NCBI RefSeq assembly: GCF_022170785.1
Contig: NZ_CP081870.1
Location: 4,154,001-4,218,000 of the forward strand
Length of the DNA: 64,000 bases
Source: Rossellomorea marisflavi
GTDB taxonomy: Bacteria; Bacillota; Bacilli; Bacillales; Bacillaceae_B
Direction: 5' to 3'
Shown here: positions 1 through 64,000 of the stretch, in pieces
How positions within the stretch are numbered: the stretch's first letter is position 1
Layout: the number at the start of each line of letters is the position of its first letter
Notes under the pieces: generated by a model
Told to the model about the DNA's origin: nothing
Databases searched by the model: none
The model's input: the letters and a program-made list of their open reading frames with translations, nothing else
Position numbers and translations under genes: made by a program

Positions 1-3
1 TGA

Positions 4-52
4 AAAAACCGCATTGATTTGCCTGATTGCAGACAAATCAATGCGGGTTTTA
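4..52 (-). terminator. Terminator after levB
   Basis: A hairpin of about 14 bp (CGCATTGATTTG pairing with CAAATCAATGCG) lies just downstream of the levB stop. Read on the minus strand it is followed by a run of T. It belongs to a repeated terminator module also found at 16225-16312. Confidence 0.85.
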
Positions 53-87
53 CCATGACTCAAACACGTTTGACCCAGTCTCTTCAT

Positions 88-1659
88 TTACTCGGCGGTT
101 TTGCCCATGTGATCGATCTTCACATTTTCAAACGTGGCGCTTCCCCCTTCGACAAATAAGGAAATCCCTTGATCATCGGGGCGTGGGAATACGAGATTCG
201 TATGCACGGTCCTGCCATTGTCCATGAAGAGTTCGACACTCGTCTTATCCACAAGGATCGTCATATGGACTTTTTGGTCAAAAGTCTTGTAGGGCGCTTT
301 GCTCTCAAGGAAATCCCCTTCTTCATCCGGTTGATCGGTCTTGGAGCGATTGACGAATGAATAGCCATCCCGTGGAGAAAAACCGACATCAACGTGGCGC
401 TCATCGTCTTCTGACTCTCTGAGGCGCATACCAATACGCTCCGCCTCTTCCCAGGAAATGTCGGCTTCAAGACGGAACGTTTCGCCGAGTGAGTCAAGCG
501 ACTCTCGCCCTTCCTCCACTGTCATATCCCCGAATTCTTCTGTAGAGGTGACCAGATCATCCAGGGCCGGAACAGGGTTGGACACAAGGGTATAACCTTC
601 TTCGTCATCCCCTTCCAGGCGGATTTCTCTGACAATGGAGTCCGTCCCGTTGAAATCATCATGCTCGATGGTAGGGGTGTTGTTCGCGTACGACCATTTG
701 TTCATCCACGCAAGTGCATAGCGCTTCTCCATCTTGTCTTCTGCCTCGCCGTCTTCGAATGTCACGGCCCCATACCAATCGAATCCGTAATCAAGCCACT
801 TCGGTTCTTCCTCGTCAGTTTCGAATGTATCACCATTGAATTCACCTGACCAGTAAGCATACGTATTCGGTTTACCGACGGATTCACCGTTGGCACTGAC
901 TCCGAGAACCCATTTCTCCGTTCCGTCCTCCGTCCGCATCCGGAAGAGATCTGGACACTCAAGGACACCGAGGTCCTCCGTTTGAAAATCCCCGGTGAAT
1001 GACCAGTCTTTCAAGTTGTCGGATTCATAGAATCCAACCTTTGATCCTTCTGCCATGAGCATCACCCATTTATTCCGTTCATCATCCCATACGACCTTCG
1101 GATCGCGGAAATCCTCTATTCCCGGGTTCTCAAGGACTGGGTCTTCACTGTGATTCTTGAACGTTTTCCCTCCGTCCGTGCTATACCAGAGATATTGCTC
1201 CTGCGCTCCGGTTTCTTTGGACGGCTGGGTCACGATGGCGATGAAGGCATCTTTCCCAAAACCAGCTTTATTCTCACGGTCTATGACCACTGAGCCGGAC
1301 CAGGGATCACCGTTATCATTGGTATACTTCGGAATGGCCACACCTTCATCCTTCCAGTGGACCAGGTCTTTCGAGACGGCATGACGCCATTCAGTACCGT
1401 TACCATCAGGGTAATCTTTGTTATAGAGATAGTAATAGTGATATTCACCTTTATAATAGATCGGTTTTTGAGGATCGTTTTTCCATTTGTCAGGGGTGGT
1501 GAAATGATAGGAAGAACGGTATGAGACCTCATTTCCGTCTTTTCCCGTCTCTTTCTTTTCACCGTCTTCTTTCGCATTGACCCAGAGGACGACGCCACCG
1601 ATGACAAGGATCAGGATGGCCACCAACACCCATATCCCCTTCTTTCCTATAGATTTCAT
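88..1659 (-). CDS. levB: Endolevanase, GH32 family (LevB-like)
   Basis: Predicted to hydrolyse levan (beta-2,6-fructan) outside the cell, as B. subtilis LevB (YveB) does. The 523-aa product starts with a basic segment and one hydrophobic stretch (about residues 8-27), a membrane anchor or uncleaved signal. GH32 catalytic motifs are in order: WKNDPQ (nucleophile Asp), FRDPK (transition-state Asp) and ECPD (acid/base Glu), followed by a C-terminal beta-sandwich. I chose the ATG at 1659 because AGGTGG lies about 11 nt upstream; the open frame extends to a GTG at 1674 without a better site. It lies downstream of sacB, as in B. subtilis, so one enzyme makes levan and the next degrades it. The sacB terminator and a ~290-bp gap suggest partial readthrough or a separate promoter. 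Confidence 0.9.
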   Translation of the reverse strand: MKSIGKKGIWVLVAILILVIGGVVLWVNAKEDGEKKETGKDGNEVSYRSSYHFTTPDKWKNDPQKPIYYKGEYHYYYLYNKDYPDGNGTEWRHAVSKDLVHWKDEGVAIPKYTNDNGDPWSGSVVIDRENKAGFGKDAFIAIVTQPSKETGAQEQYLWYSTDGGKTFKNHSEDPVLENPGIEDFRDPKVVWDDERNKWVMLMAEGSKVGFYESDNLKDWSFTGDFQTEDLGVLECPDLFRMRTEDGTEKWVLGVSANGESVGKPNTYAYWSGEFNGDTFETDEEEPKWLDYGFDWYGAVTFEDGEAEDKMEKRYALAWMNKWSYANNTPTIEHDDFNGTDSIVREIRLEGDDEEGYTLVSNPVPALDDLVTSTEEFGDMTVEEGRESLDSLGETFRLEADISWEEAERIGMRLRESEDDERHVDVGFSPRDGYSFVNRSKTDQPDEEGDFLESKAPYKTFDQKVHMTILVDKTSVELFMDNGRTVHTNLVFPRPDDQGISLFVEGGSATFENVKIDHMGKTAE

Positions 1660-1720
1660 TTTATTCTTCACCACCTGTTTATAGTTGGGTTGTCATTATT
1701 AACTAGATTACGGGCGTACA

Positions 1721-1918
1721 TCCCCGCCTCGCTGCGGGGCCTCACTCACTGCACAGATTCCTTCGAGTACATAAGGAGAGGGGAAGCTTACACCTGTTAG
1801 GAGATACGAGTGTAAGACAGTCAACTAGGTGCTGTGTAGTAACTCACTGTTGTTGATGGAAGGAATTTGACCTGTGCGTGACCGGGAGGCACCCCAGCGC
1901 AGCGGGGAAGCGCTGCGT
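1721..1918. repeat. GC-rich REP-like hairpins between levB and sacB
   Basis: The 315-bp gap between the two levan genes holds no gene. It contains two small GC-rich hairpins, CCCCGC/GCGGGG at 1722-1739 and CGCAGC/GCTGCG at 1898-1917, with clover-like G/C blocks that resemble fragments of the Bacillaceae palindromic repeats seen elsewhere in the window. Function unknown. Confidence 0.4.
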
Positions 1919-1926
1919 GCTAATAG

Positions 1927-1961
1927 AAAAAAGAAATGCCACTTGCTGACATTTCTTTTTT
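1927..1961 (-). terminator. Terminator after sacB
   Basis: The stem AGAAATG/CATTTCT is flanked by A and T runs (AAAAAA before, TTTTTT after), 14 bp after the sacB stop. It should end most sacB transcripts before levB. Confidence 0.85.
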
Positions 1962-1974
1962 CCTTTTTCAAAGG

Positions 1975-3435
1975 TTATTTCCCGTCGTACGTGATTTGAC
2001 CTTGCTCAAGCGTTCCATCTTTCACGACAGAAGATTTCTTGTTCTTGATATCAAGCAAGAAGGATGGAGCAAAGGTTGATTTGTGATCGGCAAAGTATCC
2101 GCGATTTGTCATGTAGCTGGTTACCACAAATTTGTCGGACTTTTCCTGAGGAATTACATAATGCGCGTAATTCCAAGTGATATCATTCGGATCAAGATCC
2201 TGGTGAAGGACGATTCCCGTTTTGTTCATCGGTTTGAATGGACCATCCAAGGAATTTGACACATACCCAAGCATGTAGATGTCTTCATCGTCAATGCCAT
2301 CGATCGTCATCTTGGAACCGCGAGCGCTTGTGAACAGATAGAATTTACCGTCTTTCTTAAAGATATTTGGACGTTCGATTTCATCTGTCACTGTGTTGGA
2401 AACAAGAAGAGGTTTCTTCTCTTTTTTGAATGTGTAATCATCGTTGATCTCGATGATTCCCATTGCACCGTTCGCAAGTTCAGCTGTTTCTTTTTTAGGG
2501 CTGTTTTGAAGGTTCTTAAGCTCGTCGCGGAAGAACTTCATGCTTTTGCCGTAGTATGCACGGTTGTAAAGATTGTCTTCACCTGAGTATCCGTATTCTG
2601 TACCAGTGTTGGCCTCGAATACAAGGTATTTATGACCTTTGTCTTCGATGTAGTGCGGGTCACGGAAGGTGTGGTTATTGTTGAAGTTGCGATCTTCGAA
2701 GGCTTTCTCTACGTTTTCGTAGGTTTTGCCGTCTCCGCCGTTGAAGATGGACTTGTGATCTTCAATTCCATCAACCTGCAAATCTTTGTCTCCTTTTTCA
2801 GAAACGTTGACTTGGGCAGTTGTCAATGTTTGGCGTCCGAAGAGCTCCTTGCTCTCATCGAAGTCTCCACGATTTGTGTAGAACAAACGGATTTCGCCGT
2901 CATCCGTGAACAAGGCAGAACCTGACCACTCTTCTAGTTGACCTGGAAGATATTTGTCGTCTGCTTTGTTTTTGTCTTCGTCATCGAAGACGCGTCCAGC
3001 GTTTTTCCATGCGTCGATGGAGTCATCGCCTGCTTTTTTATAGAACATATAGATGAATGTGTCGTTAGGGTTTTTCGGGTCACCGGCAAGACCGAAGACG
3101 ATCTGGTAGCCTTTGTATTCAGCTACAGTGCCATCAGCGTTTTGAAGTGGCCATGTGTCCCACACGTCCATTTTGATTTTATTGCCATTCTCATCGGTTT
3201 TTGTTGCGGATTCTACGTTTTTGATTGTGGAAGCATCAAAGGATGGGACAGTGAACTTGTCATCACCGTGCTGGTTGATCATATCCTTCATGTCTTGACG
3301 TGTGATCTGTGACGTGCCGTATGTTTCCTTGTATCCTTTTTCGTCAGCCCCGCCCTTGGCAGATGCAGATGTGAAGCTGCCTCCGAACAAGATGGCTGCA
3401 CTTAAAGAAACTGCTGCAAATTGACGAACGTTCAT
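1975..3435 (-). CDS. sacB: Levansucrase, GH68 family
   Basis: Secreted enzyme that transfers fructosyl units from sucrose to a growing levan chain. The 486-aa product is close to the 473 aa of B. subtilis SacB. It has a clear signal peptide (basic N-terminus, hydrophobic core to about residue 22, cleavage near ASA-KG). The GH68 triad is visible: VWDTWPLQ (nucleophile Asp, about residue 93), HTFRDPHY (stabiliser Asp) and DEIERPN (acid/base Glu), plus the WSGSALF motif. AGGAGGA sits 7-8 nt before the ATG. No SacY-type RAT/terminator leader is visible, unlike B. subtilis sacB, so control probably differs. Confidence 0.97.
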   Translation of the reverse strand: MNVRQFAAVSLSAAILFGGSFTSASAKGGADEKGYKETYGTSQITRQDMKDMINQHGDDKFTVPSFDASTIKNVESATKTDENGNKIKMDVWDTWPLQNADGTVAEYKGYQIVFGLAGDPKNPNDTFIYMFYKKAGDDSIDAWKNAGRVFDDEDKNKADDKYLPGQLEEWSGSALFTDDGEIRLFYTNRGDFDESKELFGRQTLTTAQVNVSEKGDKDLQVDGIEDHKSIFNGGDGKTYENVEKAFEDRNFNNNHTFRDPHYIEDKGHKYLVFEANTGTEYGYSGEDNLYNRAYYGKSMKFFRDELKNLQNSPKKETAELANGAMGIIEINDDYTFKKEKKPLLVSNTVTDEIERPNIFKKDGKFYLFTSARGSKMTIDGIDDEDIYMLGYVSNSLDGPFKPMNKTGIVLHQDLDPNDITWNYAHYVIPQEKSDKFVVTSYMTNRGYFADHKSTFAPSFLLDIKNKKSSVVKDGTLEQGQITYDGK

Positions 3436-3473
3436 TAAGTACTCCTCCTATGTGTGGTTATGATATGAATTCG

Positions 3474-3518
3474 GTAAGGGCTGGGGCGAATGCTCCGATG
3501 CCTTACAATTGAATTATA
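3474..3518 (-). promoter_or_regulatory. Possible sacB promoter and 5' stem-loop
   Basis: On the minus strand a TATAAT box (3513-3518) is followed within about 7 nt by a stem-loop (GTAAGG pairing with CCTTAC, 3474-3506), so the hairpin would sit at the very 5' end of the transcript. It has no T run, so it is not a terminator. No good -35 box is visible at 16-18 bp, which suggests an activator or a weak promoter. Confidence 0.4.
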
Positions 3519-3687
3519 GGAGGACGGGACTCTGGTGGATATGGCAGGGATTGATATAGATTTCGTCTTAAATTGATATGTGGGTCTATAGTCGCCTGAA
3601 AGATGGGGTTGCTTTCTCCAAGGCATGATTTTCTTCGTTATGATGATAGTAAACGGCTAAATACAGTGTCCGTTATTACATAAGTCC

Positions 3688-3739
3688 GTTCCTTTGCGCT
3701 GCAGGGATTTGCTTTCCGCGGGGGGCATGTCGAGCCTCC
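3688..3739. repeat. Left half of a REP-like repeat split by the IS110 element
   Basis: From GTTCCTTTGCGCTGCAGG to GAGCCTCC this matches the first half of the intact repeat at 5803-5923 with few changes. The match stops at 3739, which gives the left junction of the insertion. Confidence 0.85.
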
Positions 3740-4148
3740 CTCATGAAAATTCAGTAGTTCTTAGTATTCCTAGGTTTTTCTCAGGTTTTCGTAGGCGTTC
3801 AAAAGAGGCGACATGGCACATTTGAATAAATTCATCCATATTTAAATATATATGGAAACGCACTAAGCGTCTGAAGAAACCTGGCGTCTTTTTTCCATTA
3901 ATAGGTACTAATTTATGATCGCACTATTGGATCTCCACATACGACATGGCGGTGGACCCTCCCATTTCTCTCAGCGTCTATGCGCGTAAATTCCTTCGTT
4001 CGACCTGACCATGTGTGGTTGCCGGAAATGCTCCTCGGGTGGGTCTATGCCCTAATGCTTGGAATAGTGACCGGCTTATCCGTGCTTCTTTTGATTACCT
4101 AAGAAACCATCAAAAAACTAAGGGATATTGACTGCTGGACATCATACG
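3740..4148 (-). other. Long noncoding end of the IS110 element; candidate bridge-RNA region
   Basis: This 409-bp segment downstream of the transposase has no credible gene. Its length resembles the IS1111-type layout, in which the guide RNA lies after the transposase gene. At 4027-4037 it contains AATGCTCCTCG, identical to 5558-5568 at the right junction (4 bp of element end plus core and target). That is suggestive of a guide loop, but I did not fold the RNA and promoter and limits are unknown. Confidence 0.35.
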
Positions 4149-5432
4149 TTAAGCTGCCTGCACATCTCTCATATGAGGGATATCGCGAAGCATGCGTTCC
4201 TCACTAAACGCACACTTTCGTGTGCCTATGACAAATAAGACCTTAATCAGTTTACGTCCTAGTGCGACAAAAGACTGTTTCCCTTTAAGAGGATTCGTTC
4301 GTCTGTGTTTATAATACTGATGAAGAGCTTTAAAGGCGTCATTATGAAAAGTTAAAGGGCGGGCGACTTGATACAGAATGGAACGCAACCTTCGTCGCCC
4401 ACGCTTAGTAATGGTTGTTTTCCCTCGATGTGTGCCGGATTGGTTCATCATCAGATTCAGTCCTGCTAATTTAATAATCTGTCGTGGATCTTTATAATTT
4501 GATAAGTCACCAATCTCGGCGAAGAACCCAACAATGGTCATCGCTCCCACGCCATTGATCGCCATCATAAGATCTGCGCCAGGAACCGTAAGAACCAGTT
4601 CTTCAAGTTCTTCTTTCAGATTGTCCAGACGTTCGTTTAAGGCCTCATACTGATCAACGAGATAGCGAAGCTCTTCACGAGCCATGCGGAGACCTACGGT
4701 CATCCCAACACTGGAGTCAGCTACTTTCTTTAAGTGGCGCATACGCGCCACCCCTACATTTTTGGTCCCTAATGCCTTTACGTCGTATAGAAGTTCCTCT
4801 TCTGTCTTCTGTCGAATATCTGTTGGAAGATAGCCTAACTTCAGAAGCGCCATCGCCATCTTTCCATTCCACTTCTTAAACACCGTCAAGAATTCAGGGA
4901 AATACCGATCCAGAACGTTATGGATTTGTGCTTTGATGGAAGAGAGATCTTCTTGAATGATATCAAAGAGTTTCACGCCTTCACGTAACTCGGCATAGAT
5001 GCCTTCCGGCAAGGTAGGCTCATGATACCGCCCTGCTCGCATGACTTGAGCGATGACCTTCGCATCCTTTGTATCATTTTTGGTAGGCGAGTCATCATCC
5101 AGTTCTTTTGATTTCTTGACCTTCATCGGGTTTACCACCACAGGGCGCTCGCCCTGGGATTTCAAGAAGTAAGCTAGATTCATCCAATAATGTCCCGTAG
5201 GCTCCATCCCCAACATTAAGTTCGGACGGGATGTGTCCGCACTTAATTGTCGAGCCCACTCTAGTAACAATTGGAATCCTTCTAACGAATTCGGAAAAAC
5301 CAGACGCTTCGATAAGTCGATTCCTCGATCATCAATGGCCCTGGCGACGTGCTTGTGTTTGGCAATATCAATGCCGATGATTAAAGTCTGTTCATTAATT
5401 TGATTAAGTCGTTCATTTTGTGTAAAATCCAT
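4149..5432 (-). CDS. IS110-family transposase (DEDD recombinase)
   Basis: The 427-aa protein has the two-domain layout of IS110 recombinases. The N-terminal DEDD RuvC-like domain shows GIDIAKHKH, MEPTGHYW and NDTKDAKVIAQ. The C-terminal Transposase_20 domain shows INGVGAMTIVGF and QSGTHRGKTTITKRG, which carries the catalytic Ser. The frame is intact and full length, so the element could still be active. The family moves by bridge-RNA-guided recombination between circular donor and target DNA. There are no accessory genes. Confidence 0.95.
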   Translation of the reverse strand: MDFTQNERLNQINEQTLIIGIDIAKHKHVARAIDDRGIDLSKRLVFPNSLEGFQLLLEWARQLSADTSRPNLMLGMEPTGHYWMNLAYFLKSQGERPVVVNPMKVKKSKELDDDSPTKNDTKDAKVIAQVMRAGRYHEPTLPEGIYAELREGVKLFDIIQEDLSSIKAQIHNVLDRYFPEFLTVFKKWNGKMAMALLKLGYLPTDIRQKTEEELLYDVKALGTKNVGVARMRHLKKVADSSVGMTVGLRMAREELRYLVDQYEALNERLDNLKEELEELVLTVPGADLMMAINGVGAMTIVGFFAEIGDLSNYKDPRQIIKLAGLNLMMNQSGTHRGKTTITKRGRRRLRSILYQVARPLTFHNDAFKALHQYYKHRRTNPLKGKQSFVALGRKLIKVLFVIGTRKCAFSEERMLRDIPHMRDVQAA

Positions 5433-5561
5433 AGTTGAAGTCTCCCTTCGGTACTTAATTCGAGGTCATGCGCATGACACTCTCTATCGTACCAAGGGAG
5501 CTTTTTTTATGCACATCGCTAAAATCTCACTTTATCCTCATATTCTTTTATAACAGGAATG

Positions 5562-5634
5562 CTCCTCGTGCCTGCGGGGTCTCGATCATCCCCCTTTTCC
5601 GCAGGAGTCAAATCCCTTCCGCTCCAATCCACTC
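5562..5634. repeat. Right half of the REP-like repeat split by the IS110 element
   Basis: From CTCCTCGTGCCTGCGGGG to CTCCAATCCACTC this is nearly identical to the second half of the intact repeat at 5803-5923. It marks the right boundary of the insertion. Confidence 0.85.
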
Positions 5635-5802
5635 TTTGATATGGGAGTAGGATATATTTTCATAATGTAGCTATAAATGAGCGTCTCCAATACTTGAGTG
5701 TTGATAATGAAAGAGATAAGGCTTTTTCTCTTTAGCTACAAGGACCTTATCCGGATGATCGATCAAAAAAAACTTCACAAGGGGGAACTTAATAGGTAGT
5801 TC

Positions 5803-5923
5803 GTTCCTTTGCGCTGCAGGGATTTGCTTTCCGCGGGGAGCATGTAGAGCCTCCTCGTGCCTGCGGGGTCTCGAACATCCCCCTTTTCCGCAGGAGTCAA
5901 ATCCCTTCCGCTCCAATCCACTC
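5803..5923. repeat. Intact REP-like palindromic repeat
   Basis: A 121-bp unit with the blocks CTTTCCGCGGGG, GAGCCTCCTCG, CTGCGGGGTCTCG and CCGCAGGAGTC, which form imperfect stems. This layout recurs in many Bacillaceae genomes. It is the reference copy showing how the IS110 insertion split its neighbour. The 5635-5802 spacer holds nothing I recognise. Confidence 0.8.
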
Positions 5924-6004
5924 AATGCTATTGGACTTGGTGTGGTAATCGTTCATAAATTAGGTTAGAACGTCATTTCAGAAAAGACCGAAGGATGTGA
6001 TGTC

Positions 6005-6452
6005 ATGTTCCGAATTAGCACACCCCTCTCCACCGCACAGAGTGAAGTGCAGCGAAGGCCTCCCGACTCCTATGGGAATAGCGGGCAGGGTGAGACCCTG
6101 CAGGCAACGCCGAAGCGGCTCACCGCACGCCCCATGGAAAGCGGGTGGCCGCAGCGAAACGGAACGATCTCTTCTCCACCATAACCACATTACAAGATCA
6201 GGATGGCGATTCCCTGTTCCAAATCAGCACAGAATCCACTGCATTGCACAGAGTGAAGTGCAGCGGAGGCCTCCCGACTTCTATGGGAATAGCGGGCAAG
6301 GGGAGACCCTGCAGGCGCAGCCGAAGCGGCTCACCGGACACCCCATGGAAAGCGGGTGGCCGCAGCGAAACGGAACGATCTTGTCTTCACCACATACTCA
6401 TCACAAAAACAAGAGGGCGATATCTGTTTCAAATCAGCACACCCCTCTCCCA
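6005..6452. repeat. Tandem ~210-bp REP-like repeats (2.1 copies)
   Basis: Two copies with a period of about 210 bp (6005-6215 and 6216-6425) and the first ~27 bp of a third (6426-6452). Each contains GTGAAGTGCAGCG, CTATGGGAATAGCGGGCA, CCGAAGCGGCTCACCG and CATGGAAAGCGGGTGGCCG. Read on the minus strand this is the same block order as the 5803-5923 repeat but more diverged. Open frames across it are by-products of the repeat; I see no ribosome binding site or family match. Confidence 0.8.
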
Positions 6453-6494
6453 CACCTCGATTGCATGGAAATAGAACGAACATCCTCAAACCCA

Positions 6495-6523
6495 ATAAAA
6501 AAAGCACGGCTGATATGCCGTGC
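6495..6523 (-). terminator. Terminator of the yesMN-like operon
   Basis: A perfect 7-bp stem (GCACGGC/GCCGTGC, 6504-6523) sits two bases past the stop of the binding-protein gene. It is followed on the minus strand by TTTTTTTATT. Confidence 0.85.
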
Positions 6524-6525
6524 GT

Positions 6526-7788
6526 TCAAGGGGAAGGAGCCGCACAAGCCCCTTCATTCCAAGCCTCATCAAAACCTCTGAGTGCCTGCTCCCTCGTACT
6601 CTCTTTATTGATATATGCTTTCATGATCTCCCCAAATTCTTTCTTGATACAAGGAGAGAAAGAAGACCAATTGAACGTCCTGTTCTCGCTGATCAACGAA
6701 TGTGTCTCTTTACCCAGAGGACCGAGATCATTCACCGGCACGTTCTTGAACGCCGGAATGAACCGGAAGCGCTCCGTCATATACTCCTGTCCTTTTTCAG
6801 AAGACACCATCCACCGAAGGAAGCGTTTCGCTTCTTTCTTTTTGGTTTCCGACGATTGTTTATTGATCACCCAATAGCTCGGTACACCCGCAATCATCTT
6901 GGCGTCTCCCCTGTCATTGAGGGGAAGGGGGAAGATCCCCGTGGGCGCATCACCCATCAATGGCTCCACCCAGTTCCCCTGAAGGATCATGGCAGCCTTT
7001 CCTTCCTTGAAAAGGTCGACCTCCGTGTAGTAATCCGTTGTCGCTGGAGCTGTATTGCCATATCGGACCGTCAGATCGATGAGTGAGAATAGACGGTTGA
7101 ACTCTTCACTGTCGGAAAAATGAGTGCCCTTTTCATTCAGTGCCTTCACGAAGCCGGGACCTTCTTCGGCGAAGGCCACGCTCGTCAAGTGATGACCGAG
7201 CTTCCAATCTTCATAATATCCGTTGGCAAAGGGCGTGATCCCTTTAGATGAGAGCTTGCGGGCAGACGCTTCGAGTTCCGAGAACGTTTTCGGTGGTTCG
7301 GTGATGCCCGCTTCCTTGAAGAGTTCGCGGTTATAGACAACACCGAACCCTTCAATGCTCATGGGCTCCCCATATACTTTCCCGTCAAGGGTGATCCCAT
7401 CAAGCGTATGAGGGGAGGCTTCGTCCACCCACGGTTCATCCGATAAGTCTTCGAGATAACGGATCCATTCCTTCATCGCTTCATCCCCTATATTCGTGAA
7501 AATATCGGGGCCCTTTCCCGCAGTGAGTTTAGCGGTAATATCCGAGTAATCATCTGAAGCACCACCCACGGTCTCGACCTTGATCCTGACCCCGTGATGG
7601 GTTTCTTCATATTTTTTGGTCATCTCTTCAAATTCATTTGCGATTTCGACTTTCGGATTCCTCACGGTAAGGGTGACAGGTTTCTCATCCTTATGACTTT
7701 TCTGTTGATCATCACGTCCCCCGCATGCGGATAGGGCGATGGAGCTGACGATCAGGGTCGATAGCAGAACCGATATCGGTTTTTTCAT
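6526..7788 (-). CDS. Sugar-type ABC transporter substrate-binding lipoprotein
   Basis: A 420-aa family-1 extracellular solute-binding protein, membrane-anchored outside. The signal peptide ends in the lipobox LSACGG, so the mature protein starts at a lipidated Cys. The fold is indicated by the N-terminal beta-strand and PDIF motif, GFGVVYNRELF, and the helical C-terminal part, typical of oligosaccharide or sugar binders (MsmE/LplA type). It overlaps the response-regulator gene by 4 bp (ATGA), so it is the last gene of the operon. No permease or ATPase gene follows; a terminator does. It either works with a transporter encoded elsewhere or presents the ligand to the neighbouring sensor kinase. 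The ligand cannot be read from sequence. Confidence 0.9.
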   Translation of the reverse strand: MKKPISVLLSTLIVSSIALSACGGRDDQQKSHKDEKPVTLTVRNPKVEIANEFEEMTKKYEETHHGVRIKVETVGGASDDYSDITAKLTAGKGPDIFTNIGDEAMKEWIRYLEDLSDEPWVDEASPHTLDGITLDGKVYGEPMSIEGFGVVYNRELFKEAGITEPPKTFSELEASARKLSSKGITPFANGYYEDWKLGHHLTSVAFAEEGPGFVKALNEKGTHFSDSEEFNRLFSLIDLTVRYGNTAPATTDYYTEVDLFKEGKAAMILQGNWVEPLMGDAPTGIFPLPLNDRGDAKMIAGVPSYWVINKQSSETKKKEAKRFLRWMVSSEKGQEYMTERFRFIPAFKNVPVNDLGPLGKETHSLISENRTFNWSSFSPCIKKEFGEIMKAYINKESTREQALRGFDEAWNEGACAAPSP

Positions 7789-8933
7789 TCTTTCACCCCG
7801 CTATTCCCGGAGCGGAACTCATAGGGAGTAAAACCCGTCACTTTTTTAAACAGCTTCGAGAAGTACTTCTCATCCTGATAGCCGAGCATGGTCGCAATGG
7901 AATAGATCGTCTCATCAGAGTCGATCAACCATACTTTTGCCTGCTCGATGCGGAGTTTCGCCACGAATTTGGAAAGGGGAAGGCCTGTTTCTTTCTTGAA
8001 CGTCCTGGAGATATGTTCCCTTGTGAGGAAAAACATCTTTGAGAGGCGGTCAAGAGAGATATCCTCCATATAGTAGGTTTCCACGTACGATACAATTTCC
8101 TGAATCCGCCGCGCAGACTCGAGTTCGTCAAGGCTCCGGATGCTCCTGTAGTGGTTCTGTTGCAGCTCACCCTGCAGTTTGCTAAAGGTAGATGACAGCT
8201 CATCCAGATCGGGGAGCTCCCCCTGGACAAGGCGGATGGGCAGATCGATATGACCGCTCACCCATTCTTCTACGTAGACCCACTGACCCTTCACAGTCAG
8301 GACTCCGTACAGATTTTCTTCTTCGAGAAAGGCAAACACATTTCCCATGCCCTTCTCCTGAAGCTCACCCTTCAGGGCATCCATATGTGGTTCGGGCAGA
8401 TGGGTGTGGTAGAAGGAAAGAAGGGACATCTCCAGCTCCTCATCCGCTGGAAGGAAAGCTGCCAGCTCTTCCGTTCCTCCGCCGGTGCACGCAGAGGTAA
8501 AGATCTGATTGCTGCGGAGACGCCTCGCTTCTTCAACAATCTCCCCGTCTTCCAAAGCTTCCTCTCCGATTGCCGTCACGACCCTGTTCAAAACCGAATC
8601 GAACGCATCGGCATCGATGGGCTTCAGTAGATAGTCAAAGCTGTTGAGCTGGATCGCTTTTCTCATGAATGTATAATCGTCGTAGCCTGTGACCAGAATG
8701 ATCTTTCCCGTATACCCGAGTGTATTAAGCTCTTCAATGAGCTCCAGTCCTGTCATCCTAGGCATTTTAATGTCTGTAAAAATGATATCGGGGTTTTCCG
8801 TGCGGACGATGTCGAGGGCCTCGTATCCATTTGACGCTTCCAGCAGCATGGTGATACCGGACACATCCCAGTCCCCAAGCTGGCGGATGACGTTCCGTAC
8901 ATTGCGTTCATCATCGACGATCAGTGCTTTCAT
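7785..8933 (-). CDS. Two-component response regulator, YesN type (REC + AraC HTH)
   Basis: A 382-aa cytoplasmic regulator. The N-terminal receiver has the acidic pair in IVDDERN, the phospho-acceptor Asp in IIFTDIKMPR and Lys in LLKPID. The C-terminal AraC/XylS domain (about residues 275-375) has two HTHs, with LTREHISRTFKKE and YSIATMLGYQDEKYFSKLFKK. The middle region has no recognisable domain, as in other YesN proteins. The gene overlaps the kinase gene by 23 bp and the binding-protein gene by 4 bp, so the three are translated as a unit. Such pairs usually activate carbohydrate uptake or hydrolase genes. Confidence 0.93.
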   Translation of the reverse strand: MKALIVDDERNVRNVIRQLGDWDVSGITMLLEASNGYEALDIVRTENPDIIFTDIKMPRMTGLELIEELNTLGYTGKIILVTGYDDYTFMRKAIQLNSFDYLLKPIDADAFDSVLNRVVTAIGEEALEDGEIVEEARRLRSNQIFTSACTGGGTEELAAFLPADEELEMSLLSFYHTHLPEPHMDALKGELQEKGMGNVFAFLEEENLYGVLTVKGQWVYVEEWVSGHIDLPIRLVQGELPDLDELSSTFSKLQGELQQNHYRSIRSLDELESARRIQEIVSYVETYYMEDISLDRLSKMFFLTREHISRTFKKETGLPLSKFVAKLRIEQAKVWLIDSDETIYSIATMLGYQDEKYFSKLFKKVTGFTPYEFRSGNSGVKE

Positions 8934-10665
8934 CGCTGTCTCCCCCTTCTTCCTTATCTTCCATAAAAGGTAGCTTCATGACGATCCTGAAGCCCCTTCC
9001 TTCCAATGTATCCAGCTGAAAAGATGCGTTTTCTTTAAAATTCAATCGCAGGCGATCGTAGATATTCTTCAAGCCGATTCCCCCGTCCTGACCCGACGGT
9101 GCTCCGTAGATAGAAGACCGAATCTGTCCAAGGTCCTCGTCCGATATGGATGCCCCCGTGTTCTGCACGGTAAAGAGGATGGATCCTCCGACCCTTTCAC
9201 CCGTAATGGAAAGGGGCGCTTCATCATATCCTTCTTCATAGCTGTGCTTGAAATAATTCTCGACCAGGGGTTGCAGAAGCATGCTTGGAATAGAAGCAGT
9301 ACGAACCTCCGCGTCCACCTCGATATCAGCATGAACGCCCTCGCCAAACCGCTCCCGTTGCATGGAGAGATATGTCTCGATGTAGTCGAGCTCCTCCTGT
9401 ACGGTCACCCATTGATCGGCACGGAGGGAGTACCTCATCATCTTCGAAAGGGACGTGATGAGTTTGTATACATCCTTCGCCCCCGACTTCAGGGCCACAG
9501 CACCGATCGTTTGCAGGGCATTGAACAGGAAGTGCGGGTTCACTTGCGATCTGAGGGCGCGGAATTGATTTTTCCTGCTCTCGATCTCAAGTTTGTACTC
9601 GCGGTCGATATGCTGATTGATGCGGTCCATCATCTCATCCATATGATCTTCGAGATGGCCGAGCTCGTCCTTACGGGAGGTGGTGAAGTCCACATCCATA
9701 TTCTCCCCGCCGATGCTCCGGACCTTTTCACTCATTTTCTCGATGGGCTTGGTGATGATATGGGAAATGACCACCACCATGATGATGCCCAAGAGCACGA
9801 CACCGATTCCCAATAAGATATTCGTCGTGGCCGCTTGATTTACGTCTCTGAAGAGAACATCACGGTCGATCACCTTGACGAGCCTCCACCCATCGATATT
9901 ACCTTTCAGCCTCTCTTCGAGGACCAGCTTGTCTCCTTCATCCCCTGATTCGCTCCCGTTGAGACGCTGACTGGAATACATGATGCGATCCTCCCCATCG
10001 AGAAGAGTCAAGCGGCTCTCACCGCCGTCAGAAAGATTGAGGATCAGGGAGGAATAGGCGGTGACATCGATATCCATGGAAATGAAGCCAAGGAATTCAC
10101 CTGACAACACATTGGTAACTTTATGATGGATTGTCAACACCCGGGTGCGGTCGGACTCAGGCAGGATCGCCGCATTATTGGCATTTTCAATCACATGCGG
10201 CCTTTCTATGAAGAAATTGTCATCGGACTCATACAGAGTTCGAAAAGGAGCCTGGTTCACGTAGTCCTCCTGTTTTTTCGGCGCACTGAACTTCGACTGA
10301 TACACACTCAAAGCAGATGAATCCTTTTCAAAATAGATCCTCATCTGCCTGATTTCAGGACGGCTGATCGAGAAGATCTTCATGCTCCGTTCAAACGGTT
10401 TTCTCTGCTCATCATTCAGTCCGTTTTCGAACACGCTCAGCACATCCGGGTCATTATAGAGGGAGTAGGAGAGCTCGATCATCTCGTCAAAGTACCGCTG
10501 AAGAGCCCTGCTGCCTTCTTCAAGCTCTTCCCGGCTCTTCTCGATCTCATGTTCCTCGACCGATGATCTCGTATTGTCATAAATAATAAAAACAGATAAG
10601 AAATAGGGCAGAATAATAAAAATCACCAGCATCCCGAATAACCTGGACCGTACACTCCGCATCAT
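8911..10665 (-). CDS. Sensor histidine kinase, YesM type
   Basis: A 584-aa membrane kinase. TM1 lies at about residues 8-28 and TM2 near 290-310, with a Cache-like extracellular domain between, then a HAMP segment (ITKPIEKMSEKVRSI). The His_kinase domain carries the phospho-acceptor in RSQVNPHFLFNAL and the ATPase has the N box VENYFKHSYEEG and a GIGLKNIYDRL glycine box. The start at 10665 follows GGGGGTGA by 4-5 nt; the frame continues 8 codons upstream with no better site. The extracellular domain could read the sugar itself or the lipoprotein encoded downstream. Confidence 0.92.
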   Translation of the reverse strand: MMRSVRSRLFGMLVIFIILPYFLSVFIIYDNTRSSVEEHEIEKSREELEEGSRALQRYFDEMIELSYSLYNDPDVLSVFENGLNDEQRKPFERSMKIFSISRPEIRQMRIYFEKDSSALSVYQSKFSAPKKQEDYVNQAPFRTLYESDDNFFIERPHVIENANNAAILPESDRTRVLTIHHKVTNVLSGEFLGFISMDIDVTAYSSLILNLSDGGESRLTLLDGEDRIMYSSQRLNGSESGDEGDKLVLEERLKGNIDGWRLVKVIDRDVLFRDVNQAATTNILLGIGVVLLGIIMVVVISHIITKPIEKMSEKVRSIGGENMDVDFTTSRKDELGHLEDHMDEMMDRINQHIDREYKLEIESRKNQFRALRSQVNPHFLFNALQTIGAVALKSGAKDVYKLITSLSKMMRYSLRADQWVTVQEELDYIETYLSMQRERFGEGVHADIEVDAEVRTASIPSMLLQPLVENYFKHSYEEGYDEAPLSITGERVGGSILFTVQNTGASISDEDLGQIRSSIYGAPSGQDGGIGLKNIYDRLRLNFKENASFQLDTLEGRGFRIVMKLPFMEDKEEGGDSDESTDRR

Positions 10666-10711
10666 GTCACCCCCCTTTCCCTCAACCATACCAAATTTTC
10701 AACAAACCTAA

Positions 10712-10787
10712 ACTATAACAGAGAACCGTATAGGGTCAATGCATCAGAAGTAGCAGGACTTCACATACTGTCATAGATAGTATGTGA
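10712..10787 (-). promoter_or_regulatory. Promoter of the yesMN-like operon with upstream palindrome
   Basis: On the minus strand TTGACC (10734-10739), a 16-bp spacer and TATAGT (10712-10717) make a good sigma-A promoter. About 20 bp upstream of the -35 lies the perfect inverted repeat TCACATACT/AGTATGTGA (10761-10787, 9-bp spacer), a plausible activator site, perhaps for the operon's own response regulator. Confidence 0.55.
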
Positions 10788-10806
10788 TAGGGAGTTTGGT
10801 ATTATC

Positions 10807-10869
10807 ATGATGTACAACGAACTCACCTACCTGACCCTCCATAACAACCGCCTCATCAACAGGCAATGA
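10807..10869 (+). CDS. Possible 20-aa ORF, unsupported
   Basis: An ATG-ATG start encodes a 20-residue peptide that ends directly at the hairpin 10869-10903. GGGAG lies 12 nt upstream, too far for a strong ribosome binding site. No family recognised. It may equally be leader sequence or chance. Confidence 0.15.
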   Translation: MMYNELTYLTLHNNRLINRQ

Positions 10870-10903
10870 AGAAAGCCCCTTGCGGATCCGCAAGGGGCTT
10901 TCT
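10869..10903. terminator. Bidirectional terminator
   Basis: A perfect 15-bp stem (AAAGCCCCTTGCG / CGCAAGGGGCTTT, 4-nt loop) with A/T on both sides, 11 bp from the stop of the MMPL gene. Confidence 0.85.
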
Positions 10904-10913
10904 GTTTATCATG

Positions 10914-13346
10914 TTATGAGCGTGCTTTATCTTTTTCTTTCTGAGGTTTGAACGGCCACCACACGCCCTTGCCGAATGACACGGTCATGGCTGGGATAAG
11001 GAGCGGCAGGACGATCAGTCCGTACAGGAGGAGACCCGTGATGACGATGGTCGCAATCTGCACAAGGCTGAGAACGCCGGATGGCATCATGGCAGCGAAG
11101 GTTCCGGCCAGGATGATGGCGGCGGTGATGATGACGGTCCCCATCTTGGACATGGAGATCTTGATGGCCTCCGTCACGGTTATTCCTCCGGCTGCTTCTT
11201 CGCGGAAGCGGTCGAGGAGGAAGATGGAATAATCAACCCCGAGGGCTACGAGCATGACGAATCCGAAGAATGGAACCGCCCAGCTGATGCCGTCATATCC
11301 GAATCCGTTCATGAAGATCAGTTCGGCCACGGCAACAGACGTGAAGTACGTCAAAAGCAGGGAACCGATCATATAGAGCGGCATAATGAATGAGCGGAAC
11401 AGGATCGCCAGTACGACGAACAGACTGATAAGCATGATTGTCACGGTCTGGGTGAAGTCGCTCGTCGAGATATCATTGAGATCGCGGTTGATGCTGGACA
11501 CCCCGCCGAAGGCGACTTCTGCCTTTTCAAGTGGTGTGTCTTTGATGACGCGCTGCGTTGCCTCATCAATTTTCTCAACGGTATCGATCGCTTCCGGAGA
11601 ATACGGATTGTCTTCGAGGATGACTTCAAGCTGCGTACCTTTTTTATCATCGAAGGCATAGCGGTCGAGCACTTGTTTGAACTCATCCTGACCTAGGGTT
11701 CCTTCTGGGACAAAGGTGCCTGTATCGCGGATCGCCTTGCTGTCAGCCATATCCTTCAGCTGATTGCTTGCCTGGTCGAGACCATCTTTGATTTGATCAA
11801 GTCCTTCAACCGGATTCGGCTGTTGACCGGACTGGGCAGCCTGAGCCTGGACTTCAGGCGGGAGGGACATGGACTGCTTGATGCCATCTGCAGTCTGACC
11901 GACTCCATCAGATGCCTGATCGATTCCTTCTGCAATCTTACCAAGCTGGTAATCTGCATAGAACTCATTGATGACTTCTCCCGTCGGACGTGTCACGGAG
12001 CGGACGCTCTTCACGCCATCGACTTTTTCTAGTTCACTGCTCAGCTTCTCTACATAAGGGACGATATCTTCCGTGATCAATTCCTTATCGCTTGAGAGGA
12101 GCACTTGCACCGGCAGGGAGTCCCCTTGCCCGAATCCATCTTCAATGGCATGCAGGCCTTTGACAGAATCATAGTTATCACCGATTTCATCTACTGTATT
12201 GAATGAAAGGGCATCGTCATAGGTCAACAGAAGCGGAACGGTGATGACGGCCACGACAAGCATGGAAAGAATCGGACGATTGACCGACAGCTTGCTCATC
12301 CAACCCCACAGCTTACTATCGTTATGGGAAACGGATTTTTTCGATGGCCAGAACAGTTTTTCTTTCAATGTCGCCATGAAGAACGGCATAACGGTGCTCA
12401 AAACAAGAAGTAGAACCGCAATTCCGACCGCAACGGCCACGGCCGATTTGAAGATCGGGAAGTCGGCAAATCCGATGGCGAAGAATCCGATGAATACGGC
12501 GAGTCCGCTAATATAAAGGGTACGGCCCGCCGTCTTATACGTACGGATGATGGCATCCTTGACAGGCTTTCCTGCACCGAGCTCTTCCTTGAAGCGGCTT
12601 AGAAGCAGGATACAGTAATCCGTCCCGATCCCGAACAGGATGGCTACTAGGAAGATCTGCGTATAGTTTGATACGGGGAATCCGAACCAGTCGATGAAGA
12701 ATGCCACGATCGACTGACTGAGAAGATAGGTGATCCCCACGGAAATTAGCGGAATGAACGGTGTGACGATGGAACGGAAAACGGCAAGTAGAAGGGCGAA
12801 GATCAAGACGACGGTGATAATTTCCGTTTTCTTCAACCCTTCCTGGGCGCTCAGATTCACATCATTATTAATCAATGCTTCCCCAGTCAGGTAGACATCT
12901 TTCTTCCCATCGATGATATCCGATTGAATGGAATCGGCAAGCTCGACGACTTCTTCCTGTGTGCCGTCTACAGTAATCGGAACGAGGACAGTCTTCCCAT
13001 CCTCCGAAACAAGCTGGGATTCCGTGTCTTTGTTTTCAAACGGATCAAGGATCGATTTCACGGGATCTCCAAGATCCTTCAGTTGATCGACATCCTTCTG
13101 AATGTCTTTCCTCGCGGCATCATCGAGCTTGCCGTCGAGTGCATACACGAGGGAAATCGTTTCATCCCCGGCTCCGGCGTCTTCAAGGATTTCAGCTGCA
13201 CGCTGGGATCCTGCATCTTTCGGAAGCTGGAATGTCCCGGCATCCTCCGCCTGCTTGGAAAGATTCGGTGCAAGGACGAAAAGCAGAACGGTCAAAATGA
13301 TCATGCCGATGGTGATCGGCCATTTGAATTTGATAATATTCTTCAC
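10914..13346 (-). CDS. MMPL/RND-family exporter (YdgH-like)
   Basis: An 810-aa membrane exporter of the MMPL branch of the RND superfamily, expected to move lipids or hydrophobic compounds with the proton gradient. It has two repeats: TM1 (about 8-28), a soluble loop, then five to six TM segments (about 165-335); TM7 (about 355-375), a second loop with a coiled-coil-like stretch (440-530), then five TM segments near the C-terminus. Conserved GTDYCILLLSR and GVDYSIFLLDR motifs carry the Asp-Tyr pair of proton relay. It overlaps the MarR gene by 4 bp (ATGA), the same arrangement as B. subtilis ydgG-ydgH. The substrate is not evident. Confidence 0.92.
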   Translation of the reverse strand: MKNIIKFKWPITIGMIILTVLLFVLAPNLSKQAEDAGTFQLPKDAGSQRAAEILEDAGAGDETISLVYALDGKLDDAARKDIQKDVDQLKDLGDPVKSILDPFENKDTESQLVSEDGKTVLVPITVDGTQEEVVELADSIQSDIIDGKKDVYLTGEALINNDVNLSAQEGLKKTEIITVVLIFALLLAVFRSIVTPFIPLISVGITYLLSQSIVAFFIDWFGFPVSNYTQIFLVAILFGIGTDYCILLLSRFKEELGAGKPVKDAIIRTYKTAGRTLYISGLAVFIGFFAIGFADFPIFKSAVAVAVGIAVLLLVLSTVMPFFMATLKEKLFWPSKKSVSHNDSKLWGWMSKLSVNRPILSMLVVAVITVPLLLTYDDALSFNTVDEIGDNYDSVKGLHAIEDGFGQGDSLPVQVLLSSDKELITEDIVPYVEKLSSELEKVDGVKSVRSVTRPTGEVINEFYADYQLGKIAEGIDQASDGVGQTADGIKQSMSLPPEVQAQAAQSGQQPNPVEGLDQIKDGLDQASNQLKDMADSKAIRDTGTFVPEGTLGQDEFKQVLDRYAFDDKKGTQLEVILEDNPYSPEAIDTVEKIDEATQRVIKDTPLEKAEVAFGGVSSINRDLNDISTSDFTQTVTIMLISLFVVLAILFRSFIMPLYMIGSLLLTYFTSVAVAELIFMNGFGYDGISWAVPFFGFVMLVALGVDYSIFLLDRFREEAAGGITVTEAIKISMSKMGTVIITAAIILAGTFAAMMPSGVLSLVQIATIVITGLLLYGLIVLPLLIPAMTVSFGKGVWWPFKPQKEKDKARS

Positions 13347-13795
13347 TTACGTTCACCCTCCAATTTCAGTATATGTTTAATCTTTTTGAACATCTGGAGG
13401 AATTGATCTAACTCTTCATCCTCCACCTGATCGGCAAACAATGCCTCAATATAATCGTAAACTGCCTGGTCGGATTCCTTCACAACAGCACGACCATGCT
13501 GCGTCAGGCTGACGAGCTTCGAGCGGTGATCGCCCTCGGCTTTGACAATTTCAATCAATTCTTTTTCTTCAAGTTTCTTCAGCCGGTTGGAAATCGCACT
13601 TCGATGCACACATTGAAGTTCAGCAATGGCACCGGCCGGCAGCGGACCGTTTTTATTCAACAGCTTCAAGACCTGGATTTGTTCCCGGGAATATTCCTGC
13701 CACACTTCGGCTTCGACATCCCTGAGCACGCGCTCGGTCCCGAACACCATCACATCCTCGAACAGCTCCACTGCCTCAATCAGACGCTTATCCAA
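13343..13795 (-). CDS. MarR-family repressor of the MMPL exporter
   Basis: A 150-aa winged-helix regulator. The HTH is visible around LPAGAIAELQCVHRSAISNRLKKLE, written in full only in part here, and the wing around AEGDHRSKLVSLT. The start is TTG at 13795, chosen because AGGGGG lies about 9 nt upstream. That ribosome binding site lies inside the 20-bp inverted repeat 13798-13848. The gene comes first in a two-gene operon with the exporter, so it should repress its own operon until a ligand binds. Confidence 0.9.
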   Translation of the reverse strand: MDKRLIEAVELFEDVMVFGTERVLRDVEAEVWQEYSREQIQVLKLLNKNGPLPAGAIAELQCVHRSAISNRLKKLEEKELIEIVKAEGDHRSKLVSLTQHGRAVVKESDQAVYDYIEALFADQVEDEELDQFLQMFKKIKHILKLEGERK

Positions 13796-13797
13796 GT

Positions 13798-13860
13798 AGT
13801 TGACCCCCTAAACTAATATGATCACTCCATTAGTTTAGGGGGTCAACTATTTAATGTCAA
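13798..13860 (-). promoter_or_regulatory. Operator palindrome and promoter of marR-MMPL
   Basis: Perfect 20-bp arms (13798-13817 and 13829-13848; AGTTGACCCCCTAAACTAAT and its complement) with an 11-nt spacer. The minus-strand promoter TTGACA (13855-13860), 17 bp, TAAACT runs into the outer arm, and the marR ribosome binding site is in the inner arm. Repressor binding would block the promoter; the same sequence in RNA could hide the ribosome binding site. Confidence 0.8.
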
Positions 13861-13920
13861 GGAAGAAGATGCTACACTAGGTAGGAGGGGTTTGTCCCCC
13901 ACCGACTTCAAATAAAGCAG

Positions 13921-14562
13921 GTGTTTCCTATTAAAATCGATAAACCAAAACTACCCCGCCAACTCACGCAAGGGAACTTCCAAATGATTTTCATGGAGGA
14001 AGACCCGTATTTAAGTAACCTTGAGATCGATGGATCCATCTTTGACGAAGAGGAGATCGACCGAGTGCACCTTTCCGGCATGGTCATCAAGAATTCCTCC
14101 TTCCAGGGGACCTCTTTCCGAAATATCGACCTCACCGATGTCGAGTTCATCAACTGTGACTTTTCCAACGTGGATATGACAGGGGCGAGCATTCATCGCG
14201 CCACGTTCCAGGAATGCAAGCTTATGGGCGTCCAGCTGCCTGAAAGCCGCTACGGGAATGTCACCTTCGAGAACTGTCTCATGACTATGTGTAATTTCAG
14301 TGATTCCAAGTTCGAAAAAGTGATCTTCAAAGAGTCCAATATGAAGCGATCCGACTTCTTCAACTGCAAGCTGTCGAAGGTCATCTATGATCTTTGTGAT
14401 CTCGATGACGTAAGCTTTGACGGAACGAAACTGAAGGGGATCGATCTCAGCACCTCGTTTTTCGAGTCCATCCTAGTTTCAATGGAAGATCTGAAAGGCT
14501 GCATCGTCTCCGAAAAGCAGGCTCTTTCCTTTGCTGCGCTCCTTGGCCTCGATATCCGCTGA
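13921..14562 (+). CDS. Pentapeptide-repeat protein
   Basis: A 213-aa protein made largely of pentapeptide repeats from about residue 40 to 185 (for example SSFQG TSFRN IDLTD VEFIN CDFSN), the pattern of a right-handed quadrilateral beta-helix. It has a short conserved head (IDKPKLP) and tail (AAL LGLDIR). No signal peptide or TM segment, so cytoplasmic. Function unknown; Qnr-type gyrase protection is only one of several roles known for this fold. The GTG start at 13921 has a weak ribosome binding site; the ATG at 13984 is an alternative that would remove the head. It shares a bidirectional terminator with the next gene. Confidence 0.8.
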   Translation: MFPIKIDKPKLPRQLTQGNFQMIFMEEDPYLSNLEIDGSIFDEEEIDRVHLSGMVIKNSSFQGTSFRNIDLTDVEFINCDFSNVDMTGASIHRATFQECKLMGVQLPESRYGNVTFENCLMTMCNFSDSKFEKVIFKESNMKRSDFFNCKLSKVIYDLCDLDDVSFDGTKLKGIDLSTSFFESILVSMEDLKGCIVSEKQALSFAALLGLDIR

Positions 14563-14567
14563 ATGAG

Positions 14568-14598
14568 AAGACCCCTGAAACCGATTCAGGGGTCTTTT
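14568..14598. terminator. Bidirectional terminator
   Basis: An 11-bp stem (AGACCCCTGAA / TTCAGGGGTCT) with A and T tracts sits between two convergent genes. Confidence 0.85.
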
Positions 14599-15036
14599 TC
14601 ATTGATTCAATCGTTTGTAGACTTCCATTGGCACTTCAAATGCCATCTCCACACCAGCGTACGTCAAACGGACATAAGGTTTCTCCTTATACAGGGTGAC
14701 GCGCGCCACTTCCTTCAAATCCTTTTCTACTGCTTGTTTCTCCCCGAACTTCACCGTGTCGGTCCGGTAAAAAATGTAGGTTCTCCCCGCACCTTGATCT
14801 TCTTTCTGTTCTCCTGCCGGCTTCCATTGTTCCACTTCAAGCCCTTTGCTGAAAGAGTTGATCTCATCTGCATCGCTTACGGTCTGAATGATTTCCCCAT
14901 TCTCCGTCTGATCGATTTTTTGGATATCCTGAAGCCCGTCGAGTCCTCCCTTTTCGCTTTTCCCAGAAGAGCATCCCGTCAAAATCAGGGTACTCCCTAC
15001 AGCCAGCAACACGATGCATATCATCAATCGTCTCAT
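14599..15036 (-). CDS. Hypothetical lipoprotein
   Basis: A 145-aa exported protein. A hydrophobic signal ends in the lipobox LILTGCSS, so Cys21 or so would be lipidated and the rest held outside the membrane. The mature part is charged and predicted mixed alpha/beta, with YRTDTVKFGEK and EKPYVRLTY strands. I recognise no family. GGGTGG precedes the ATG by 6 nt. It stands alone. Confidence 0.7.
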   Translation of the reverse strand: MRRLMICIVLLAVGSTLILTGCSSGKSEKGGLDGLQDIQKIDQTENGEIIQTVSDADEINSFSKGLEVEQWKPAGEQKEDQGAGRTYIFYRTDTVKFGEKQAVEKDLKEVARVTLYKEKPYVRLTYAGVEMAFEVPMEVYKRLNQ

Positions 15037-15251
15037 TTATCATCCACCCGTTTCTTCTGTTTAACACCAGCATACCAGTGCCACTTGATGATTGGGAACG
15101 AGCTTCAGGTCGATTTCCGCTCAGACCTGGGACCTATTCTTCTTATATCCCGATCACCTAGGGCTTCCCAGAGGCTGAATGCGTAATACGTTTTACAGCA
15201 AATCGAGGCGTGCGATAAAATGGCATTATCTATTGTGAGGGGGATTCCGCT

Positions 15252-16037
15252 ATGATCATCCGTGAAACGAATGATTCCTTCATCATGATCAAACAGCATG
15301 ACCATGCCTTCCTGTCAGGAGAGATCGTGAAGCACTTCGACGCTTCCTTACTAAGATCGAACGCCTTTTGGGACGAACTTCTGTATGCTTCTTACCAACA
15401 TGATAGGAGCTGGATCGGATTGGACAAAGCACCAGTCTGGAACGATGCCGTACACCGTCCTTTCACTTTTTCCGACTACCCGCTCGTCCCTAAGCTCGTT
15501 TTCTATGAACGGGGGCTGGATGAGGTGTCAGATAGGCATCCTTACGCAGGACTTCTATGCAGCCTTCACTTTTGTTCGTTCTTTTCCAATACCTCAGATC
15601 CCGACTGCCTGCGCTTCCTGGAAAAGGAAGACCGACGACAAACCGAACTGCGGAAACAGCTGCCCGCTCTGGATGGAGATCTCCTTCAAGAGCATTTCAC
15701 CCTTCTCCAATTCTCGGACGATTTGTCTCTGTTCATTTGCCTGAATCGTCCCGGTGTATCGAAAGCCGAAGAGCACCCTTGGTTCAAAAATGGATTCAAA
15801 CATACGGAAGACTTTAATCACACCGATGACCCGTTGAAAGGACAGTGGACCGGCCCTCATGACATCGCAATAACCGGAGCTCCCTTCAAGCATCCCTTCA
15901 CCGTGGAACTGTTCTATAAAGAAGTGAGTATATCTTCTATTCTCCATAATGGGGTTGCCAAAGCCTATGATTCCGCTTATATGTCTACCCACAGCATTAC
16001 GATCAGCAGCGCCGGTCCACTCGTGATGAGAGAATAG
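15252..16037 (+). CDS. DUF3891-family protein
   Basis: A 261-aa cytoplasmic protein matching the DUF3891 pattern: an N-terminal IKQHDHAFLSGEI, then YASYQHDRSWIGLD, VFYERGLDEVS and HPYAGLLCSLHFCSFF. The conserved His residues and HD-like spacing suggest a metal site, but no activity is established that I know of. GAGGGGG lies 8 nt before the ATG. A REP-like palindrome follows the stop. Confidence 0.8.
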   Translation: MIIRETNDSFIMIKQHDHAFLSGEIVKHFDASLLRSNAFWDELLYASYQHDRSWIGLDKAPVWNDAVHRPFTFSDYPLVPKLVFYERGLDEVSDRHPYAGLLCSLHFCSFFSNTSDPDCLRFLEKEDRRQTELRKQLPALDGDLLQEHFTLLQFSDDLSLFICLNRPGVSKAEEHPWFKNGFKHTEDFNHTDDPLKGQWTGPHDIAITGAPFKHPFTVELFYKEVSISSILHNGVAKAYDSAYMSTHSITISSAGPLVMRE

Positions 16038-16115
16038 CAGACAAACAAAATAAGAAAGTGAGTCTTTCATGACGAACACAATCAGAATTGGCTCTTTATT
16101 CCCCTTATGATTACC

Positions 16116-16177
16116 GTGCAAGACTTCACTTTCCGCGGGAAGCCCGTGAGCCTCTTCCCGCAACTGTCTTCTTGCAC
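16116..16177. repeat. Diverged REP-like palindrome
   Basis: Outer arms GTGCAAGA/TCTTGCAC and inner arms GCGGGAAG/CTTCCCGC. It keeps the CTTTCCGCGGG, GAGCCTC and CTCCAATCT blocks of the 5803-5923 repeat. Confidence 0.7.
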
Positions 16178-16224
16178 TCCAATCTACCGCTGGAAATATT
16201 GAAATCGTATTGTTCACGAAACAA

Positions 16225-16312
16225 AGTTAAAACCCGCATTCATCCTCCTGATCGTAGGCAAATGAATGCGGGTTTCATTATGACTAAAATGTGTTTGTCC
16301 CAGCTCTTACCC
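16225..16312 (-). terminator. Terminator module repeated at 1-97
   Basis: The stem CCCGCATTCAT/ATGAATGCGGG (16233-16272) ends the gene that stops at 16312. Stem plus the flanking ATGACTAAAA...GTTTGTCCCAG match the module after levB at roughly 75 percent by eye, including the sequence between stem and stop codon. Confidence 0.75.
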
Positions 16313-17016
16313 TATTCCAATTCATTTTTCTCCAGCGGTATCATCAGATCCTGGTGATCCTGATACCGGAGATAAGAAGACTGATCCTTGCCTTCTATGA
16401 AAACATCTTCTCCGGAAGAATCGAGTGACCTCCATCCGAATTCCACACGGGGCACCTCGAACTCAGCCACTTCACCGCGGATTATGGTCCGCCACTCCTC
16501 AGGGACCTTGATGGCCCCGTATGGATGCTCTGCGAAGGGGATGGCCTTTTCCATCTGGATCCGGGGTTGATACGCTTCGTTTTGGAAAGAACGTTTCTGG
16601 ATCAGGTAGAATGCCAGACGATCGACTTTCTCAGCTGGATCAAGACTCCAGACCATGCGGTAGCTCGATGGATCTCCAGGACGTGCCTTCCAGATTACCG
16701 GGTATCCGACTGTTGTGGCAGACGATGCCTTCCACTGATGATCCTTCCATACCCAGAGGCTGAAGCCGCGACCTCCGTCATCGGTTTCGAAGGGGATGAA
16801 GGCATGGCGGTCATCGGCTTGCACCTTATCCAGAATGACCTCCACCTGCACCTTTTCATTCGTACCTGTTTTGTTCAGCAGCCCGTTGATCTCTTTTATC
16901 GCTCCTTTATCACCAGGTAGCGGACCCGCCGGAGCCAGCTTGAACCAATAGACAAAGCCAAAGGCAATCAAGGAGACGGCAAGGACGATGACGATCATCC
17001 GTTTCACATTCTTCAT
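16312..17016 (-). CDS. Hypothetical membrane-anchored protein
   Basis: A 234-aa protein with one N-terminal TM segment (about residues 6-25) and an extracytoplasmic body. The body contains aromatic-rich strands (WVWKDHQWK, PHEEWR-like FAEHPYG). No family recognised. It overlaps the upstream membrane-protein gene by 4 bp, so the two are co-translated and probably act together. GGGGCGG precedes the ATG. Confidence 0.65.
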   Translation of the reverse strand: MKNVKRMIVIVLAVSLIAFGFVYWFKLAPAGPLPGDKGAIKEINGLLNKTGTNEKVQVEVILDKVQADDRHAFIPFETDDGGRGFSLWVWKDHQWKASSATTVGYPVIWKARPGDPSSYRMVWSLDPAEKVDRLAFYLIQKRSFQNEAYQPRIQMEKAIPFAEHPYGAIKVPEEWRTIIRGEVAEFEVPRVEFGWRSLDSSGEDVFIEGKDQSSYLRYQDHQDLMIPLEKNELE

Positions 17017-17735
17017 TCCGCCCCGCCCCCTTTTATGATTGATTCAGAGAGTTGATAGTAGTATTGGGTATCGCCAGATAAAATCAGCAAGCCCTTCCCG
17101 TTTCCTTCAACATAGATCAGCGATGAAAGACCGCTTCCCCACTTCGGCTCGACGCCACTGAGGAGATATGGGAAGCGCTCCGGTGCTTTGGACTGATTTT
17201 CATCTTCCACCGTTGATTCTCGGTACCACGACTCTCCCTCTGGCTGTGCCTCCGTCATTCCATCCAGCTGTTCAGCCAATTTCTTCTGATCAAGGCTAAC
17301 ATTCGATGCCGCAGGATGACTCTGAACAAGGGAGACCTTCTCTGGATTTGATAGATACGTAGCCGGATCATCTGATGGATAAACAATGGCACTGAGCGGA
17401 ATGGCCGCCAGTGCCATGATCGCCAGAAGAATATTCCCGGCAAACCCGAACCAGGCGAAACGGCGATACCTCTCCCATCTCCCATTTTTCCGCCTCAAGG
17501 TCAAATAAAGGATCAAAACGCCCAGTGGAAGGATCGGGATTCTGACCATGATCCCCCTCGGCTCAAATGTGTATGAAATGGTAAATACCCCTACCATGAA
17601 AACTAGGAATGCCTTCCAGAATGGAGCTTGGTTCTTCTGTCGTCTTATCATAAAAACCGCACCTATGATCAATATGCCCCATGCAATTGCGGGCATCAGC
17701 CACGATAGGACGCCCCCATTAACGTAAGTCGCCAT
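17013..17735 (-). CDS. Hypothetical polytopic membrane protein
   Basis: A 240-aa protein with four TM helices in the first ~130 residues, then a soluble C-terminal domain of about 110 residues that would lie outside. No family recognised. The start at 17735 (ATGGCG) has AGGGGG 7 nt upstream; the ATG two codons earlier is too close to it. It is the first gene of a two-gene operon with the anchored protein downstream. Confidence 0.65.
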   Translation of the reverse strand: MATYVNGGVLSWLMPAIAWGILIIGAVFMIRRQKNQAPFWKAFLVFMVGVFTISYTFEPRGIMVRIPILPLGVLILYLTLRRKNGRWERYRRFAWFGFAGNILLAIMALAAIPLSAIVYPSDDPATYLSNPEKVSLVQSHPAASNVSLDQKKLAEQLDGMTEAQPEGESWYRESTVEDENQSKAPERFPYLLSGVEPKWGSGLSSLIYVEGNGKGLLILSGDTQYYYQLSESIIKGGGAE

Positions 17736-17911
17736 GTTCATTCCCCCTATATATCTCTATAGTTACGTATATGTAGAATCTTCATCACAAACCCATCATT
17801 TCCATATTTTATCATATATTGATCTTTCATTCAGTATGAAAACATGGTTTTCCTGATTGAATTCGGCGTATTGTTGGTATACTGATTAAAAAAATGACAG
17901 GGGGCGGAAGC

Positions 17912-18580
17912 ATGTGCGGCCGTTTTTCATTGATTGAGAGTGTACATGAACTTCAACAGCAGTTCGAATTCGACTTGTCCGCCGACCTTCAGCCAAGGTT
18001 CAATATCGCCCCGAGCCAAGAGGTGTTTTCCATTATTTCAGACGGGAAGAAGCGCAGGGGTGGCACGTTGAGATGGGGGCTTGTTCCCCACTGGGCAAAG
18101 GAAGCGAAGATCGGCTATAAGATGATCAACGCACGTGCTGAAGGGATTGAAAAGAAGCCAAGCTTCAGGGAACCGTTCAAGAAGAAGCGCTGCCTGATCA
18201 TCGCTGATGGCTTCTACGAATGGAAAAAGGTCGATGACCGCAAGCAACCATACCGCTTCATCATGAAGAACGGAAAGCCCTTTGCCTTCGCGGGATTGTG
18301 GGAAACGTGGAAAAAAGGAGATGCTCCCCTTCATACGTGCACCATCATCACGACGACTCCGAATGCCGTGACAGAAGACGTCCATGACCGCATGCCCGTC
18401 ATTTTGAAACGTACGGATTACGCCAGGTGGCTGGACCCTTCCAATCATTCGGTTGACGAGCTGAAATCGCTTCTGGTCCCTTATCCGGCTGAAGAAATGG
18501 AGCTCTATGCCGTGAGCGAGCTTGTCAACTCACCGAAGAACGACGTGGCCGACGTCCTGTCTCCGCTGAATAGCTTGTAA
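17912..18580 (+). CDS. SRAP/HMCES-family protein (YedK-like)
   Basis: A 222-aa protein of the SOS-response-associated peptidase family, which forms a thiazolidine crosslink to abasic sites in single-stranded DNA and shields them. The catalytic Cys2 follows the initiator Met (MCGRFS), as the mechanism needs. Other motifs are FNIAPSQ (Asn), NARAEGI, IIADGFYEWKK (Glu) and VHDRMPVIL (His). The start at 17912 is set both by Cys2 and by GGGGGCGG upstream; an ATG six codons earlier would block the active Cys. A TATACT box lies at 17877. No LexA box seen by eye. Confidence 0.95.
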   Translation: MCGRFSLIESVHELQQQFEFDLSADLQPRFNIAPSQEVFSIISDGKKRRGGTLRWGLVPHWAKEAKIGYKMINARAEGIEKKPSFREPFKKKRCLIIADGFYEWKKVDDRKQPYRFIMKNGKPFAFAGLWETWKKGDAPLHTCTIITTTPNAVTEDVHDRMPVILKRTDYARWLDPSNHSVDELKSLLVPYPAEEMELYAVSELVNSPKNDVADVLSPLNSL

Positions 18581-18586
18581 ATACGA

Positions 18587-18612
18587 AGAAGCACGGGAAT
18601 CCCCGTGCTTCG
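18587..18612. terminator. Bidirectional terminator
   Basis: AAGCACGGG/CCCGTGCTT stem between the convergent YedK-like and MFS genes. The T run is short in both directions. Confidence 0.7.
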
Positions 18613-18618
18613 TTTGCA

Positions 18619-19797
18619 TTATTCGAGTTTCCCCTTACTTGCACCGATCCCGACAAAGAGCTGGATCAGGGTCAGGAGCATGAGCAGGATGAATGGAATC
18701 GTCCAATTGGCGGACAGGTCATGTAGGTAACCGAAGAACACGGGACCCACTGCCGCCAATAAGTAACCCATGGATTGGGCCATACCAGACAATCCGGCCG
18801 CCTGGGCGCTGTCTGTTGTCCTCAGGACGAAGAACATCATGGCGAGGCCGAACATCGTTCCGATGCCGACCCCGATCAGGAGGACAGATAACACGGTCAG
18901 GAAGCCTGTGATCAACCCGATCAATCCAAGGAACAGAAGGATGACAGACCCAATCGTCAACCACCTTTGATCACTCATCTTCTCTGCTACGACGGGGATG
19001 ATGAACGTCATGGGGATGATCGCCATCTGAAGCGTCGACACGACCCAACCTGCCTCATTGAGGGTATACCCCTGGTCATGAAGGATGGCCGGAAGCCAGG
19101 TAAGAAGGGTGTAAAACATGAAGGACTGGATACCCATGAAGACCGTGACATGCCAGGCCTTCAGAGAGTTCCACATACGTACCTTCACCGCCGGAGGCTC
19201 GATCATCTTTTCTTTTTTGACTGATTTCAATAAGAAGCTCCATAGGATGACCGAGAGCACGGCAAGGATGGCCCAAACCCCGAGTGAAGCGCGCCAGCCA
19301 AGGGAGCTTGACTGGGCAAGTGGGACACTGACGCCTGATGCCAGGCTCCCGAAGACGTTCATGGAAATCCCGTAGACTCCCGTGATCAATCCGACCTTCA
19401 TGGGGAACGACTTTTTCACCAGGGCCGGCATGAGTACGTTACAGATGGCAATGGCGATCCCGACAAGACCGGTGCCGACGAAAAGCCAGCTGCCATGGGG
19501 GAAGACGCGCAGGACCATGCCTGCAAGCAATACGATAAGAGCCGCATAAATGACCGGTTCGAGCCCAAACTTCAGGGAAAGTCTTGGCGCAAACGGTGAA
19601 AAAAGGGCAAAGGCGATAAGTGGGATGGTCATGATGCTCCCCGCCACAGCGTTAGAAAAATGGAAGTCCCCTTGGATCAATGGGATGAGCGGTCCAACAG
19701 AGGTGATCGGAGCCCTCAGATTCATGGCGATGAAGATCACTCCGATGACGGCTATCCAGCCCGCCTGTTGTTGCTTTGCTTCTTGCATACGGTTCAC
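18619..19797 (-). CDS. CynX/NimT-family MFS transporter
   Basis: A 392-aa permease with 12 predicted TM segments. The motif MNLRAPITSVGPLIPLI in TM1 and PALVKKSFP after TM4 are typical of the CynX/NimT branch (cyanate, 2-nitroimidazole and related small anions or nitro compounds; B. subtilis YycB). It starts at GTG 19797, overlapping the GntR stop (GTGA), or at ATG 19788. It is co-transcribed with the GntR regulator, which probably senses the transported compound. Confidence 0.88.
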   Translation of the reverse strand: MNRMQEAKQQQAGWIAVIGVIFIAMNLRAPITSVGPLIPLIQGDFHFSNAVAGSIMTIPLIAFALFSPFAPRLSLKFGLEPVIYAALIVLLAGMVLRVFPHGSWLFVGTGLVGIAIAICNVLMPALVKKSFPMKVGLITGVYGISMNVFGSLASGVSVPLAQSSSLGWRASLGVWAILAVLSVILWSFLLKSVKKEKMIEPPAVKVRMWNSLKAWHVTVFMGIQSFMFYTLLTWLPAILHDQGYTLNEAGWVVSTLQMAIIPMTFIIPVVAEKMSDQRWLTIGSVILLFLGLIGLITGFLTVLSVLLIGVGIGTMFGLAMMFFVLRTTDSAQAAGLSGMAQSMGYLLAAVGPVFFGYLHDLSANWTIPFILLMLLTLIQLFVGIGASKGKLE

Positions 19798-20489
19798 TTC
19801 TTTCTGTTATGTTCACTGGCGTTGACTTGATCAATCAGCGTCCCAAGATACTTTTTGACGCATTCGGACGCTTTCACAGGGTCCTGCGCCTCTATGGCTG
19901 ATAGAAGCTCTGTGTGCATCCTGATATCTTCCTGATTCAAGTCGTTCAGGTCAATAAGGTTATAGATTGATTGATGGACAGAATCGATGATGGAGTCATA
20001 CATCTCCATAAACATCGAGTTTCCTGATGCACGAATAACCGCTTGGTGGAACGCACTATCATGCCGGACGAATGACGAGGCTTTTCCCTCTTCAGCGGAT
20101 TTCTTCCACAAAGCCAGGAGGCCGCGCATTTCCCCAACCTGTTCGTCCGTCCTTCTCAGGGCTGCCTTTTCAGCTGCCTCCCGTTCGAGGGCCAGCCTCA
20201 GCTCAAGGACCTCCACCAAATCGCCTGCTCTCATCCGTTTACGAAGGGCACGGTCAAGGCCGCTGTGACTCTTCACGGTGGTTCCGATTCCCTGTCTCGT
20301 TTCCAGATATCCGGCGTGAACAAGGGATCGGATGGCTTCCCGAAGGGTATTGCGGCTGATCCCCAGGGTGTCCATCAGGACCGGTTCCGGCGGAATCTTC
20401 TCACCAATCGGCCACTCCCCGCTCTCAAGAAGTTGTTCAAGCTGATTCAGTGCCTGCTCCGTCAATGTTTTTGATTGCACCTTTTCCAT
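19794..20489 (-). CDS. GntR-family regulator, FadR subfamily
   Basis: A 231-aa regulator. The winged helix is at residues ~8-75 (GISRNTLREAIRSLVHAGYLETRQG). The FCD ligand domain (about 90-215) has the helical metal/acid-binding pattern with Asp in VRHDSAFHQAV and His in HTELLSAIEA. It is the first gene of an operon with the MFS gene and likely controls it. GGGG lies 12 nt from the ATG. A strong terminator ends the opposite arsC operon nearby. Confidence 0.9.
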   Translation of the reverse strand: MEKVQSKTLTEQALNQLEQLLESGEWPIGEKIPPEPVLMDTLGISRNTLREAIRSLVHAGYLETRQGIGTTVKSHSGLDRALRKRMRAGDLVEVLELRLALEREAAEKAALRRTDEQVGEMRGLLALWKKSAEEGKASSFVRHDSAFHQAVIRASGNSMFMEMYDSIIDSVHQSIYNLIDLNDLNQEDIRMHTELLSAIEAQDPVKASECVKKYLGTLIDQVNASEHNRKK

Positions 20490-20545
20490 AATGATCTGAC
20501 CCCTTTTAAAGGTAGGATGATTGGTTCATTGGATGAGTATAACAT

Positions 20546-20592
20546 AAAAAGAAGCGCAGGAGCGGTTGAAAAAACCGCTCCTGCGCTTCTTT
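20546..20592. terminator. Terminator of the arsRBC operon
   Basis: A long stem (AAGCGCAGGAGCGGTT / AACCGCTCCTGCGCTT) with A run before and T run after works in both directions. Confidence 0.9.
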
Positions 20593-20595
20593 TTG

Positions 20596-21015
20596 TTATT
20601 CTCCTGTACGGGCGAAACGCTCGATACGTTCTCCGATTTCATCCCGTACTCGCTGGAAGAATGCCCATTTTTCTTCTTCAGATCCTGTTGCCTTGGCCGG
20701 ATCGTCAAAGCCCCAGTGTTCACGTTTTACGGTAGGCGGTGTCACAGGACACTTATCTGCCGCATCCCCGCATAGGGTCACGACAAGATCCGCTGAATTC
20801 ATGATGGCCGGATCAATGATATCAGATGTTTGATTCGAGATATCAATATCCGCTTCCTTCATCGCCTTTACAGCATTGGGATTCAAGCCATGGGCTTCGA
20901 TTCCTGCACTGTAGACGTTCCACTCGTCTCCCAGGTGTTTTTTTGCCCAGCCTTCAGCCATCTGGCTGCGGCATGAATTTCCTGTACATAAAAAGTAAAT
21001 GGTTTTCTTTGACAT
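20596..21015 (-). CDS. arsC: Arsenate reductase, thioredoxin-coupled
   Basis: A 139-aa cytosolic enzyme that reduces arsenate to arsenite. It has the LMW-phosphatase-like P-loop CTGNSCR with nucleophile Cys10 and Arg16, and the shuttle cysteines Cys82 and Cys89 in [10 protein letters not shown]. These are all the redox residues of the S. aureus pI258 / B. subtilis class. AAGGAGAG precedes the ATG by 9 nt. It is the last gene of arsR-arsB-arsC; the arsenite it makes leaves through ArsB. Confidence 0.97.
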
Positions 21016-21048
21016 GGTGCGTCTCTCCTTACAACGAGTAGTGTGATT

Positions 21049-22347
21049 TTATAGGATCAGTAACCAGAGATACAGTCCGACCAGGGTAATGAACAGGGTC
21101 GGGATCGTCAGGATGATACCTGTTTTGAAGTATGTTCCCCAAGAGATCTTCACGCCCTTAAGGGACAATACATGAAGCCATAGCAAGGTGGCGAGGGAAC
21201 CGATTGGGGTGATCTTCGGCCCCAGGTCAGAGCCGATGACATTCGCATAAATCAAGGCTTCCCGGATGACCCCCGTCGTATTCGTATCCGATATGGCAAT
21301 CGCGTCAATCATCACCGTCGGCATATTATTCATGACGGAGGAAAGGATGGCCGCAATGAAGCCCATTCCGATCGTTGCCGCAAACAGCCCTTGGTCCGCC
21401 GTAGCCTGGATGGCATCGGAAAGGATATCAGTGAGACCTGCGTTGCGAAGTCCATATACCACCACATACATCCCGATCGAGAAGAACACGATGGCCCATG
21501 GCGCACCCTTGATGACCGTCTTCGTGTTCACCACGGGACTTCGTTTCGCCATGATCAGGAAAAAGATTGCGACGATCCCCGCTACGATGGAGACGGGAAT
21601 CCCGATGAATTCGCTGACGAAATAGCCCGCAAGCAAAACAGCCAGGACCACCCACGACAGCTTGAACATTTTCTCATCTTTGATGGCGTCCACCGGTTTT
21701 TTCAGCTGGGACACATCATATTTCCCCGGGATGCTCTTTCGGAAGAAGAGATAGAGAACCAGTATGCTTGCTCCAAGGGAGAAGAAGTTCGGGATGATCA
21801 TGCGTGAAGCATATTCCACGAATCCGATGTTGAAGTAGTCTGCCGATACTATGTTGACCAGATTGCTCACCACAAGGGGAAGCGATGTAGTATCCGCAAT
21901 GAATCCACTCGCCATGATGAAAGGAAATACGAGCTTCTCATTAAAGTTGAGATTCCTAACCATCGCCAAGACGATAGGCGTCAGAATCAATGCCGCTCCG
22001 TCATTTGCAAATAAGGCTGCCACCACGGCCCCTAAAAGCGAAACGTAGATGAACATGCGGACCCCGCTACCCTTGGCCGCTTTGGCCATATGAAGGGCTG
22101 CCCATTCAAAGAACCCGATTTCATCGAGAATGAGTGATATCAGGATGATGGCAATGAAGGTCAGGGTAGCGTTCCATACAATCGATGTAACATCGATGAC
22201 ATCACTGAATGTGACCACTCCCAAGAGCAGAGCCAAGATTGCACCGCCGCAGGCAGACCAGCCGATCGACAAGCCCTTCGGCTGCCATATGACCAGCACC
22301 AGTGTGATCAGGAAAATCACCGATGCCAATATTACTTCTGTCAACAT
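21049..22347 (-). CDS. arsB: Arsenite efflux permease ArsB
   Basis: A 432-aa polytopic membrane protein with about 12 TM helices, length and sequence typical of ArsB (ion transporter superfamily, not ACR3). It exports arsenite or antimonite with the proton motive force. [12 protein letters not shown] and [13 protein letters not shown] are typical of the conserved half-site loops. AGGAGG lies 5 nt upstream. It sits 10 bp after arsR and 33 bp before arsC. Confidence 0.95.
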
Positions 22348-22357
22348 AATTCCTCCT

Positions 22358-22705
22358 CTAGCAGGTTGCGTTCTCGCCCCTGCATCTCAATTGTTGAAGT
22401 ACCTCATCGCTGTCGGGAATTTGTTGAAGGATCAGCTGGATCAATTCATGTTCCGGACACGCGGCATTTAATGAAAAATAGCGCCACTGACCCCTTCGTT
22501 CTTCATTCACATAGTCGGCAATCTTCAGCTTTTTCAAATGCTGGCTGATGGACGGCTGACTCACTTCAAACATATCCACGAACTGACAGACACAATAATC
22601 ATCCGAGCTCAACAGCTTCATCATCATCAGGCGCGTCGGGTCACCAAGCGTCTTCATACAAGCCGAAACCCTCTTTGCATCCATAGCTGCTATCGTAGTC
22701 AACAC
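22358..22705 (-). CDS. arsR: Arsenical-resistance repressor ArsR
   Basis: A 115-aa winged-helix repressor released by As(III). Metal-binding cysteines form a C-V-C pair ([12 protein letters not shown]), next to helix alpha-3, then the recognition helix in [13 protein letters not shown] and a wing ERRGQWRYF. Further Cys near the C-terminus (ENATC) is not usually conserved. The GTG at 22705 has GGGAGG 6 nt upstream; TTG codons at 22708 or 22702 are alternatives. It autoregulates arsRBC through the operator at 22741-22785. Confidence 0.95.
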
Positions 22706-22740
22706 CAATCCCCTCCCTGCACATTCATTTGTATGTACGA

Positions 22741-22785
22741 ATTATATAATGAACCACTTATATAATCAACGACTTATATAAAAAC
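22741..22785 (-). promoter_or_regulatory. arsR promoter and operator
   Basis: On the minus strand TTGATT (22764-22769), 17 bp, TATAAT (22741-22746). Three TATATAA-like segments spaced along it form imperfect inverted repeats that overlap both boxes, a typical ArsR layout. Confidence 0.75.
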
Positions 22786-22790
22786 GCATA

Positions 22791-22835
22791 GGGACGGTTC
22801 CGATGCGACACCTTTTGTCGCATCGGAACCGTCCC
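22791..22835. terminator. Perfect 20-bp inverted repeat after the flavoprotein gene
   Basis: Arms GGGACGGTTCCGATGCGACA and its complement with a 5-nt loop, between the arsO-like stop and the arsR promoter. It is a likely terminator for the arsN1-arsO operon, with a short T run further on. The GGGGAC start resembles the hairpin at 36984-37033. Confidence 0.7.
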
Positions 22836-22856
22836 CGTGTTTCAGTGTTTCATCAC

Positions 22857-24158
22857 TCAGCTGCAGGAGCTTGATGCACTGCAGGAAGACGCTGTTGTGG
22901 CCGGTTTTGAAAAGGTCACACTGCATACGCCGGTTTCAGGGAGTTCCAGTTCCACTTTCGAGGCGGCCTCTTCGTCTTGGCTTATGTGTGCCACCACAGA
23001 CCTTACTTGCTCATACCCGGTTGCCATGAGGAATGTAGGAGCCCTGCCATAGCTCTTTGCTCCGACAATGTAGAAGTTTTTTTCCGGCTGACTGAGTTCC
23101 TTCTCACCATGCGGTCTTACTGTCCCGCAGCTATGGACGTTCGGATCAATGAGAGGAGCGAGGGCTTTCACACTTTCTGTCGCTTCATCGATCGCCGTCC
23201 GCAGTTCGCTGAAAATGCTGCGGTCCGGGCGATTGCCCGTGCTGACGATCATTTCATCCACTCCTTTGATTTCAGTTGTGGAATTCTTGATGATCAACGT
23301 TCCATCATCAGCAGACCTCACTTGCTCGATCTTGAATCCTTCATATACTTGGACGATGCCGGAATCGACGAGGCGATGGATGCGGCTCCCTAGTTCTCCC
23401 CTGGCAGCAAGAGCGTCTTTCTCCTCACCACCGTAAGCCTCACGGACGCTTTTCTTACGGATGATCCAGACAATTCCCGTTTCAGGGTATGCTTCTTTCA
23501 GTGTTGCCAGTTCAAGGAGGGCATTAATGGCGGAGTGCCCGCTCCCGACAACAGCCACATTTTTTCCGGAGTACCGTTCACGATGTTTACCCGTCACATC
23601 CGGCATGCCATAGAATGATCGTTCGTTGGCACGTCGCTCACCGGAAAGCCAGACACCATCTGAATTGGCCGGGTTCGGGTTCCCCCAGGTCCCCGTAGCA
23701 TCGATGACGGCCTGCGCTTCAACCTTGGAGACTTCCCCGTCACGCTCGACGTAGAGGACAAACGGGACTTCATCACGGCCTGCCGTCTTCATCTTATCGC
23801 GATCTTTCTTGCTGATTGACAAAACCTTTGCATTCAGTTCAAGATAAGGCTTTATCCCAACGGTCTCAGAAAGGGGGATGAGGTAGTCATCGACCAGCTC
23901 CCGTCCTGTCGGCAGCGCTTCGAGATCCGGCTCCTGCCACCCTTGGCGTTTTAACAGCTCCACTGATTTTTTATCCATGTTATACCTCCAAGGTGAGAAG
24001 AGGCGGATATGTTCCCACGTCTTGATATTCGCTCCGACCGCTTCTCCTGCTTCAAATAGGACAAACGGTTGACCGTAACTGATAAGATGAGCGGCAACTG
24101 CCAATCCGACTGGTCCCGCTCCGATGATGGCAACTGGTAATTGAGATGATTGGTTCAT
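22857..24158 (-). CDS. FAD/NAD(P)-binding monooxygenase-like protein (ArsO-like)
   Basis: A 433-aa flavoprotein with an N-terminal FAD Rossmann motif (GAGPVGLAVAAHL), a second NAD(P) motif (VVGSGHSAINALLEL) and a late ATGYEQVRSVV motif, as in flavin-containing monooxygenase or thioredoxin-reductase-like enzymes. Similar proteins in arsenic operons are called ArsO, but their reaction is not settled. The C-terminal ~25 residues include four Cys (TGVCSV and SSCSASSSCS), which could bind As(III) or pair as disulphides; this is inference. It overlaps the ArsN1-like gene by 4 bp and shares its promoter. Confidence 0.85.
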   Translation of the reverse strand: MNQSSQLPVAIIGAGPVGLAVAAHLISYGQPFVLFEAGEAVGANIKTWEHIRLFSPWRYNMDKKSVELLKRQGWQEPDLEALPTGRELVDDYLIPLSETVGIKPYLELNAKVLSISKKDRDKMKTAGRDEVPFVLYVERDGEVSKVEAQAVIDATGTWGNPNPANSDGVWLSGERRANERSFYGMPDVTGKHRERYSGKNVAVVGSGHSAINALLELATLKEAYPETGIVWIIRKKSVREAYGGEEKDALAARGELGSRIHRLVDSGIVQVYEGFKIEQVRSADDGTLIIKNSTTEIKGVDEMIVSTGNRPDRSIFSELRTAIDEATESVKALAPLIDPNVHSCGTVRPHGEKELSQPEKNFYIVGAKSYGRAPTFLMATGYEQVRSVVAHISQDEEAASKVELELPETGVCSVTFSKPATTASSCSASSSCS

Positions 24159-24664
24159 AATTCTTTCTCCTTTTGGTTAGTTGGTAGAATTTTTTCCATG
24201 ATCATGACATCGACAAATTTCCCATCCAGTATTCCTTGATCCTTAAAGATTCCCACTTCCCGGTATCCACGTTTCCTGTAGAGCCCTTGCCCCAGGGTAT
24301 TAAACGGGAAGGTGAAGAGGACAAGTTTGTGAAACTGTTTTTTGGCCGCTTCCTCCTCCAGGTTCCTCAGAAGCTGCCCGCCGATCCCTTGCCCTCTTGC
24401 TCCCCGCCTGATATAAACTGACAACTCGCCCACCCCGGCGTAGGCCGCACGCGGGCTGTACGGTTGAATACTTGCATATCCGTTGATTCCACCCATTCCT
24501 TCAGAAACCAGTACGATGTATCGACCCGTATGACTTTGAAACCATTGGTTTATGTAGACTGCGTCTTTTTGATCTGTTTCCAGCGTGGCAATCCGGTCTT
24601 CAATCCCCTCGTTGTATATCGACAGGATCGCTGGTAGGTCCTTTTCTGTAGCATGACGAATCAC
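24155..24664 (-). CDS. arsN1: GNAT acetyltransferase, ArsN1-like (arsinothricin/phosphinothricin type)
   Basis: A 169-aa GNAT enzyme. It has the N-terminal IYNEGIEDRIATLET segment shared with phosphinothricin and arsinothricin N-acetyltransferases, the GELSVYIRRGARGQGIG acetyl-CoA loop, and YRKRGYREVG near the end. The known ArsN1 reaction acetylates the alpha-amino group of arsinothricin, an arsenic antibiotic. The GTG at 24664 is chosen because GGAGGTGG lies 5-8 nt upstream; the ATG at 24691 has no such site and lies in the operator. It is first in the operon with the flavoprotein, under the MarR operator at 24691. Confidence 0.85.
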   Translation of the reverse strand: MIRHATEKDLPAILSIYNEGIEDRIATLETDQKDAVYINQWFQSHTGRYIVLVSEGMGGINGYASIQPYSPRAAYAGVGELSVYIRRGARGQGIGGQLLRNLEEEAAKKQFHKLVLFTFPFNTLGQGLYRKRGYREVGIFKDQGILDGKFVDVMIMEKILPTNQKEKEL

Positions 24665-24690
24665 TCCACCACCTCCATTTGAATTGGTCA

Positions 24691-24713
24691 TTTATTGACT
24701 TTATCAACTATTA
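24691..24713 (-). promoter_or_regulatory. Second MarR operator, in front of arsN1
   Basis: TTTATTGA-cttta-TCAACTATTA is an imperfect copy of the palindrome at 25217-25253, with the same 5-bp centre and the TCAACTATT half. It lies 27-50 bp before the arsN1 start, beyond its ribosome binding site. Confidence 0.65.
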
Positions 24714-24736
24714 GCCCGAAAGCAACACCACTCCCA

Positions 24737-25192
24737 TCAAGTGGCGCAGCTTCCATTTCCTCCGTTCTGGCGCATAGCCGAGAGGAGGAAACTCATACTT
24801 TCCATGACCTGATCGTGTTTTGCCGGATCTATGAACTGAAAAATATTCCCGATGTATTGGAGCATCTGACCAGCAATTTCGTCCGCTTTTTCTTCACCTG
24901 CATCTGTCAGGGCAAGGAGCACGTAGCGCCGGTCTTTTGGATCGGCTGTCCGGGAAAGGAGCTCCATTTCTACAAGCTTGTTTACTTGTTTGCTTAGCAT
25001 ACCCGTATCCATCACCAGCTTTTGAGCCAGCGTTTGAAGGGAGATAGCAGGGCTTTTCTGAAGCTCATACACAATATGACTTTGCGTGACCGTGATTCCG
25101 CAGCAGTCGGATCCATCTCGTTGCAATAATCCGAAATCCCTGACAAGCTGCTGAAGCATTTCGCGCATCTCACTCTGCTTTTCTTTATTCAT
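24737..25192 (-). CDS. MarR-family regulator with Cys-Cys motif
   Basis: A 151-aa winged-helix regulator (helix-turn-helix around LQTLAQKLVMDTGMLSKQVNK, shown in part; wing DPKDRRYVLLALT). It carries a Cys-Cys pair near residue 30 (GSDCCGITVTQSH) and a Cys three residues from the end (GSCAT). These could form a thiolate site for As(III), by analogy with other arsenical sensors; that is inference. The ATG at 25192 has AAGGAAG 8 nt upstream; the TTG at 25225 lies in the operator and is rejected. It faces the GNAT gene across a shared palindrome. Confidence 0.88.
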   Translation of the reverse strand: MNKEKQSEMREMLQQLVRDFGLLQRDGSDCCGITVTQSHIVYELQKSPAISLQTLAQKLVMDTGMLSKQVNKLVEMELLSRTADPKDRRYVLLALTDAGEEKADEIAGQMLQYIGNIFQFIDPAKHDQVMESMSFLLSAMRQNGGNGSCAT

Positions 25193-25216
25193 AGAATCAC
25201 TTCCTTGCTTACATGA

Positions 25217-25253
25217 TAATACCAATAGTTGATTAAGTCAACTATTGGTATTA
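25217..25253. promoter_or_regulatory. Divergent MarR operator
   Basis: Perfect 16-bp arms TAATACCAATAGTTGA / TCAACTATTGGTATTA with a 5-bp centre. On the minus strand TTGACT-17-TATCAT is a promoter for the MarR gene; on the plus strand TTGATT-17-TATTCT may serve the GNAT gene. Both overlap the palindrome. Confidence 0.85.
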
Positions 25254-25329
25254 TTCTTTTTCTTTTTTTGAAAATAGTCTACTATTTATGTGTGAAACAA
25301 TCCTATTTCCTAGAAAGGACGGCGGCATA

Positions 25330-25764
25330 ATGTCATCACTAACGATTCTCACCAAAGAAAAACTGACTGATTGCATCCACCTGTACATCGATGTATTCAA
25401 TTCTCCGCCCTGGAACGAAACATGGACCGTGGAGTCGGCATCGGAACGGCTGTCGGACCTCCTGAGCACACCAAAGTTCCGCGGTTATACCCAGCACATT
25501 GATGGAAAGCCCGCCGGCTTCATTGCAGGGAATGCCAAAAGGACATCAAAAGGGATGACCTTCTATATCGCAGAGCTTTGCGTCGACCCATCCATCCAGG
25601 GAAAAGGAATTGGATCCACGCTCCTCTCTCACTTGGAAAGGGAACTGAACCGTGAAGGAATTGAGTCGATCTACCTCCTCACCTCTCCGGGATCTCCTGC
25701 GGAAGGATTTTATGAACGGCACTCCTTCACAAAGAATGACACCAGGATCGTCATGCATAAATGA
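25330..25764 (+). CDS. GNAT-family acetyltransferase
   Basis: A 144-aa cytoplasmic GNAT enzyme with the acetyl-CoA motif VDPSIQGKGIGSTLL and a C-terminal GFYERHSF. It differs from the ArsN1-like protein, and the substrate is unknown. The ATG at 25330 follows AAAGGACGG; an in-frame ATG at 25288 lacks a site. It is divergent from the MarR gene across the palindrome, so it may belong to the arsenical regulon. Confidence 0.85.
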   Translation: MSSLTILTKEKLTDCIHLYIDVFNSPPWNETWTVESASERLSDLLSTPKFRGYTQHIDGKPAGFIAGNAKRTSKGMTFYIAELCVDPSIQGKGIGSTLLSHLERELNREGIESIYLLTSPGSPAEGFYERHSFTKNDTRIVMHK

Positions 25765-25767
25765 AAG

Positions 25768-25783
25768 CGTTTCACGTGAAACA
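25768..25783. other. parS: parS-like ParB/Spo0J binding site
   Basis: CGTTTCACGTGAAACA matches the B. subtilis parS consensus TGTTNCACGTGAAACA at 15 of 16 positions (first base C instead of T). It lies 3 bp after the GNAT stop, outside any gene. In B. subtilis most such sites lie near the replication origin. Confidence 0.75.
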
Positions 25784-25785
25784 AT

Positions 25786-25821
25786 AAAACCTGGGAATGC
25801 TTATATTCAAGCGTTCCCAGG
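25786..25821. terminator. Terminator between GNAT gene and the small membrane gene
   Basis: Arms CCTGGGAATGCTT / AAGCGTTCCCAGG. Minus strand is followed by TTTTATTG, so it ends the 31-aa gene; it may also serve the plus-strand GNAT gene. Confidence 0.75.
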
Positions 25822-25828
25822 CAATTTA

Positions 25829-25924
25829 TCAATTCAGCACGTTACCCGTGATATACATCGTGATCAGACCACCGAAAATAAAGAACAATAAGATCATACC
25901 CAAAATGATCCAGAATTTCTTCAT
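25829..25924 (-). CDS. Small single-TM peptide (31 aa)
   Basis: A 31-residue peptide begins MKKFWIILGM, has one hydrophobic helix of about 20 residues and a short polar end. AAGGG lies 11 nt before the ATG, TACAAT stands about 45 bp upstream as a -10, and a terminator follows, so it forms a complete transcription unit. Function unknown; it sits next to the parS-like site and between arsenic and ABC genes. Confidence 0.55.
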   Translation of the reverse strand: MKKFWIILGMILLFFIFGGLITMYITGNVLN

Positions 25925-26023
25925 GTATAACCAACCCTTCATGGATATTGATACGCCCATTGTAACACAACAGCCTTGAAAACAACCCTATCCGGATGCG
26001 TCCAAATGTGACAGAATCAGGGC

Positions 26024-28474
26024 TTATTCGTTCAATTCTTCTGTCAGCTTCCTTCCCCCGATGCGGTAGGCGAGAGGGGTGAATATGATCAGGGTCGTCA
26101 CCACCATCGTAAGGACAATCCCTCCTATGATGCCGTAGTTAATGGCCAGCGGTCCCGGATCAATGATATTGATGATATAGGAGATGACGGCTCCAACCAC
26201 GATACCAAGACTTAATCCGATCATGATGTATAATAGCACCTGTGTGAGGATCACACTGATGATTCCTTTCCTGGTAAGTGACAGGGTCCTTAATATGGCA
26301 AACTCCTTACGCTTCGAATGAATATTGTTCAATAGGGTGTTGAAGACACCGATTGTGACGCTCAGAAGCATCACGCCAAGGAAGATGATGAAGATGGACC
26401 AGCGCTGTTGGAACATTTCATTCGATTCTTTAACAGACTGCCCGTACGAGTGGACTTGCAGTTCCGGAAACTCACCCTTCAATGATTCCAGTTGCCCGGG
26501 ATCCCCTCCGCTGACGAACATCCTCGCAAATCCTGCGTCACTGAACGTATCGTCCTTCCAATCCAATAGGATATCCGTATCAAATAACTCACCTTCGATT
26601 GCGGCTACCTTTAAAGGGTTCAACGGAACATAATCCTCCAAATCATTCGAGAATGCTTCCAATTGAAGGCGGTCCCCCGCTTTTAAATCATGCTTCCTGG
26701 CAAAAGGTTCAGAGACAATCACACCATCCTCATCACTGAATGATTCATCGATGAATCCTTGCTCCACCATCCCATCCAGATCACCCCTCAGGACCGTCAC
26801 GTCCAATCGGGAATCCCCTTCCATAAGGGCGGCCCCTGTATAGGTACTGATGAAGCTTGCTTCAGAACCAGGTATTTTTTCTTCCACTGATTCCTTCAGT
26901 TTGAATGGATCAAGGGATGTCGACTCCAGTCTTGACTGCAACACGACTTCAGTCGGAAACTGGCTCTTCAGATACAGGGCTTCATTGTTCTGGATCGTCT
27001 TCAGCATGACGGATCCAAATACGGCAATGATCATCATCATGCTCACCGTGAGAATCACGAATGTATTTTTCTTCACCTGGGGAATGACATTCCGGATTGC
27101 GACGTAGGAAGCATTTCCGCCAACTCTCCGCAGGAAGGGCGCGCTCTTCTTCAGGATCGGTGAGAGATAGAGTGGGAACAGGACGAAAATGGAAAGGGTG
27201 AAGATGGTCGCGGCAGCAAGCACGCACAACACCTGATTCTCCTCGTCCACCGCCACCAGCTTTCCGAATACCAGCACGACGATGCTTATGATGAGCAGGG
27301 CCCTGCCTATGAACCTCCTGCCCGTGGTGGAGAACGAGAGCTCCTCATTCTCCTGCATGACCTTCAATGGAAGGGTCTTCCCGTTTTTAAGGGCCGGGAC
27401 CAGAAGAAACAGCTGGATCAGGAAGGCACATGCCACAGTCACCCAAAGGGCGGTGCCGGTATGGAAGTCTCCACGTGCCACAGCGATGCCCATCCAATCC
27501 TGGAGGAAACCCTGGACATAGCGCTGACTGAGGTAAGCGAGCCCCACACCAAGGAAGGCGCCTGTTGCCGTGATGACACTGCTTTGGATCAAAATGATTC
27601 CAAAGAGCTGCTTCGCAGTTGCCCCGATCGACCTCATGATGGCAAACTGCTGTTTATATTTGTATAAGAACGTTTCAAAGTTCGAGATGATCAGGAGTGA
27701 GGTCACGATCAGGACGAAGAAGCTAAGGACATAAATAAAGATGGAGAGGGATGACAGATTCGCTGTCAGATACGGATTCTCTTCTGCCAGTTCGACGCGG
27801 AGTCCCTCATCCAATCCCTTGATTTGCGTCGCAAGCTTGAGATTGTCTGTTCCTGCTGCCGTCTTCACCAGCACATAGGTGGCTTCGATGTCCCCACCCA
27901 TGAAGCGCTTCACGTCATCATAAGAAAGAATCAGGATATCGGGCACAACCCCCGTTCCCGTATTGTCCTTGAACGTCTCAATCAAGGAAAGGGTCTTCCC
28001 TTCCACCTTCAACTCATCCCCTACCCCCACTCCTAGAGCCTTGGCAAGGGACTCATTAATGATGATCTCTCCTTCCCCCACCTCTTTCTTGAAATGATAG
28101 CGGCTCTTGACCAGCTCATCGGTACCGACCCCGAGACTGTAAGTTGGGGCTTCGCCTCCGAATGAAGAAAGAGCAAGCTGAGATATGAGGACATTGGACG
28201 TCTCTTCTACACCTTCCATTGCGGTCAGCCGGTCAAGGAAATCCTGATCGATGACCCCGTTATCGGCGGTATCATATCCCACAGACAGATCCATCGTCCC
28301 GAACATTTCCGTGACTTCATCCTTCACCGTCTGCTTGGCATTCATGGCAAACAGAATCATGGTGAGAACGAGGGAGATGGAGAGACAGACGCTCAGAATC
28401 GAAGACAGGGTGATGAACGGATTTGCCCTCAGGAAGCGCATGGAGGTGGCGAAGATCGTCTTCATGCCCCTCAT
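26024..28474 (-). CDS. ABC exporter permease, FtsX/MacB type
   Basis: An 816-aa membrane protein with two FtsX-like halves. TM1 is near residue 20-42, a periplasm-facing domain follows, then three TM helices (about 250-370), a second such unit with TM near 470-490 and three helices at the C-terminus (about 700-810). Such permeases export lipids, peptides or antibiotics with a LolD-type ATPase. It overlaps the ATPase gene by 4 bp. Substrate unknown; no BceRS-type kinase lies nearby. Confidence 0.9.
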   Translation of the reverse strand: MRGMKTIFATSMRFLRANPFITLSSILSVCLSISLVLTMILFAMNAKQTVKDEVTEMFGTMDLSVGYDTADNGVIDQDFLDRLTAMEGVEETSNVLISQLALSSFGGEAPTYSLGVGTDELVKSRYHFKKEVGEGEIIINESLAKALGVGVGDELKVEGKTLSLIETFKDNTGTGVVPDILILSYDDVKRFMGGDIEATYVLVKTAAGTDNLKLATQIKGLDEGLRVELAEENPYLTANLSSLSIFIYVLSFFVLIVTSLLIISNFETFLYKYKQQFAIMRSIGATAKQLFGIILIQSSVITATGAFLGVGLAYLSQRYVQGFLQDWMGIAVARGDFHTGTALWVTVACAFLIQLFLLVPALKNGKTLPLKVMQENEELSFSTTGRRFIGRALLIISIVVLVFGKLVAVDEENQVLCVLAAATIFTLSIFVLFPLYLSPILKKSAPFLRRVGGNASYVAIRNVIPQVKKNTFVILTVSMMMIIAVFGSVMLKTIQNNEALYLKSQFPTEVVLQSRLESTSLDPFKLKESVEEKIPGSEASFISTYTGAALMEGDSRLDVTVLRGDLDGMVEQGFIDESFSDEDGVIVSEPFARKHDLKAGDRLQLEAFSNDLEDYVPLNPLKVAAIEGELFDTDILLDWKDDTFSDAGFARMFVSGGDPGQLESLKGEFPELQVHSYGQSVKESNEMFQQRWSIFIIFLGVMLLSVTIGVFNTLLNNIHSKRKEFAILRTLSLTRKGIISVILTQVLLYIMIGLSLGIVVGAVISYIINIIDPGPLAINYGIIGGIVLTMVVTTLIIFTPLAYRIGGRKLTEELNE

Positions 28475-29229
28475 TGATTGCGTAGCTCCATGATCATCTG
28501 GAATTTCTTCAGGATGGCTGAAAGGTCGCCACTCCCTTTACACCGGTGTTCATCCACGATCTGACCATCATGGAAGAAGAGGACCCGGTCCCCATAGGTC
28601 GCCACATTCGGATCATGGGTGACCACGATGACGCTTTTTTGGAATGTTTCTTTCAGTTCGACTAGCATATGTAAAATGTCCCTGCTTGTATTGAAGTCCA
28701 GGTTGCCCGTTAGTTCGTCTGCAAGGATGATGGGAGGCGAAGTGATCAGGGCACGCCCGATGGCCACACGCTGTTGCTGCCCTCCGGATAGCTCGACCGG
28801 CCTGTGCTTACGCCAATCCGAAAGCTGCACGAGACCCAGCATCTCTTCCACCTTTTGCTTCACTATGTTCTTCTCCACGCCTTTCAACACCAGGGGCAGA
28901 CCGATATTTTCTTCAACCGTGAGGTCCTTTAGAAGGTTAAATGACTGGAAGATGAACCCGATGTGATCGCGACGGTAGAGGGTGGCATCCGGTTCCTTGA
29001 AAAATCGGGTTTTCTCTTCTCCGTTCAGCATGATAGAACCTCCACTCGGCTCATCCAGTGCTCCGAGGATATTCAGGAGCGTGCTCTTTCCAGAACCGCT
29101 TGTTCCCATGATGGTCAGCATCTCCCCCTGTTCCAGGGAAAATGATACCCCCTTCAAGGCGTTCACCTCGTGACCTGCACCTTGGTACTTCTTATGTAAA
29201 TTGCTGATCTCCAATACCGACTGACTCAT
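28471..29229 (-). CDS. ABC transporter ATPase, LolD/MacB type
   Basis: A 252-aa ATPase: Walker A GTSGSGKST, Q-loop FIFQSFNLL, signature LSGGQQQRVAIGRAL, Walker B IILADELTG (Glu in DEL), H-loop VVTHDP. The start at 29229 has GGGGTGG 5 nt before; an ATG four codons upstream is less well placed. It powers the permease encoded downstream with a 4-bp overlap. A terminator lies at 29306-29346 on the other side. Confidence 0.92.
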   Translation of the reverse strand: MSQSVLEISNLHKKYQGAGHEVNALKGVSFSLEQGEMLTIMGTSGSGKSTLLNILGALDEPSGGSIMLNGEEKTRFFKEPDATLYRRDHIGFIFQSFNLLKDLTVEENIGLPLVLKGVEKNIVKQKVEEMLGLVQLSDWRKHRPVELSGGQQQRVAIGRALITSPPIILADELTGNLDFNTSRDILHMLVELKETFQKSVIVVTHDPNVATYGDRVLFFHDGQIVDEHRCKGSGDLSAILKKFQMIMELRNQ

Positions 29230-29305
29230 GAGCCACCCCATTCAAGATAATCTATCCATTATTGTTGTAATTTTACAACCAATGAGCGTTTCCTTCAAAT
29301 TTTTC

Positions 29306-29346
29306 AATAAAAAAGACCAGAAGCATGTAAAAGCCCCGGGTCTTAT
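29306..29346 (-). terminator. Terminator after the 157-aa membrane protein gene
   Basis: AAGACC / GGTCTT arms with a 20-nt loop, then TTTTTTATTG on the minus strand, 7 bp from the stop of the gene above. Confidence 0.6.
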
Positions 29347-29352
29347 TCCGTA

Positions 29353-29826
29353 TCATTCTATAGGTGCCTTCTTTCCAATTGCTCCCCTTACCATCTGGAA
29401 CAAATATATCAGAATCGACTTCAAGAAAAAGACACCATACACCTGGATCTGATTTAACCTGACATATGAGAATAGCCCTTGTCTCTTAAGAAAAGCTGAA
29501 AATGGATAGATGAAGAACAGATCGGTCACAAGATTTGTCAACAAGAAACGAAATATCTTCCCGTAAGAAAATTTCATGATCCAGAGGGTTCCAATGAAAA
29601 ACTGTCCCCATACGAGTGGCATTTCTCCATATGCCCCTGGGAAAAGCTTTTCATAAAACCACCACCACTTTCTCTTCTTGGCGAGGATTGATTCTAAACT
29701 GATGAATACACTTATGAACAAGCTGGTCAATCCGTATCGCTTGATCGTTTCCTTCCCAAGGAATGGAGCCGACAGCCACGGAACCAATAAGATCAACCAC
29801 AACAAGAGTCTTGGATGCTTCGTCAT
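29353..29826 (-). CDS. Hypothetical membrane protein
   Basis: A 157-aa polytopic protein with about four TM helices (near 8-24, 33-48, 75-100, 130-150) and the conserved-looking WWWFYEKL and PFSAFLKR segments. I recall similar uncharacterised proteins in Bacillus but cannot name a family. The ATG at 29826 has GAGGAGG upstream. It stands alone between two ABC systems. Confidence 0.65.
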   Translation of the reverse strand: MTKHPRLLLWLILLVPWLSAPFLGKETIKRYGLTSLFISVFISLESILAKKRKWWWFYEKLFPGAYGEMPLVWGQFFIGTLWIMKFSYGKIFRFLLTNLVTDLFFIYPFSAFLKRQGLFSYVRLNQIQVYGVFFLKSILIYLFQMVRGAIGKKAPIE

Positions 29827-29897
29827 CAATACGCCCTCCTCAATGAATCTTCAAGCGTATTGTCTCCATGAAGCTGGATTAATATGAGCGGATCAGG

Positions 29898-30506
29898 CTA
29901 AAATACTTTTTTCTCATAAATCCGGATCGATAGGACCCACGAGAGCGCGAAGACCAACAGGACCACCGCACAGACCATCAGATAGGGAATGGCACTTTGC
30001 AGGGAGACCAGCGTCCCGACGAATTCCCTGATGATGTCATTCAAATTGGGGACGAACATCGTCACGACGGCAAAGTAGACAGCGGACAGCACAAGAAAGG
30101 CAATCATCAAATACTTGGATGCAAACTGGTAGGCAAACGGCAACATGAAGGAAAGGGACAGGAGGGACAGCATCGTCATGAAGATGATTCCTTGCCATTC
30201 CATGTTCGTTTCGTGAATGATCAGACTCCCCACGTAGAGCAGCACCGTGATGACAACCGTATAGATCAGAACGCTGAGATACTTGGAACTGACGATTTCC
30301 TTACGGGTGAACGGAAGGGAATTCAAGAGGAGATTAATCGTCGCTTTCTCATCGTTCCCGAACGTCGACATCGACAGAACCAGAATGAAGACCAGCCCCA
30401 CCCAAATCGGCGGAGCCCCCAGGACGAGATAGAGGATCAAGACGCCCAATAGGATCACGAGGATATTCCGGTGGAGCATGAAATCCTTACGAATTAACTG
30501 AAGCAT
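29898..30506 (-). CDS. ABC-2 type transporter permease
   Basis: A 202-aa protein with six TM helices from about residue 15 to 200, of the ABC-2 permease kind found next to YtrB-type ATPases. The polar loop SLPFTRKEIVSSKYLS is typical of these small permeases. The ATG at 30506 has AAAGGGG 9 nt upstream and lies inside the end of the ATPase gene, so translation is coupled. Export substrate unknown. Confidence 0.85.
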   Translation of the reverse strand: MLQLIRKDFMLHRNILVILLGVLILYLVLGAPPIWVGLVFILVLSMSTFGNDEKATINLLLNSLPFTRKEIVSSKYLSVLIYTVVITVLLYVGSLIIHETNMEWQGIIFMTMLSLLSLSFMLPFAYQFASKYLMIAFLVLSAVYFAVVTMFVPNLNDIIREFVGTLVSLQSAIPYLMVCAVVLLVFALSWVLSIRIYEKKVF

Positions 30507-31368
30507 GGAACCGGTCCCCTTTCTTCGTGTAGTACATAATATCCTCCAACGTCGGTGCCTCAATGAGGGCATGACCGCCGAAGAGGTCCTCGGCCTTCCC
30601 CCGGTCTGCCGTCAGGGCTTCAAAGCCGAATTTCGTCTTCTTCAAGCTGACAAACTCCTTCTCCGTGTCTGCATCCAGCAGTTCAAGCCCGCCCTTGATT
30701 AATGCATAATCTTCTTCAATCTTGTAATAAGGTTTCGTGAAAATATGCCGACCGTCATGAATGAACGTGATGTAATCGGCCGCGCTTTCAAGATCCGTCG
30801 TAATGTGAGTGGAATAAAGGATCGTCTTCTCACCCTCTTCCATCACGCTATGAAGAATATCGAGGAGCTCCCTGCGGAAGATGGGGTCAAGACCTGCCGT
30901 CGGTTCATCCATCAGGATAAGTTCTGCGTGATGGGAAAATGCGACGGCCAGGGAGGCCTTCATGAGCATCCCTTTCGAAAAAGTCTTAAGCTTCTTCTTC
31001 AATGGGAGCTGGAACATCGTTACATATTGTTCGAACACGTTATCATCCCATCTGGAATAGGACCACTTCGCGATTTTCTTCATTTCGTGGAGTGTCAGCT
31101 GCTCGTAGAAGACATTCTCATCAAATACGAAGCCGATCCGTTCTTTGATATCCTTCTCATGATCGCTGTAGTTCAACCCGAACACCTTCAGCTCTCCACG
31201 GTCAGGCTTCAACAGGTTCAGAATCATCTTGAGCGTCGTGGATTTTCCGACACCGTTCCCCCCGATCAATCCTGTTATGAATCCCTTCTTCACTTCCAAT
31301 GAAAAATCATTGATTTCAAAGCCGTTGAATCGTTTCTCCACATTCCTCAGTTCAATTGCATTCTCCAT
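30487..31368 (-). CDS. ABC transporter ATPase, YtrB type
   Basis: A 293-aa ATPase: Walker A GGNGVGKST, Q-loop GFVFDENVF, signature FSKGMLMKASLAVAF (degenerate from LSGGQ), Walker B LILMDEPTAGLDP and H-loop YSTHITTD. A ~70-residue C-terminal extension is usual for YtrB/bacitracin-type ATPases. It starts with a 1-bp overlap (TGATG) after the GntR gene. Confidence 0.92.
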   Translation of the reverse strand: MENAIELRNVEKRFNGFEINDFSLEVKKGFITGLIGGNGVGKSTTLKMILNLLKPDRGELKVFGLNYSDHEKDIKERIGFVFDENVFYEQLTLHEMKKIAKWSYSRWDDNVFEQYVTMFQLPLKKKLKTFSKGMLMKASLAVAFSHHAELILMDEPTAGLDPIFRRELLDILHSVMEEGEKTILYSTHITTDLESAADYITFIHDGRHIFTKPYYKIEEDYALIKGGLELLDADTEKEFVSLKKTKFGFEALTADRGKAEDLFGGHALIEAPTLEDIMYYTKKGDRFHASVNS

Positions 31369-31745
31369 CAGTTTTCCTCCCTAAATAACATATCAAGCAA
31401 CTCTTGGAGTTCGGAAAGGGCGATTCCCATTTCCTTCCCGCTCCGGATGGCTGCAGAGAGCTGCTCTTCAATCCCCTTCATCTTCTCTTCCTTTATCAGC
31501 TCGCTGTTTTGATCAGCAACGAACGACCCTTTTCCAACAACAGAGTAAATGTAGCCATTCTTCTCGAGCTCTTCGTACGCACGCTTCGTCGTAATCAAGC
31601 TTACGCTGAGTTCCTTTGCCAGCTGCCTCATGGATGGCAGACTCTTTCCGGCTGGAAGATGCCCCGATATGATCTGCTCCTTCACCTGTTCGTTGATCTG
31701 TTCATAAATCGGCTTCTTGGAGCGATTTGAAATTAGGATTTTCAT
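31368..31745 (-). CDS. GntR-family regulator, YtrA subfamily
   Basis: A 125-aa regulator with a winged-helix DNA domain (residues ~10-72; LPSMRQLAKELSVSLITTKRA in part) and the short two-helix dimer tail of the YtrA subfamily. It is the first gene of an ABC exporter operon and should repress it, responding to cell-envelope stress in related systems (B. subtilis ytr). The ATG at 31745 has GAGAGG 8 nt upstream. Confidence 0.9.
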   Translation of the reverse strand: MKILISNRSKKPIYEQINEQVKEQIISGHLPAGKSLPSMRQLAKELSVSLITTKRAYEELEKNGYIYSVVGKGSFVADQNSELIKEEKMKGIEEQLSAAIRSGKEMGIALSELQELLDMLFREEN

Positions 31746-31770
31746 ACCTGAACCTCTCACTTTTTACTTT

Positions 31771-31810
31771 ATATGTAACAATATACACAATATATACAAT
31801 ATATACAATA
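31771..31810. promoter_or_regulatory. A/T repeats upstream of ytrA-like operon
   Basis: Three tandem ATATACAATA-like units (about 10-bp period) lie 25-65 bp before the YtrA-like start, between the divergent GntR and MarR genes. Possibly an operator; no perfect palindrome. Confidence 0.35.
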
Positions 31811-31903
31811 GGAATTTCCAAAACGGTTGTAATTGACCCGAGCTCTCAAATATTTTAATGTATTAAATAGTTTAACAACATAAACAGTTAGAGGTGAATA
31901 AAC

Positions 31904-32350
31904 TTGAATCAAGCTGACTATATCAAAGAAGCCGTATCCATCTTCAACTCCATCAACAGCCATCTTCTGAAACATCATTTTGCGACATTGAACCACGAAA
32001 TCCCTCCTAAGCAGTTCATGATCATGAAATATGTCTATGAAATCAGGAAAACTAAGATTCAGGACGTGGCGGAACAATTCAACCTGTCCATGAGCTCCGT
32101 GAGCCAGCTTGTTAAAAAACTCGAATCAGACGGTTATGTAAATCGATCCATCAATCCAGACAATCGAAGGGAAACATTTTTGACCCTGGGGGAAAAGGGC
32201 GAGGAATACTTCAAAGAGTATGAACTCGTCGATCAATACATCATTGATCACTATTACGCTCAATTAAGCATCGATGAAACAAAGCAGATGCGAGACATTG
32301 CGCGTAAGCTTCAAGGAATCGTCATGGATCGTCAAGGGGACGACGAGTGA
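31904..32350 (+). CDS. MarR-family regulator
   Basis: A 148-aa winged-helix regulator (IQDVAEQFNLSMSSVSQLVKK in part, wing NPDNRRETFLTL). The start is TTG 31904, with GAGGTG 8 nt upstream. It is co-transcribed with the VTT/DedA-like gene, whose GTG overlaps its stop. Ligand unknown. Confidence 0.85.
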   Translation: MNQADYIKEAVSIFNSINSHLLKHHFATLNHEIPPKQFMIMKYVYEIRKTKIQDVAEQFNLSMSSVSQLVKKLESDGYVNRSINPDNRRETFLTLGEKGEEYFKEYELVDQYIIDHYYAQLSIDETKQMRDIARKLQGIVMDRQGDDE

Positions 32351-32909
32351 ACTGGCAGCAGCAGACGATCGACCTCTTCCTAGCCTATGAGTCGATAGCC
32401 GTCGTCATCAGCATCGTATTGAATATCGTCATCAGCGTTCTAGGCGTCGTTCCCAGCGTCTTTTTGACTGCTGCAAACCTCGCTGTATTCGGCCTCTGGG
32501 GTGGAATCGGCGTGTCATTCATCGGGGAGGTAATCGGGGCCCTCATCGCCTTTTTCCTTTATCGTAAAGGCTTCGGGCAGCTGAAGGATCGGAAGGGGTT
32601 CTCCAACCCCAAAGTTCAGAGACTGCTAGTGGCCTCTGGAAAGGATTCGTTTCTCCTTATCCTTCCCTTAGGATCATGCCCTTTGTACCATCGGGGTTGG
32701 TGACGTTCATAGCGGCTATCGGCAAAACGCCCTGGCCGATCTTCGCTGCGGCAAGTTCCCTTGGCAAAATCCCTGCCATTTTAATAGAGGGATTCTCGGT
32801 ATATCAGGTCATTCAGTGGACAGGGATGGGGAAATGGATACTTGCCTCCCTTGCAGGAATTTTCATCTTCCTTACCCTCCGAAGGCTTTATTCACGACCA
32901 TCCAGTTGA
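32347..32909 (+). pseudogene. VTT/DedA (TVP38/TMEM64-like) membrane protein, frameshifted
   Basis: The first frame (32347-32703) gives a membrane segment and GFGQLKDRKGF, then LLILPLGS and unrelated residues to a stop. The second frame (from about 32665) continues with LRIMPFVPSGLVTFIAAI, the conserved VTT motif, and two TM helices to 32909. One base appears to be missing in the CCC run at 32665-32667; adding a C restores a single ~187-aa protein. DedA-like proteins help move lipids across membranes. Either a real mutation or an assembly error. Confidence 0.8.
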
Positions 32910-33132
32910 AGCTCCTGTATGATGAATAATAATTACGAATGCTCGACACTATTTAACCATAGGAAGCCTATTTATTATGAACTCTCTGTTAAAGGTAAAT
33001 GTTGATAATTGATACTTGTCCGAATTCTAAACGTGTTCCGGTGAACAATGAGGACACTGTTCGGTTTTGAAAACATAAGGGTCGGCAACTCGATCAATGG
33101 CGACTAATTTGAAAAGAGGTGGGAAGTGCAAA

Positions 33133-33790
33133 ATGGAAGATATCTATACTAATGTCTTGAAAAACGACAGATTAGATGAATACCCTTTATTCAAAAAGTT
33201 TTGTGTTCTCAAGGAAAAAGGGCTACGGAAGGAATCCTTTAAAGCTTTATCCTCCTTTATAGATGAAGCAAGGGAATGGGATAATGACAAACAACAGAAT
33301 TTCGCTTGTTGGCTATTTACTTTATTTGAATCATCAGACAATATTCACCACTTACTTGTTCACCCTTTAGAAGAAAATTTATTAAAGCCTATACTTGAGG
33401 AATGGATCAAGAAAAATCCTAAAGAACCAGGACCATATAGGTGGTATGGCTTGTTTTTACAAACAGAAGATCTGGTGGAAAAAGCTATCATTATTGAAAC
33501 TAATTAATATTAATTTTTACTCACTTTGGTATTCGTTTCACCATATATCTGAAGATTTATATTTGGGCAATATTGAAGAAGATACTATCCTTATTTCCAA
33601 TTTACAGCAGTTAAATGATAAGGTAGAGTGCACACAAACCAGGAAGAATATTGATGACGAAATTAACTATTACAGAGAACTTTTGAATGATTGGATTACG
33701 TTTAAAAAAGAACAAAAAAAGGACTTTGTTAAATGGTGTAAAAGCAATAATAAAGATTACCATTGGACAAATGCTTATTATTACGAATAA
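33133..33790 (+). pseudogene. Broken A+T-rich gene of unknown function
   Basis: An ORF with a good ribosome binding site (GAGGTGG) starts at 33133 and runs 124 codons (to 33507), with EKGLRKESFKAL and YRWYGLFLQTED. The next frame carries the continuation FYSLWYSFHHISEDLYLG to 33790. About ten residues and the frame are lost near 33495-33510. Composition is clearly more A+T-rich than the flanks, suggesting acquisition by transfer. Similar proteins without known function occur in Bacillus, as I recall. Confidence 0.6.
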
Positions 33791-33869
33791 TGAAGAGCTT
33801 TTTATAGCCCATTTAAAATAGTGATCAATCAACTTTAAAACCCAACAGAATTATCAGGAAAATAAATTA

Positions 33870-33898
33870 TTTACATTATTTTCTTACTCTGGTATAGT
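33870..33898 (+). promoter_or_regulatory. Promoter of the T-box/thrS transcript
   Basis: TTTACA (33870-33875), 17-bp spacer, TATAGT (33893-33898), followed by the T-box leader. Confidence 0.75.
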
Positions 33899-33904
33899 TG
33901 GTAA

Positions 33905-34160
33905 CAATTTAATCAATCGACTAGGCCATGACGAGGATACGAGGCAGGATGAACGGTTTACAGAGAAGGGAGACAAGGCTGAAAGCTCCCCAATGCAGCA
34001 TCCGGTTTTACTCCCTTTGAGCCGCGCTTGGAAACTTGCGCCGTTTTATGCGATGTTACAGCATATTCAATGAGCCACCGCTTGCGGTGGGAATTTGGGT
34101 GGAACCACGGGTAATCAACACATGCTCGTCCCTTCTTGGGACGTCATGTGTTTTTTTATT
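33905..34160 (+). promoter_or_regulatory. T-box leader of threonyl-tRNA synthetase gene
   Basis: A ~250-nt leader with the T-box motif GGGTGGAACCACGGG (34097-34111), a stem I region with a distal loop (GGCTGAAAG) and a terminator (stem ACACATG...CATGTGT with TTTTTTT, 34117-34160). An ACT triplet at 34010-34012 is a candidate Thr specifier. Uncharged tRNA-Thr would stabilise the antiterminator. Confidence 0.9.
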
Positions 34161-34184
34161 TTTATAGAAAAGGAGACAAAGAAG

Positions 34185-36095
34185 ATGTCAAATCAACACG
34201 TTAGGATTCAATTTCCAGATGGTCAACAACAAGAATTCCCACAAGGTGTCACACTGACCGATATCGCTCAGTCGATCAGCCCGGGCTTACGCAAAAAAGC
34301 CGTGGCAGGGAGTGTGAATGGAACGACGGTTGATTTGACACGACCGATTCTTGAGGACGCTGACATTGCCATTTACGATGCAGGTTCTCAGGAGGGAATC
34401 GGTGTCTTACGCCACTCGGCTGCCCATATCCTTGCCCAGGCGATCATACGACTGTATCCGGACGCCTCTTTCGGAGTAGGACCGGTGATCGAGAACGGAT
34501 TCTATTATGATATCGATATAGAAAAAGCTTTAGTCCCGGAGGATCTGGTGGAGATCGAGGACATGATGGGACAGATCGTTCAAGAGGATCTTCTTGTCCT
34601 CCGAAAAGAAGTGACAAAGGATGAGGCGCAGGACCTTTTCTCTCATGATCCATTGAAACTGGAACTGCTTGAAGATATTCCTGCCGGTGAAGCCATAACT
34701 GTTTACCAACAAGGGGATTTCTATGATTTATGCCGTGGCCCCCATGCGCCATCCACTGGCAAGGTGAAGCACTTCAAGCTTATGAGTGCCTCAGGGGCAT
34801 ACTGGCGCGGGGACAGCGACAACCGTATGCTTCAACGGATCTACGGGGTTGCCTTTGCGTCGAATAAGGAAATGGAGGAGCACTTCCTTTTTCTAAAAGA
34901 GGCGGAAAAACGGAATCACCGTAAGCTCGGGAAGGAGCTCGACCTGTTCATGTTCTCTGAAGAAGCTCCGGGGATGCCCTTTTACTTGGCGAACGGACAG
35001 TTGATCCGGAATGAGCTGGAATCCTTCTTAAGAGACCTCCAGACATCGTACGATTATCAGGAAGTACGCACTCCCCTGATGATGAATCAGCGCCTTTGGG
35101 AGCAGTCCGGCCACTGGGATCATTATAAAGAAAATATGTACTTCACTCAGGTCGACGATCAATCGTTTGCCCTGAAGCCCATGAACTGCCCTGGACATAT
35201 GTTGATCTTCAAGAATGGTCTCCGCTCCTACCGGGACCTGCCGATCCGAATGGCAGAGTTCGGTCAAGTACATCGACATGAGTTCAGCGGGGCCCTCAAT
35301 GGCTTATTGCGCGTCCGTAGCTTCTGTCAGGATGACGCCCATATCTTTGTGACCCCGGAACAGATCGAGGCAGAAGTGTCCCTAGCCTTGAAGATCATCG
35401 ATCATGTGTATCGGGTATTCGGCTTCAGCTACGAAATCGAGCTCTCCACTCGGCCGGATGACTTCATGGGACATCCTGATCTTTGGGACCAAGCAGAGTC
35501 TGCTCTGGAGAACGTATTAAAGAAAATCGGTTATCCATACAAAATCAATGAAGGAGACGGGGCTTTCTACGGACCGAAGATCGATATCCACATCAGGGAT
35601 GCCATCAAGCGCAGCCATCAGTGCGCGACAGTCCAGCTCGACTTCCAGCTTCCCGAGAAGTTCGATCTGACATACGTGAATGAAGAAAACGAGAAAGTGC
35701 GCCCAGTCGTCATCCATCGTGCCGTCTTCGGTTCCATAGATCGCTTCCTCGGCATCCTGATCGAGCACTTTGGAGGAGCGTTCCCCCTTTGGCTCGCGCC
35801 TAAGCAGGTCGAGGTCATCCACGTTTCGGATGCGCACACGCCATATGCCGAAAGCGTTGTGCTGAAACTTCGCCAGGCATGAATCCGTACCTCTTTGAAT
35901 AATAGGAGTGAAAAGCTGGGGAAGAAGATCCGCGAAGGACAAATGCGAAAAGTTCCATATATTCTTGTGCTTGGAGATAAAGAGAAAGAGAGTGGCTCCG
36001 TCACCGTCCGGCGCTATGGAAGCGAGAAGCTTGAGGAATACCCCGTAAATGATTTCGTTGAAAAGGTAAGAGATCAGATCCGCGACAAGCAATGA
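34185..36095 (+). pseudogene. thrS: Threonyl-tRNA synthetase with in-frame TGA (ThrS/ThrZ-like)
   Basis: A 636-codon gene of usual ThrRS length: N-terminal TGS and editing domains (HSAAH motif), catalytic core with NCPGH (Zn Cys) and VHRHEFSGALNGLLRVR, motif 3 VIHRAVFGSIDRFLG. The anticodon-binding domain begins at about residue 540. Codon 566 is TGA at 35880-35882. Downstream, in the same frame, NRSEKLGKKIREGQM, VPYILVLGDKE and the usual C-terminus run to 36095, so one base change (GGA to TGA in a QAGIR-type motif) is the simplest cause. The first product would be 565 aa without most of the anticodon domain. The start at 34185 has AAGGAG 11 nt upstream. Confidence 0.85.
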
Positions 36096-36179
36096 TGGGA
36101 AAGTCGCCTTGTTGAATGCCAAAAAGTAGCGTATCCTAAAAAGATAAAGCTGCCTCAATCCAACAAGGAAGGTGTCAAC

Positions 36180-36983
36180 ATGACTGTTTCTCTTATCATG
36201 TTCGGCTTGATCGGGATTCTGATCGGGATTCTCTCAAGTATGTTCGGTTTCGGTGGGGGCTTCGTCGTAGTACCGGTGCTGTATGCATTCCTGCCCGACA
36301 CGATCCCTCATGAATACCTCATGCACACAGCCATCGGATCATCCCTTGCCGTCATGATCATCAACTCATTCAACTCAACCTATAATCACTCAAGAAAAGG
36401 AAACATCAAGTGGTCTGTCTTCAAGAAGCTGGCCTGGTTCGTTGCGATTGGATCGCTCATCGGTGGAATCGTGGCCATCTTCATCGACAGCGAGGTGCTG
36501 CGATACCTCTTCATCGCCCTGCTCTCCTATATCCTGATAAGCAATTTGGTGAAGAAGACGTTCACCTCGGATCGGGAGGACGATGACTTTGAGCTTCCAG
36601 GAAAAAAGGCTGCGACTGTCTTCGGTACAGGGATCGGATTCATCTCCACCCTCCTCGGCATCGGTGGGAGCGTCATGACCATCCCGTTTCTCCGGAAACA
36701 TGGCATGCGCATGCTGAATGCTGTCGCACTGGCGACCCCACTCGGTCTCCCCATTGCCATTGTAGGGGCAATCAGCTACTTGGTTTCAGGTTTGCAGGTA
36801 GACCATATGCCTGCATCCACAATTGGATTCATTTATCTCCCTGCTCTTGTAGGTTTCACGATAGGGGGGTTCATCGGGGTCCCATTCGGAAGAAAATGGG
36901 CACAGAAGCTGCCTGACGGAATCTTTTCAAAAGCCTATCTTGCCATACTGGCCGTCGTGATCATCATGATGATTGTGGCGTAA
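36180..36983 (+). CDS. TSUP-family permease (TauE/SafE)
   Basis: A 267-aa membrane protein with about eight TM helices. The two GFGGGFV and GIGGSVMTIP motifs are characteristic of TSUP proteins, which export sulfur-containing anions or other organic acids. GGAAGGTG lies 5-7 nt before the ATG. It is a single gene between the ThrRS gene and a strong terminator. Confidence 0.9.
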   Translation: MTVSLIMFGLIGILIGILSSMFGFGGGFVVVPVLYAFLPDTIPHEYLMHTAIGSSLAVMIINSFNSTYNHSRKGNIKWSVFKKLAWFVAIGSLIGGIVAIFIDSEVLRYLFIALLSYILISNLVKKTFTSDREDDDFELPGKKAATVFGTGIGFISTLLGIGGSVMTIPFLRKHGMRMLNAVALATPLGLPIAIVGAISYLVSGLQVDHMPASTIGFIYLPALVGFTIGGFIGVPFGRKWAQKLPDGIFSKAYLAILAVVIIMMIVA

Positions 36984-37033
36984 ATAAAACGGGGACGAAT
37001 CCGGTGCTGACCTGCACCGGATTCGTCCCCGTT
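36984..37033. terminator. Strong bidirectional terminator
   Basis: Perfect 17-bp or longer stem (CGGGGACGAATCCGGTG / CACCGGATTCGTCCCCG) with A run before and T run after. The GGGGACG start is shared with the hairpin at 22791-22835. Confidence 0.9.
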
Positions 37034-37036
37034 TTT

Positions 37037-38095
37037 TTATCCTTTATTCAGTTGGAAAAGGCCCGCTTCCTTGGCAGAGCGGATGGCGATATATACGAAT
37101 GGTCCAAGGATCAGCCCCATCACTCCGAAGAAGACGAATCCGAAGTACATGGTCAACACGGTCGGCAAGGCAGCAAGGCCGATCGAGTCCCCAAGGATCT
37201 TCGGCTCGATGGCACGGCGGACGATGGTGATCACAGCCGCGAGAACGATCAAAGCCAGTCCTCCGTTCATGTCTCCCAGAATCATGGCGAGTAGGCCCCA
37301 TGGCGCAAGCACCAGTGCCGGTCCCACATAAAGGGGGATGATATCGACGAGCCAGATAATGATGCTCATGATGAGAGCAACCTTTGGCGAGATGAATAAT
37401 AATGCGATGTAGGTGATCAGGAATACTCCGATACTCAAGATGAATTGAGCCTTCCAGTACCCCATGAACACTTTGCTCATCTTCTGGAATACAAAGCGAA
37501 GTTTACCCGATGTTTCCGGCTTGAAGAAATTGAAGAACATATTCAAAAGCTTCGGCAGATCCAGACTGAAGAGGAAAAAGGTGATGAGATAGATCAGAGT
37601 GACAAATACCATATTTGGAATTGACTGAAGCGCTGAACCGATGGCATTGATCAGCTGCGAAGTCAGATGCACGGCTGTGTCGGTCAGTCCTTGGGACTGT
37701 TTCTCGATCTCTTTGACAATCCGATCACCCTGCGGGACTTCATCGATGAATTCATTGAAGCGGATCACCTGATCATTGACAAAAATCTGAATATCCTTTG
37801 CGTAGACCGGAATATTCAACGACCATTCATACAAGGAATTAAACACCCTTGTCACCGTGAAATACAGTCCCCATGCACACACGAGCATGAACGTGGTGAA
37901 GACGATGATGACTGGTAGGAGACGTTTCTCAGATTTAAGGAGCTTCTTCACCCACTTGACAAGCGGTTCCATGACCATGGCTGTCAAAAGGGCAAGGAAT
38001 ATGGGGAGGAACACCGAAAAGTAAATATACACAAACACAAAAGCAACAAGGAGAAGCACAAACATGATGACGCGTTTAACTAGAACTCGATTCAA
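37037..38095 (-). CDS. AI-2E/PerM-family membrane protein
   Basis: A 352-aa protein with eight predicted TM helices in two groups (residues ~10-95 and 155-330) and a soluble loop in between. AI-2E motifs include YVGPALVLAPWGL and MYFGFVFFGVMGLILGP. Members are linked to AI-2 export or Na+/Li+ efflux; the substrate cannot be assigned here. The TTG start at 38095 has AAGGAAGG 10 nt upstream. Confidence 0.85.
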   Translation of the reverse strand: MNRVLVKRVIMFVLLLVAFVFVYIYFSVFLPIFLALLTAMVMEPLVKWVKKLLKSEKRLLPVIIVFTTFMLVCAWGLYFTVTRVFNSLYEWSLNIPVYAKDIQIFVNDQVIRFNEFIDEVPQGDRIVKEIEKQSQGLTDTAVHLTSQLINAIGSALQSIPNMVFVTLIYLITFFLFSLDLPKLLNMFFNFFKPETSGKLRFVFQKMSKVFMGYWKAQFILSIGVFLITYIALLFISPKVALIMSIIIWLVDIIPLYVGPALVLAPWGLLAMILGDMNGGLALIVLAAVITIVRRAIEPKILGDSIGLAALPTVLTMYFGFVFFGVMGLILGPFVYIAIRSAKEAGLFQLNKG

Positions 38096-38256
38096 CTATC
38101 AATAACCTTCCTTCTGAGAGCCAATAGGCAACTGCCACTATAGTACTTTAATTCTAAAGTGTATAGGAAGGAAAGTAAATCTTTAGTAAAAATCGAAATC
38201 TCAATGAAACCTGTTTAGTGGTCCATCCGTAAATAAGTGCAAAGGAGTTGATCAAC

Positions 38257-38475
38257 GTGGTGGCTTGTACAAGCTGTCAGAATAAATGGAAGGGACGAGA
38301 TATTTGGAGGCTTGGTTTCTCCAAAGAAGGAAAAAGCTGTCCTCACTGTGGTACCACCCAATATATTTCTGCCGAGTCGCAGAGGATGATGAGCCTGGGA
38401 TTCATCAGTGTGGTGGCCATTCTGCTTTTCCCTTTCATCATCAAGCTGAGCGGAGAGAAAGAGCCCCTCTGGTGA
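38257..38475 (+). CDS. Small zinc-ribbon membrane protein (TIGR04104-like)
   Basis: A 72-aa protein with two CxxC pairs (CTSC and CPHC) that can form a zinc ribbon, then one C-terminal TM helix. This matches the TIGR04104 putative zinc-finger group in Bacillus, whose function is unknown. GTG 38257 has AAAGGAG 9 nt before; TTG 38248 is too close to that site. Confidence 0.75.
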   Translation: MVACTSCQNKWKGRDIWRLGFSKEGKSCPHCGTTQYISAESQRMMSLGFISVVAILLFPFIIKLSGEKEPLW

Positions 38476-38514
38476 ATCTGAACCGGCATGATCGGTAAGG
38501 GATCGCGCCGGTTT

Positions 38515-39321
38515 CTATAATTCTTTGAGAATGGACGAAACAATATGTTTGGAGTCCCATTCTCCTCTGGAAAATGACATGATCGGGTACTTTTTCGGGA
38601 ACATAGTCTGTTGAATCTCATTGACTCCAAGGCCCTCATGATGCAGGGCCGTCACCTTTTCCTTAATTTTTGTTAAGTACTCAAGCTTCAGCTTCATGGC
38701 TTTTTTTCCATTCTTCACGTAGCCTGCATGACAGCAGAACATCTCGTCGAAGTCATACGTGAGTATTTCTCTGATCGAGCGGATGATGGCAGGTATGCTT
38801 TCTTCCCGCAGTACAATTTTCGTTTTAGGAGAAACGTAGAGGTCCCCCGAGAATAGTTGCCCGGTTGACTCTTTCAGGAATGAAACGTGATCGGCGGCAT
38901 GTCCCGGAGTGGAGATGACCTTAAACACATCCCGTCCGGAATGGATGACCTCAGGCAACGGCTCTGATTGGAATGCAGGACGTTTACCCCAGAATACCCG
39001 TCTGTAAAAGGGGTAGGTTGCCTTTTCCTTACATTCCTTACGGTAAAGAGGATTCATCAAGACCGGGATTCCTTTGCTGTTACAATAAGAGGCGTTTCCT
39101 ATATGATCCTCATGATGGTGCGTGATCAAGACCATTTCGGGATTCACCTCATCAATGAACGGTCGGAAATGGCTACGCAACGAATGCGAACCGGTATCAA
39201 TCAGGACATCGCCGGCTGCAAACGCATAGCAATTCAATTGAACTCTGAATGCTTCTTGTCTACACTCGAACAATCGAACTCCTGATTGCTCACTTTGACA
39301 TGATTTTTGTTTAAAAAGCAC
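38515..39321 (-). CDS. MBL-fold metallohydrolase
   Basis: A 268-aa metallo-beta-lactamase-fold hydrolase. Metal ligands are visible: HHHEDH, TPGHAADH (third His), SGDLYV (bridging Asp) and a C-terminal His. The Glu in HHxEDH is a variant of the usual HxHxDH. The substrate is not evident. A GTG start (39321) has GGGGAGGG upstream. It stands alone. Confidence 0.85.
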   Translation of the reverse strand: MLFKQKSCQSEQSGVRLFECRQEAFRVQLNCYAFAAGDVLIDTGSHSLRSHFRPFIDEVNPEMVLITHHHEDHIGNASYCNSKGIPVLMNPLYRKECKEKATYPFYRRVFWGKRPAFQSEPLPEVIHSGRDVFKVISTPGHAADHVSFLKESTGQLFSGDLYVSPKTKIVLREESIPAIIRSIREILTYDFDEMFCCHAGYVKNGKKAMKLKLEYLTKIKEKVTALHHEGLGVNEIQQTMFPKKYPIMSFSRGEWDSKHIVSSILKEL

Positions 39322-39430
39322 GTAGAACCCTCCCCGTCATTTCTCTTTTCTCTACTGTACCACATGAATGAATAATCACTCACTTTTTCAGAAGAAAAAG
39401 AAGCAGGAATCTCCCCACTCCTTTCATGAC

Positions 39431-40132
39431 TTACTTGAAATAAAAATGATGCAGGATGAGCGCCACCAGTGCCTCGAGGTCACGGTTCCCGACTTCCATG
39501 ACCGAAACGTTACTCACCGTATGATTCCGCTTCAAAGTGCCGATTGCAGCATCACCCGAATGCACCGATATCGTCGAGGTGACCGGATTGGTAATCGTTT
39601 GAAGCGTCCGCTCTCTGATGCGGAATTCGATTACTTCCTTCCGTTTGCCTATCCCCTTTGAGTTCGCCAGTGTCTCCGCTTGGCCGATCAGCTTTCCGTT
39701 CCGAACGATTTCCCAATGCTCCTTCATGGAAAACCGGCGTTCCCGGTACCATTTAACCTGATAGAGATCTCCATCAATCTTGATCTCCAAGGAGACGTAC
39801 CAGTTAGAACTGACCATCTCTCCGATGATGAAACGGCGCTTGCTCTCGTAATATCGCTTAAGATACCCTCTTTTTTGATTTCCTTCGAATAAAGGCTTCG
39901 GGACGGAGAAGGACCGTTGAAGGTGATAAAAGCTCCACCCCTTCACATCCTTCGGAACGTATGCCTGCTCTCTCTTTTCGATATGTTTGGTCAATACATA
40001 CAGAATAAGGGCTCCGACGGGAAAAAGGAGGGCCGCTCCCAACAGCTCGGGATCAACGGCATCGAAGACAAGATAGCGGAACAAGGCCACGACCATGACC
40101 ATGACAAAATAAAAGAGTAATTGGATCAACAT
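39431..40132 (-). CDS. Hypothetical membrane protein
   Basis: A 233-aa protein with two N-terminal TM helices (about 5-22 and 30-48) and a soluble C-terminal domain (YQVKWYRERRF, IEFRIRERTLQT). No family recognised. It is 11 bp downstream of the Crp-like gene, so it may be in its operon. TAGGGAAA lies just before the ATG, a weak site. Confidence 0.6.
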   Translation of the reverse strand: MLIQLLFYFVMVMVVALFRYLVFDAVDPELLGAALLFPVGALILYVLTKHIEKREQAYVPKDVKGWSFYHLQRSFSVPKPLFEGNQKRGYLKRYYESKRRFIIGEMVSSNWYVSLEIKIDGDLYQVKWYRERRFSMKEHWEIVRNGKLIGQAETLANSKGIGKRKEVIEFRIRERTLQTITNPVTSTISVHSGDAAIGTLKRNHTVSNVSVMEVGNRDLEALVALILHHFYFK

Positions 40133-40143
40133 TTTCCCTACTT

Positions 40144-40818
40144 TCAGCTTTCATTTCTCAGAAGTTCGGCCAGGACCTCAAGTGCCCTGGCATCGATGAT
40201 GATGTAACGGGTTCCTTCTTTCCTGATGTATCCTTTTTGTGTAAAGGATGAGAGCACATGAAGGAGATGTCTGTACGAAACGCCAAGGAAATCGCAGACC
40301 GTCACGTGCTTCTCTTTATAGACAGTACCGTCCGCCGTCTGGAGGATGAAATCGGCCAGTCGATTCTCGAGTGGAAAAGACAGGGTTTGAGAATACTTGG
40401 CCGACATGGCAGTCGCCTTCAACGTAAGGAACTTGGTCAACTCCCTCAAGAACGTGGCGTCTTCTAGCAGCTGATCGCGGAATGATTCGAGTGGAACAGC
40501 ATAGCAGACCGTTCTTGTAAGTGCCTGGATTCCCTTAGAATAATATACTTCGTTCACAAGCTCCATCTCACCGATGAAGTCATGGGCATTCACAAAGTTG
40601 ATCAAGGAGACTTTTCCGTTGGAATATGTCACATAGATTTTCGCCTTTCCTTCGATTACATAATAAAAATAGTCCGGCCTTGTCCCTTCCCGGATCAGCC
40701 ATTCATCACGCTCGAACACGTGGACTTCCAGATGCCGTTCCATGGGAAAGGAAAAGAAGGACCCTATGGAATGACGTTTCATGATGCTTTGTCTTGTGGA
40801 ACCTGTGATTTTCTTCAT
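40144..40818 (-). CDS. Crp/Fnr-family regulator (YeiL-like)
   Basis: A 224-aa regulator. A cyclic-nucleotide-binding beta-roll (residues ~30-130; YYVIEGKAKIYV) precedes a winged helix (VTVCDFLGVSYRHLLHVLSSF in part). No Fe-S cysteine cluster like Fnr. E. coli YeiL-type proteins are the closest type I recall. The ATG at 40818 has GGAAGGTAA upstream, which overlaps the stop of the small peptide gene 40824-40928; translation may be coupled. Confidence 0.85.
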   Translation of the reverse strand: MKKITGSTRQSIMKRHSIGSFFSFPMERHLEVHVFERDEWLIREGTRPDYFYYVIEGKAKIYVTYSNGKVSLINFVNAHDFIGEMELVNEVYYSKGIQALTRTVCYAVPLESFRDQLLEDATFLRELTKFLTLKATAMSAKYSQTLSFPLENRLADFILQTADGTVYKEKHVTVCDFLGVSYRHLLHVLSSFTQKGYIRKEGTRYIIIDARALEVLAELLRNES

Positions 40819-40823
40819 GGCAC

Positions 40824-40928
40824 TTACCTTCCTTTTTTCCACAATGTATAAAGAAGAAAGGTGATCAGGATCATAAATACGAGTCCAACTCCCACTAACG
40901 TATCAAGGATGAAGTCGATTCTTCCCAC
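40824..40928 (-). CDS. Small membrane peptide coupled to the Crp-like gene
   Basis: An open frame encodes about 31-34 residues with one TM helix (VGVGLVFMILITFLLY) and a basic end (WKKGR). It ends in the ribosome binding site of the Crp-like gene. Start unclear: GTG at 40928 overlaps GGAG; an ATC at 40919 is ideally spaced (8 nt) from GGAGG but unusual. No family recognised. Confidence 0.4.
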   Translation of the reverse strand: MGRIDFILDTLVGVGLVFMILITFLLYTLWKKGR

Positions 40929-41060
40929 CTCCAGTTATAATATCTAAAATCTACCATAGTCATAAGGGGGGTGGAAAGACGTGTTTTTCTCAGAATGTGA
41001 GATTTCTCATATTTTTTTGCCGTTCTCCTTGGTATGATGCAATCAAATGGAGGAATCGAC

Positions 41061-42242
41061 ATGAATACACAACGCTGGATGAGTAGACAATTTTTCACCT
41101 TTTATCTTACATGGGGGATCTTCCTGCCGTATTGGACGGGCTGGATGATCAACTCGAAGGGGGTAACGGTGGCAGAGGCAAGCTTGATCATGAGTCTTGG
41201 GCTCGTGATCCGAGGACTCTCCACCCTGTTCGCCTTCCCCTATCTTTCTTCTAAATTCAGCAGCAAGATGCTTTTGAACGGCATGGGGATCGGGACCTTT
41301 CTCGCCATCCTTCTTTGCATCCCGGCAAGTTCCTACTGGACCCTCATGGCTGTTGTCCTGCTGCTGCACTTCTTCTATCCTACGCTCATGCCTGCACTCG
41401 ACACGGCGGCCGGTGTCCTTGTGCAGAACAAACAGCTGAAGCATTACGGGAAAAGCCGCTCGTGGGGGTCCCTCGGCTTCGTCATCGGTGGACTGATCCT
41501 CACACTGTTCACAAGTAAGCTTGGCGATGGGGTCATCATCTGGGCCTTATTAATCGGGCTGTTTCTCTTGCTCGGACTCGGGATGCTGAAGGCTCCAGAT
41601 ATCCTGTCGAATAAGCCGAAGCCCTTGCCGGCCGTCCGAGGGGCCATGCTCAAGCTGTTCAAGGTGAAACATTTCGGCCTTGTCCTTGTCATCGTCATCC
41701 TGCTACAAGCTGCCCATGCGTCTTACTACAACTACGGGTACATCTTCCTTCAGGAAATCGATGCGCCAAAGTCCTGGATCGGGGCCATCATGAACATCGG
41801 GGTCATCGCTGAAATCCTGTTCTTCCTCGTGGCAGACCGCTTATTCCGGAACGTATCTGTCGGGACGATGCTTGCAACGGCCGCACTCGGTTCGACCGTC
41901 CGCTGGCTCCTTGTCTTCGCCTTCCCGAGCGTCGCCGTGTTCTCGGTTTCACAGCTTCTGCACGCCTGCTCATTTGCCATGGGACACTATGCGTTCATGC
42001 AGTATCTGATCAAGAACATCGCACCGAAGGACGTCCCGAAGGCGCAGGGCATCTATTCCGCCCTCGCCCTCAGCTGGAGCACCGCCATCTTCACCCTGTT
42101 TGGAGGATTTCTGTACGAAATCGATCCGCGCTACGCGTTTTTGGGAATGATCGTCTGCACCATCCCATCATTCATCATCGCACTCGTTTACCGGAAGATA
42201 CAGAAAAACGACCGGAGTGCCCAGTCGTCCCTTGCAAGTTGA
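41061..42242 (+). CDS. MFS transporter, HcaT/MFS_1_like
   Basis: A 393-aa permease with 12 TM helices of the MFS_1_like group (E. coli HcaT, B. subtilis YwbF), whose members may carry phenylpropionate or nucleosides. The basic motif KHYGKSRSWGSLGFVIGG, shown in part, marks the TM4-TM5 region. The ATG at 41061 has TGGAGGA 6 nt before; the ATG at 41034 lacks one. Substrate not known. Confidence 0.85.
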   Translation: MNTQRWMSRQFFTFYLTWGIFLPYWTGWMINSKGVTVAEASLIMSLGLVIRGLSTLFAFPYLSSKFSSKMLLNGMGIGTFLAILLCIPASSYWTLMAVVLLLHFFYPTLMPALDTAAGVLVQNKQLKHYGKSRSWGSLGFVIGGLILTLFTSKLGDGVIIWALLIGLFLLLGLGMLKAPDILSNKPKPLPAVRGAMLKLFKVKHFGLVLVIVILLQAAHASYYNYGYIFLQEIDAPKSWIGAIMNIGVIAEILFFLVADRLFRNVSVGTMLATAALGSTVRWLLVFAFPSVAVFSVSQLLHACSFAMGHYAFMQYLIKNIAPKDVPKAQGIYSALALSWSTAIFTLFGGFLYEIDPRYAFLGMIVCTIPSFIIALVYRKIQKNDRSAQSSLAS

Positions 42243-42255
42243 TGGAGAGCATTAC

Positions 42256-42298
42256 AAAAAGGAATCCTTTGCCTGAGGAGGCGGGATTCCTTTTTTTG
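42256..42298 (+). terminator. Terminator after the MFS gene
   Basis: AAAGGAATCC / GGATTCCTTT stem with an inner GCCT/AGGC hairpin, then TTTTTTT. Confidence 0.85.
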
Positions 42299-42313
42299 TG
42301 TGTAATTAACAGC

Positions 42314-42583
42314 CTAATGGGCCACCGGATGCAGAAGCAGGTACACGGCCGTCACCATGCTCCCGATTCCGATCAATCCTAACAGGGCCATTGTTATCAT
42401 CCTGTTGATGCGATGCAACGTGAGCAGGCCATAATAAAGCACGGCTCCTACAACCAGGAAGAGTAGGAATCCCATCATCTCGTGCGAGCCCAATGGATGG
42501 AGAAGCAGATTCAAGGCAATTCCCCCGAAGATGAATGCCCCGGCTGAAGCCACTACCTTGCCGGGACTGACAAACTGTTCCAT
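42314..42583 (-). CDS. Small hypothetical membrane protein
   Basis: An 89-aa protein with three TM helices (about 10-28, 36-54, 63-84). No family recognised; it stands alone between the MFS gene and an XRE regulator. A moderate ribosome binding site (GGAGGTG) precedes the ATG. Confidence 0.6.
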   Translation of the reverse strand: MEQFVSPGKVVASAGAFIFGGIALNLLLHPLGSHEMMGFLLFLVVGAVLYYGLLTLHRINRMITMALLGLIGIGSMVTAVYLLLHPVAH

Positions 42584-42676
42584 GATTTCACCTCCGCCTG
42601 TCCTTCCATTTTATCCAGTATAACGGATTGGAGAGTCCCCCATCCACTTGGCGGTACCGGAATCACACATGGAGGA

Positions 42677-43000
42677 TCAAAAACGATTTAGAATCATCGA
42701 CACCAGTCCATACAGCATGCCAAATGCAGGGAAGATCACCCACCAGGGCCACATGCTCCTTACACTCCCCGTTTCCTTGATGATGATCCGCTCCTGAAAG
42801 CTTTTAACCCCTTTGATCAATTCATCAAGTGATATCTTATACAGATCGCTCAAAAGGATCAGATTATCCAGATCGGGGTAGCATTTTCCCGTTTCCCACT
42901 TCGATATCGACTGCCTTGAGATATTCAGCTTTGAAGCAACGTCATCCTGGGACAGCCTGCACTCTTCACGCTTTCTTTTTAAATTCCCGGCCAGTTCCAT
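42677..43000 (-). CDS. XRE-family regulator with a C-terminal TM helix
   Basis: A 107-aa protein with an XRE helix-turn-helix (residues ~5-60; LSQDDVASKLNISRQSISKWE in part) and one TM helix at the end (WPWWVIFPAFGMLYG), so it may be membrane-bound. Similar short proteins occur in Bacillus. The ATG at 43000 has AGGTGG about 11 nt upstream. Targets unknown. Confidence 0.8.
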   Translation of the reverse strand: MELAGNLKRKREECRLSQDDVASKLNISRQSISKWETGKCYPDLDNLILLSDLYKISLDELIKGVKSFQERIIIKETGSVRSMWPWWVIFPAFGMLYGLVSMILNRF

Positions 43001-43213
43001 TCCTATCAACCACCTGTTCATTTGTATGAATCCAGTATAATCCCACGTTCACGCCCCCGGAAGAAGTCATTGGTTGAACGTCCGCAACCTGTGGTTGCAT
43101 TCCAAAACTGCCATTCTTAAGAGCTGTATTCTCGTTTCATACTCCATATTCCTCCCATTGCTTGCTTTTGGGGTAGAATGGTAAAAACGATTTCTATGTA
43201 AAGGTGAGGGACT

Positions 43214-44041
43214 ATGAGAAAACGATTGAAGATCGGAGAAATATCCAAACTCTTCAAATTATCAAAACCGACGCTTCGCTATTATGACGAGATTGGATTA
43301 TTCAGCCCTAAATATACAGACGAACAGAATCAATACCGCTACTATGGCATCGAGCAGTTTGCCACGCTGGATGCCATCATCTTCCTGAGGAAGAACGGGT
43401 TTGCCATCAAGGATATCAAGGAACAGCTGGAGAAGCGGTCGCCCGAGGGGACCCTCGACCTCCTTCAACGGAAACTGGAGGAGACCAGGCAGGAGATCCG
43501 GGACCTGGAGATCATATCCCGCAAGATCCAGAACAAGATCACCACCATCAAAGAAGGACTGTCCCTCCTGACGGAAACGACTGTCACCATCAAGGAATTC
43601 AGCGCCCGTTCGATCACGTATTACTACAATGAAGGGCCCGTAGATATGATTGAGAAGATGGATGAGATCCATTTAAGCGATATGGAGAGGATCTCCCAGA
43701 TGTCCCACGTCTACGATGGATTTTTCACTGGGGACCTCGGCTTTGTCGTCGATTATCCGAGCTTGCATGAAGAAGGGCCGGTGAAATACAGCCGCATCTT
43801 CGACTTGAATGAAGACCATGCCTCGCCCCACTTCCTGAGAGGAGGTCTGTACGCCTGCTACCCCTATAAGGGGCCTTATGAAGACATAAAAGAAGCCCAT
43901 CTGCACGTACTCGACCATATCCATACTCACGGCTACATTGTCGACGGGGAGGCAATCGAGCTCTACATCCTCGATGAATCGGTTGTAAAGGATGAGAACG
44001 ATTACCTGACCATGATCCAGGTTCCGGTGAAAAGAAGATGA
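43214..44041 (+). CDS. MerR-family regulator with GyrI-like ligand domain (BmrR type)
   Basis: A 275-aa regulator: a MerR winged helix (residues 1-75; LSKPTLRYYDEIGLF), a coiled-coil helix (76-110), and a GyrI-like domain (about 125-275) that binds hydrophobic drugs in BmrR. It lies 65 bp before the MATE gene, so it probably activates this pump when a drug binds. The ATG is preceded by AGGTGAGG. Confidence 0.9.
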   Translation: MRKRLKIGEISKLFKLSKPTLRYYDEIGLFSPKYTDEQNQYRYYGIEQFATLDAIIFLRKNGFAIKDIKEQLEKRSPEGTLDLLQRKLEETRQEIRDLEIISRKIQNKITTIKEGLSLLTETTVTIKEFSARSITYYYNEGPVDMIEKMDEIHLSDMERISQMSHVYDGFFTGDLGFVVDYPSLHEEGPVKYSRIFDLNEDHASPHFLRGGLYACYPYKGPYEDIKEAHLHVLDHIHTHGYIVDGEAIELYILDESVVKDENDYLTMIQVPVKRR

Positions 44042-44106
44042 TTGACCTTCAAGCTGCTTGAACGTTTACAATGACTTCTATCACCATCAATGGAGGTCCA
44101 ATCACC

Positions 44107-45468
44107 ATGGAAACAACAGACAGTCTATTTCTAAAGCAACCGGTGAAGAAGGTATTCCTGCGCTACTTCTTCCCGTCCATGTTCGGCCTGATGGTCATGG
44201 CCGTCAATATCCTGATCGACGGCATCTTCATCGGCCACGGCGTCGGTGAGATCGCGCTAGCGGGCGTCAATGTGGCCCTTCCTGTATTCTCCCTCATCTT
44301 CGCCATTGCACTCTGGATCGGGATGGGGGGCGGGACGCTCTACTCCATGCACCTGGGGCGCTCTGATCATCATGCAGCAAGAAGTTTCTTCAGTCTTTCC
44401 GTCACCGCCGTCATTACCCTGCTCGCTCTTCTCGGGTTCATGGGATACGTCAATATGGAGGCTGTGGGGAGCTTGCTCGGAGCGAATTCGGATACAGCCC
44501 CTTTCGCCCATGAATACTTGAGCGTCATGTTCCTTTTCGGTTGGATCATTGCCCTCGAACAGGTGCTGAGCATCTTTGTCCGGAATGACGGAAGTCCCGT
44601 TCTTTCTATGATCTCACTGGTCGTCATGGCGCTGGTCAACATCGGCATGAACTATCTGACGATCTTCGTCTGGGGACTTGGGGTGACGGGTGCTGCCGTC
44701 TCCACAGTCACAGGGGGAGCAGTCGGCGTACTCATCCTCCTGACCCATTTTATAAAAAAAGAAAGCTCCCTGCGGAAGCCGGCATTTGCATGGAGCCTCC
44801 AGCGACTATTTCACATCTTTTCCATCGGGTTCCCCAGCCTGCTGGCTGAGATGGGGATGTTCGTTTTCGTGGCAGGCTACAATGTGACGATCGCCCATCT
44901 CCTGGGGACAGATGGGGTGGCCGCATTCTCTGTCATCAATTATCTCCATAGCTTCATGTTCATCACCTTCTTCGGTATCGAAGCCGCCCTGCAGCCGATG
45001 ATCAGCTTCTATCACGGAGCACGGGAAACAGGGAGCATCAAGGACAGCGTAAGAATCGGGGAAAAAGCCGCACTGATTCTTGGAATCGGATTGACTGGTA
45101 TCGGATTGGTGGCAGCGCCCCTCCTTGTATCCTTATTCGGGATCGAATCGGAGGAAGTCCGAACCATGGCCATACAAGGCCTTCGTCTCTTCTTCCTGGG
45201 ATACTTCTTCCTCGGATTCAACTTTGTCTATATGACCTACTTCCAGGCGACGGGCCAGATCGGGGCGTCTTCCCTGATCATCCTCTTGAGGGGATTCATT
45301 TTCCTTGTCACATTCTTACTGCTCCTGCCTGCCCTGATGGGATCAACCGGAGTATGGCTCGCCTTGCCATTTGCAGAACTGACGATGACGGCCTTGCTCT
45401 TCTTCTTCGTCAGGAGGAAGACACTCTCCGCATCCCCTGTGTCTGCAAAGCATCCCATCCACGGATGA
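44107..45468 (+). CDS. MATE-family multidrug efflux pump
   Basis: A 453-aa membrane protein with 12 TM helices and a MepA-like layout. It exports cationic drugs with Na+ or H+ exchange. The ATG at 44107 follows TGGAGGTCC; an ATG at 44071 is not supported by one. It follows the MerR regulator with a short gap and ends at a strong terminator. Confidence 0.9.
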   Translation: METTDSLFLKQPVKKVFLRYFFPSMFGLMVMAVNILIDGIFIGHGVGEIALAGVNVALPVFSLIFAIALWIGMGGGTLYSMHLGRSDHHAARSFFSLSVTAVITLLALLGFMGYVNMEAVGSLLGANSDTAPFAHEYLSVMFLFGWIIALEQVLSIFVRNDGSPVLSMISLVVMALVNIGMNYLTIFVWGLGVTGAAVSTVTGGAVGVLILLTHFIKKESSLRKPAFAWSLQRLFHIFSIGFPSLLAEMGMFVFVAGYNVTIAHLLGTDGVAAFSVINYLHSFMFITFFGIEAALQPMISFYHGARETGSIKDSVRIGEKAALILGIGLTGIGLVAAPLLVSLFGIESEEVRTMAIQGLRLFFLGYFFLGFNFVYMTYFQATGQIGASSLIILLRGFIFLVTFLLLLPALMGSTGVWLALPFAELTMTALLFFFVRRKTLSASPVSAKHPIHG

Positions 45469-45476
45469 ACGACCAA

Positions 45477-45515
45477 AACAGCCCAAGTCTTAAAGCGACT
45501 TGGGCTGTTTTTTAT
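45477..45515 (+). terminator. Terminator after the MATE gene
   Basis: AACAGCCCAAGTC / GACTTGGGCTGTT stem, then TTTTTT. Confidence 0.9.
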
Positions 45516-45599
45516 TAAGTGGGCAGGAACACGTTTCTTATGGGTAAGGTTGTGGAAAAATAAAGTCATCTTTCTTTTGTTAAAGTCAGGGTTTCTTGG

Positions 45600-45656
45600 T
45601 TTACAATTTCAGGTGACAGGAATATAATGACGTTAAGTTTGACCTAAGGAAACTTT
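45600..45656 (+). promoter_or_regulatory. mntH promoter and MntR-like operator
   Basis: TTTACA (45600-45605), 17 bp, TATAAT (45623-45628). Just after the start point, AAGTTTGACCTAAGGAAACTTT (45635-45656) in two halves resembles B. subtilis MntR boxes and is a near palindrome, so manganese excess would repress the gene. Confidence 0.75.
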
Positions 45657-45695
45657 TTAACCTATAACTAACTATCATGAAGCAGGTGAACATAC

Positions 45696-46958
45696 ATGAA
45701 GCAGTCAACAAAAACAACGTCTGCGGCAGAAGCCGTCCTGAGAGGGGATGTAAAAGGGTGGAAGAGGATCCTGCCATTCCTCGGACCCGCCTTCATCGCA
45801 GCCGTCGCCTATATCGATCCAGGTAACTTTGCGACCAACATCGCCGCAGGATCCACTTACGGCTATCAGCTGCTGTGGGTCATTGCCTTTTCCAATTTAA
45901 TGGCCGTACTCATTCAATCTTTATCAGCAAAACTCGGCATCGCTACAGGACGGAATCTTCCTGAAGTTGCGAGGGATCGATTCTCCAAGAAAACATCGAT
46001 CTTCCTCTGGTTCCAGAGCGAACTCGTCATCATCGCCACCGACCTTGCGGAATTCATCGGTGCCGCCCTGGGTCTCCATCTCATCTTTGGGATCGGCATG
46101 GTGCCGTCGGCCATCATTACGGCCGTCGCCTCCTTTGCGATTCTCGAAATGCAGCGCAGGGGATACCGGGCATTCGAGACGACGATCTCCGCCATGGTCA
46201 TCATGGTCGTCCTGGCATTCGCCCTGCAGACATTTTTCGCCCAGCCGGACTGGGCAGCCGTCGGTATGGGGATCGTGACGCCATCCTTTGAGGGGACAGA
46301 GAGCATCATCCTCTCGGCAGGAATCCTCGGGGCCACCGTCATGCCCCACGCGATCTACCTTCATTCCGCTCTGACGAACAAGCGGATCGTCGGACGTTCG
46401 GAAAAAGAAAAGAAACAGATCTTCCGCTTTGAATTCATCGATATCGTCATCGCCATGATCGTCGCCGGTGCCATCAATATGAGCATGCTCATCATCGCAG
46501 CAGCCCTCTTCTTCGAGAAGGGCATGCGAATCGAGGATCTGACCGTCATGTTCAACGAACTCGGATCGAACCTTGGTTCATTCACCGCCATCCTGTTCGG
46601 CCTCGGTCTCTTGATTGCCGGTCTTTCCAGCTCCTCCGTGGGAACGATGACAGGTGATGTCGTCATGCAAGGCTTCATCCGCAGGCACATCAATCTGTAC
46701 CTGCGCCGGGCAATCACGATGCTTCCGCCGCTGATCATCATCATCTCCGGCGTCAACGCAACCAAGGCGCTCGTCGTCAGTCAGGTGATCCTGTCATTCG
46801 GTATCGCCTTCGCCCTCGTCCCGCTCATCATGTTCACCAGCAACAAGGAGCTCATGGGCGAACTTCGGAATCACAAGGTGACCACCACCATCGCCTGGAT
46901 CATTTGCGGAATCGTTATTCTCCTGAACGGTTACTTGATTATCGATACATTCCTTTGA
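45696..46958 (+). CDS. mntH: Manganese transporter MntH (Nramp family)
   Basis: A 420-aa importer with 11 TM helices that takes up Mn2+ with protons. TM1 has the metal motif DPGNFATNIAAGS (Asp and Asn), TM6 has the MPHAIYLHS (Met-Pro-His) motif. Both are complete. The promoter carries a likely MntR box. GCAGGTG lies 8 nt before the ATG, and a terminator follows. Confidence 0.97.
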   Translation: MKQSTKTTSAAEAVLRGDVKGWKRILPFLGPAFIAAVAYIDPGNFATNIAAGSTYGYQLLWVIAFSNLMAVLIQSLSAKLGIATGRNLPEVARDRFSKKTSIFLWFQSELVIIATDLAEFIGAALGLHLIFGIGMVPSAIITAVASFAILEMQRRGYRAFETTISAMVIMVVLAFALQTFFAQPDWAAVGMGIVTPSFEGTESIILSAGILGATVMPHAIYLHSALTNKRIVGRSEKEKKQIFRFEFIDIVIAMIVAGAINMSMLIIAAALFFEKGMRIEDLTVMFNELGSNLGSFTAILFGLGLLIAGLSSSSVGTMTGDVVMQGFIRRHINLYLRRAITMLPPLIIIISGVNATKALVVSQVILSFGIAFALVPLIMFTSNKELMGELRNHKVTTTIAWIICGIVILLNGYLIIDTFL

Positions 46959-46962
46959 CCAC

Positions 46963-46998
46963 GAAAAAAAGAGCATTCCACCCGGGATGCTCTTTTTT
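46963..46998 (+). terminator. Terminator after mntH
   Basis: AAAAAAGAGCAT / ATGCTCTTTTTT arms with a short GC-rich loop. Confidence 0.85.
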
Positions 46999-47092
46999 GT
47001 TGGTTAATTTGTTCACAAATCTGTCACTTACGAAAGAAGAACCTTCCTTGGTATCCTTAGCTTCATTACAAATGAATGAAGGAATGATCAAT

Positions 47093-47572
47093 ATGCCAAG
47101 CTCTAAAAAAGAAGGTCTCATATTCGGGGTGATGATGTGCTTCGGAATGGTGATCGTCATGTCACTCTATAACGCTGTCATTAACGGAACCATCCAAGAT
47201 TTCTCCATGTTCTCCGTGGTCGAAATCGTCATAGGACTCGTGATTGCCCTGCTACTGGATATCGCCGTTGTCGGACCCCTTGCCAGGAAGATTGCGTTCA
47301 GCCTCCCCATCGACCGTTCAAAAAAAATCAACATGATCCTCGCCATGTCAACCTGCATGGTCATTGGAATGGTTCTCTTCATGTCAGTCTTCGGACTTGT
47401 GACAGCCGTCTTCGCTCACGGGTTGGAGGTGGAAAACCTCTTCACAGCCTACCTCATGATTGCCGGGAAGAATGTCATCATGGCATTGCCGCTACAGCTA
47501 CTCATCATGGGGCCACTTGTACGGGGATTATTCACAAAAGTAGTGAAACCACGCCTTACACCTGCTGCTTGA
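47093..47572 (+). CDS. DUF2798 membrane protein
   Basis: A 159-aa protein with four TM helices made of two similar DUF2798 halves (YNAVINGTI, IAVVGPLARKI; then MAGK-like AGKNVIMALPLQLLIMGPLVRG). The function of this family is unknown. The ATG at 47093 has GAAGGAA upstream; the open frame extends far upstream into mntH without a better start. Confidence 0.85.
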   Translation: MPSSKKEGLIFGVMMCFGMVIVMSLYNAVINGTIQDFSMFSVVEIVIGLVIALLLDIAVVGPLARKIAFSLPIDRSKKINMILAMSTCMVIGMVLFMSVFGLVTAVFAHGLEVENLFTAYLMIAGKNVIMALPLQLLIMGPLVRGLFTKVVKPRLTPAA

Positions 47573-47582
47573 TCCCTTGTGA

Positions 47583-47611
47583 TTCCCGCCCTTTATGATA
47601 ATGGGCGGGAA
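47583..47611. terminator. Hairpin between DUF2798 and thiolase genes
   Basis: TTCCCGCCC / GGGCGGGAA stem between convergent genes. The T tract is short, so termination is likely but weak. Confidence 0.5.
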
Positions 47612-47617
47612 CACTCA

Positions 47618-48709
47618 TTAAACAACCTCGAACAATACCGTCAACCCTATTCCTCCGCCGCTTCCAATGGCCGCTAACACGAAGCGGACACCGTTCCGTC
47701 TCTGCACCTCATAAAAAAGCCTCGTCACCATGATGCTTCCAGAGGCCCCGTATGGATGACCGATCGTCAAAGCACCGCCCGATACATTCAATTTTTCATA
47801 GGGGATGGAGAGCTCCGTGGCGCATGCGACAATCTTGGAGGCGAACGCTTCATTGATTTCGACCAAACCGATGTCGTCCATTGTAAGCTGATTGCGCTCG
47901 AGGATTTCCTTGATCGCCGGGATCGGTCCTGCGCCTGGAAAGTGGGGATGAACCCCGACGACTTCACTGTCCACAAAACGCAGAACGGGTTTTAAGCCCT
48001 TCTTTCTTGCAAGGGACTCCTCCATCACAAGGACAGCCGCAGCCCCGTCATGGATTCCGCAGCTATTCGCGGCCGTGACGGTGCCTCCCGGTTTGATGAG
48101 GGGTCTGGCCCTCTTCAACAATGCAGGAAGATTCCTCTTTTTCATCAGCTCTTCGTCAGTATCCACATCGGGAAGGGGGAGGATTTCCTGATGAACCATG
48201 CCATCCTCATGGGCCCGCCAGCTCCGATCAAAACTGAGGAGGGCATACTCATCCTGGGCTTCCTTCGTAATGAAGAATCGCTCGGCCACCAGCTCGGCTG
48301 CTGCTGGCATCTCGGGGTCCCCAAGTTCATCCGGTGAAAACCGGGCGCGACTTGGGAACGGTGAGGTGCTGACGCTTTCTGCTCCACCTGCAATGTATGC
48401 GTGCCCAGCCTCTCCCTGGATAAGGTGACAAGCAAGGCGGATCGCCTCCAATCCTGCACTGCACTGTCGGTCGATGGTCATTCCCGGTACAGCAAGAGGG
48501 ATACACGCTTCGAGACTTGCCAGGCGCGCCACATTACCTCCTGGACCAACCACGTTTCCGAGGATGACATCACAAATGGGGACCTTGGCATCTCCGGCGA
48601 GATGACGGATAAGGGGAGCCGCCAATTCATGGACTTCCAGCTCCTTCAAAATTCCTCCGGCTTTTCCAATCGGGGTTCGCTTCGCCTGGACGATCACAGC
48701 CCTTTTCAT
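47618..48709 (-). CDS. yhfS: Thiolase-family protein (YhfS-like)
   Basis: A 363-aa member of the thiolase family (acetyl-CoA acetyltransferase-like). The nucleophilic Cys is present (TIDRQCSAGLEAI), and so is the GHPYGASG His loop. The second catalytic Cys, in the usual CIGGG-like motif near the C-terminus, is replaced by Gly (AAIGSGGGIG), so a reduced or different activity is likely. It overlaps the ligase gene by 4 bp, as last gene of the yhfUTS-type operon, and is somewhat short. Confidence 0.85.
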   Translation of the reverse strand: MKRAVIVQAKRTPIGKAGGILKELEVHELAAPLIRHLAGDAKVPICDVILGNVVGPGGNVARLASLEACIPLAVPGMTIDRQCSAGLEAIRLACHLIQGEAGHAYIAGGAESVSTSPFPSRARFSPDELGDPEMPAAAELVAERFFITKEAQDEYALLSFDRSWRAHEDGMVHQEILPLPDVDTDEELMKKRNLPALLKRARPLIKPGGTVTAANSCGIHDGAAAVLVMEESLARKKGLKPVLRFVDSEVVGVHPHFPGAGPIPAIKEILERNQLTMDDIGLVEINEAFASKIVACATELSIPYEKLNVSGGALTIGHPYGASGSIMVTRLFYEVQRRNGVRFVLAAIGSGGGIGLTVLFEVV

Positions 48710-50166
48710 ACGGGAGACTCCAGCTGTCTTCGGAGCTCAGCCCTGGCTACTTTCCCGCTCGTCGTATAAGGGAGGGAGGGGACGAAGAGCCACCGTCTTG
48801 GCACTTTGTATCCAGCAAGATGATCCTTGCAGAAACGCTTCAATTCAAGTTTCTCCGCATGTCCAACTACCACAGCGACGGCGATCTGTCCCCAGTAAGT
48901 GTCGGGCATCCCGATGACGGCGACCTCTTCCACCCCCGGATGGCGGGCAAGGACCGTTTCAATCTCTTCCGGAAATAGATTGATGCCCCCGTACATAATC
49001 ATGTTTTTCTCCCGTCCTTCAATGATCAGGAACCCGTCCTTATCAATCTTGCCCATATCATGGACCGTGGCCCACCCGTCTTTATCCCTTATCCCTTCAA
49101 TCGTCCCGTCTTCCTCTTCATAGTAGCCGTCGATCAAGAAAGGACTCCGGACATGGATCTTCCCGACCTCATCAGGAGAGGTGATGACCCCTCCGCTGCG
49201 ATCACGGATTTCGATTTCCACATGCCGGCACGGCTTTCCGACAGTCGAGGTCTTGGACTGTCCGTCTTGACCCGTTAGGAAGGAGACAAAACTCAACTCA
49301 CCCGCTCCATAAAATTCGATCATTTCCATAGCGGGGAACATCATCCCGATTTTCGCCTTTGATTCCTCCGTCCATTTGGCCCCTGAGGAAAGAAGCTTGA
49401 ATGTCCTCTCCACACTCTGCCCTTCTTTCAGGAAGGCTTCCACCATCGTCGGGACTACATAGAGGGCTGTGATGGGCCAGGACCCAAGCCACTCCATCGT
49501 CTGGCTTGGAGAGAATTTATCCAATAGATACACCGTTCCGCCAAGATGAAGCGTACTGATGGCTCCATAGAGGAAATGAGAGTGAAAAAGGGACCCCGGT
49601 ATGAGAGTATGAACCGTTTCATCCAGTCCGAAGTCATGGACACTGCACTCGAAGCTCTTCACCCATGAATCATGGGAGCGCACGAAGGCCTTCGGACTGC
49701 CTGTCGTCCCGGAGGTAAAGCCTGTATAGAAAGGGGGATTGTCTCCAGGGGGTGTGATGGTTGTGAAAGGCGTATCCGCTATTTCTTGAAGACAATCTTC
49801 AACCTTTCTCGCCTCCGGAAATACTCCGTTCAAATGATTGAAGGATTTTTCAGTCATGATAATAATGCTAGGTTTCGAGAGGGACACCCGCTTCTCCAGT
49901 TCCGACTTCTTCCATTTCATGTCATAAGGGACGGCATTCCCCCCTGCCATGGCTGCCCCTGCGAAAAACTGCAGGAAGTCGATCCCGTTTGGCAGGAGGA
50001 TACCGATTGTCCGATTGCCTGCATCCCTGGATTGTAGCCAAGCTGCTGTTCGCTCGACTGCTTCTGCCCACTCCCGATAGGTAACGTCTTTATCTTCTGT
50101 ATGGATGGCTGTCTTTTCAGCTCTGATTTTTGCGTGCTGTGTATAAGCCTTGGTGATGGTCTTCAT
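48706..50166 (-). CDS. yhfT: AMP-forming acyl-CoA ligase (YhfT-like)
   Basis: A 486-aa AMP-binding enzyme that activates a carboxylic acid to its CoA ester. The P-loop GFTSGTTGSPKAF, FYGAGELS, HDMGKIDKDGF and the C-terminal hinge and Lys (TTSGKVARAEL) are present. In B. subtilis this operon is controlled by BirA. GGAGAG precedes the ATG. Confidence 0.9.
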   Translation of the reverse strand: MKTITKAYTQHAKIRAEKTAIHTEDKDVTYREWAEAVERTAAWLQSRDAGNRTIGILLPNGIDFLQFFAGAAMAGGNAVPYDMKWKKSELEKRVSLSKPSIIIMTEKSFNHLNGVFPEARKVEDCLQEIADTPFTTITPPGDNPPFYTGFTSGTTGSPKAFVRSHDSWVKSFECSVHDFGLDETVHTLIPGSLFHSHFLYGAISTLHLGGTVYLLDKFSPSQTMEWLGSWPITALYVVPTMVEAFLKEGQSVERTFKLLSSGAKWTEESKAKIGMMFPAMEMIEFYGAGELSFVSFLTGQDGQSKTSTVGKPCRHVEIEIRDRSGGVITSPDEVGKIHVRSPFLIDGYYEEEDGTIEGIRDKDGWATVHDMGKIDKDGFLIIEGREKNMIMYGGINLFPEEIETVLARHPGVEEVAVIGMPDTYWGQIAVAVVVGHAEKLELKRFCKDHLAGYKVPRRWLFVPSLPYTTSGKVARAELRRQLESPV

Positions 50167-50236
50167 CGTTTCTCTCCTTTTGTATGGTCTGTTTTGACCC
50201 TTTCGTGGAATAGATGGCGGATTCCTTCTTATAAAG

Positions 50237-50263
50237 CAAAAAAGGACACAAGTGTGTCCTTTC
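50237..50263 (-). terminator. Terminator between bioY and yhfT
   Basis: AAAGGACAC / GTGTCCTTT stem then TTTTTT on the minus strand, so YhfT and YhfS may receive only readthrough transcripts. Confidence 0.75.
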
Positions 50264-50265
50264 GA

Positions 50266-50847
50266 TTAAGCCGTTTTCGATAGATTGCCTGTCCGTTTCA
50301 ACGAGCCCAGTGAGCGCATGATGACAGGATGGGTGCGGAGCTTGTAGACGAGGATCGACCCGACCACTGCCTTGATGATATCCCCCGGTATGTAGGCAAG
50401 GCTGACCTTCACCGTATCCATCATCGAAATACCCATGACCATTGCCTGCACCGGGATCCCGATCAGGTAGATAAGGAAGATGCCGACGGTAAGATTCACG
50501 AGTAGCACATGGTGGAATTTCACTTTTTTGAAAAGGGACAGTACATAGCCGATGACAAACGCCGTGACAGCCCATGAAATGATGTAGCCTCCGCTCGGAC
50601 CGACGAAAACACCGAGTCCGCCGCGTCCACCAGATAGAAGGGGTACGCCCGCGGCGACAAGTAGAAGGAATACCGCCTGACTCATGAAACCCAGTCTAGC
50701 CCCCAGAATACCTCCCGACAGGAGCACACCCATCGTCTGAAGGGTAAGGGGAACCGGGGTGAAGCTAAGGGCGATGGACGGGATCAACCCGAATGAGCCC
50801 ATTACGGCCGCGAAGACCGCCACTAAAGTCATTTCTCTGATTTTCAT
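50266..50847 (-). CDS. bioY: Biotin transporter subunit BioY (YhfU-like)
   Basis: A 193-aa S-component of the biotin ECF transporter with six TM helices; the motif GGRGGLGVF and the WAVTAFVIGY segment fit BioY. It needs EcfA1, EcfA2 and EcfT from elsewhere. The ATG at 50847 follows AGGTGATC. The promoter upstream carries a BirA-like box. Confidence 0.92.
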   Translation of the reverse strand: MKIREMTLVAVFAAVMGSFGLIPSIALSFTPVPLTLQTMGVLLSGGILGARLGFMSQAVFLLLVAAGVPLLSGGRGGLGVFVGPSGGYIISWAVTAFVIGYVLSLFKKVKFHHVLLVNLTVGIFLIYLIGIPVQAMVMGISMMDTVKVSLAYIPGDIIKAVVGSILVYKLRTHPVIMRSLGSLKRTGNLSKTA

Positions 50848-50884
50848 ATGATGATCACCTGTTTTTATGTCATTTGATAGTTTT

Positions 50885-50936
50885 ATCATAGACACTGGGA
50901 TGATTTATGTCAACTTAATTTTATTACAGGTTTACA
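50885..50936 (-). promoter_or_regulatory. bioY promoter and BirA-like operator
   Basis: Minus strand: TTGACA (50908-50913), 17 bp, TATGAT (50885-50890). TGTAAAC (50930-50936) and GTTGACA (50908-50914) form inverted half-sites 15 bp apart, like BirA operators, and overlap the -35. Confidence 0.7.
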
Positions 50937-50972
50937 TATAAAAATTCACCCTGTTAAGAGTAGCTTCTAAAT

Positions 50973-51015
50973 GAAAAACCACCGGAGAGCTCCTGATCAG
51001 AGGCGGTCCGGTGGC
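50973..51015 (-). terminator. Terminator after the lipoprotein gene
   Basis: CCACCGGA / TCCGGTGG arms (50979-51014) followed by TTTTTC on the minus strand. Confidence 0.75.
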
Positions 51016-51029
51016 ACACAAACAATCGT

Positions 51030-51464
51030 TTATTTTAATACATCATCCTTATAGTCGGTGTCGACTTCGCCAACGAGGTAATCACCGTCAACTTTCTCCA
51101 TGATCCAGAACACGACTTCTTCATCCTCATCCTCAGATTTCTTTGGACTTACCATGACGACTTCCCATGGATTCTGGTATTGTTCATCTAAATCTTCCTC
51201 AATCTCTTTAAGCAGGTTCTTTTTTTTGATGGTTTCGAAGTTCAACTTCTCTACCCCGCCCATCTCGCGGACCATTCCTGCAACCATATCAATTGAACCA
51301 ACAAGATCGCTGTTACCCCCGACAATGTTGTTATAGGTTTCTTCATCGTTCTTAAGTGCGGCCTTATAAAGGGCTTCGACTGCCTTATCAGGTGAACTCC
51401 CAATCGAACAGGCACTTGTCAGTAAAACTAGACCGGCCATCAGTACATACAGTAGTTTTTTCAT
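51030..51464 (-). CDS. Hypothetical DUF4878-like lipoprotein
   Basis: A 144-aa lipoprotein with lipobox LTSACS. The first mature part (PDKAVEALYKAALKND, shown in part) and the two-strand acidic tail resemble DUF4878/SnoaL-like small lipoproteins that fold as a cone-shaped alpha+beta domain. Assignment is tentative. AGGGAGA-type ribosome binding site upstream. Function unknown. Confidence 0.65.
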   Translation of the reverse strand: MKKLLYVLMAGLVLLTSACSIGSSPDKAVEALYKAALKNDEETYNNIVGGNSDLVGSIDMVAGMVREMGGVEKLNFETIKKKNLLKEIEEDLDEQYQNPWEVVMVSPKKSEDEDEEVVFWIMEKVDGDYLVGEVDTDYKDDVLK

Positions 51465-51579
51465 GTTGAATCTCCCATTCTACTCTCTATTTTTAAACCA
51501 TTGACTAGAATACGATAAAAAGGAATATTATTCAATCTTTTTAGGTATTTATTAGTAGGTATTTATATTCATTAAATGC

Positions 51580-51612
51580 ACAAAAAGAAGACGGCAGGGT
51601 CATCTGCCGTCC
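51580..51612 (-). terminator. Terminator after bglH
   Basis: GACGGCAG / CTGCCGTC stem with a T-rich tail on the minus strand, 8 bp past the bglH stop. Confidence 0.85.
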
Positions 51613-51619
51613 TGAAGGA

Positions 51620-53089
<1,470 letters not shown>

Positions 53090-53152
53090 TCATCGTCCCT
53101 TTCTATAATGGAATGCTTTGGAGACTGCTGCTCTGCAGCCTCCAAGCTGTAT

Positions 53153-55051
53153 TTATTTCACTAATGTCAGCAGTTGTTCTCCTTCAAAGATCGGGCCGGA
53201 TTCGTTCATCGGCAGCACATCCAGATAATCGGCCGTATTGGTGATGATCACCATGGTGACCGCCTCCAAGCCCGCTTCCTTGATGGCGCCGCGGTCAAAC
53301 TCGACGAGCACCTGACCGGCTTCGATCCGGTCATTCGTTGCGACATGGGCCTTGAAGTGCTCACCCTTCAAGGAAACCGTATCAATCCCGATATGGATGA
53401 GGATTTCTTCACCGTTGTCCCCCTTGATCCCAATGGCATGCTTGGAATCGGCAAGGACCATGATTGTGCCGCTGATTGGCGCCACAATACGGTTGGCAGA
53501 TGGTTCAATCGCAATCCCTTTTCCCATGATCTCTTCGGCAAAGGTCGCGTCGGATACGTCTTTCAGTGGAACAATGGTTCCTTCAAGAGGAGACTGGATG
53601 CTTCCTTGTTTACCAGTAGCAATCGGTTGTTTCGGCTCAGTATCTGTTTTTACAGTCGCACCGTCTTCCGGGATATCCTCGAACCCAAGGATCAGGACAA
53701 GGATGAACGGAAGGAGAAGCGAAAGGACGAACAGGATGATGGCAATGATGATCGCAGCTGATGCACCGCTCGGATCTGCGAAGACCGGGAGGGAGAATAC
53801 CCCCACAAGTCCGCCGAGTGCGAAGGCTTTGAATCCGTACCAGCCGGCAAACGCCCCAAGGACGGCACTGGAACCCAACGCGTATACAAATGGCTTTTTC
53901 AGTTTCATATTGACCCCGTACATGGCCGGCTCGGTGATTCCGATAGTGGCGGAGATCCCTGCCGAGATTGCCATTTGACGAAGTGCTTTATTCTTAGTAC
54001 GTACAGCCACACCGAATGCGGATCCGGCCTGTCCCAGGTTGCTGATGAACATCATCGGCTGTAGGACAGCGTCATTGCCGTATAGGTTCAAATTTTGGAT
54101 GGCAATCGGAACGAATGCATAGTGCATTCCGGTCATGATGATCAACGGCATCAACCCGGCCATTAACGCTCCTGCGACAGGACCTGCATGTGTGAAGAGC
54201 CACAGGAAGATATCAGATAAGCCGTTTCCTAGGTTGGTTCCAAGCGGGCCGATCACCCAGAGGGTAAGAGGCATAACAATCAACAAAGTGATCATCGATG
54301 AGAACATAAGTGAAATGACTGATGGAATCACTTTTTTCACTAAGTTGTACACGTACTTTAGCAGAATGACGCCGAGGATGATCGGTACGACGCTTGATGC
54401 ATAGCTCAATACAGGAATCGAGATGAAATCTGCACCGAACAAGGTGAAGCTTTTCGCGTCGGTAAAACCGTTGGCTGCATTCATAAACGTCGGGTACATA
54501 AGCGTTCCAGCCACGGCAAGAGCCAAGTATTCATTGGTCTTTAGCTTACGGGCAGCAGATACGGCCAGGAAGAACGGCATGAAGTAGAACACGCTGTCTC
54601 CTATGGCATTAAGTACGGCATACGTGTCTCCCGTATCCTTCAACCATCCGACAGTAACAAACAGGGCCAAGAACCCTTTCAGTAACCCCGCACCGGCAAG
54701 AGCCGGCAGGATCGGAGTGAAGATACCGGAAATGAAGTCCATGACTGCAGACAACGCGCCTTGCTTTTGTCCTTTGCCTTCCGGAGCACTCCCGGATCCG
54801 CCCACAAGCGGTTCAACTTCCTCGAATACATCCGATACCGTGTTCCCGATGATCACCTGGAACTGATCACCTGAAAACTGGGCGCCAAGCACCCCGTCGA
54901 TTGATTTGATTGTATCGATATTGACCTTTTCTTTGTCATGAAGATTGAAGCGGAGCCGGGTGACACAATGCCACGCCTGATCGACGTTCCCTCCACCTCC
55001 GATGTTTTCAACTACCTGTTCGGCTAATTCTCTATACTTCTTTGCCATCAT
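53153..55051 (-). CDS. bglP: PTS beta-glucoside transporter, EIIBCA
   Basis: A 632-aa membrane permease that imports and phosphorylates aryl-beta-glucosides. IIB is N-terminal with Cys in WHCVTRLRF; IIC has about ten TM helices; IIA is C-terminal with His in LIHIGIDTV. The ATG at 55051 has GGGGGAACGA upstream. BglP also phosphorylates LicT in the absence of substrate, which is the usual feedback. It is preceded by a RAT/terminator pair. Confidence 0.95.
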   Translation of the reverse strand: MMAKKYRELAEQVVENIGGGGNVDQAWHCVTRLRFNLHDKEKVNIDTIKSIDGVLGAQFSGDQFQVIIGNTVSDVFEEVEPLVGGSGSAPEGKGQKQGALSAVMDFISGIFTPILPALAGAGLLKGFLALFVTVGWLKDTGDTYAVLNAIGDSVFYFMPFFLAVSAARKLKTNEYLALAVAGTLMYPTFMNAANGFTDAKSFTLFGADFISIPVLSYASSVVPIILGVILLKYVYNLVKKVIPSVISLMFSSMITLLIVMPLTLWVIGPLGTNLGNGLSDIFLWLFTHAGPVAGALMAGLMPLIIMTGMHYAFVPIAIQNLNLYGNDAVLQPMMFISNLGQAGSAFGVAVRTKNKALRQMAISAGISATIGITEPAMYGVNMKLKKPFVYALGSSAVLGAFAGWYGFKAFALGGLVGVFSLPVFADPSGASAAIIIAIILFVLSLLLPFILVLILGFEDIPEDGATVKTDTEPKQPIATGKQGSIQSPLEGTIVPLKDVSDATFAEEIMGKGIAIEPSANRIVAPISGTIMVLADSKHAIGIKGDNGEEILIHIGIDTVSLKGEHFKAHVATNDRIEAGQVLVEFDRGAIKEAGLEAVTMVIITNTADYLDVLPMNESGPIFEGEQLLTLVK

Positions 55052-55070
55052 TCGTTCCCCCTTTTTGTCC

Positions 55071-55145
55071 AAAAAAATACCCAAACGGAATCGGCCCTTT
55101 GGCCAAGTCCATTTGGGTAATGCCTGATCGAATCAGTAACAATCC
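55071..55145 (-). promoter_or_regulatory. LicT RAT and terminator before bglP
   Basis: RAT: GGATTGTTACTGATTCGATC to CAGGCATTAC (55117-55145). Overlapping terminator: TACCCAAA / TTTGGGTA stem (55078-55119) then TTTTTTT. LicT bound to the RAT prevents the terminator. Confidence 0.9.
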
Positions 55146-55154
55146 ACCATGAAG

Positions 55155-56006
55155 CTATTTAGCTGATTGGTTGGTGACGCGCCACACGTGAAGCGTGAGA
55201 TACAGGGTCTCATTCGATGACAGCGTCCAGCCGTATTGCTTGAGGAGCAGGTGGGAGATTTTCTCCACTGCCCGGTAGGCTTTCTCATATTTGTTCTTCA
55301 CGACCTCAAGTAAGGTGACATCGACTTCCTCGGGGTCGCCTTGTTCCTGTTTGAACTGCCGGATAAAGAAGTAGCGCAGATGCGTGATGAAGCGGGTGTA
55401 ATTGAGGGAATCCTCATCAAGCTTCACCTGGAAGTGATACTGGACGATCTCGATGATCCGGTTGATCACTTCTGTCATCTTGAGTGTTTCTTCAATATCG
55501 GTTTTGCGTTCTTGCTGTCCGTTGACAAAATGATAGGTAATGAAGGTTTCTTCACTCTTCGGAAGCAGCACGTCCAGCCTGTCGAACACCTGACGGATGG
55601 CGTTTTTCGCCGCTGTGTATTCCTTCGGATAAAGATTCTTCACTTCCCACCGGTTCGTATCGGGATAGTCCACCCGTTCATTCGCTCGTTTAACGGCGAA
55701 ATTCAGGTGATCGGCGAGGGTGAGGTAACTATTATTATTGAATGTGACCCCAAGCTCCGCCTCTGCATTCTTGATGATTTCCACTGAAACATCGAGGACC
55801 TCGGAATCAATTTCATCCAACACCTGCATCAATGGTCTGCGGGTCGATGACTGCTCTGCAACGAATTTGCGCCGGATATTCTCTTCGGGAATGGGATCTC
55901 CCTTTTTCCTTTGGAACCCTACGCCCGTCCCCATCACAATCCATTCAGTCCCTGATGGATCTTCTACCAATGCTACGTTGTTATTGAATGCCTTTGAAAA
56001 TTTCAT
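55155..56006 (-). CDS. licT: Transcription antiterminator LicT
   Basis: A 283-aa BglG/SacY-family antiterminator. The RNA-binding CAT domain (residues 1-55, AFNNNVALVED) precedes two PRDs (about 65-170 and 175-280) that the PTS phosphorylates on His (DHLNFAVKRA and FITHLRYF). It lets RNA polymerase read through the terminators at 55071 and 56035 when beta-glucosides are present. Confidence 0.95.
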   Translation of the reverse strand: MKFSKAFNNNVALVEDPSGTEWIVMGTGVGFQRKKGDPIPEENIRRKFVAEQSSTRRPLMQVLDEIDSEVLDVSVEIIKNAEAELGVTFNNNSYLTLADHLNFAVKRANERVDYPDTNRWEVKNLYPKEYTAAKNAIRQVFDRLDVLLPKSEETFITYHFVNGQQERKTDIEETLKMTEVINRIIEIVQYHFQVKLDEDSLNYTRFITHLRYFFIRQFKQEQGDPEEVDVTLLEVVKNKYEKAYRAVEKISHLLLKQYGWTLSSNETLYLTLHVWRVTNQSAK

Positions 56007-56034
56007 GGAACGTCCTCCATATCCCCTAAAACAA

Positions 56035-56113
56035 CAAAATCCTATCTTAAAAACACACAGTGAACCTTTGTGCTTTTAACATAGGTAATGCCTGATCGAG
56101 TCAGTAACAATCC
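56035..56113 (-). promoter_or_regulatory. LicT RAT and terminator before licT
   Basis: RAT: GGATTGTTACTGACTCGATC to CAGGCATTAC (56085-56113). It overlaps a long imperfect stem (CCTATgTTAAAA / TTTTTAAgATAGG, 56041-56085) followed by ATTTTGTTGTTTT. licT is thus autoregulated. Confidence 0.85.
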
Positions 56114-56133
56114 TGATATGACTTTGTACTCAT

Positions 56134-56162
56134 ACTATACTGCTTTGTGAAAACGATGTCAA
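56134..56162 (-). promoter_or_regulatory. licT-bglPH promoter with cre-like site
   Basis: Minus strand TTGACA (56157-56162), 17 bp, TATAGT (56134-56139). TGAAAACGATGTCA (56148-56161 on the plus strand) matches the cre consensus with one change and overlaps the -35, giving likely CcpA repression. Confidence 0.8.
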
Positions 56163-56213
56163 TAGTTTTGAACCAGCACTAAAACATCCATTATATACCA
56201 CCCTCGCAAATGC

Positions 56214-56244
56214 TTGACTTGGAGTCAACTCCAGATTGTAGGAT
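56214..56244 (+). promoter_or_regulatory. MerR-type promoter of the DMT exporter operon
   Basis: TTGACT (56214-56219) and TAGGAT (56239-56244) are separated by 19 bp that contain the palindrome TTGGAGTCAACTCCAG. Long spacers with such an operator are typical of MerR-activated promoters. The MerR gene is second in this operon. Confidence 0.75.
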
Positions 56245-56293
56245 GGTTCCCGTGCCACTGAGGTGGCTGACACTGTATAGGAGTTGTTTCTAA

Positions 56294-57190
56294 ATGAAAA
56301 ACATAAAAGTCATCAGCATGATTGGAATCATCAGCATCATTTGGGGGTATTTATGGGTAAGCATGAAGGTGGGACTTCAAGACATCCCTCCGTTCTTCTT
56401 TACGACCCTGAGACTGTTCATCGGTGCATTGGTCCTCATCACTGTGTTAATCATAAGAAGGAAACCGATCCTTCCAAAAGGAAATGAGTGGCGCAGATTC
56501 TTCGCCCTCGGCATGCTCATGTGCGTAGGCTATTACGCCCTGTGCACCTACGGGATCCAGTTTGTCGACTCGGGCATTTCCTCTGTCCTCGTCTATACGA
56601 TGCCGATTATCGTCAGCATCCTCGCCCATTTCTTCCTGAATGAGCGCCTGAACTGGCTGAAGGGCTTCGGACTGCTCGTCGGTGCGGCAGGCCTTGCCAC
56701 CATCATCGGGCCAAAGCTTCTTCATCTGTCTTGGAATCTTGCCCTCTTTGGCGAGATTGTCATCGTCGTGTCGGCCTTCTTCTGGTCTTCAGCCAATGTG
56801 TATACGAAAAAGATCGGACGTGATCACGATAAGATCAAGATGACCCTATGGCAACTGATTGACGGGGGAATCATTCTCCTAATCATCTCCCTGCTGAAAG
56901 AACACCATGAAGTTGCTCATCTAAGTATCCATATGCCTTCTATGCTGGCCCTTTTATATAGCAGCATACTTGGTACGGCCGTCGCATTCGTCGGCTGGAA
57001 CTGGGTGCTTGGGAACATTGAGGCTTCCATTGCCTCCATCTCCTTGATGTCGGTGCCGATCCTCGGACTGATATTCGGAGCCATTCAGCTTCATGAAGCG
57101 ATCACACAGAATGTCATCATTGGGGCGATCTTCGTCTGCCTCGGCATCCTGTTTACATCCCTACCCAAAAAGAAACCAATGAAAGGGTGA
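56294..57190 (+). CDS. EamA/DMT-family transporter
   Basis: A 298-aa exporter with ten TM helices in two EamA repeats (about 1-140 and 155-290; LGTAVAFVGWNWVLG typical of the second). Substrate unknown; such proteins export metabolites or amino acids. AGGAG lies 9 nt before the ATG. The MerR gene follows with overlap, and the MerR-type promoter lies upstream. Confidence 0.9.
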   Translation: MKNIKVISMIGIISIIWGYLWVSMKVGLQDIPPFFFTTLRLFIGALVLITVLIIRRKPILPKGNEWRRFFALGMLMCVGYYALCTYGIQFVDSGISSVLVYTMPIIVSILAHFFLNERLNWLKGFGLLVGAAGLATIIGPKLLHLSWNLALFGEIVIVVSAFFWSSANVYTKKIGRDHDKIKMTLWQLIDGGIILLIISLLKEHHEVAHLSIHMPSMLALLYSSILGTAVAFVGWNWVLGNIEASIASISLMSVPILGLIFGAIQLHEAITQNVIIGAIFVCLGILFTSLPKKKPMKG

Positions 57191-57195
57191 TAGCT

Positions 57196-57585
57196 GTGTA
57201 TACAATCGGTCAAACCTCTGAGAAAACGGGATTCTCCCGGGATACGCTGCGCTATTACGAAAAGGTCGGGCTCATTCCACCACCGTCAAGGCTCGAAAAC
57301 GGGAGAAGAGTCTATACCGATGATGACATCGAGACGCTTCTTCTTCTATCAAGCCTGAAGTCCACGGGTCTATCCATTGAAGAGATGACTGATATCGTGA
57401 AGGCGAGAAAGATTGCCCTACCCAACAGGGAGAAAAAGAACGATGAATACCGTAACTCCGTACAGAAGAAAATTGCGATCCTTCACAAGCACATCCACGT
57501 CATGGAACTACAGAAGCAGGAAATCGAGAAGATCATCCAGGCTAGCGAGGAAAAGATCAGGCACTATGAAGGATTGATTCAGTAA
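57196..57585 (+). CDS. MerR-family regulator of the DMT exporter
   Basis: A 129-aa regulator: MerR winged helix (YTIGQTSEKTGFSRDTLRYY in part) and a dimer coiled coil, with no sensing Cys. The GTG at 57196 has AAAGGGTGA upstream; GTG 57187 also possible. It would activate the 19-bp-spacer promoter before the DMT gene, an autoregulated pair. Confidence 0.88.
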   Translation: MYTIGQTSEKTGFSRDTLRYYEKVGLIPPPSRLENGRRVYTDDDIETLLLLSSLKSTGLSIEEMTDIVKARKIALPNREKKNDEYRNSVQKKIAILHKHIHVMELQKQEIEKIIQASEEKIRHYEGLIQ

Positions 57586-57738
57586 TTCCTCTCCCTCCAA
57601 CTCAGGTTAATAATGGAAAATAAGCAAAATGGCCTGATAGGATTAGAAGGAATCATGGAAGAAGTGGTAGAATGAATGGAGAGAGACCATCCCGCACCCG
57701 AAAGCAGAGTGTGGACATGGAGAGGAGAGACTGAACCT

Positions 57739-58281
57739 GTGACGAAGAAAAAAAGTGAATCCCTGGAATGGATCAAGGCACTGGCCATCGCCATCATCCT
57801 GGTGGTCATCGCACGTTCCTTCCTTATCACCCCGATTGTGGTTGAAGGGGCATCCATGAATACGACCCTTCAGGATAAAGACCGGATGATCGTAACGAAA
57901 ATCGGGGATCCGAAGCGATTCGATATCGTTGTGTTCCACGCCAATGAGCAGCAGGATTACATCAAGCGCGTCATCGGGCTGCCCGGTGATACGATCGAAT
58001 TTAAAAATGACACCCTTTACGTCAACGGCAAGGCCTATGATGAACCCTACCTCGACGACCAAAAAGCAGCCAGAGCAGGCGACCTGACCGAACCGTTCAA
58101 GCTGGAAGATACGGCAGTCGGCCAAAAGACCGTCCCGGAAGGCACCGTCTTCGTCATGGGGGACAACCGCCAGAACAGCGAAGACAGCCGCATGATCGGA
58201 GCCATCCCGATGGATCAGATCGTAGGGAAAACGAACTTGATCTACTATCCGTTCAAGGATTTTAAGATTATTCATAACTGA
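57739..58281 (+). CDS. sip: Signal peptidase I
   Basis: A 180-aa membrane peptidase that removes signal peptides outside the membrane. One N-terminal TM helix, Ser in GASMNTTL, Lys in YIKRVIGLPGD and box E GDNRQNSEDSR are all present, so the enzyme is active in principle. It is the single-TM (SipS/T) type, not the archaeal-like SipW. GTG 57739 has GGAG about 10 nt upstream. Confidence 0.93.
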   Translation: MTKKKSESLEWIKALAIAIILVVIARSFLITPIVVEGASMNTTLQDKDRMIVTKIGDPKRFDIVVFHANEQQDYIKRVIGLPGDTIEFKNDTLYVNGKAYDEPYLDDQKAARAGDLTEPFKLEDTAVGQKTVPEGTVFVMGDNRQNSEDSRMIGAIPMDQIVGKTNLIYYPFKDFKIIHN

Positions 58282-58284
58282 TAA

Positions 58285-58320
58285 GAAGCGCCGGGATTCT
58301 CATCCCCGCGCTTCTTTCTT
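58285..58320. terminator. Terminator after signal peptidase gene
   Basis: AAGAAGCGC / GCGCTTCTT stem with inner GGG/CCC and a T-rich tail. Confidence 0.8.
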
Positions 58321-58344
58321 ATTAATTGAAGGTTTCCATTCAGG

Positions 58345-58392
58345 AAAGCGGAAGGAGAGTAATGTAGGAGGCTCGATGTTCCTCCGGGTAGC
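58345..58392. repeat. Degenerate REP-like remnant (reverse orientation)
   Basis: AAAGCGGAAGGAGAG and GGAGGCTCGATGTTCC then CGGGTAGCAAA resemble the reverse complement of the 5803-5923 repeat with an internal loss. Confidence 0.4.
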
Positions 58393-58430
58393 AAAAAACC
58401 GAACTCCCTATAAAAAAGAGAATTCGGCTT
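58393..58430 (-). terminator. Terminator of the amino-acid ABC operon
   Basis: CCGAACTC / GAATTCGG arms (58399-58427) followed on the minus strand by TTTTTT. Confidence 0.8.
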
Positions 58431-58449
58431 TTCAGTTGAACTTTATGAA

Positions 58450-59193
58450 TCAGCTGAGTTGTTTCAACGTTCGCTTCAAGAACTCCCTCGTACGCTCCTG
58501 CTTCGGATGGTTGAAGATCTGTTCCGGCGGGCCTTCTTCGGCGATGACGCCTTTGTCCATGAAGACGACGCGGTCGGATACTTCCTTGGCGAATTCCATT
58601 TCGTGCGTCACGATGAGCATGGTGAGGCCGGATTCGGCTAGCTCCTTCATGACCCTTAATACTTCACCGACCATCTCAGGATCGAGTGCGGATGTCGGCT
58701 CATCAAAGAGCATGACATCCGGCTCCATGGAAAGGGCGCGCGCGATGGCGACACGCTGCTTCTGGCCCCCTGAGAGCTGTTTCGGGCTGGCGTTGACATA
58801 TTGGCTCATGCCAACGACGTCCAAGTATTTCAAAGCAACTTTCTCCGCTTCCTCTTTGGAGCGCTTCAGCACCTTGACTTGGCCAACGACGCAGTTCTTC
58901 AAGACGTTGTGGTTGTTGAACAGGTTGAACTGCTGGAATACCATGCCCAGGTTTTGGCGGTATGCGAAGATATCGTGCTTGCTGTCGAGGATGTTCTCCC
59001 CGTTGTAGATGATCTGTCCGCCGCTCGGTTTTTCCAATAGATTGATGCAGCGGAGAAGGGTGGATTTACCGGAACCAGAGGAACCGATGATGCTCACCAC
59101 TTCCCCTTTTCTCACTGAAAAGTCGATGTCCTTGAGCACTTCATGGGTGCCGAAGGATTTGTTCAAATGCTGGATGTCTATGACGTTTTCCAC
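58450..59193 (-). CDS. Amino-acid ABC transporter ATPase
   Basis: A 247-aa PAAT-family ATPase (GlnQ/TcyC type): Walker [11 protein letters not shown]-loop [10 protein letters not shown], signature [15 protein letters not shown], Walker [14 protein letters not shown] and H-loop IVTHEM. It is the third gene of an operon with a binding lipoprotein and a permease under a lysine riboswitch, so it probably energises lysine (or cationic amino acid) uptake. Confidence 0.93.
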
Positions 59194-59211
59194 AGGGCTT
59201 CCTCCTTCTCC

Positions 59212-59937
59212 TTATTTGGCTTTCGCATCTACCATTGTGTAGCTGTCCGGTCCGTCGAGCTTCTTCTCGAAGTGACGGAGGATCTTGGTCACGGCGAATG
59301 TCATGACGAAGTAGATCATACATGCGACGAAGAATGATTCGAAGTAACGGAAGTTGTTCCCTGCCACGGATTTGGTCAGGAAGTACAGCTCCGATACAGA
59401 GATGACATTCAGGACGGATGTATCTTTGATATTGATGATAAAATGATTTCCCGTTGCCGGAAGAATATTACGGACGACCTGCGGCATGACGACGTTCCAC
59501 ATCGTCTGCACATGGTTCATCCCGATGGCCTGGGCAGCCTCGAATTGTCCTTTATCGATGGAGATGATCCCACCGCGGACGATTTCGGCCATATAGGCAC
59601 CCGTATTGATGGAGACGACGATGAAAGCCGCTACCATGACGTTCATATCGAACCCGAAGGCCATGGCCGAACCGTAATAGATGACCATTGCCTGTACAAT
59701 CATCGGCGTGCCCCGGAAGAATTCGATGTAGATGGATAGTACGATGTTCACTACTTTAAGGATGACCTTCTTCGGTCCGCTTTCAGGGACTGGGATGGTC
59801 CGGATGACACCTGCCAACAGGCCGATGGCGGCACCGATCACGGTACCGACAAAGGCAATCAACAGGGTCACACCCGCTCCTCGCAAGAACATGGCCCAGT
59901 TGTCTGTAATAATTCTGATGACCCACTCTAAGCTCAT
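59212..59937 (-). CDS. Amino-acid ABC transporter permease
   Basis: A 241-aa HisM/GlnP-type permease with five TM helices, with the EAA loop GGIISIDKGQFEAAQAIGM in part. It overlaps neither neighbour but lies 18 bp before the ATPase gene, and 40 bp after the lipoprotein gene. The riboswitch upstream of the operon suggests lysine as substrate. Confidence 0.93.
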   Translation of the reverse strand: MSLEWVIRIITDNWAMFLRGAGVTLLIAFVGTVIGAAIGLLAGVIRTIPVPESGPKKVILKVVNIVLSIYIEFFRGTPMIVQAMVIYYGSAMAFGFDMNVMVAAFIVVSINTGAYMAEIVRGGIISIDKGQFEAAQAIGMNHVQTMWNVVMPQVVRNILPATGNHFIINIKDTSVLNVISVSELYFLTKSVAGNNFRYFESFFVACMIYFVMTFAVTKILRHFEKKLDGPDSYTMVDAKAK

Positions 59938-59977
59938 TGTTCTCCTCCTTCTTCATATTGCCTGACCAGCAACATGA

Positions 59978-60808
59978 TTACTGCTCTGCAGGCTGATTCT
60001 TGATGGCCTGATCCATAATTTCCGTACGTTCGTCTTCTGAAATATCCTTCAATGCTTTATTGATTTCTTCCGTCAGGTCGCTTCCTTTTTCCACTCCTAC
60101 TGCTATGGCCGTATCATCTTCTGACGTTTTGAACCCGTCATTGAATTCAACCATGGCAAAGTCGTCATTGGCTGTCGAAGCACTCACTGCTTCCGGACGT
60201 TCCGATACATATCCATCGATGATGCCTGATTGAAGGGCAACCCTCATGGCAGGGAAGTTATCCATTGCCGTTTCTTTGGAAACCCCTTTGATCTGATCGA
60301 TCACAGAGTAGTGGAACGTATTCAATTGGGCAGTCACCTTAGCCCCTTTGAAGTCTTGGATCGACTTGGCTCCTTCATATTTACCGCCTTTTTTCACGAC
60401 CATGACAAGATCGGACTTGTAGTAGTTATCAGAGAAGTCGATGGCTTTTTTTCGCTCAGCCGTTGGGGACATCCCTGCGACAATGGCGTCGATCTTACCT
60501 GAGTTCAGGGCAGGAACGAGTCCGTCCCACTCTGTTTTCACAACGACGAGTTTTTTGCCCATTTTATCTGCAAGCTTTTTCGCCATTTCCACGTCATACC
60601 CGCCGGCATATTCCTTGCTTCCTTTGATTTTAACTGCTCCATTGGCGTCCGTTTTTTGAGACCAGTTGAATGGTGCATATCCTGCTTCAAGACCTACAGT
60701 GAAAGTGTCTTTGTCTTCAGATCCGGAAGCACCGCTTTTCCCGCAGCCTGCCAACATAACCAGTGCCGAAACCAACAATAATGCGAAGATCGTTACTCTT
60801 TTTTTCAT
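59978..60808 (-). CDS. Amino-acid-binding lipoprotein (probable lysine)
   Basis: A 276-aa family-3 solute-binding lipoprotein with lipobox LAGCGK. The typical GYDVEMAKKLADKMG and IDAIVAGMSPTAERKKAIDFS region, and the C-terminal KSDLVMVVKK and ALQSGIIDGYV, mark the ligand cleft. AGGGGGA lies about 9 nt before the ATG. The lysine riboswitch just upstream makes lysine the best guess for its ligand. Confidence 0.92.
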   Translation of the reverse strand: MKKRVTIFALLLVSALVMLAGCGKSGASGSEDKDTFTVGLEAGYAPFNWSQKTDANGAVKIKGSKEYAGGYDVEMAKKLADKMGKKLVVVKTEWDGLVPALNSGKIDAIVAGMSPTAERKKAIDFSDNYYKSDLVMVVKKGGKYEGAKSIQDFKGAKVTAQLNTFHYSVIDQIKGVSKETAMDNFPAMRVALQSGIIDGYVSERPEAVSASTANDDFAMVEFNDGFKTSEDDTAIAVGVEKGSDLTEEINKALKDISEDERTEIMDQAIKNQPAEQ

Positions 60809-60849
60809 TCTTTTCGTCCCCCTGTTTTTTGTAAATGCTTTTGGACAAA

Positions 60850-61125
60850 CAAAAAACGGCCTGAGATCAACTCAGGCCGTAGTATACGAAGTCACCCATA
60901 AGTCCTCTCTATTCCCCAATGAGATAGCACAACTCAATAAACCGGGACGTTTATTGAGACAGTCCTGCAGCTCTTAACTACAGACCCAGCAAGTCATACC
61001 GAGAAATATGATCCCACTTCGGCGACATTTCCTTCTCCCTGACATCGACGCTTCTCAAGCTCCGTCAAGGACTGTTAAATCTCGCACCTCTACCTCACTA
61101 TTCATAGCGAGGTCTTATTAAATTT
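60850..61125 (-). promoter_or_regulatory. Lysine riboswitch (L box) and terminator
   Basis: On the minus strand GAGGTAGAGGTGCGAG, GAAGGAAATGTCGCCGAAG and GCTGGGTCTGTAGTTAAGAG are the conserved L-box blocks in the right order. A terminator (ACGGCCTGAG / CTCAGGCCGT, 60856-60880, then TTTTTTG) follows before the binding-lipoprotein gene. Lysine binding should end transcription. Confidence 0.9.
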
Positions 61126-61290
61126 TCTCTAACAGTCTACAACTAAACCAGGAAACTGTCAATCCATTGAACTAGTCATTTATCCTGATTTCTGAAAGAT
61201 TATGATCCCTGACAACCGACAAACACATAGAAAGTCCTGGGTCTGATATAATGAAGCATCTGAACGTTTACGAGTTAGGAGAGTGCTGGC

Positions 61291-62421
61291 ATGGAAATCT
61301 ACGTGAATTCCACCATCATCACAGCCGTCTTGTTTATCGGCTTCTTGTTCACCTTGATCATGGTTGGAGCATACGGATTCACCCACAAAAGGGATTCGAC
61401 CTTGAATCGATTCTTTTTGGCCAAGTGCCTCCAGATCACGGCCGTTTCCCTAATGGTGTTCCGTGGGGATATTCCGGATGTACTGTCGATTTGGCTGGCA
61501 AACATCGCCTTATATGCCGGGACCTCTTTGGAAGTTGCAGCGCTAGTGAATCTTCAGGGCTTTTTACGTCCTAAGATGAGGCTCATCTATATATATGTGA
61601 CGATCGTCGGGATTATGGGCTTTTCCATCTTATTTATCTTTGGCAGCACAGAGCCTATCCGCATCGCTTACTATTCGTTCGTGACGGCCATCCTTCTTTC
61701 ACCGGTTTGTCTGGTCGGTTTCAGGAGTTCATCCCTTCTGATGAAGGTTGTGGGTCTGCTTTATGGGGTTGGCGTCATCTTCTCCATCGTCCGGGGCTTC
61801 AGTTCATTCTTCATCCCCATCCAATCCTTTACTCTATATAATCCCGGAGTCCTTCAATTGGTTGTCCTGCTAACTTTTTATGTATTATCGAATCTGATGA
61901 ATCTTGCCTTCCTTCTTTTGATGAAGGAAAAGGTCGACCGGGAACTCGTCATCTTGGCAAATCAGGATGATCTGACAGGAGTACTGAATAGACGGGCATT
62001 CACCAGAAGCGCAGAAGAACTTATTCGTCACAACAAAAAAGGGATGCAACACTCGTTCCTTCTCTTTGATGTCGATCATTTTAAACAGATCAACGATACA
62101 TATGGTCACTTGGCAGGGGATCAAGTCCTTCAAGATATGACCACAACGATACAGGGTCAATTAACGGATAAGGACCTGTTTGGACGATATGGTGGAGATG
62201 AATTTGCCATCTTGCTTGTTGATAAAGGGATAGAGGCCTCAAATCGCTTCACTGAACAATTGATTTCTTCTCTCCACTCAACCAAGAGCACCGTCCCATA
62301 TCAAGTCAGTATAGGCATCACCACCTTCAAGACCTCAACTTTGGAAGAGCTTTATGCCTGTTGTGATGAAGCCTTGTATGAAGCAAAAAAAGCGGGTCGT
62401 AATCAATTCAAGAGATGGTGA
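61291..62421 (+). CDS. Membrane diguanylate cyclase
   Basis: A 376-aa protein. The first ~215 residues hold about seven TM helices; the GGDEF domain (about 225-376) has the active-site loop GRYGGDEF at residues 299-305, with the QDDLTGVLNRRAF and HFKQINDTYGH motifs. No RxxD inhibitory site before GGDEF (TDKD instead), so feedback inhibition by c-di-GMP may be absent. It makes c-di-GMP for biofilm or motility control. TTAGGAGA precedes the ATG. Confidence 0.92.
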   Translation: MEIYVNSTIITAVLFIGFLFTLIMVGAYGFTHKRDSTLNRFFLAKCLQITAVSLMVFRGDIPDVLSIWLANIALYAGTSLEVAALVNLQGFLRPKMRLIYIYVTIVGIMGFSILFIFGSTEPIRIAYYSFVTAILLSPVCLVGFRSSSLLMKVVGLLYGVGVIFSIVRGFSSFFIPIQSFTLYNPGVLQLVVLLTFYVLSNLMNLAFLLLMKEKVDRELVILANQDDLTGVLNRRAFTRSAEELIRHNKKGMQHSFLLFDVDHFKQINDTYGHLAGDQVLQDMTTTIQGQLTDKDLFGRYGGDEFAILLVDKGIEASNRFTEQLISSLHSTKSTVPYQVSIGITTFKTSTLEELYACCDEALYEAKKAGRNQFKRW

Positions 62422-62438
62422 CCGGCGGATACCTCCTC

Positions 62439-62467
62439 GTGACATCAGTACCCAGGTGTGACATAAT
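62439..62467 (+). promoter_or_regulatory. Promoter of the PrpR-like gene
   Basis: GTGACA (62439-62444), 17 bp, CATAAT (62462-62467). A sigma-A-type promoter, weak at both boxes. Confidence 0.5.
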
Positions 62468-62505
62468 AGTGTTTAAATATGCAACAGATTAGGAGTATGT
62501 CGGAC

Positions 62506-64000
62506 ATGAAAGTTCTCTTAATAGCACCTTATAGTGGGATGGCTGAAGTCAGCAAGCAGCTTGACCTCCCTCCAGACGTGAAGATGGACGTCACTGTCGC
62601 CAACCTCGAGGAGGGGGCTGACTTTGCACGTCAAACGATGCTGGAGGAGTACGATATCATCATCAGTCGCGGAGGCACGGCACTGGCAATCGAACAGGTG
62701 GCTTCCCTACCGGTGATCCATATTCAAATATCAGGCTACGATATGCTACGCGTCTTTACGCTGATTAAAAACATCGGAAAGAAAGTCGCGCTAGTCGGAT
62801 TTGCGTCTGTTACACAAGGGGCCGCAACTCTATGCAATATCCTTGAATACGACATTGAAGTAAAGACCATTGCCAACAGGACGGAAGTGAAGGCCCTCCT
62901 CGAATCCCTCAAGGAAGCCGGTTATGAATCCATCATAGGCGATGTGGTAACCGTGCAAGCTGCCGAATCCATGGGCCTTCATGGAGTGCTTATCACTTCA
63001 GGAAAAGAGGCATTGATCCAAGCAATTGAGGAAGGAAGACGTGCTTTCCAGCTTTCCAAAAAGGTAAGGCATAATTACGATATCTTCCATCAGCTTTTCC
63101 ATGAATTCCCTTACCCAACTGCCGTAATCGGAAAAGACCTTCTGATTCATGAGCAAAATGCGGCTTACCGTGCGTACCTTGATGACAACGCGTTAACCCA
63201 ATCAACCATTAAACGTCCACTGGAAGAAGTGTTGAGTACAGGAAAGAACCAGTGGTTGAAACTTGAACACGGGAACCAGTTTTTAGTGGTTCAACTTTTC
63301 AAACTCACGGATACGAAGGCCGGAATGATGTGCTTTGTCAGAGGGAACCCATCCGACAGGAAGCCGATATCGATTGATATTGGACCGAAGGCCTCTCCAA
63401 TAATAGGAGAAAGCCTCTATTCACGGAATCTGGCTAGACAATTGACACGACTGGGCTCAATGCCACTCTCCATCATCGGTGATAAAGGAACAGGGAAATC
63501 GACGGTGGCAGAAAACATTCACCACCAACGATTTGGGCATGCTGCTCCTCTAATCAGCATCGACGCCGCTTTGCTCGATGAACATGCTTTGAGCGAATTG
63601 AAACAAATCCTTTTGCCCATCCAGGCAGGGAGCATTGTGGTTCTAAACCAGGATAAAAGCCAGCACGTGGAAGAATTCACAAGTTTGTTGACATCCTATT
63701 CTCATCGTGTGCAGATCATATTTATCCAGGAAAATGCCGGGCAGGATGTAACGATTGAAACGCAAAGTATCCACTTAGCCCCATTATCAAGACGAAAAGA
63801 GGACATCCCGGTCTTCGCCCATTATTTCTTAACGGCCTTACATGCTCAAAACGGAAGTGAAACCGTAGGGATAAAGCCGGAAGCCATGACCTTGTTGAAG
63901 GAATATGATTGGCCCGGGAATCTCCATGAACTGAAGCAAGCGATCCATGAATTGGCACAGAAAGCAGACGGATATTATATAGAAAAAGCACAAACAGAAA
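62506..64000 (+). CDS. PrpR_N-type AAA+ regulator, partial, probably lacking sigma-54 contact
   Basis: The gene runs off the window end (498 codons visible). ATG 62506 has AGGAG about 11 nt upstream; two other ATGs in the same frame are less well placed. The N-terminal PrpR_N domain (about 1-170; IIISRGGTALAIEQ, LKEAGYESIIGD) is followed by a PAS-like segment (about 190-280; FPYPTAVIGKDLL) and an AAA+ domain with Walker A GDKGTGKST (about 325). The GAFTGA loop and the acidic Walker B pair are not visible; the sequence runs through LLPIQAGSIVVLN without them. The late motifs LSRRKEDIP and YDWPGNLHELKQ are kept. A DNA-binding HTH should lie beyond the edge. Confidence 0.75.
   Translation, partial: MKVLLIAPYSGMAEVSKQLDLPPDVKMDVTVANLEEGADFARQTMLEEYDIIISRGGTALAIEQVASLPVIHIQISGYDMLRVFTLIKNIGKKVALVGFASVTQGAATLCNILEYDIEVKTIANRTEVKALLESLKEAGYESIIGDVVTVQAAESMGLHGVLITSGKEALIQAIEEGRRAFQLSKKVRHNYDIFHQLFHEFPYPTAVIGKDLLIHEQNAAYRAYLDDNALTQSTIKRPLEEVLSTGKNQWLKLEHGNQFLVVQLFKLTDTKAGMMCFVRGNPSDRKPISIDIGPKASPIIGESLYSRNLARQLTRLGSMPLSIIGDKGTGKSTVAENIHHQRFGHAAPLISIDAALLDEHALSELKQILLPIQAGSIVVLNQDKSQHVEEFTSLLTSYSHRVQIIFIQENAGQDVTIETQSIHLAPLSRRKEDIPVFAHYFLTALHAQNGSETVGIKPEAMTLLKEYDWPGNLHELKQAIHELAQKADGYYIEKAQTE

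What the first reader, a model, noticed from the sequence alone, without database searches (positions are those of the whole stretch)
4027..4037. Right junction of the IS110 element repeated within its noncoding end
AATGCTCCTCG occurs at 4027-4037 and at the right junction 5558-5568, where it joins element end, CT core and target. A guide RNA that pairs with such sites would be expected in a noncoding end. The 410-bp noncoding stretch after the transposase gene fits a bridge RNA in the IS1111-type position.
Basis: partly seen in the sequence, partly recalled or inferred. Interest (0 to 1): 0.65.

Follow-up and report, generated by a model that had tools for sequence, protein, structure and literature searches.

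The report
Bridge-RNA guide in an IS110 element
The repeated 11-base word is the part of a jumping gene's own guide RNA that recognises the DNA site the element jumps into, and about 150 related elements show guide and site changing together; this extends a mechanism discovered in 2024 to a widespread group of elements in Bacillus-type bacteria.

Summary
Confirmed and explained. AATGCTCCTCG occurs exactly twice in the window: at the right junction of a 1.83-kb IS110-family element (5558-5568) and inside its noncoding end (4027-4037). The element (transposase 4149-5432, minus strand; four identical copies in this genome) carries a two-loop bridge RNA at 3920-4088, minus strand. Read as RNA, the repeat is CGAGG-AG-CAUU: the right-target guide, the core, and a short stretch facing the donor end. 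[quoted passage not shown] In 128 distinct insertions of relatives, the five bases next to the core in this arm match the flanking DNA at 91% of positions against 51% after shuffling partners. The opposite arm tracks the other flank. Twenty-six further elements, found with the RNA model alone, repeat the result. The two-loop structure has compensatory changes in 23 of 25 pairs. Two refinements: the element lacks IS1111 subterminal inverted repeats and has an IS110-length transposase, so 'IS1111-type' describes the RNA's position and not membership; and the last base of the 11-mer match is fortuitous. It is a well-supported new member of a known kind.

The parts
3736..5563 (-). IS110-family insertion sequence (about 1826 bp), core CT at 3736-3737 and 5562-5563 on the + strand
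   Evidence: Four identical copies with different flanks and left-end motif shared by about 150 relatives
4149..5432 (-). IS110-family DEDD transposase/recombinase, 427 aa
   Evidence: Pfam PF01548 and PF02371; NCBIfam NF033542 'IS110 family RNA-guided transposase'; D22, E77, D120, D123 and S332 line up with the IS621 catalytic residues
3920..4088 (-). Bridge RNA core (target-binding loop then donor-binding loop)
   Evidence: Structure conserved in 49 relatives, 97.1% of cells paired, 23 of 25 pairs with compensatory changes; covariance-model hit 157 bits
4027..4037 (-).
4057..4063 (-). 5' arm of the target-binding loop, left-target guide UCCAAGC (for the GTCAAGC/GTCGAGC side of the target)
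   Evidence: Tracks the other flank in relatives
4021..4076 (-). Target-binding loop closed by AGCCGG (4071-4076) with CCGGC (4021-4025), apical hairpin GGGCAUAGACCC at 4041-4052
   Evidence: Helices 1 and 2; positions
3935..4018 (-). Donor-binding loop: stems 4009-4018/3935-3949, left-donor guide AGGAAU (3990-3995), apical hairpin 3974-3985, right-donor guide AUGGG + core AG + G (3958-3965)
   Evidence: Helices 3-6; AGGAAU equals donor AGGAATG; GGGAG equals element end GGGAG
5558..5568 (+). Right junction: element end AATG, core CT, target CCTCG
3732..3745 (+). Left junction: target GAGC, core CT, element end CCCTCATG
5806..5925 (+). Intact copy of the REP-like target repeat; target core AGCCTCCTCGTGCC at 5848-5861
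   Evidence: Sequence; 29 perfect target cores in the genome

Best explanation
The noncoding end downstream of the transposase gene encodes a bridge RNA (about 170 nt, minus strand, 3920-4088) with a target-binding loop followed by a donor-binding loop. On the + strand the target is GTC(A/G)AGC-CT-CCTCGTGCC. The 5' arm of the target loop (CCAAGC) pairs with the bottom strand left of the core. The 3' arm (CGAGG-AG) pairs with the top strand right of the core, and the next bases (CAUU) can pair with the donor end AATG once the top strands are exchanged. The repeated 11-mer is therefore the complement of the recombinant element-core-target junction: target guide + core + handshake guide. The donor loop (AGGAAU; AUGGGAG) holds the circularised element ends. 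Shown by sequence comparison: the RNA structure, the target pairing and its covariation, ends and targets. Inferred: transcription, protein binding, the catalytic sequence of events, and the handshake role of CAUU.
For: Repeat exact and unexpected. Four identical copies, all in the same REP-like site. Guide-flank identity at positions 1-5 from the core 98/98/98/86/77% against 49/87/53/36/30% with partners shuffled, 0 of 2000 shuffles as high, and no signal at positions 6-10. 23 distinct five-base guides, class-level match 4.42/5 against 2.03 (sd 0.23). Left guide 4.83/7 against 3.93 (sd 0.08). A scan along the RNA peaks at these two arms (z 15.7 and 8.9; the next best, apart from positions next to the peak, reach about 5.6). 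Independent set found by RNA model only: 26 elements, 3.62/5 against 2.09 (sd 0.22), 0 of 20,000. Structure: covariation score 0.584 against 0.258 shuffled, collapsing when slid by one column. Left-end donor motif AGCATTCCTG nearly invariant while targets vary. Recombinase homologous to IS621 with catalytic residues aligned.
Against: No RNA or transposition data. The donor is nearly invariant, so donor-loop pairing and the handshake cannot be tested by covariation; base 2 of the CAUU stretch matches in 50% and base 4 in 13% of loci, and in several distant elements (L275-L282) base 1 does not match the donor. The window's left guide has one mismatch (A for G) to three of its four target copies and a non-CU core position. 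No convincing own promoter or terminator for the RNA. Relatedness inflates shuffled-partner z-scores, though the held-out set and 23 guide classes speak against that as the cause.
Confidence: 0.93

Rival explanations
1. The donor-facing bases after the core (CAUU) are not a handshake guide but a linker contacted by the recombinase; only CGAGG-AG (7 nt) is guide and the rest of the 11-mer match is coincidence or structural constraint.
For: Donor invariance means no covariation can be shown; base 2 is A or T about equally and base 4 is random; mismatches at base 1 in distant elements.
Against: Bases 1 and 3 match the donor in 98% and 94% of loci; IS621 structures show the same position re-pairing with the incoming donor strand after exchange (PMC11208158); elements L181/L182 have A in both guide and donor where others have C.
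Confidence: 0.35
2. Chance repeat: the 11-mer match is accidental.
Against: Expected 0.03 in the window; systematic match at the same place in relatives, including held-out ones.
Confidence: 0.01
3. The internal copy is a secondary insertion or recombination site (a decoy or remnant junction), not a guide.
For: It has the DNA sequence of a junction.
Against: It lacks the rest of a target or donor on either side, lies in a conserved RNA loop arm, and changes in step with targets in relatives.
Confidence: 0.02

Closest known systems
IS621 bridge RNA / recombinase (IS110 group; PMC11208160, PMC11208158)
   Same: DEDD recombinase with the same catalytic residues; RNA with two internal loops, target loop first; target arms pair with opposite strands around a CT core; RNA positions just beyond the core face the other DNA (handshake guide).
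   Different: Here the RNA is downstream of the gene and, in transcription orientation, the guide order and core are flipped (AG on the coding strand); transposase is 427 aa against about 326; the donor-facing stretch has two well-conserved matching bases spread over three positions.
IS1111-group seekRNA elements such as ISEc11, ISPa11, ISKpn4, IS4321 (PMC11187229)
   Same: RNA in the downstream noncoding region; arm complementary to the coding-sense strand precedes the other; some members target REP-type repeats.
   Different: No 11-13 bp subterminal inverted repeats; transposase longer than the 330-350 aa range and only distantly similar to IS4321.
IS110-type elements with a downstream noncoding region (a group mentioned in PMC11187229)
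   Same: Same combination of IS110 features and downstream noncoding region; probably this group.
   Different: Their members and RNAs are not named in the readable text, so identity could not be checked.

Membership tests
IS110 family (broad) | DEDD/RuvC N-terminal domain plus Transposase_20 C-terminal domain | tested here: met
   PF01548 E 1.6e-33, PF02371 E 6.5e-22; NF033542 229 bits against cut-off 140
IS110 family (broad) | Catalytic D-E-D-D and serine | tested here: met
   D22, E77, D120, D123, S332 aligned with IS621
Bridge-RNA element | Conserved RNA with two internal loops in a noncoding end | tested here: met
Bridge-RNA element | Loop arms complementary to and covarying with both target halves | tested here: met
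Bridge-RNA element | Second loop complementary to the donor ends | tested here: inconclusive
   AGGAAU and GGGAG match the donor, but the donor hardly varies; one co-change seen (L173-L176: GAGGGAAT with donor CGGGAATG)
Bridge-RNA element | RNA expressed, bound by transposase, required for recombination | not testable with these tools
   No RNA or biochemical data
IS1111 group | Subterminal inverted repeats of 7-17 bp | tested here: not met
   Best terminal inverted match scores no better than shuffled ends; IS4321 control gives a perfect 11-bp repeat
IS1111 group | Guide RNA region downstream of the transposase gene | tested here: met
   RNA at 3920-4088, gene 4149-5432 minus
IS1111 group | Transposase of 330-350 aa | tested here: not met
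   427 aa; range from PMC11187229
IS1111 group | Transposase clade | not tested
   No tree with named references was built; IS4321 gives only 31% over 107 aa

The most novel reading that the evidence does not exclude
In this flipped, downstream-RNA lineage the target-loop arm is built as a continuous complement of the recombinant junction (five target bases, the core, about three donor bases), so the RNA positively selects the exchanged product; the handshake described in IS621 would then be an ancestral, widespread feature shared by both orientations of bridge RNA.
Probability: 0.45. Interest if true: 0.55.

Novelty: new member of a known kind. Interest (0 to 1): 0.42.

Why it matters
It gives a clean natural data set of about 150 elements with at least 23 different five-base target guides and one conserved scaffold. 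That makes target reprogramming, guide length (five bases plus core on this side) and the handshake step directly testable in a lineage outside the studied IS621 and IS1111 examples. No Rfam family matches the RNA region, so the covariance model also fills an annotation gap. The underlying mechanism is already published.

Tried and rejected
Rfam 15 at permissive threshold: no meaningful match to the noncoding end, only a sub-threshold snoRNA match inside the transposase gene. Single-sequence folding of the whole 401-nt region gave a weak z-score (-2.2) and a misleading global fold; the comparative structure replaced it. Published bridge-RNA covariance models are not held here; one was built from relatives instead. 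Consensus promoter/terminator scan found nothing above chance. Chance repeat, decoy site and IS1111 membership were considered and rejected or limited as above. A consensus fold of the left-end leader alignment failed because it is too gappy. Three literature searches found no other paper on handshake guides, or on bridge RNAs of this group.

Full report
Observation. AATGCTCCTCG occurs at 4027-4037 and 5558-5568 and nowhere else in the window; dinucleotide-preserving shuffles give 0.03 on average. The region is an insertion sequence with a 427-aa IS110-family transposase on the minus strand (4149-5432). The genome holds four copies identical over 1841 bases. Their flanks differ but share a REP-like repeat, so the ends can be read off: left junction GAGC-CT-CCCTCATG (core 3736-3737), right junction AATG-CT-CCTCG (core 5562-5563). 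An uninterrupted repeat stands next door at 5806-5925, and the target core AGCCTCCTCGTGCC occurs 29 times unbroken in the genome.

The RNA. The noncoding end was aligned with those of relatives from the same genus, other Bacillales and GTDB genomes. A 169-nt core (3920-4088, minus strand) is conserved with two hairpin domains, each with a large internal loop. In 49 diverse sequences 97.1% of paired cells are standard pairs. 23 of 25 pairs have compensatory double changes. The covariation score is 0.584 against 0.258 for shuffled partners and about 0.1 for every slid version. A covariance model finds exactly four copies in the genome and hits in 54 of 249 genomes sampled across the phylum.

What the repeat is. 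The repeat lies in the 3' arm of the first loop. As RNA it reads CGAGG-AG-CAUU. In nearly every relative this arm has the form five variable bases + AG + C(A/T)T, and the five variable bases are those flanking the element's left end (transposase orientation). Examples: GGTGC/GGTGC, CGAAGC/CGAAGC, GGAGC/GGAGC, TAAAA/TAAAA, AAGAA/AAGAA, GCAGG/GCAGG, AGGTT/AGGTT. Over 128 distinct insertions the identity at positions 1-5 is 98, 98, 98, 86 and 77%, against 49, 87, 53, 36 and 30% with partners shuffled. Positions 6-10 show nothing. A scan of all positions of the RNA, both senses, has its maximum here (z 15.7); the other flank peaks in the 5' arm of the same loop (z 8.9).

Independent check. Forty loci from other orders of the phylum, found by the RNA model without use of their flanks, were read. 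In the 26 with a recognisable left end the guide matches the flank at 3.62 of 5 positions against 2.09 by shuffling, 0 of 20,000 shuffles as high, with guides not seen before such as ATTGG, AGGAA, TTTGT and ACGAA matching exactly. The match weakens in the most distant elements (L275-L282).

Mechanism. With the CT-core strand as top strand the arrangement is that of IS621: the 5' arm pairs with the bottom strand left of the core, the 3' arm with the top strand right of it, both taking in the core (PMC11208160). In IS621 the two RNA bases following the core complement pair with the incoming donor strand after exchange, the handshake guide (PMC11208158). In the window the bases after the core complement are CAUU, which pair with donor AATG. 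That is why the repeat spans element end, core and target: it is the complement of the exchanged junction. In the family the first and third of these bases match the donor in 98% and 94% of loci, the second in 50% and the fourth in 13%. So the fourth matching base in the window is luck, and the handshake reading, though natural, is an inference that covariation cannot test because the donor (AGCATTCCTG) hardly varies. The second loop carries AGGAAU and AUGGGAG, matching the two donor ends; one co-change (GAGGGAAT with donor CGGGAATG in L173-L176) supports it.

Classification. RNA downstream of the gene and guide order relative to transcription are as in IS1111-group elements (PMC11187229). But the long subterminal inverted repeats that define IS1111 are absent, while IS4321 fetched as control shows an 11-bp perfect repeat, and the transposase is 427 aa, in the IS110 range. 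The seekRNA paper mentions IS110-type elements with a downstream noncoding region, and this is probably one of them. It works like the known bridge/seekRNA systems and belongs to the IS110 family; it is not filed under IS1111.

Limits. Everything is comparative. Transcription, processing, protein binding and recombination were not observed. The window's left guide has one mismatch to three of the four occupied sites. Shared ancestry inflates the shuffle z-scores, which is why the class-level and held-out tests are given. The host genus is inferred to be Rossellomorea because a same-genus genome has a contig of the length of the Rossellomorea plasmid CP128836.1.

Noticed in passing
window 5442-5500, minus strand: Long hairpin in the left-end leader pairs CTCCCTTGGTAC with GTACCGAAGGGAG and so would bury the ribosome-binding site of the transposase gene; similar hairpins fold in the leaders of the relatives examined. 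Possible control of translation.
   Followed up: partly
L079, L185, L186 (same-genus genome G012): A second IS110 lineage (transposase 40% identical) inserts at the other arm of what appears to be the same REP-like repeat (CTTTTCCGCAGG-AG-TCAAGCGCCTTCCG), with its guide matching that site (GCAGG), so different IS lineages in this genus exploit one repeat family at two positions.
   Followed up: partly
own genome G000:C1:426028-426516, 535964-536889, 548082-548489, 651148-651566: The REP-like target repeat occurs in short arrays with about 195-240 bp spacing.
   Followed up: no
L005 1501-1618 (G000:C1:3609207-3609324): Decayed fragment of the left-end leader and gene start of a relative of this element, without the rest.
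   Followed up: partly
window 6025-6421: Two copies of a 186-bp intergenic repeat, 87% identical, 211 bp apart, different from the REP-like target.
   Followed up: no
L171, L181, L182: Distant members whose handshake-position base is A instead of C; in L181/L182 the donor also changes to A (AG-ATTCC), in L171 it does not.
   Followed up: no
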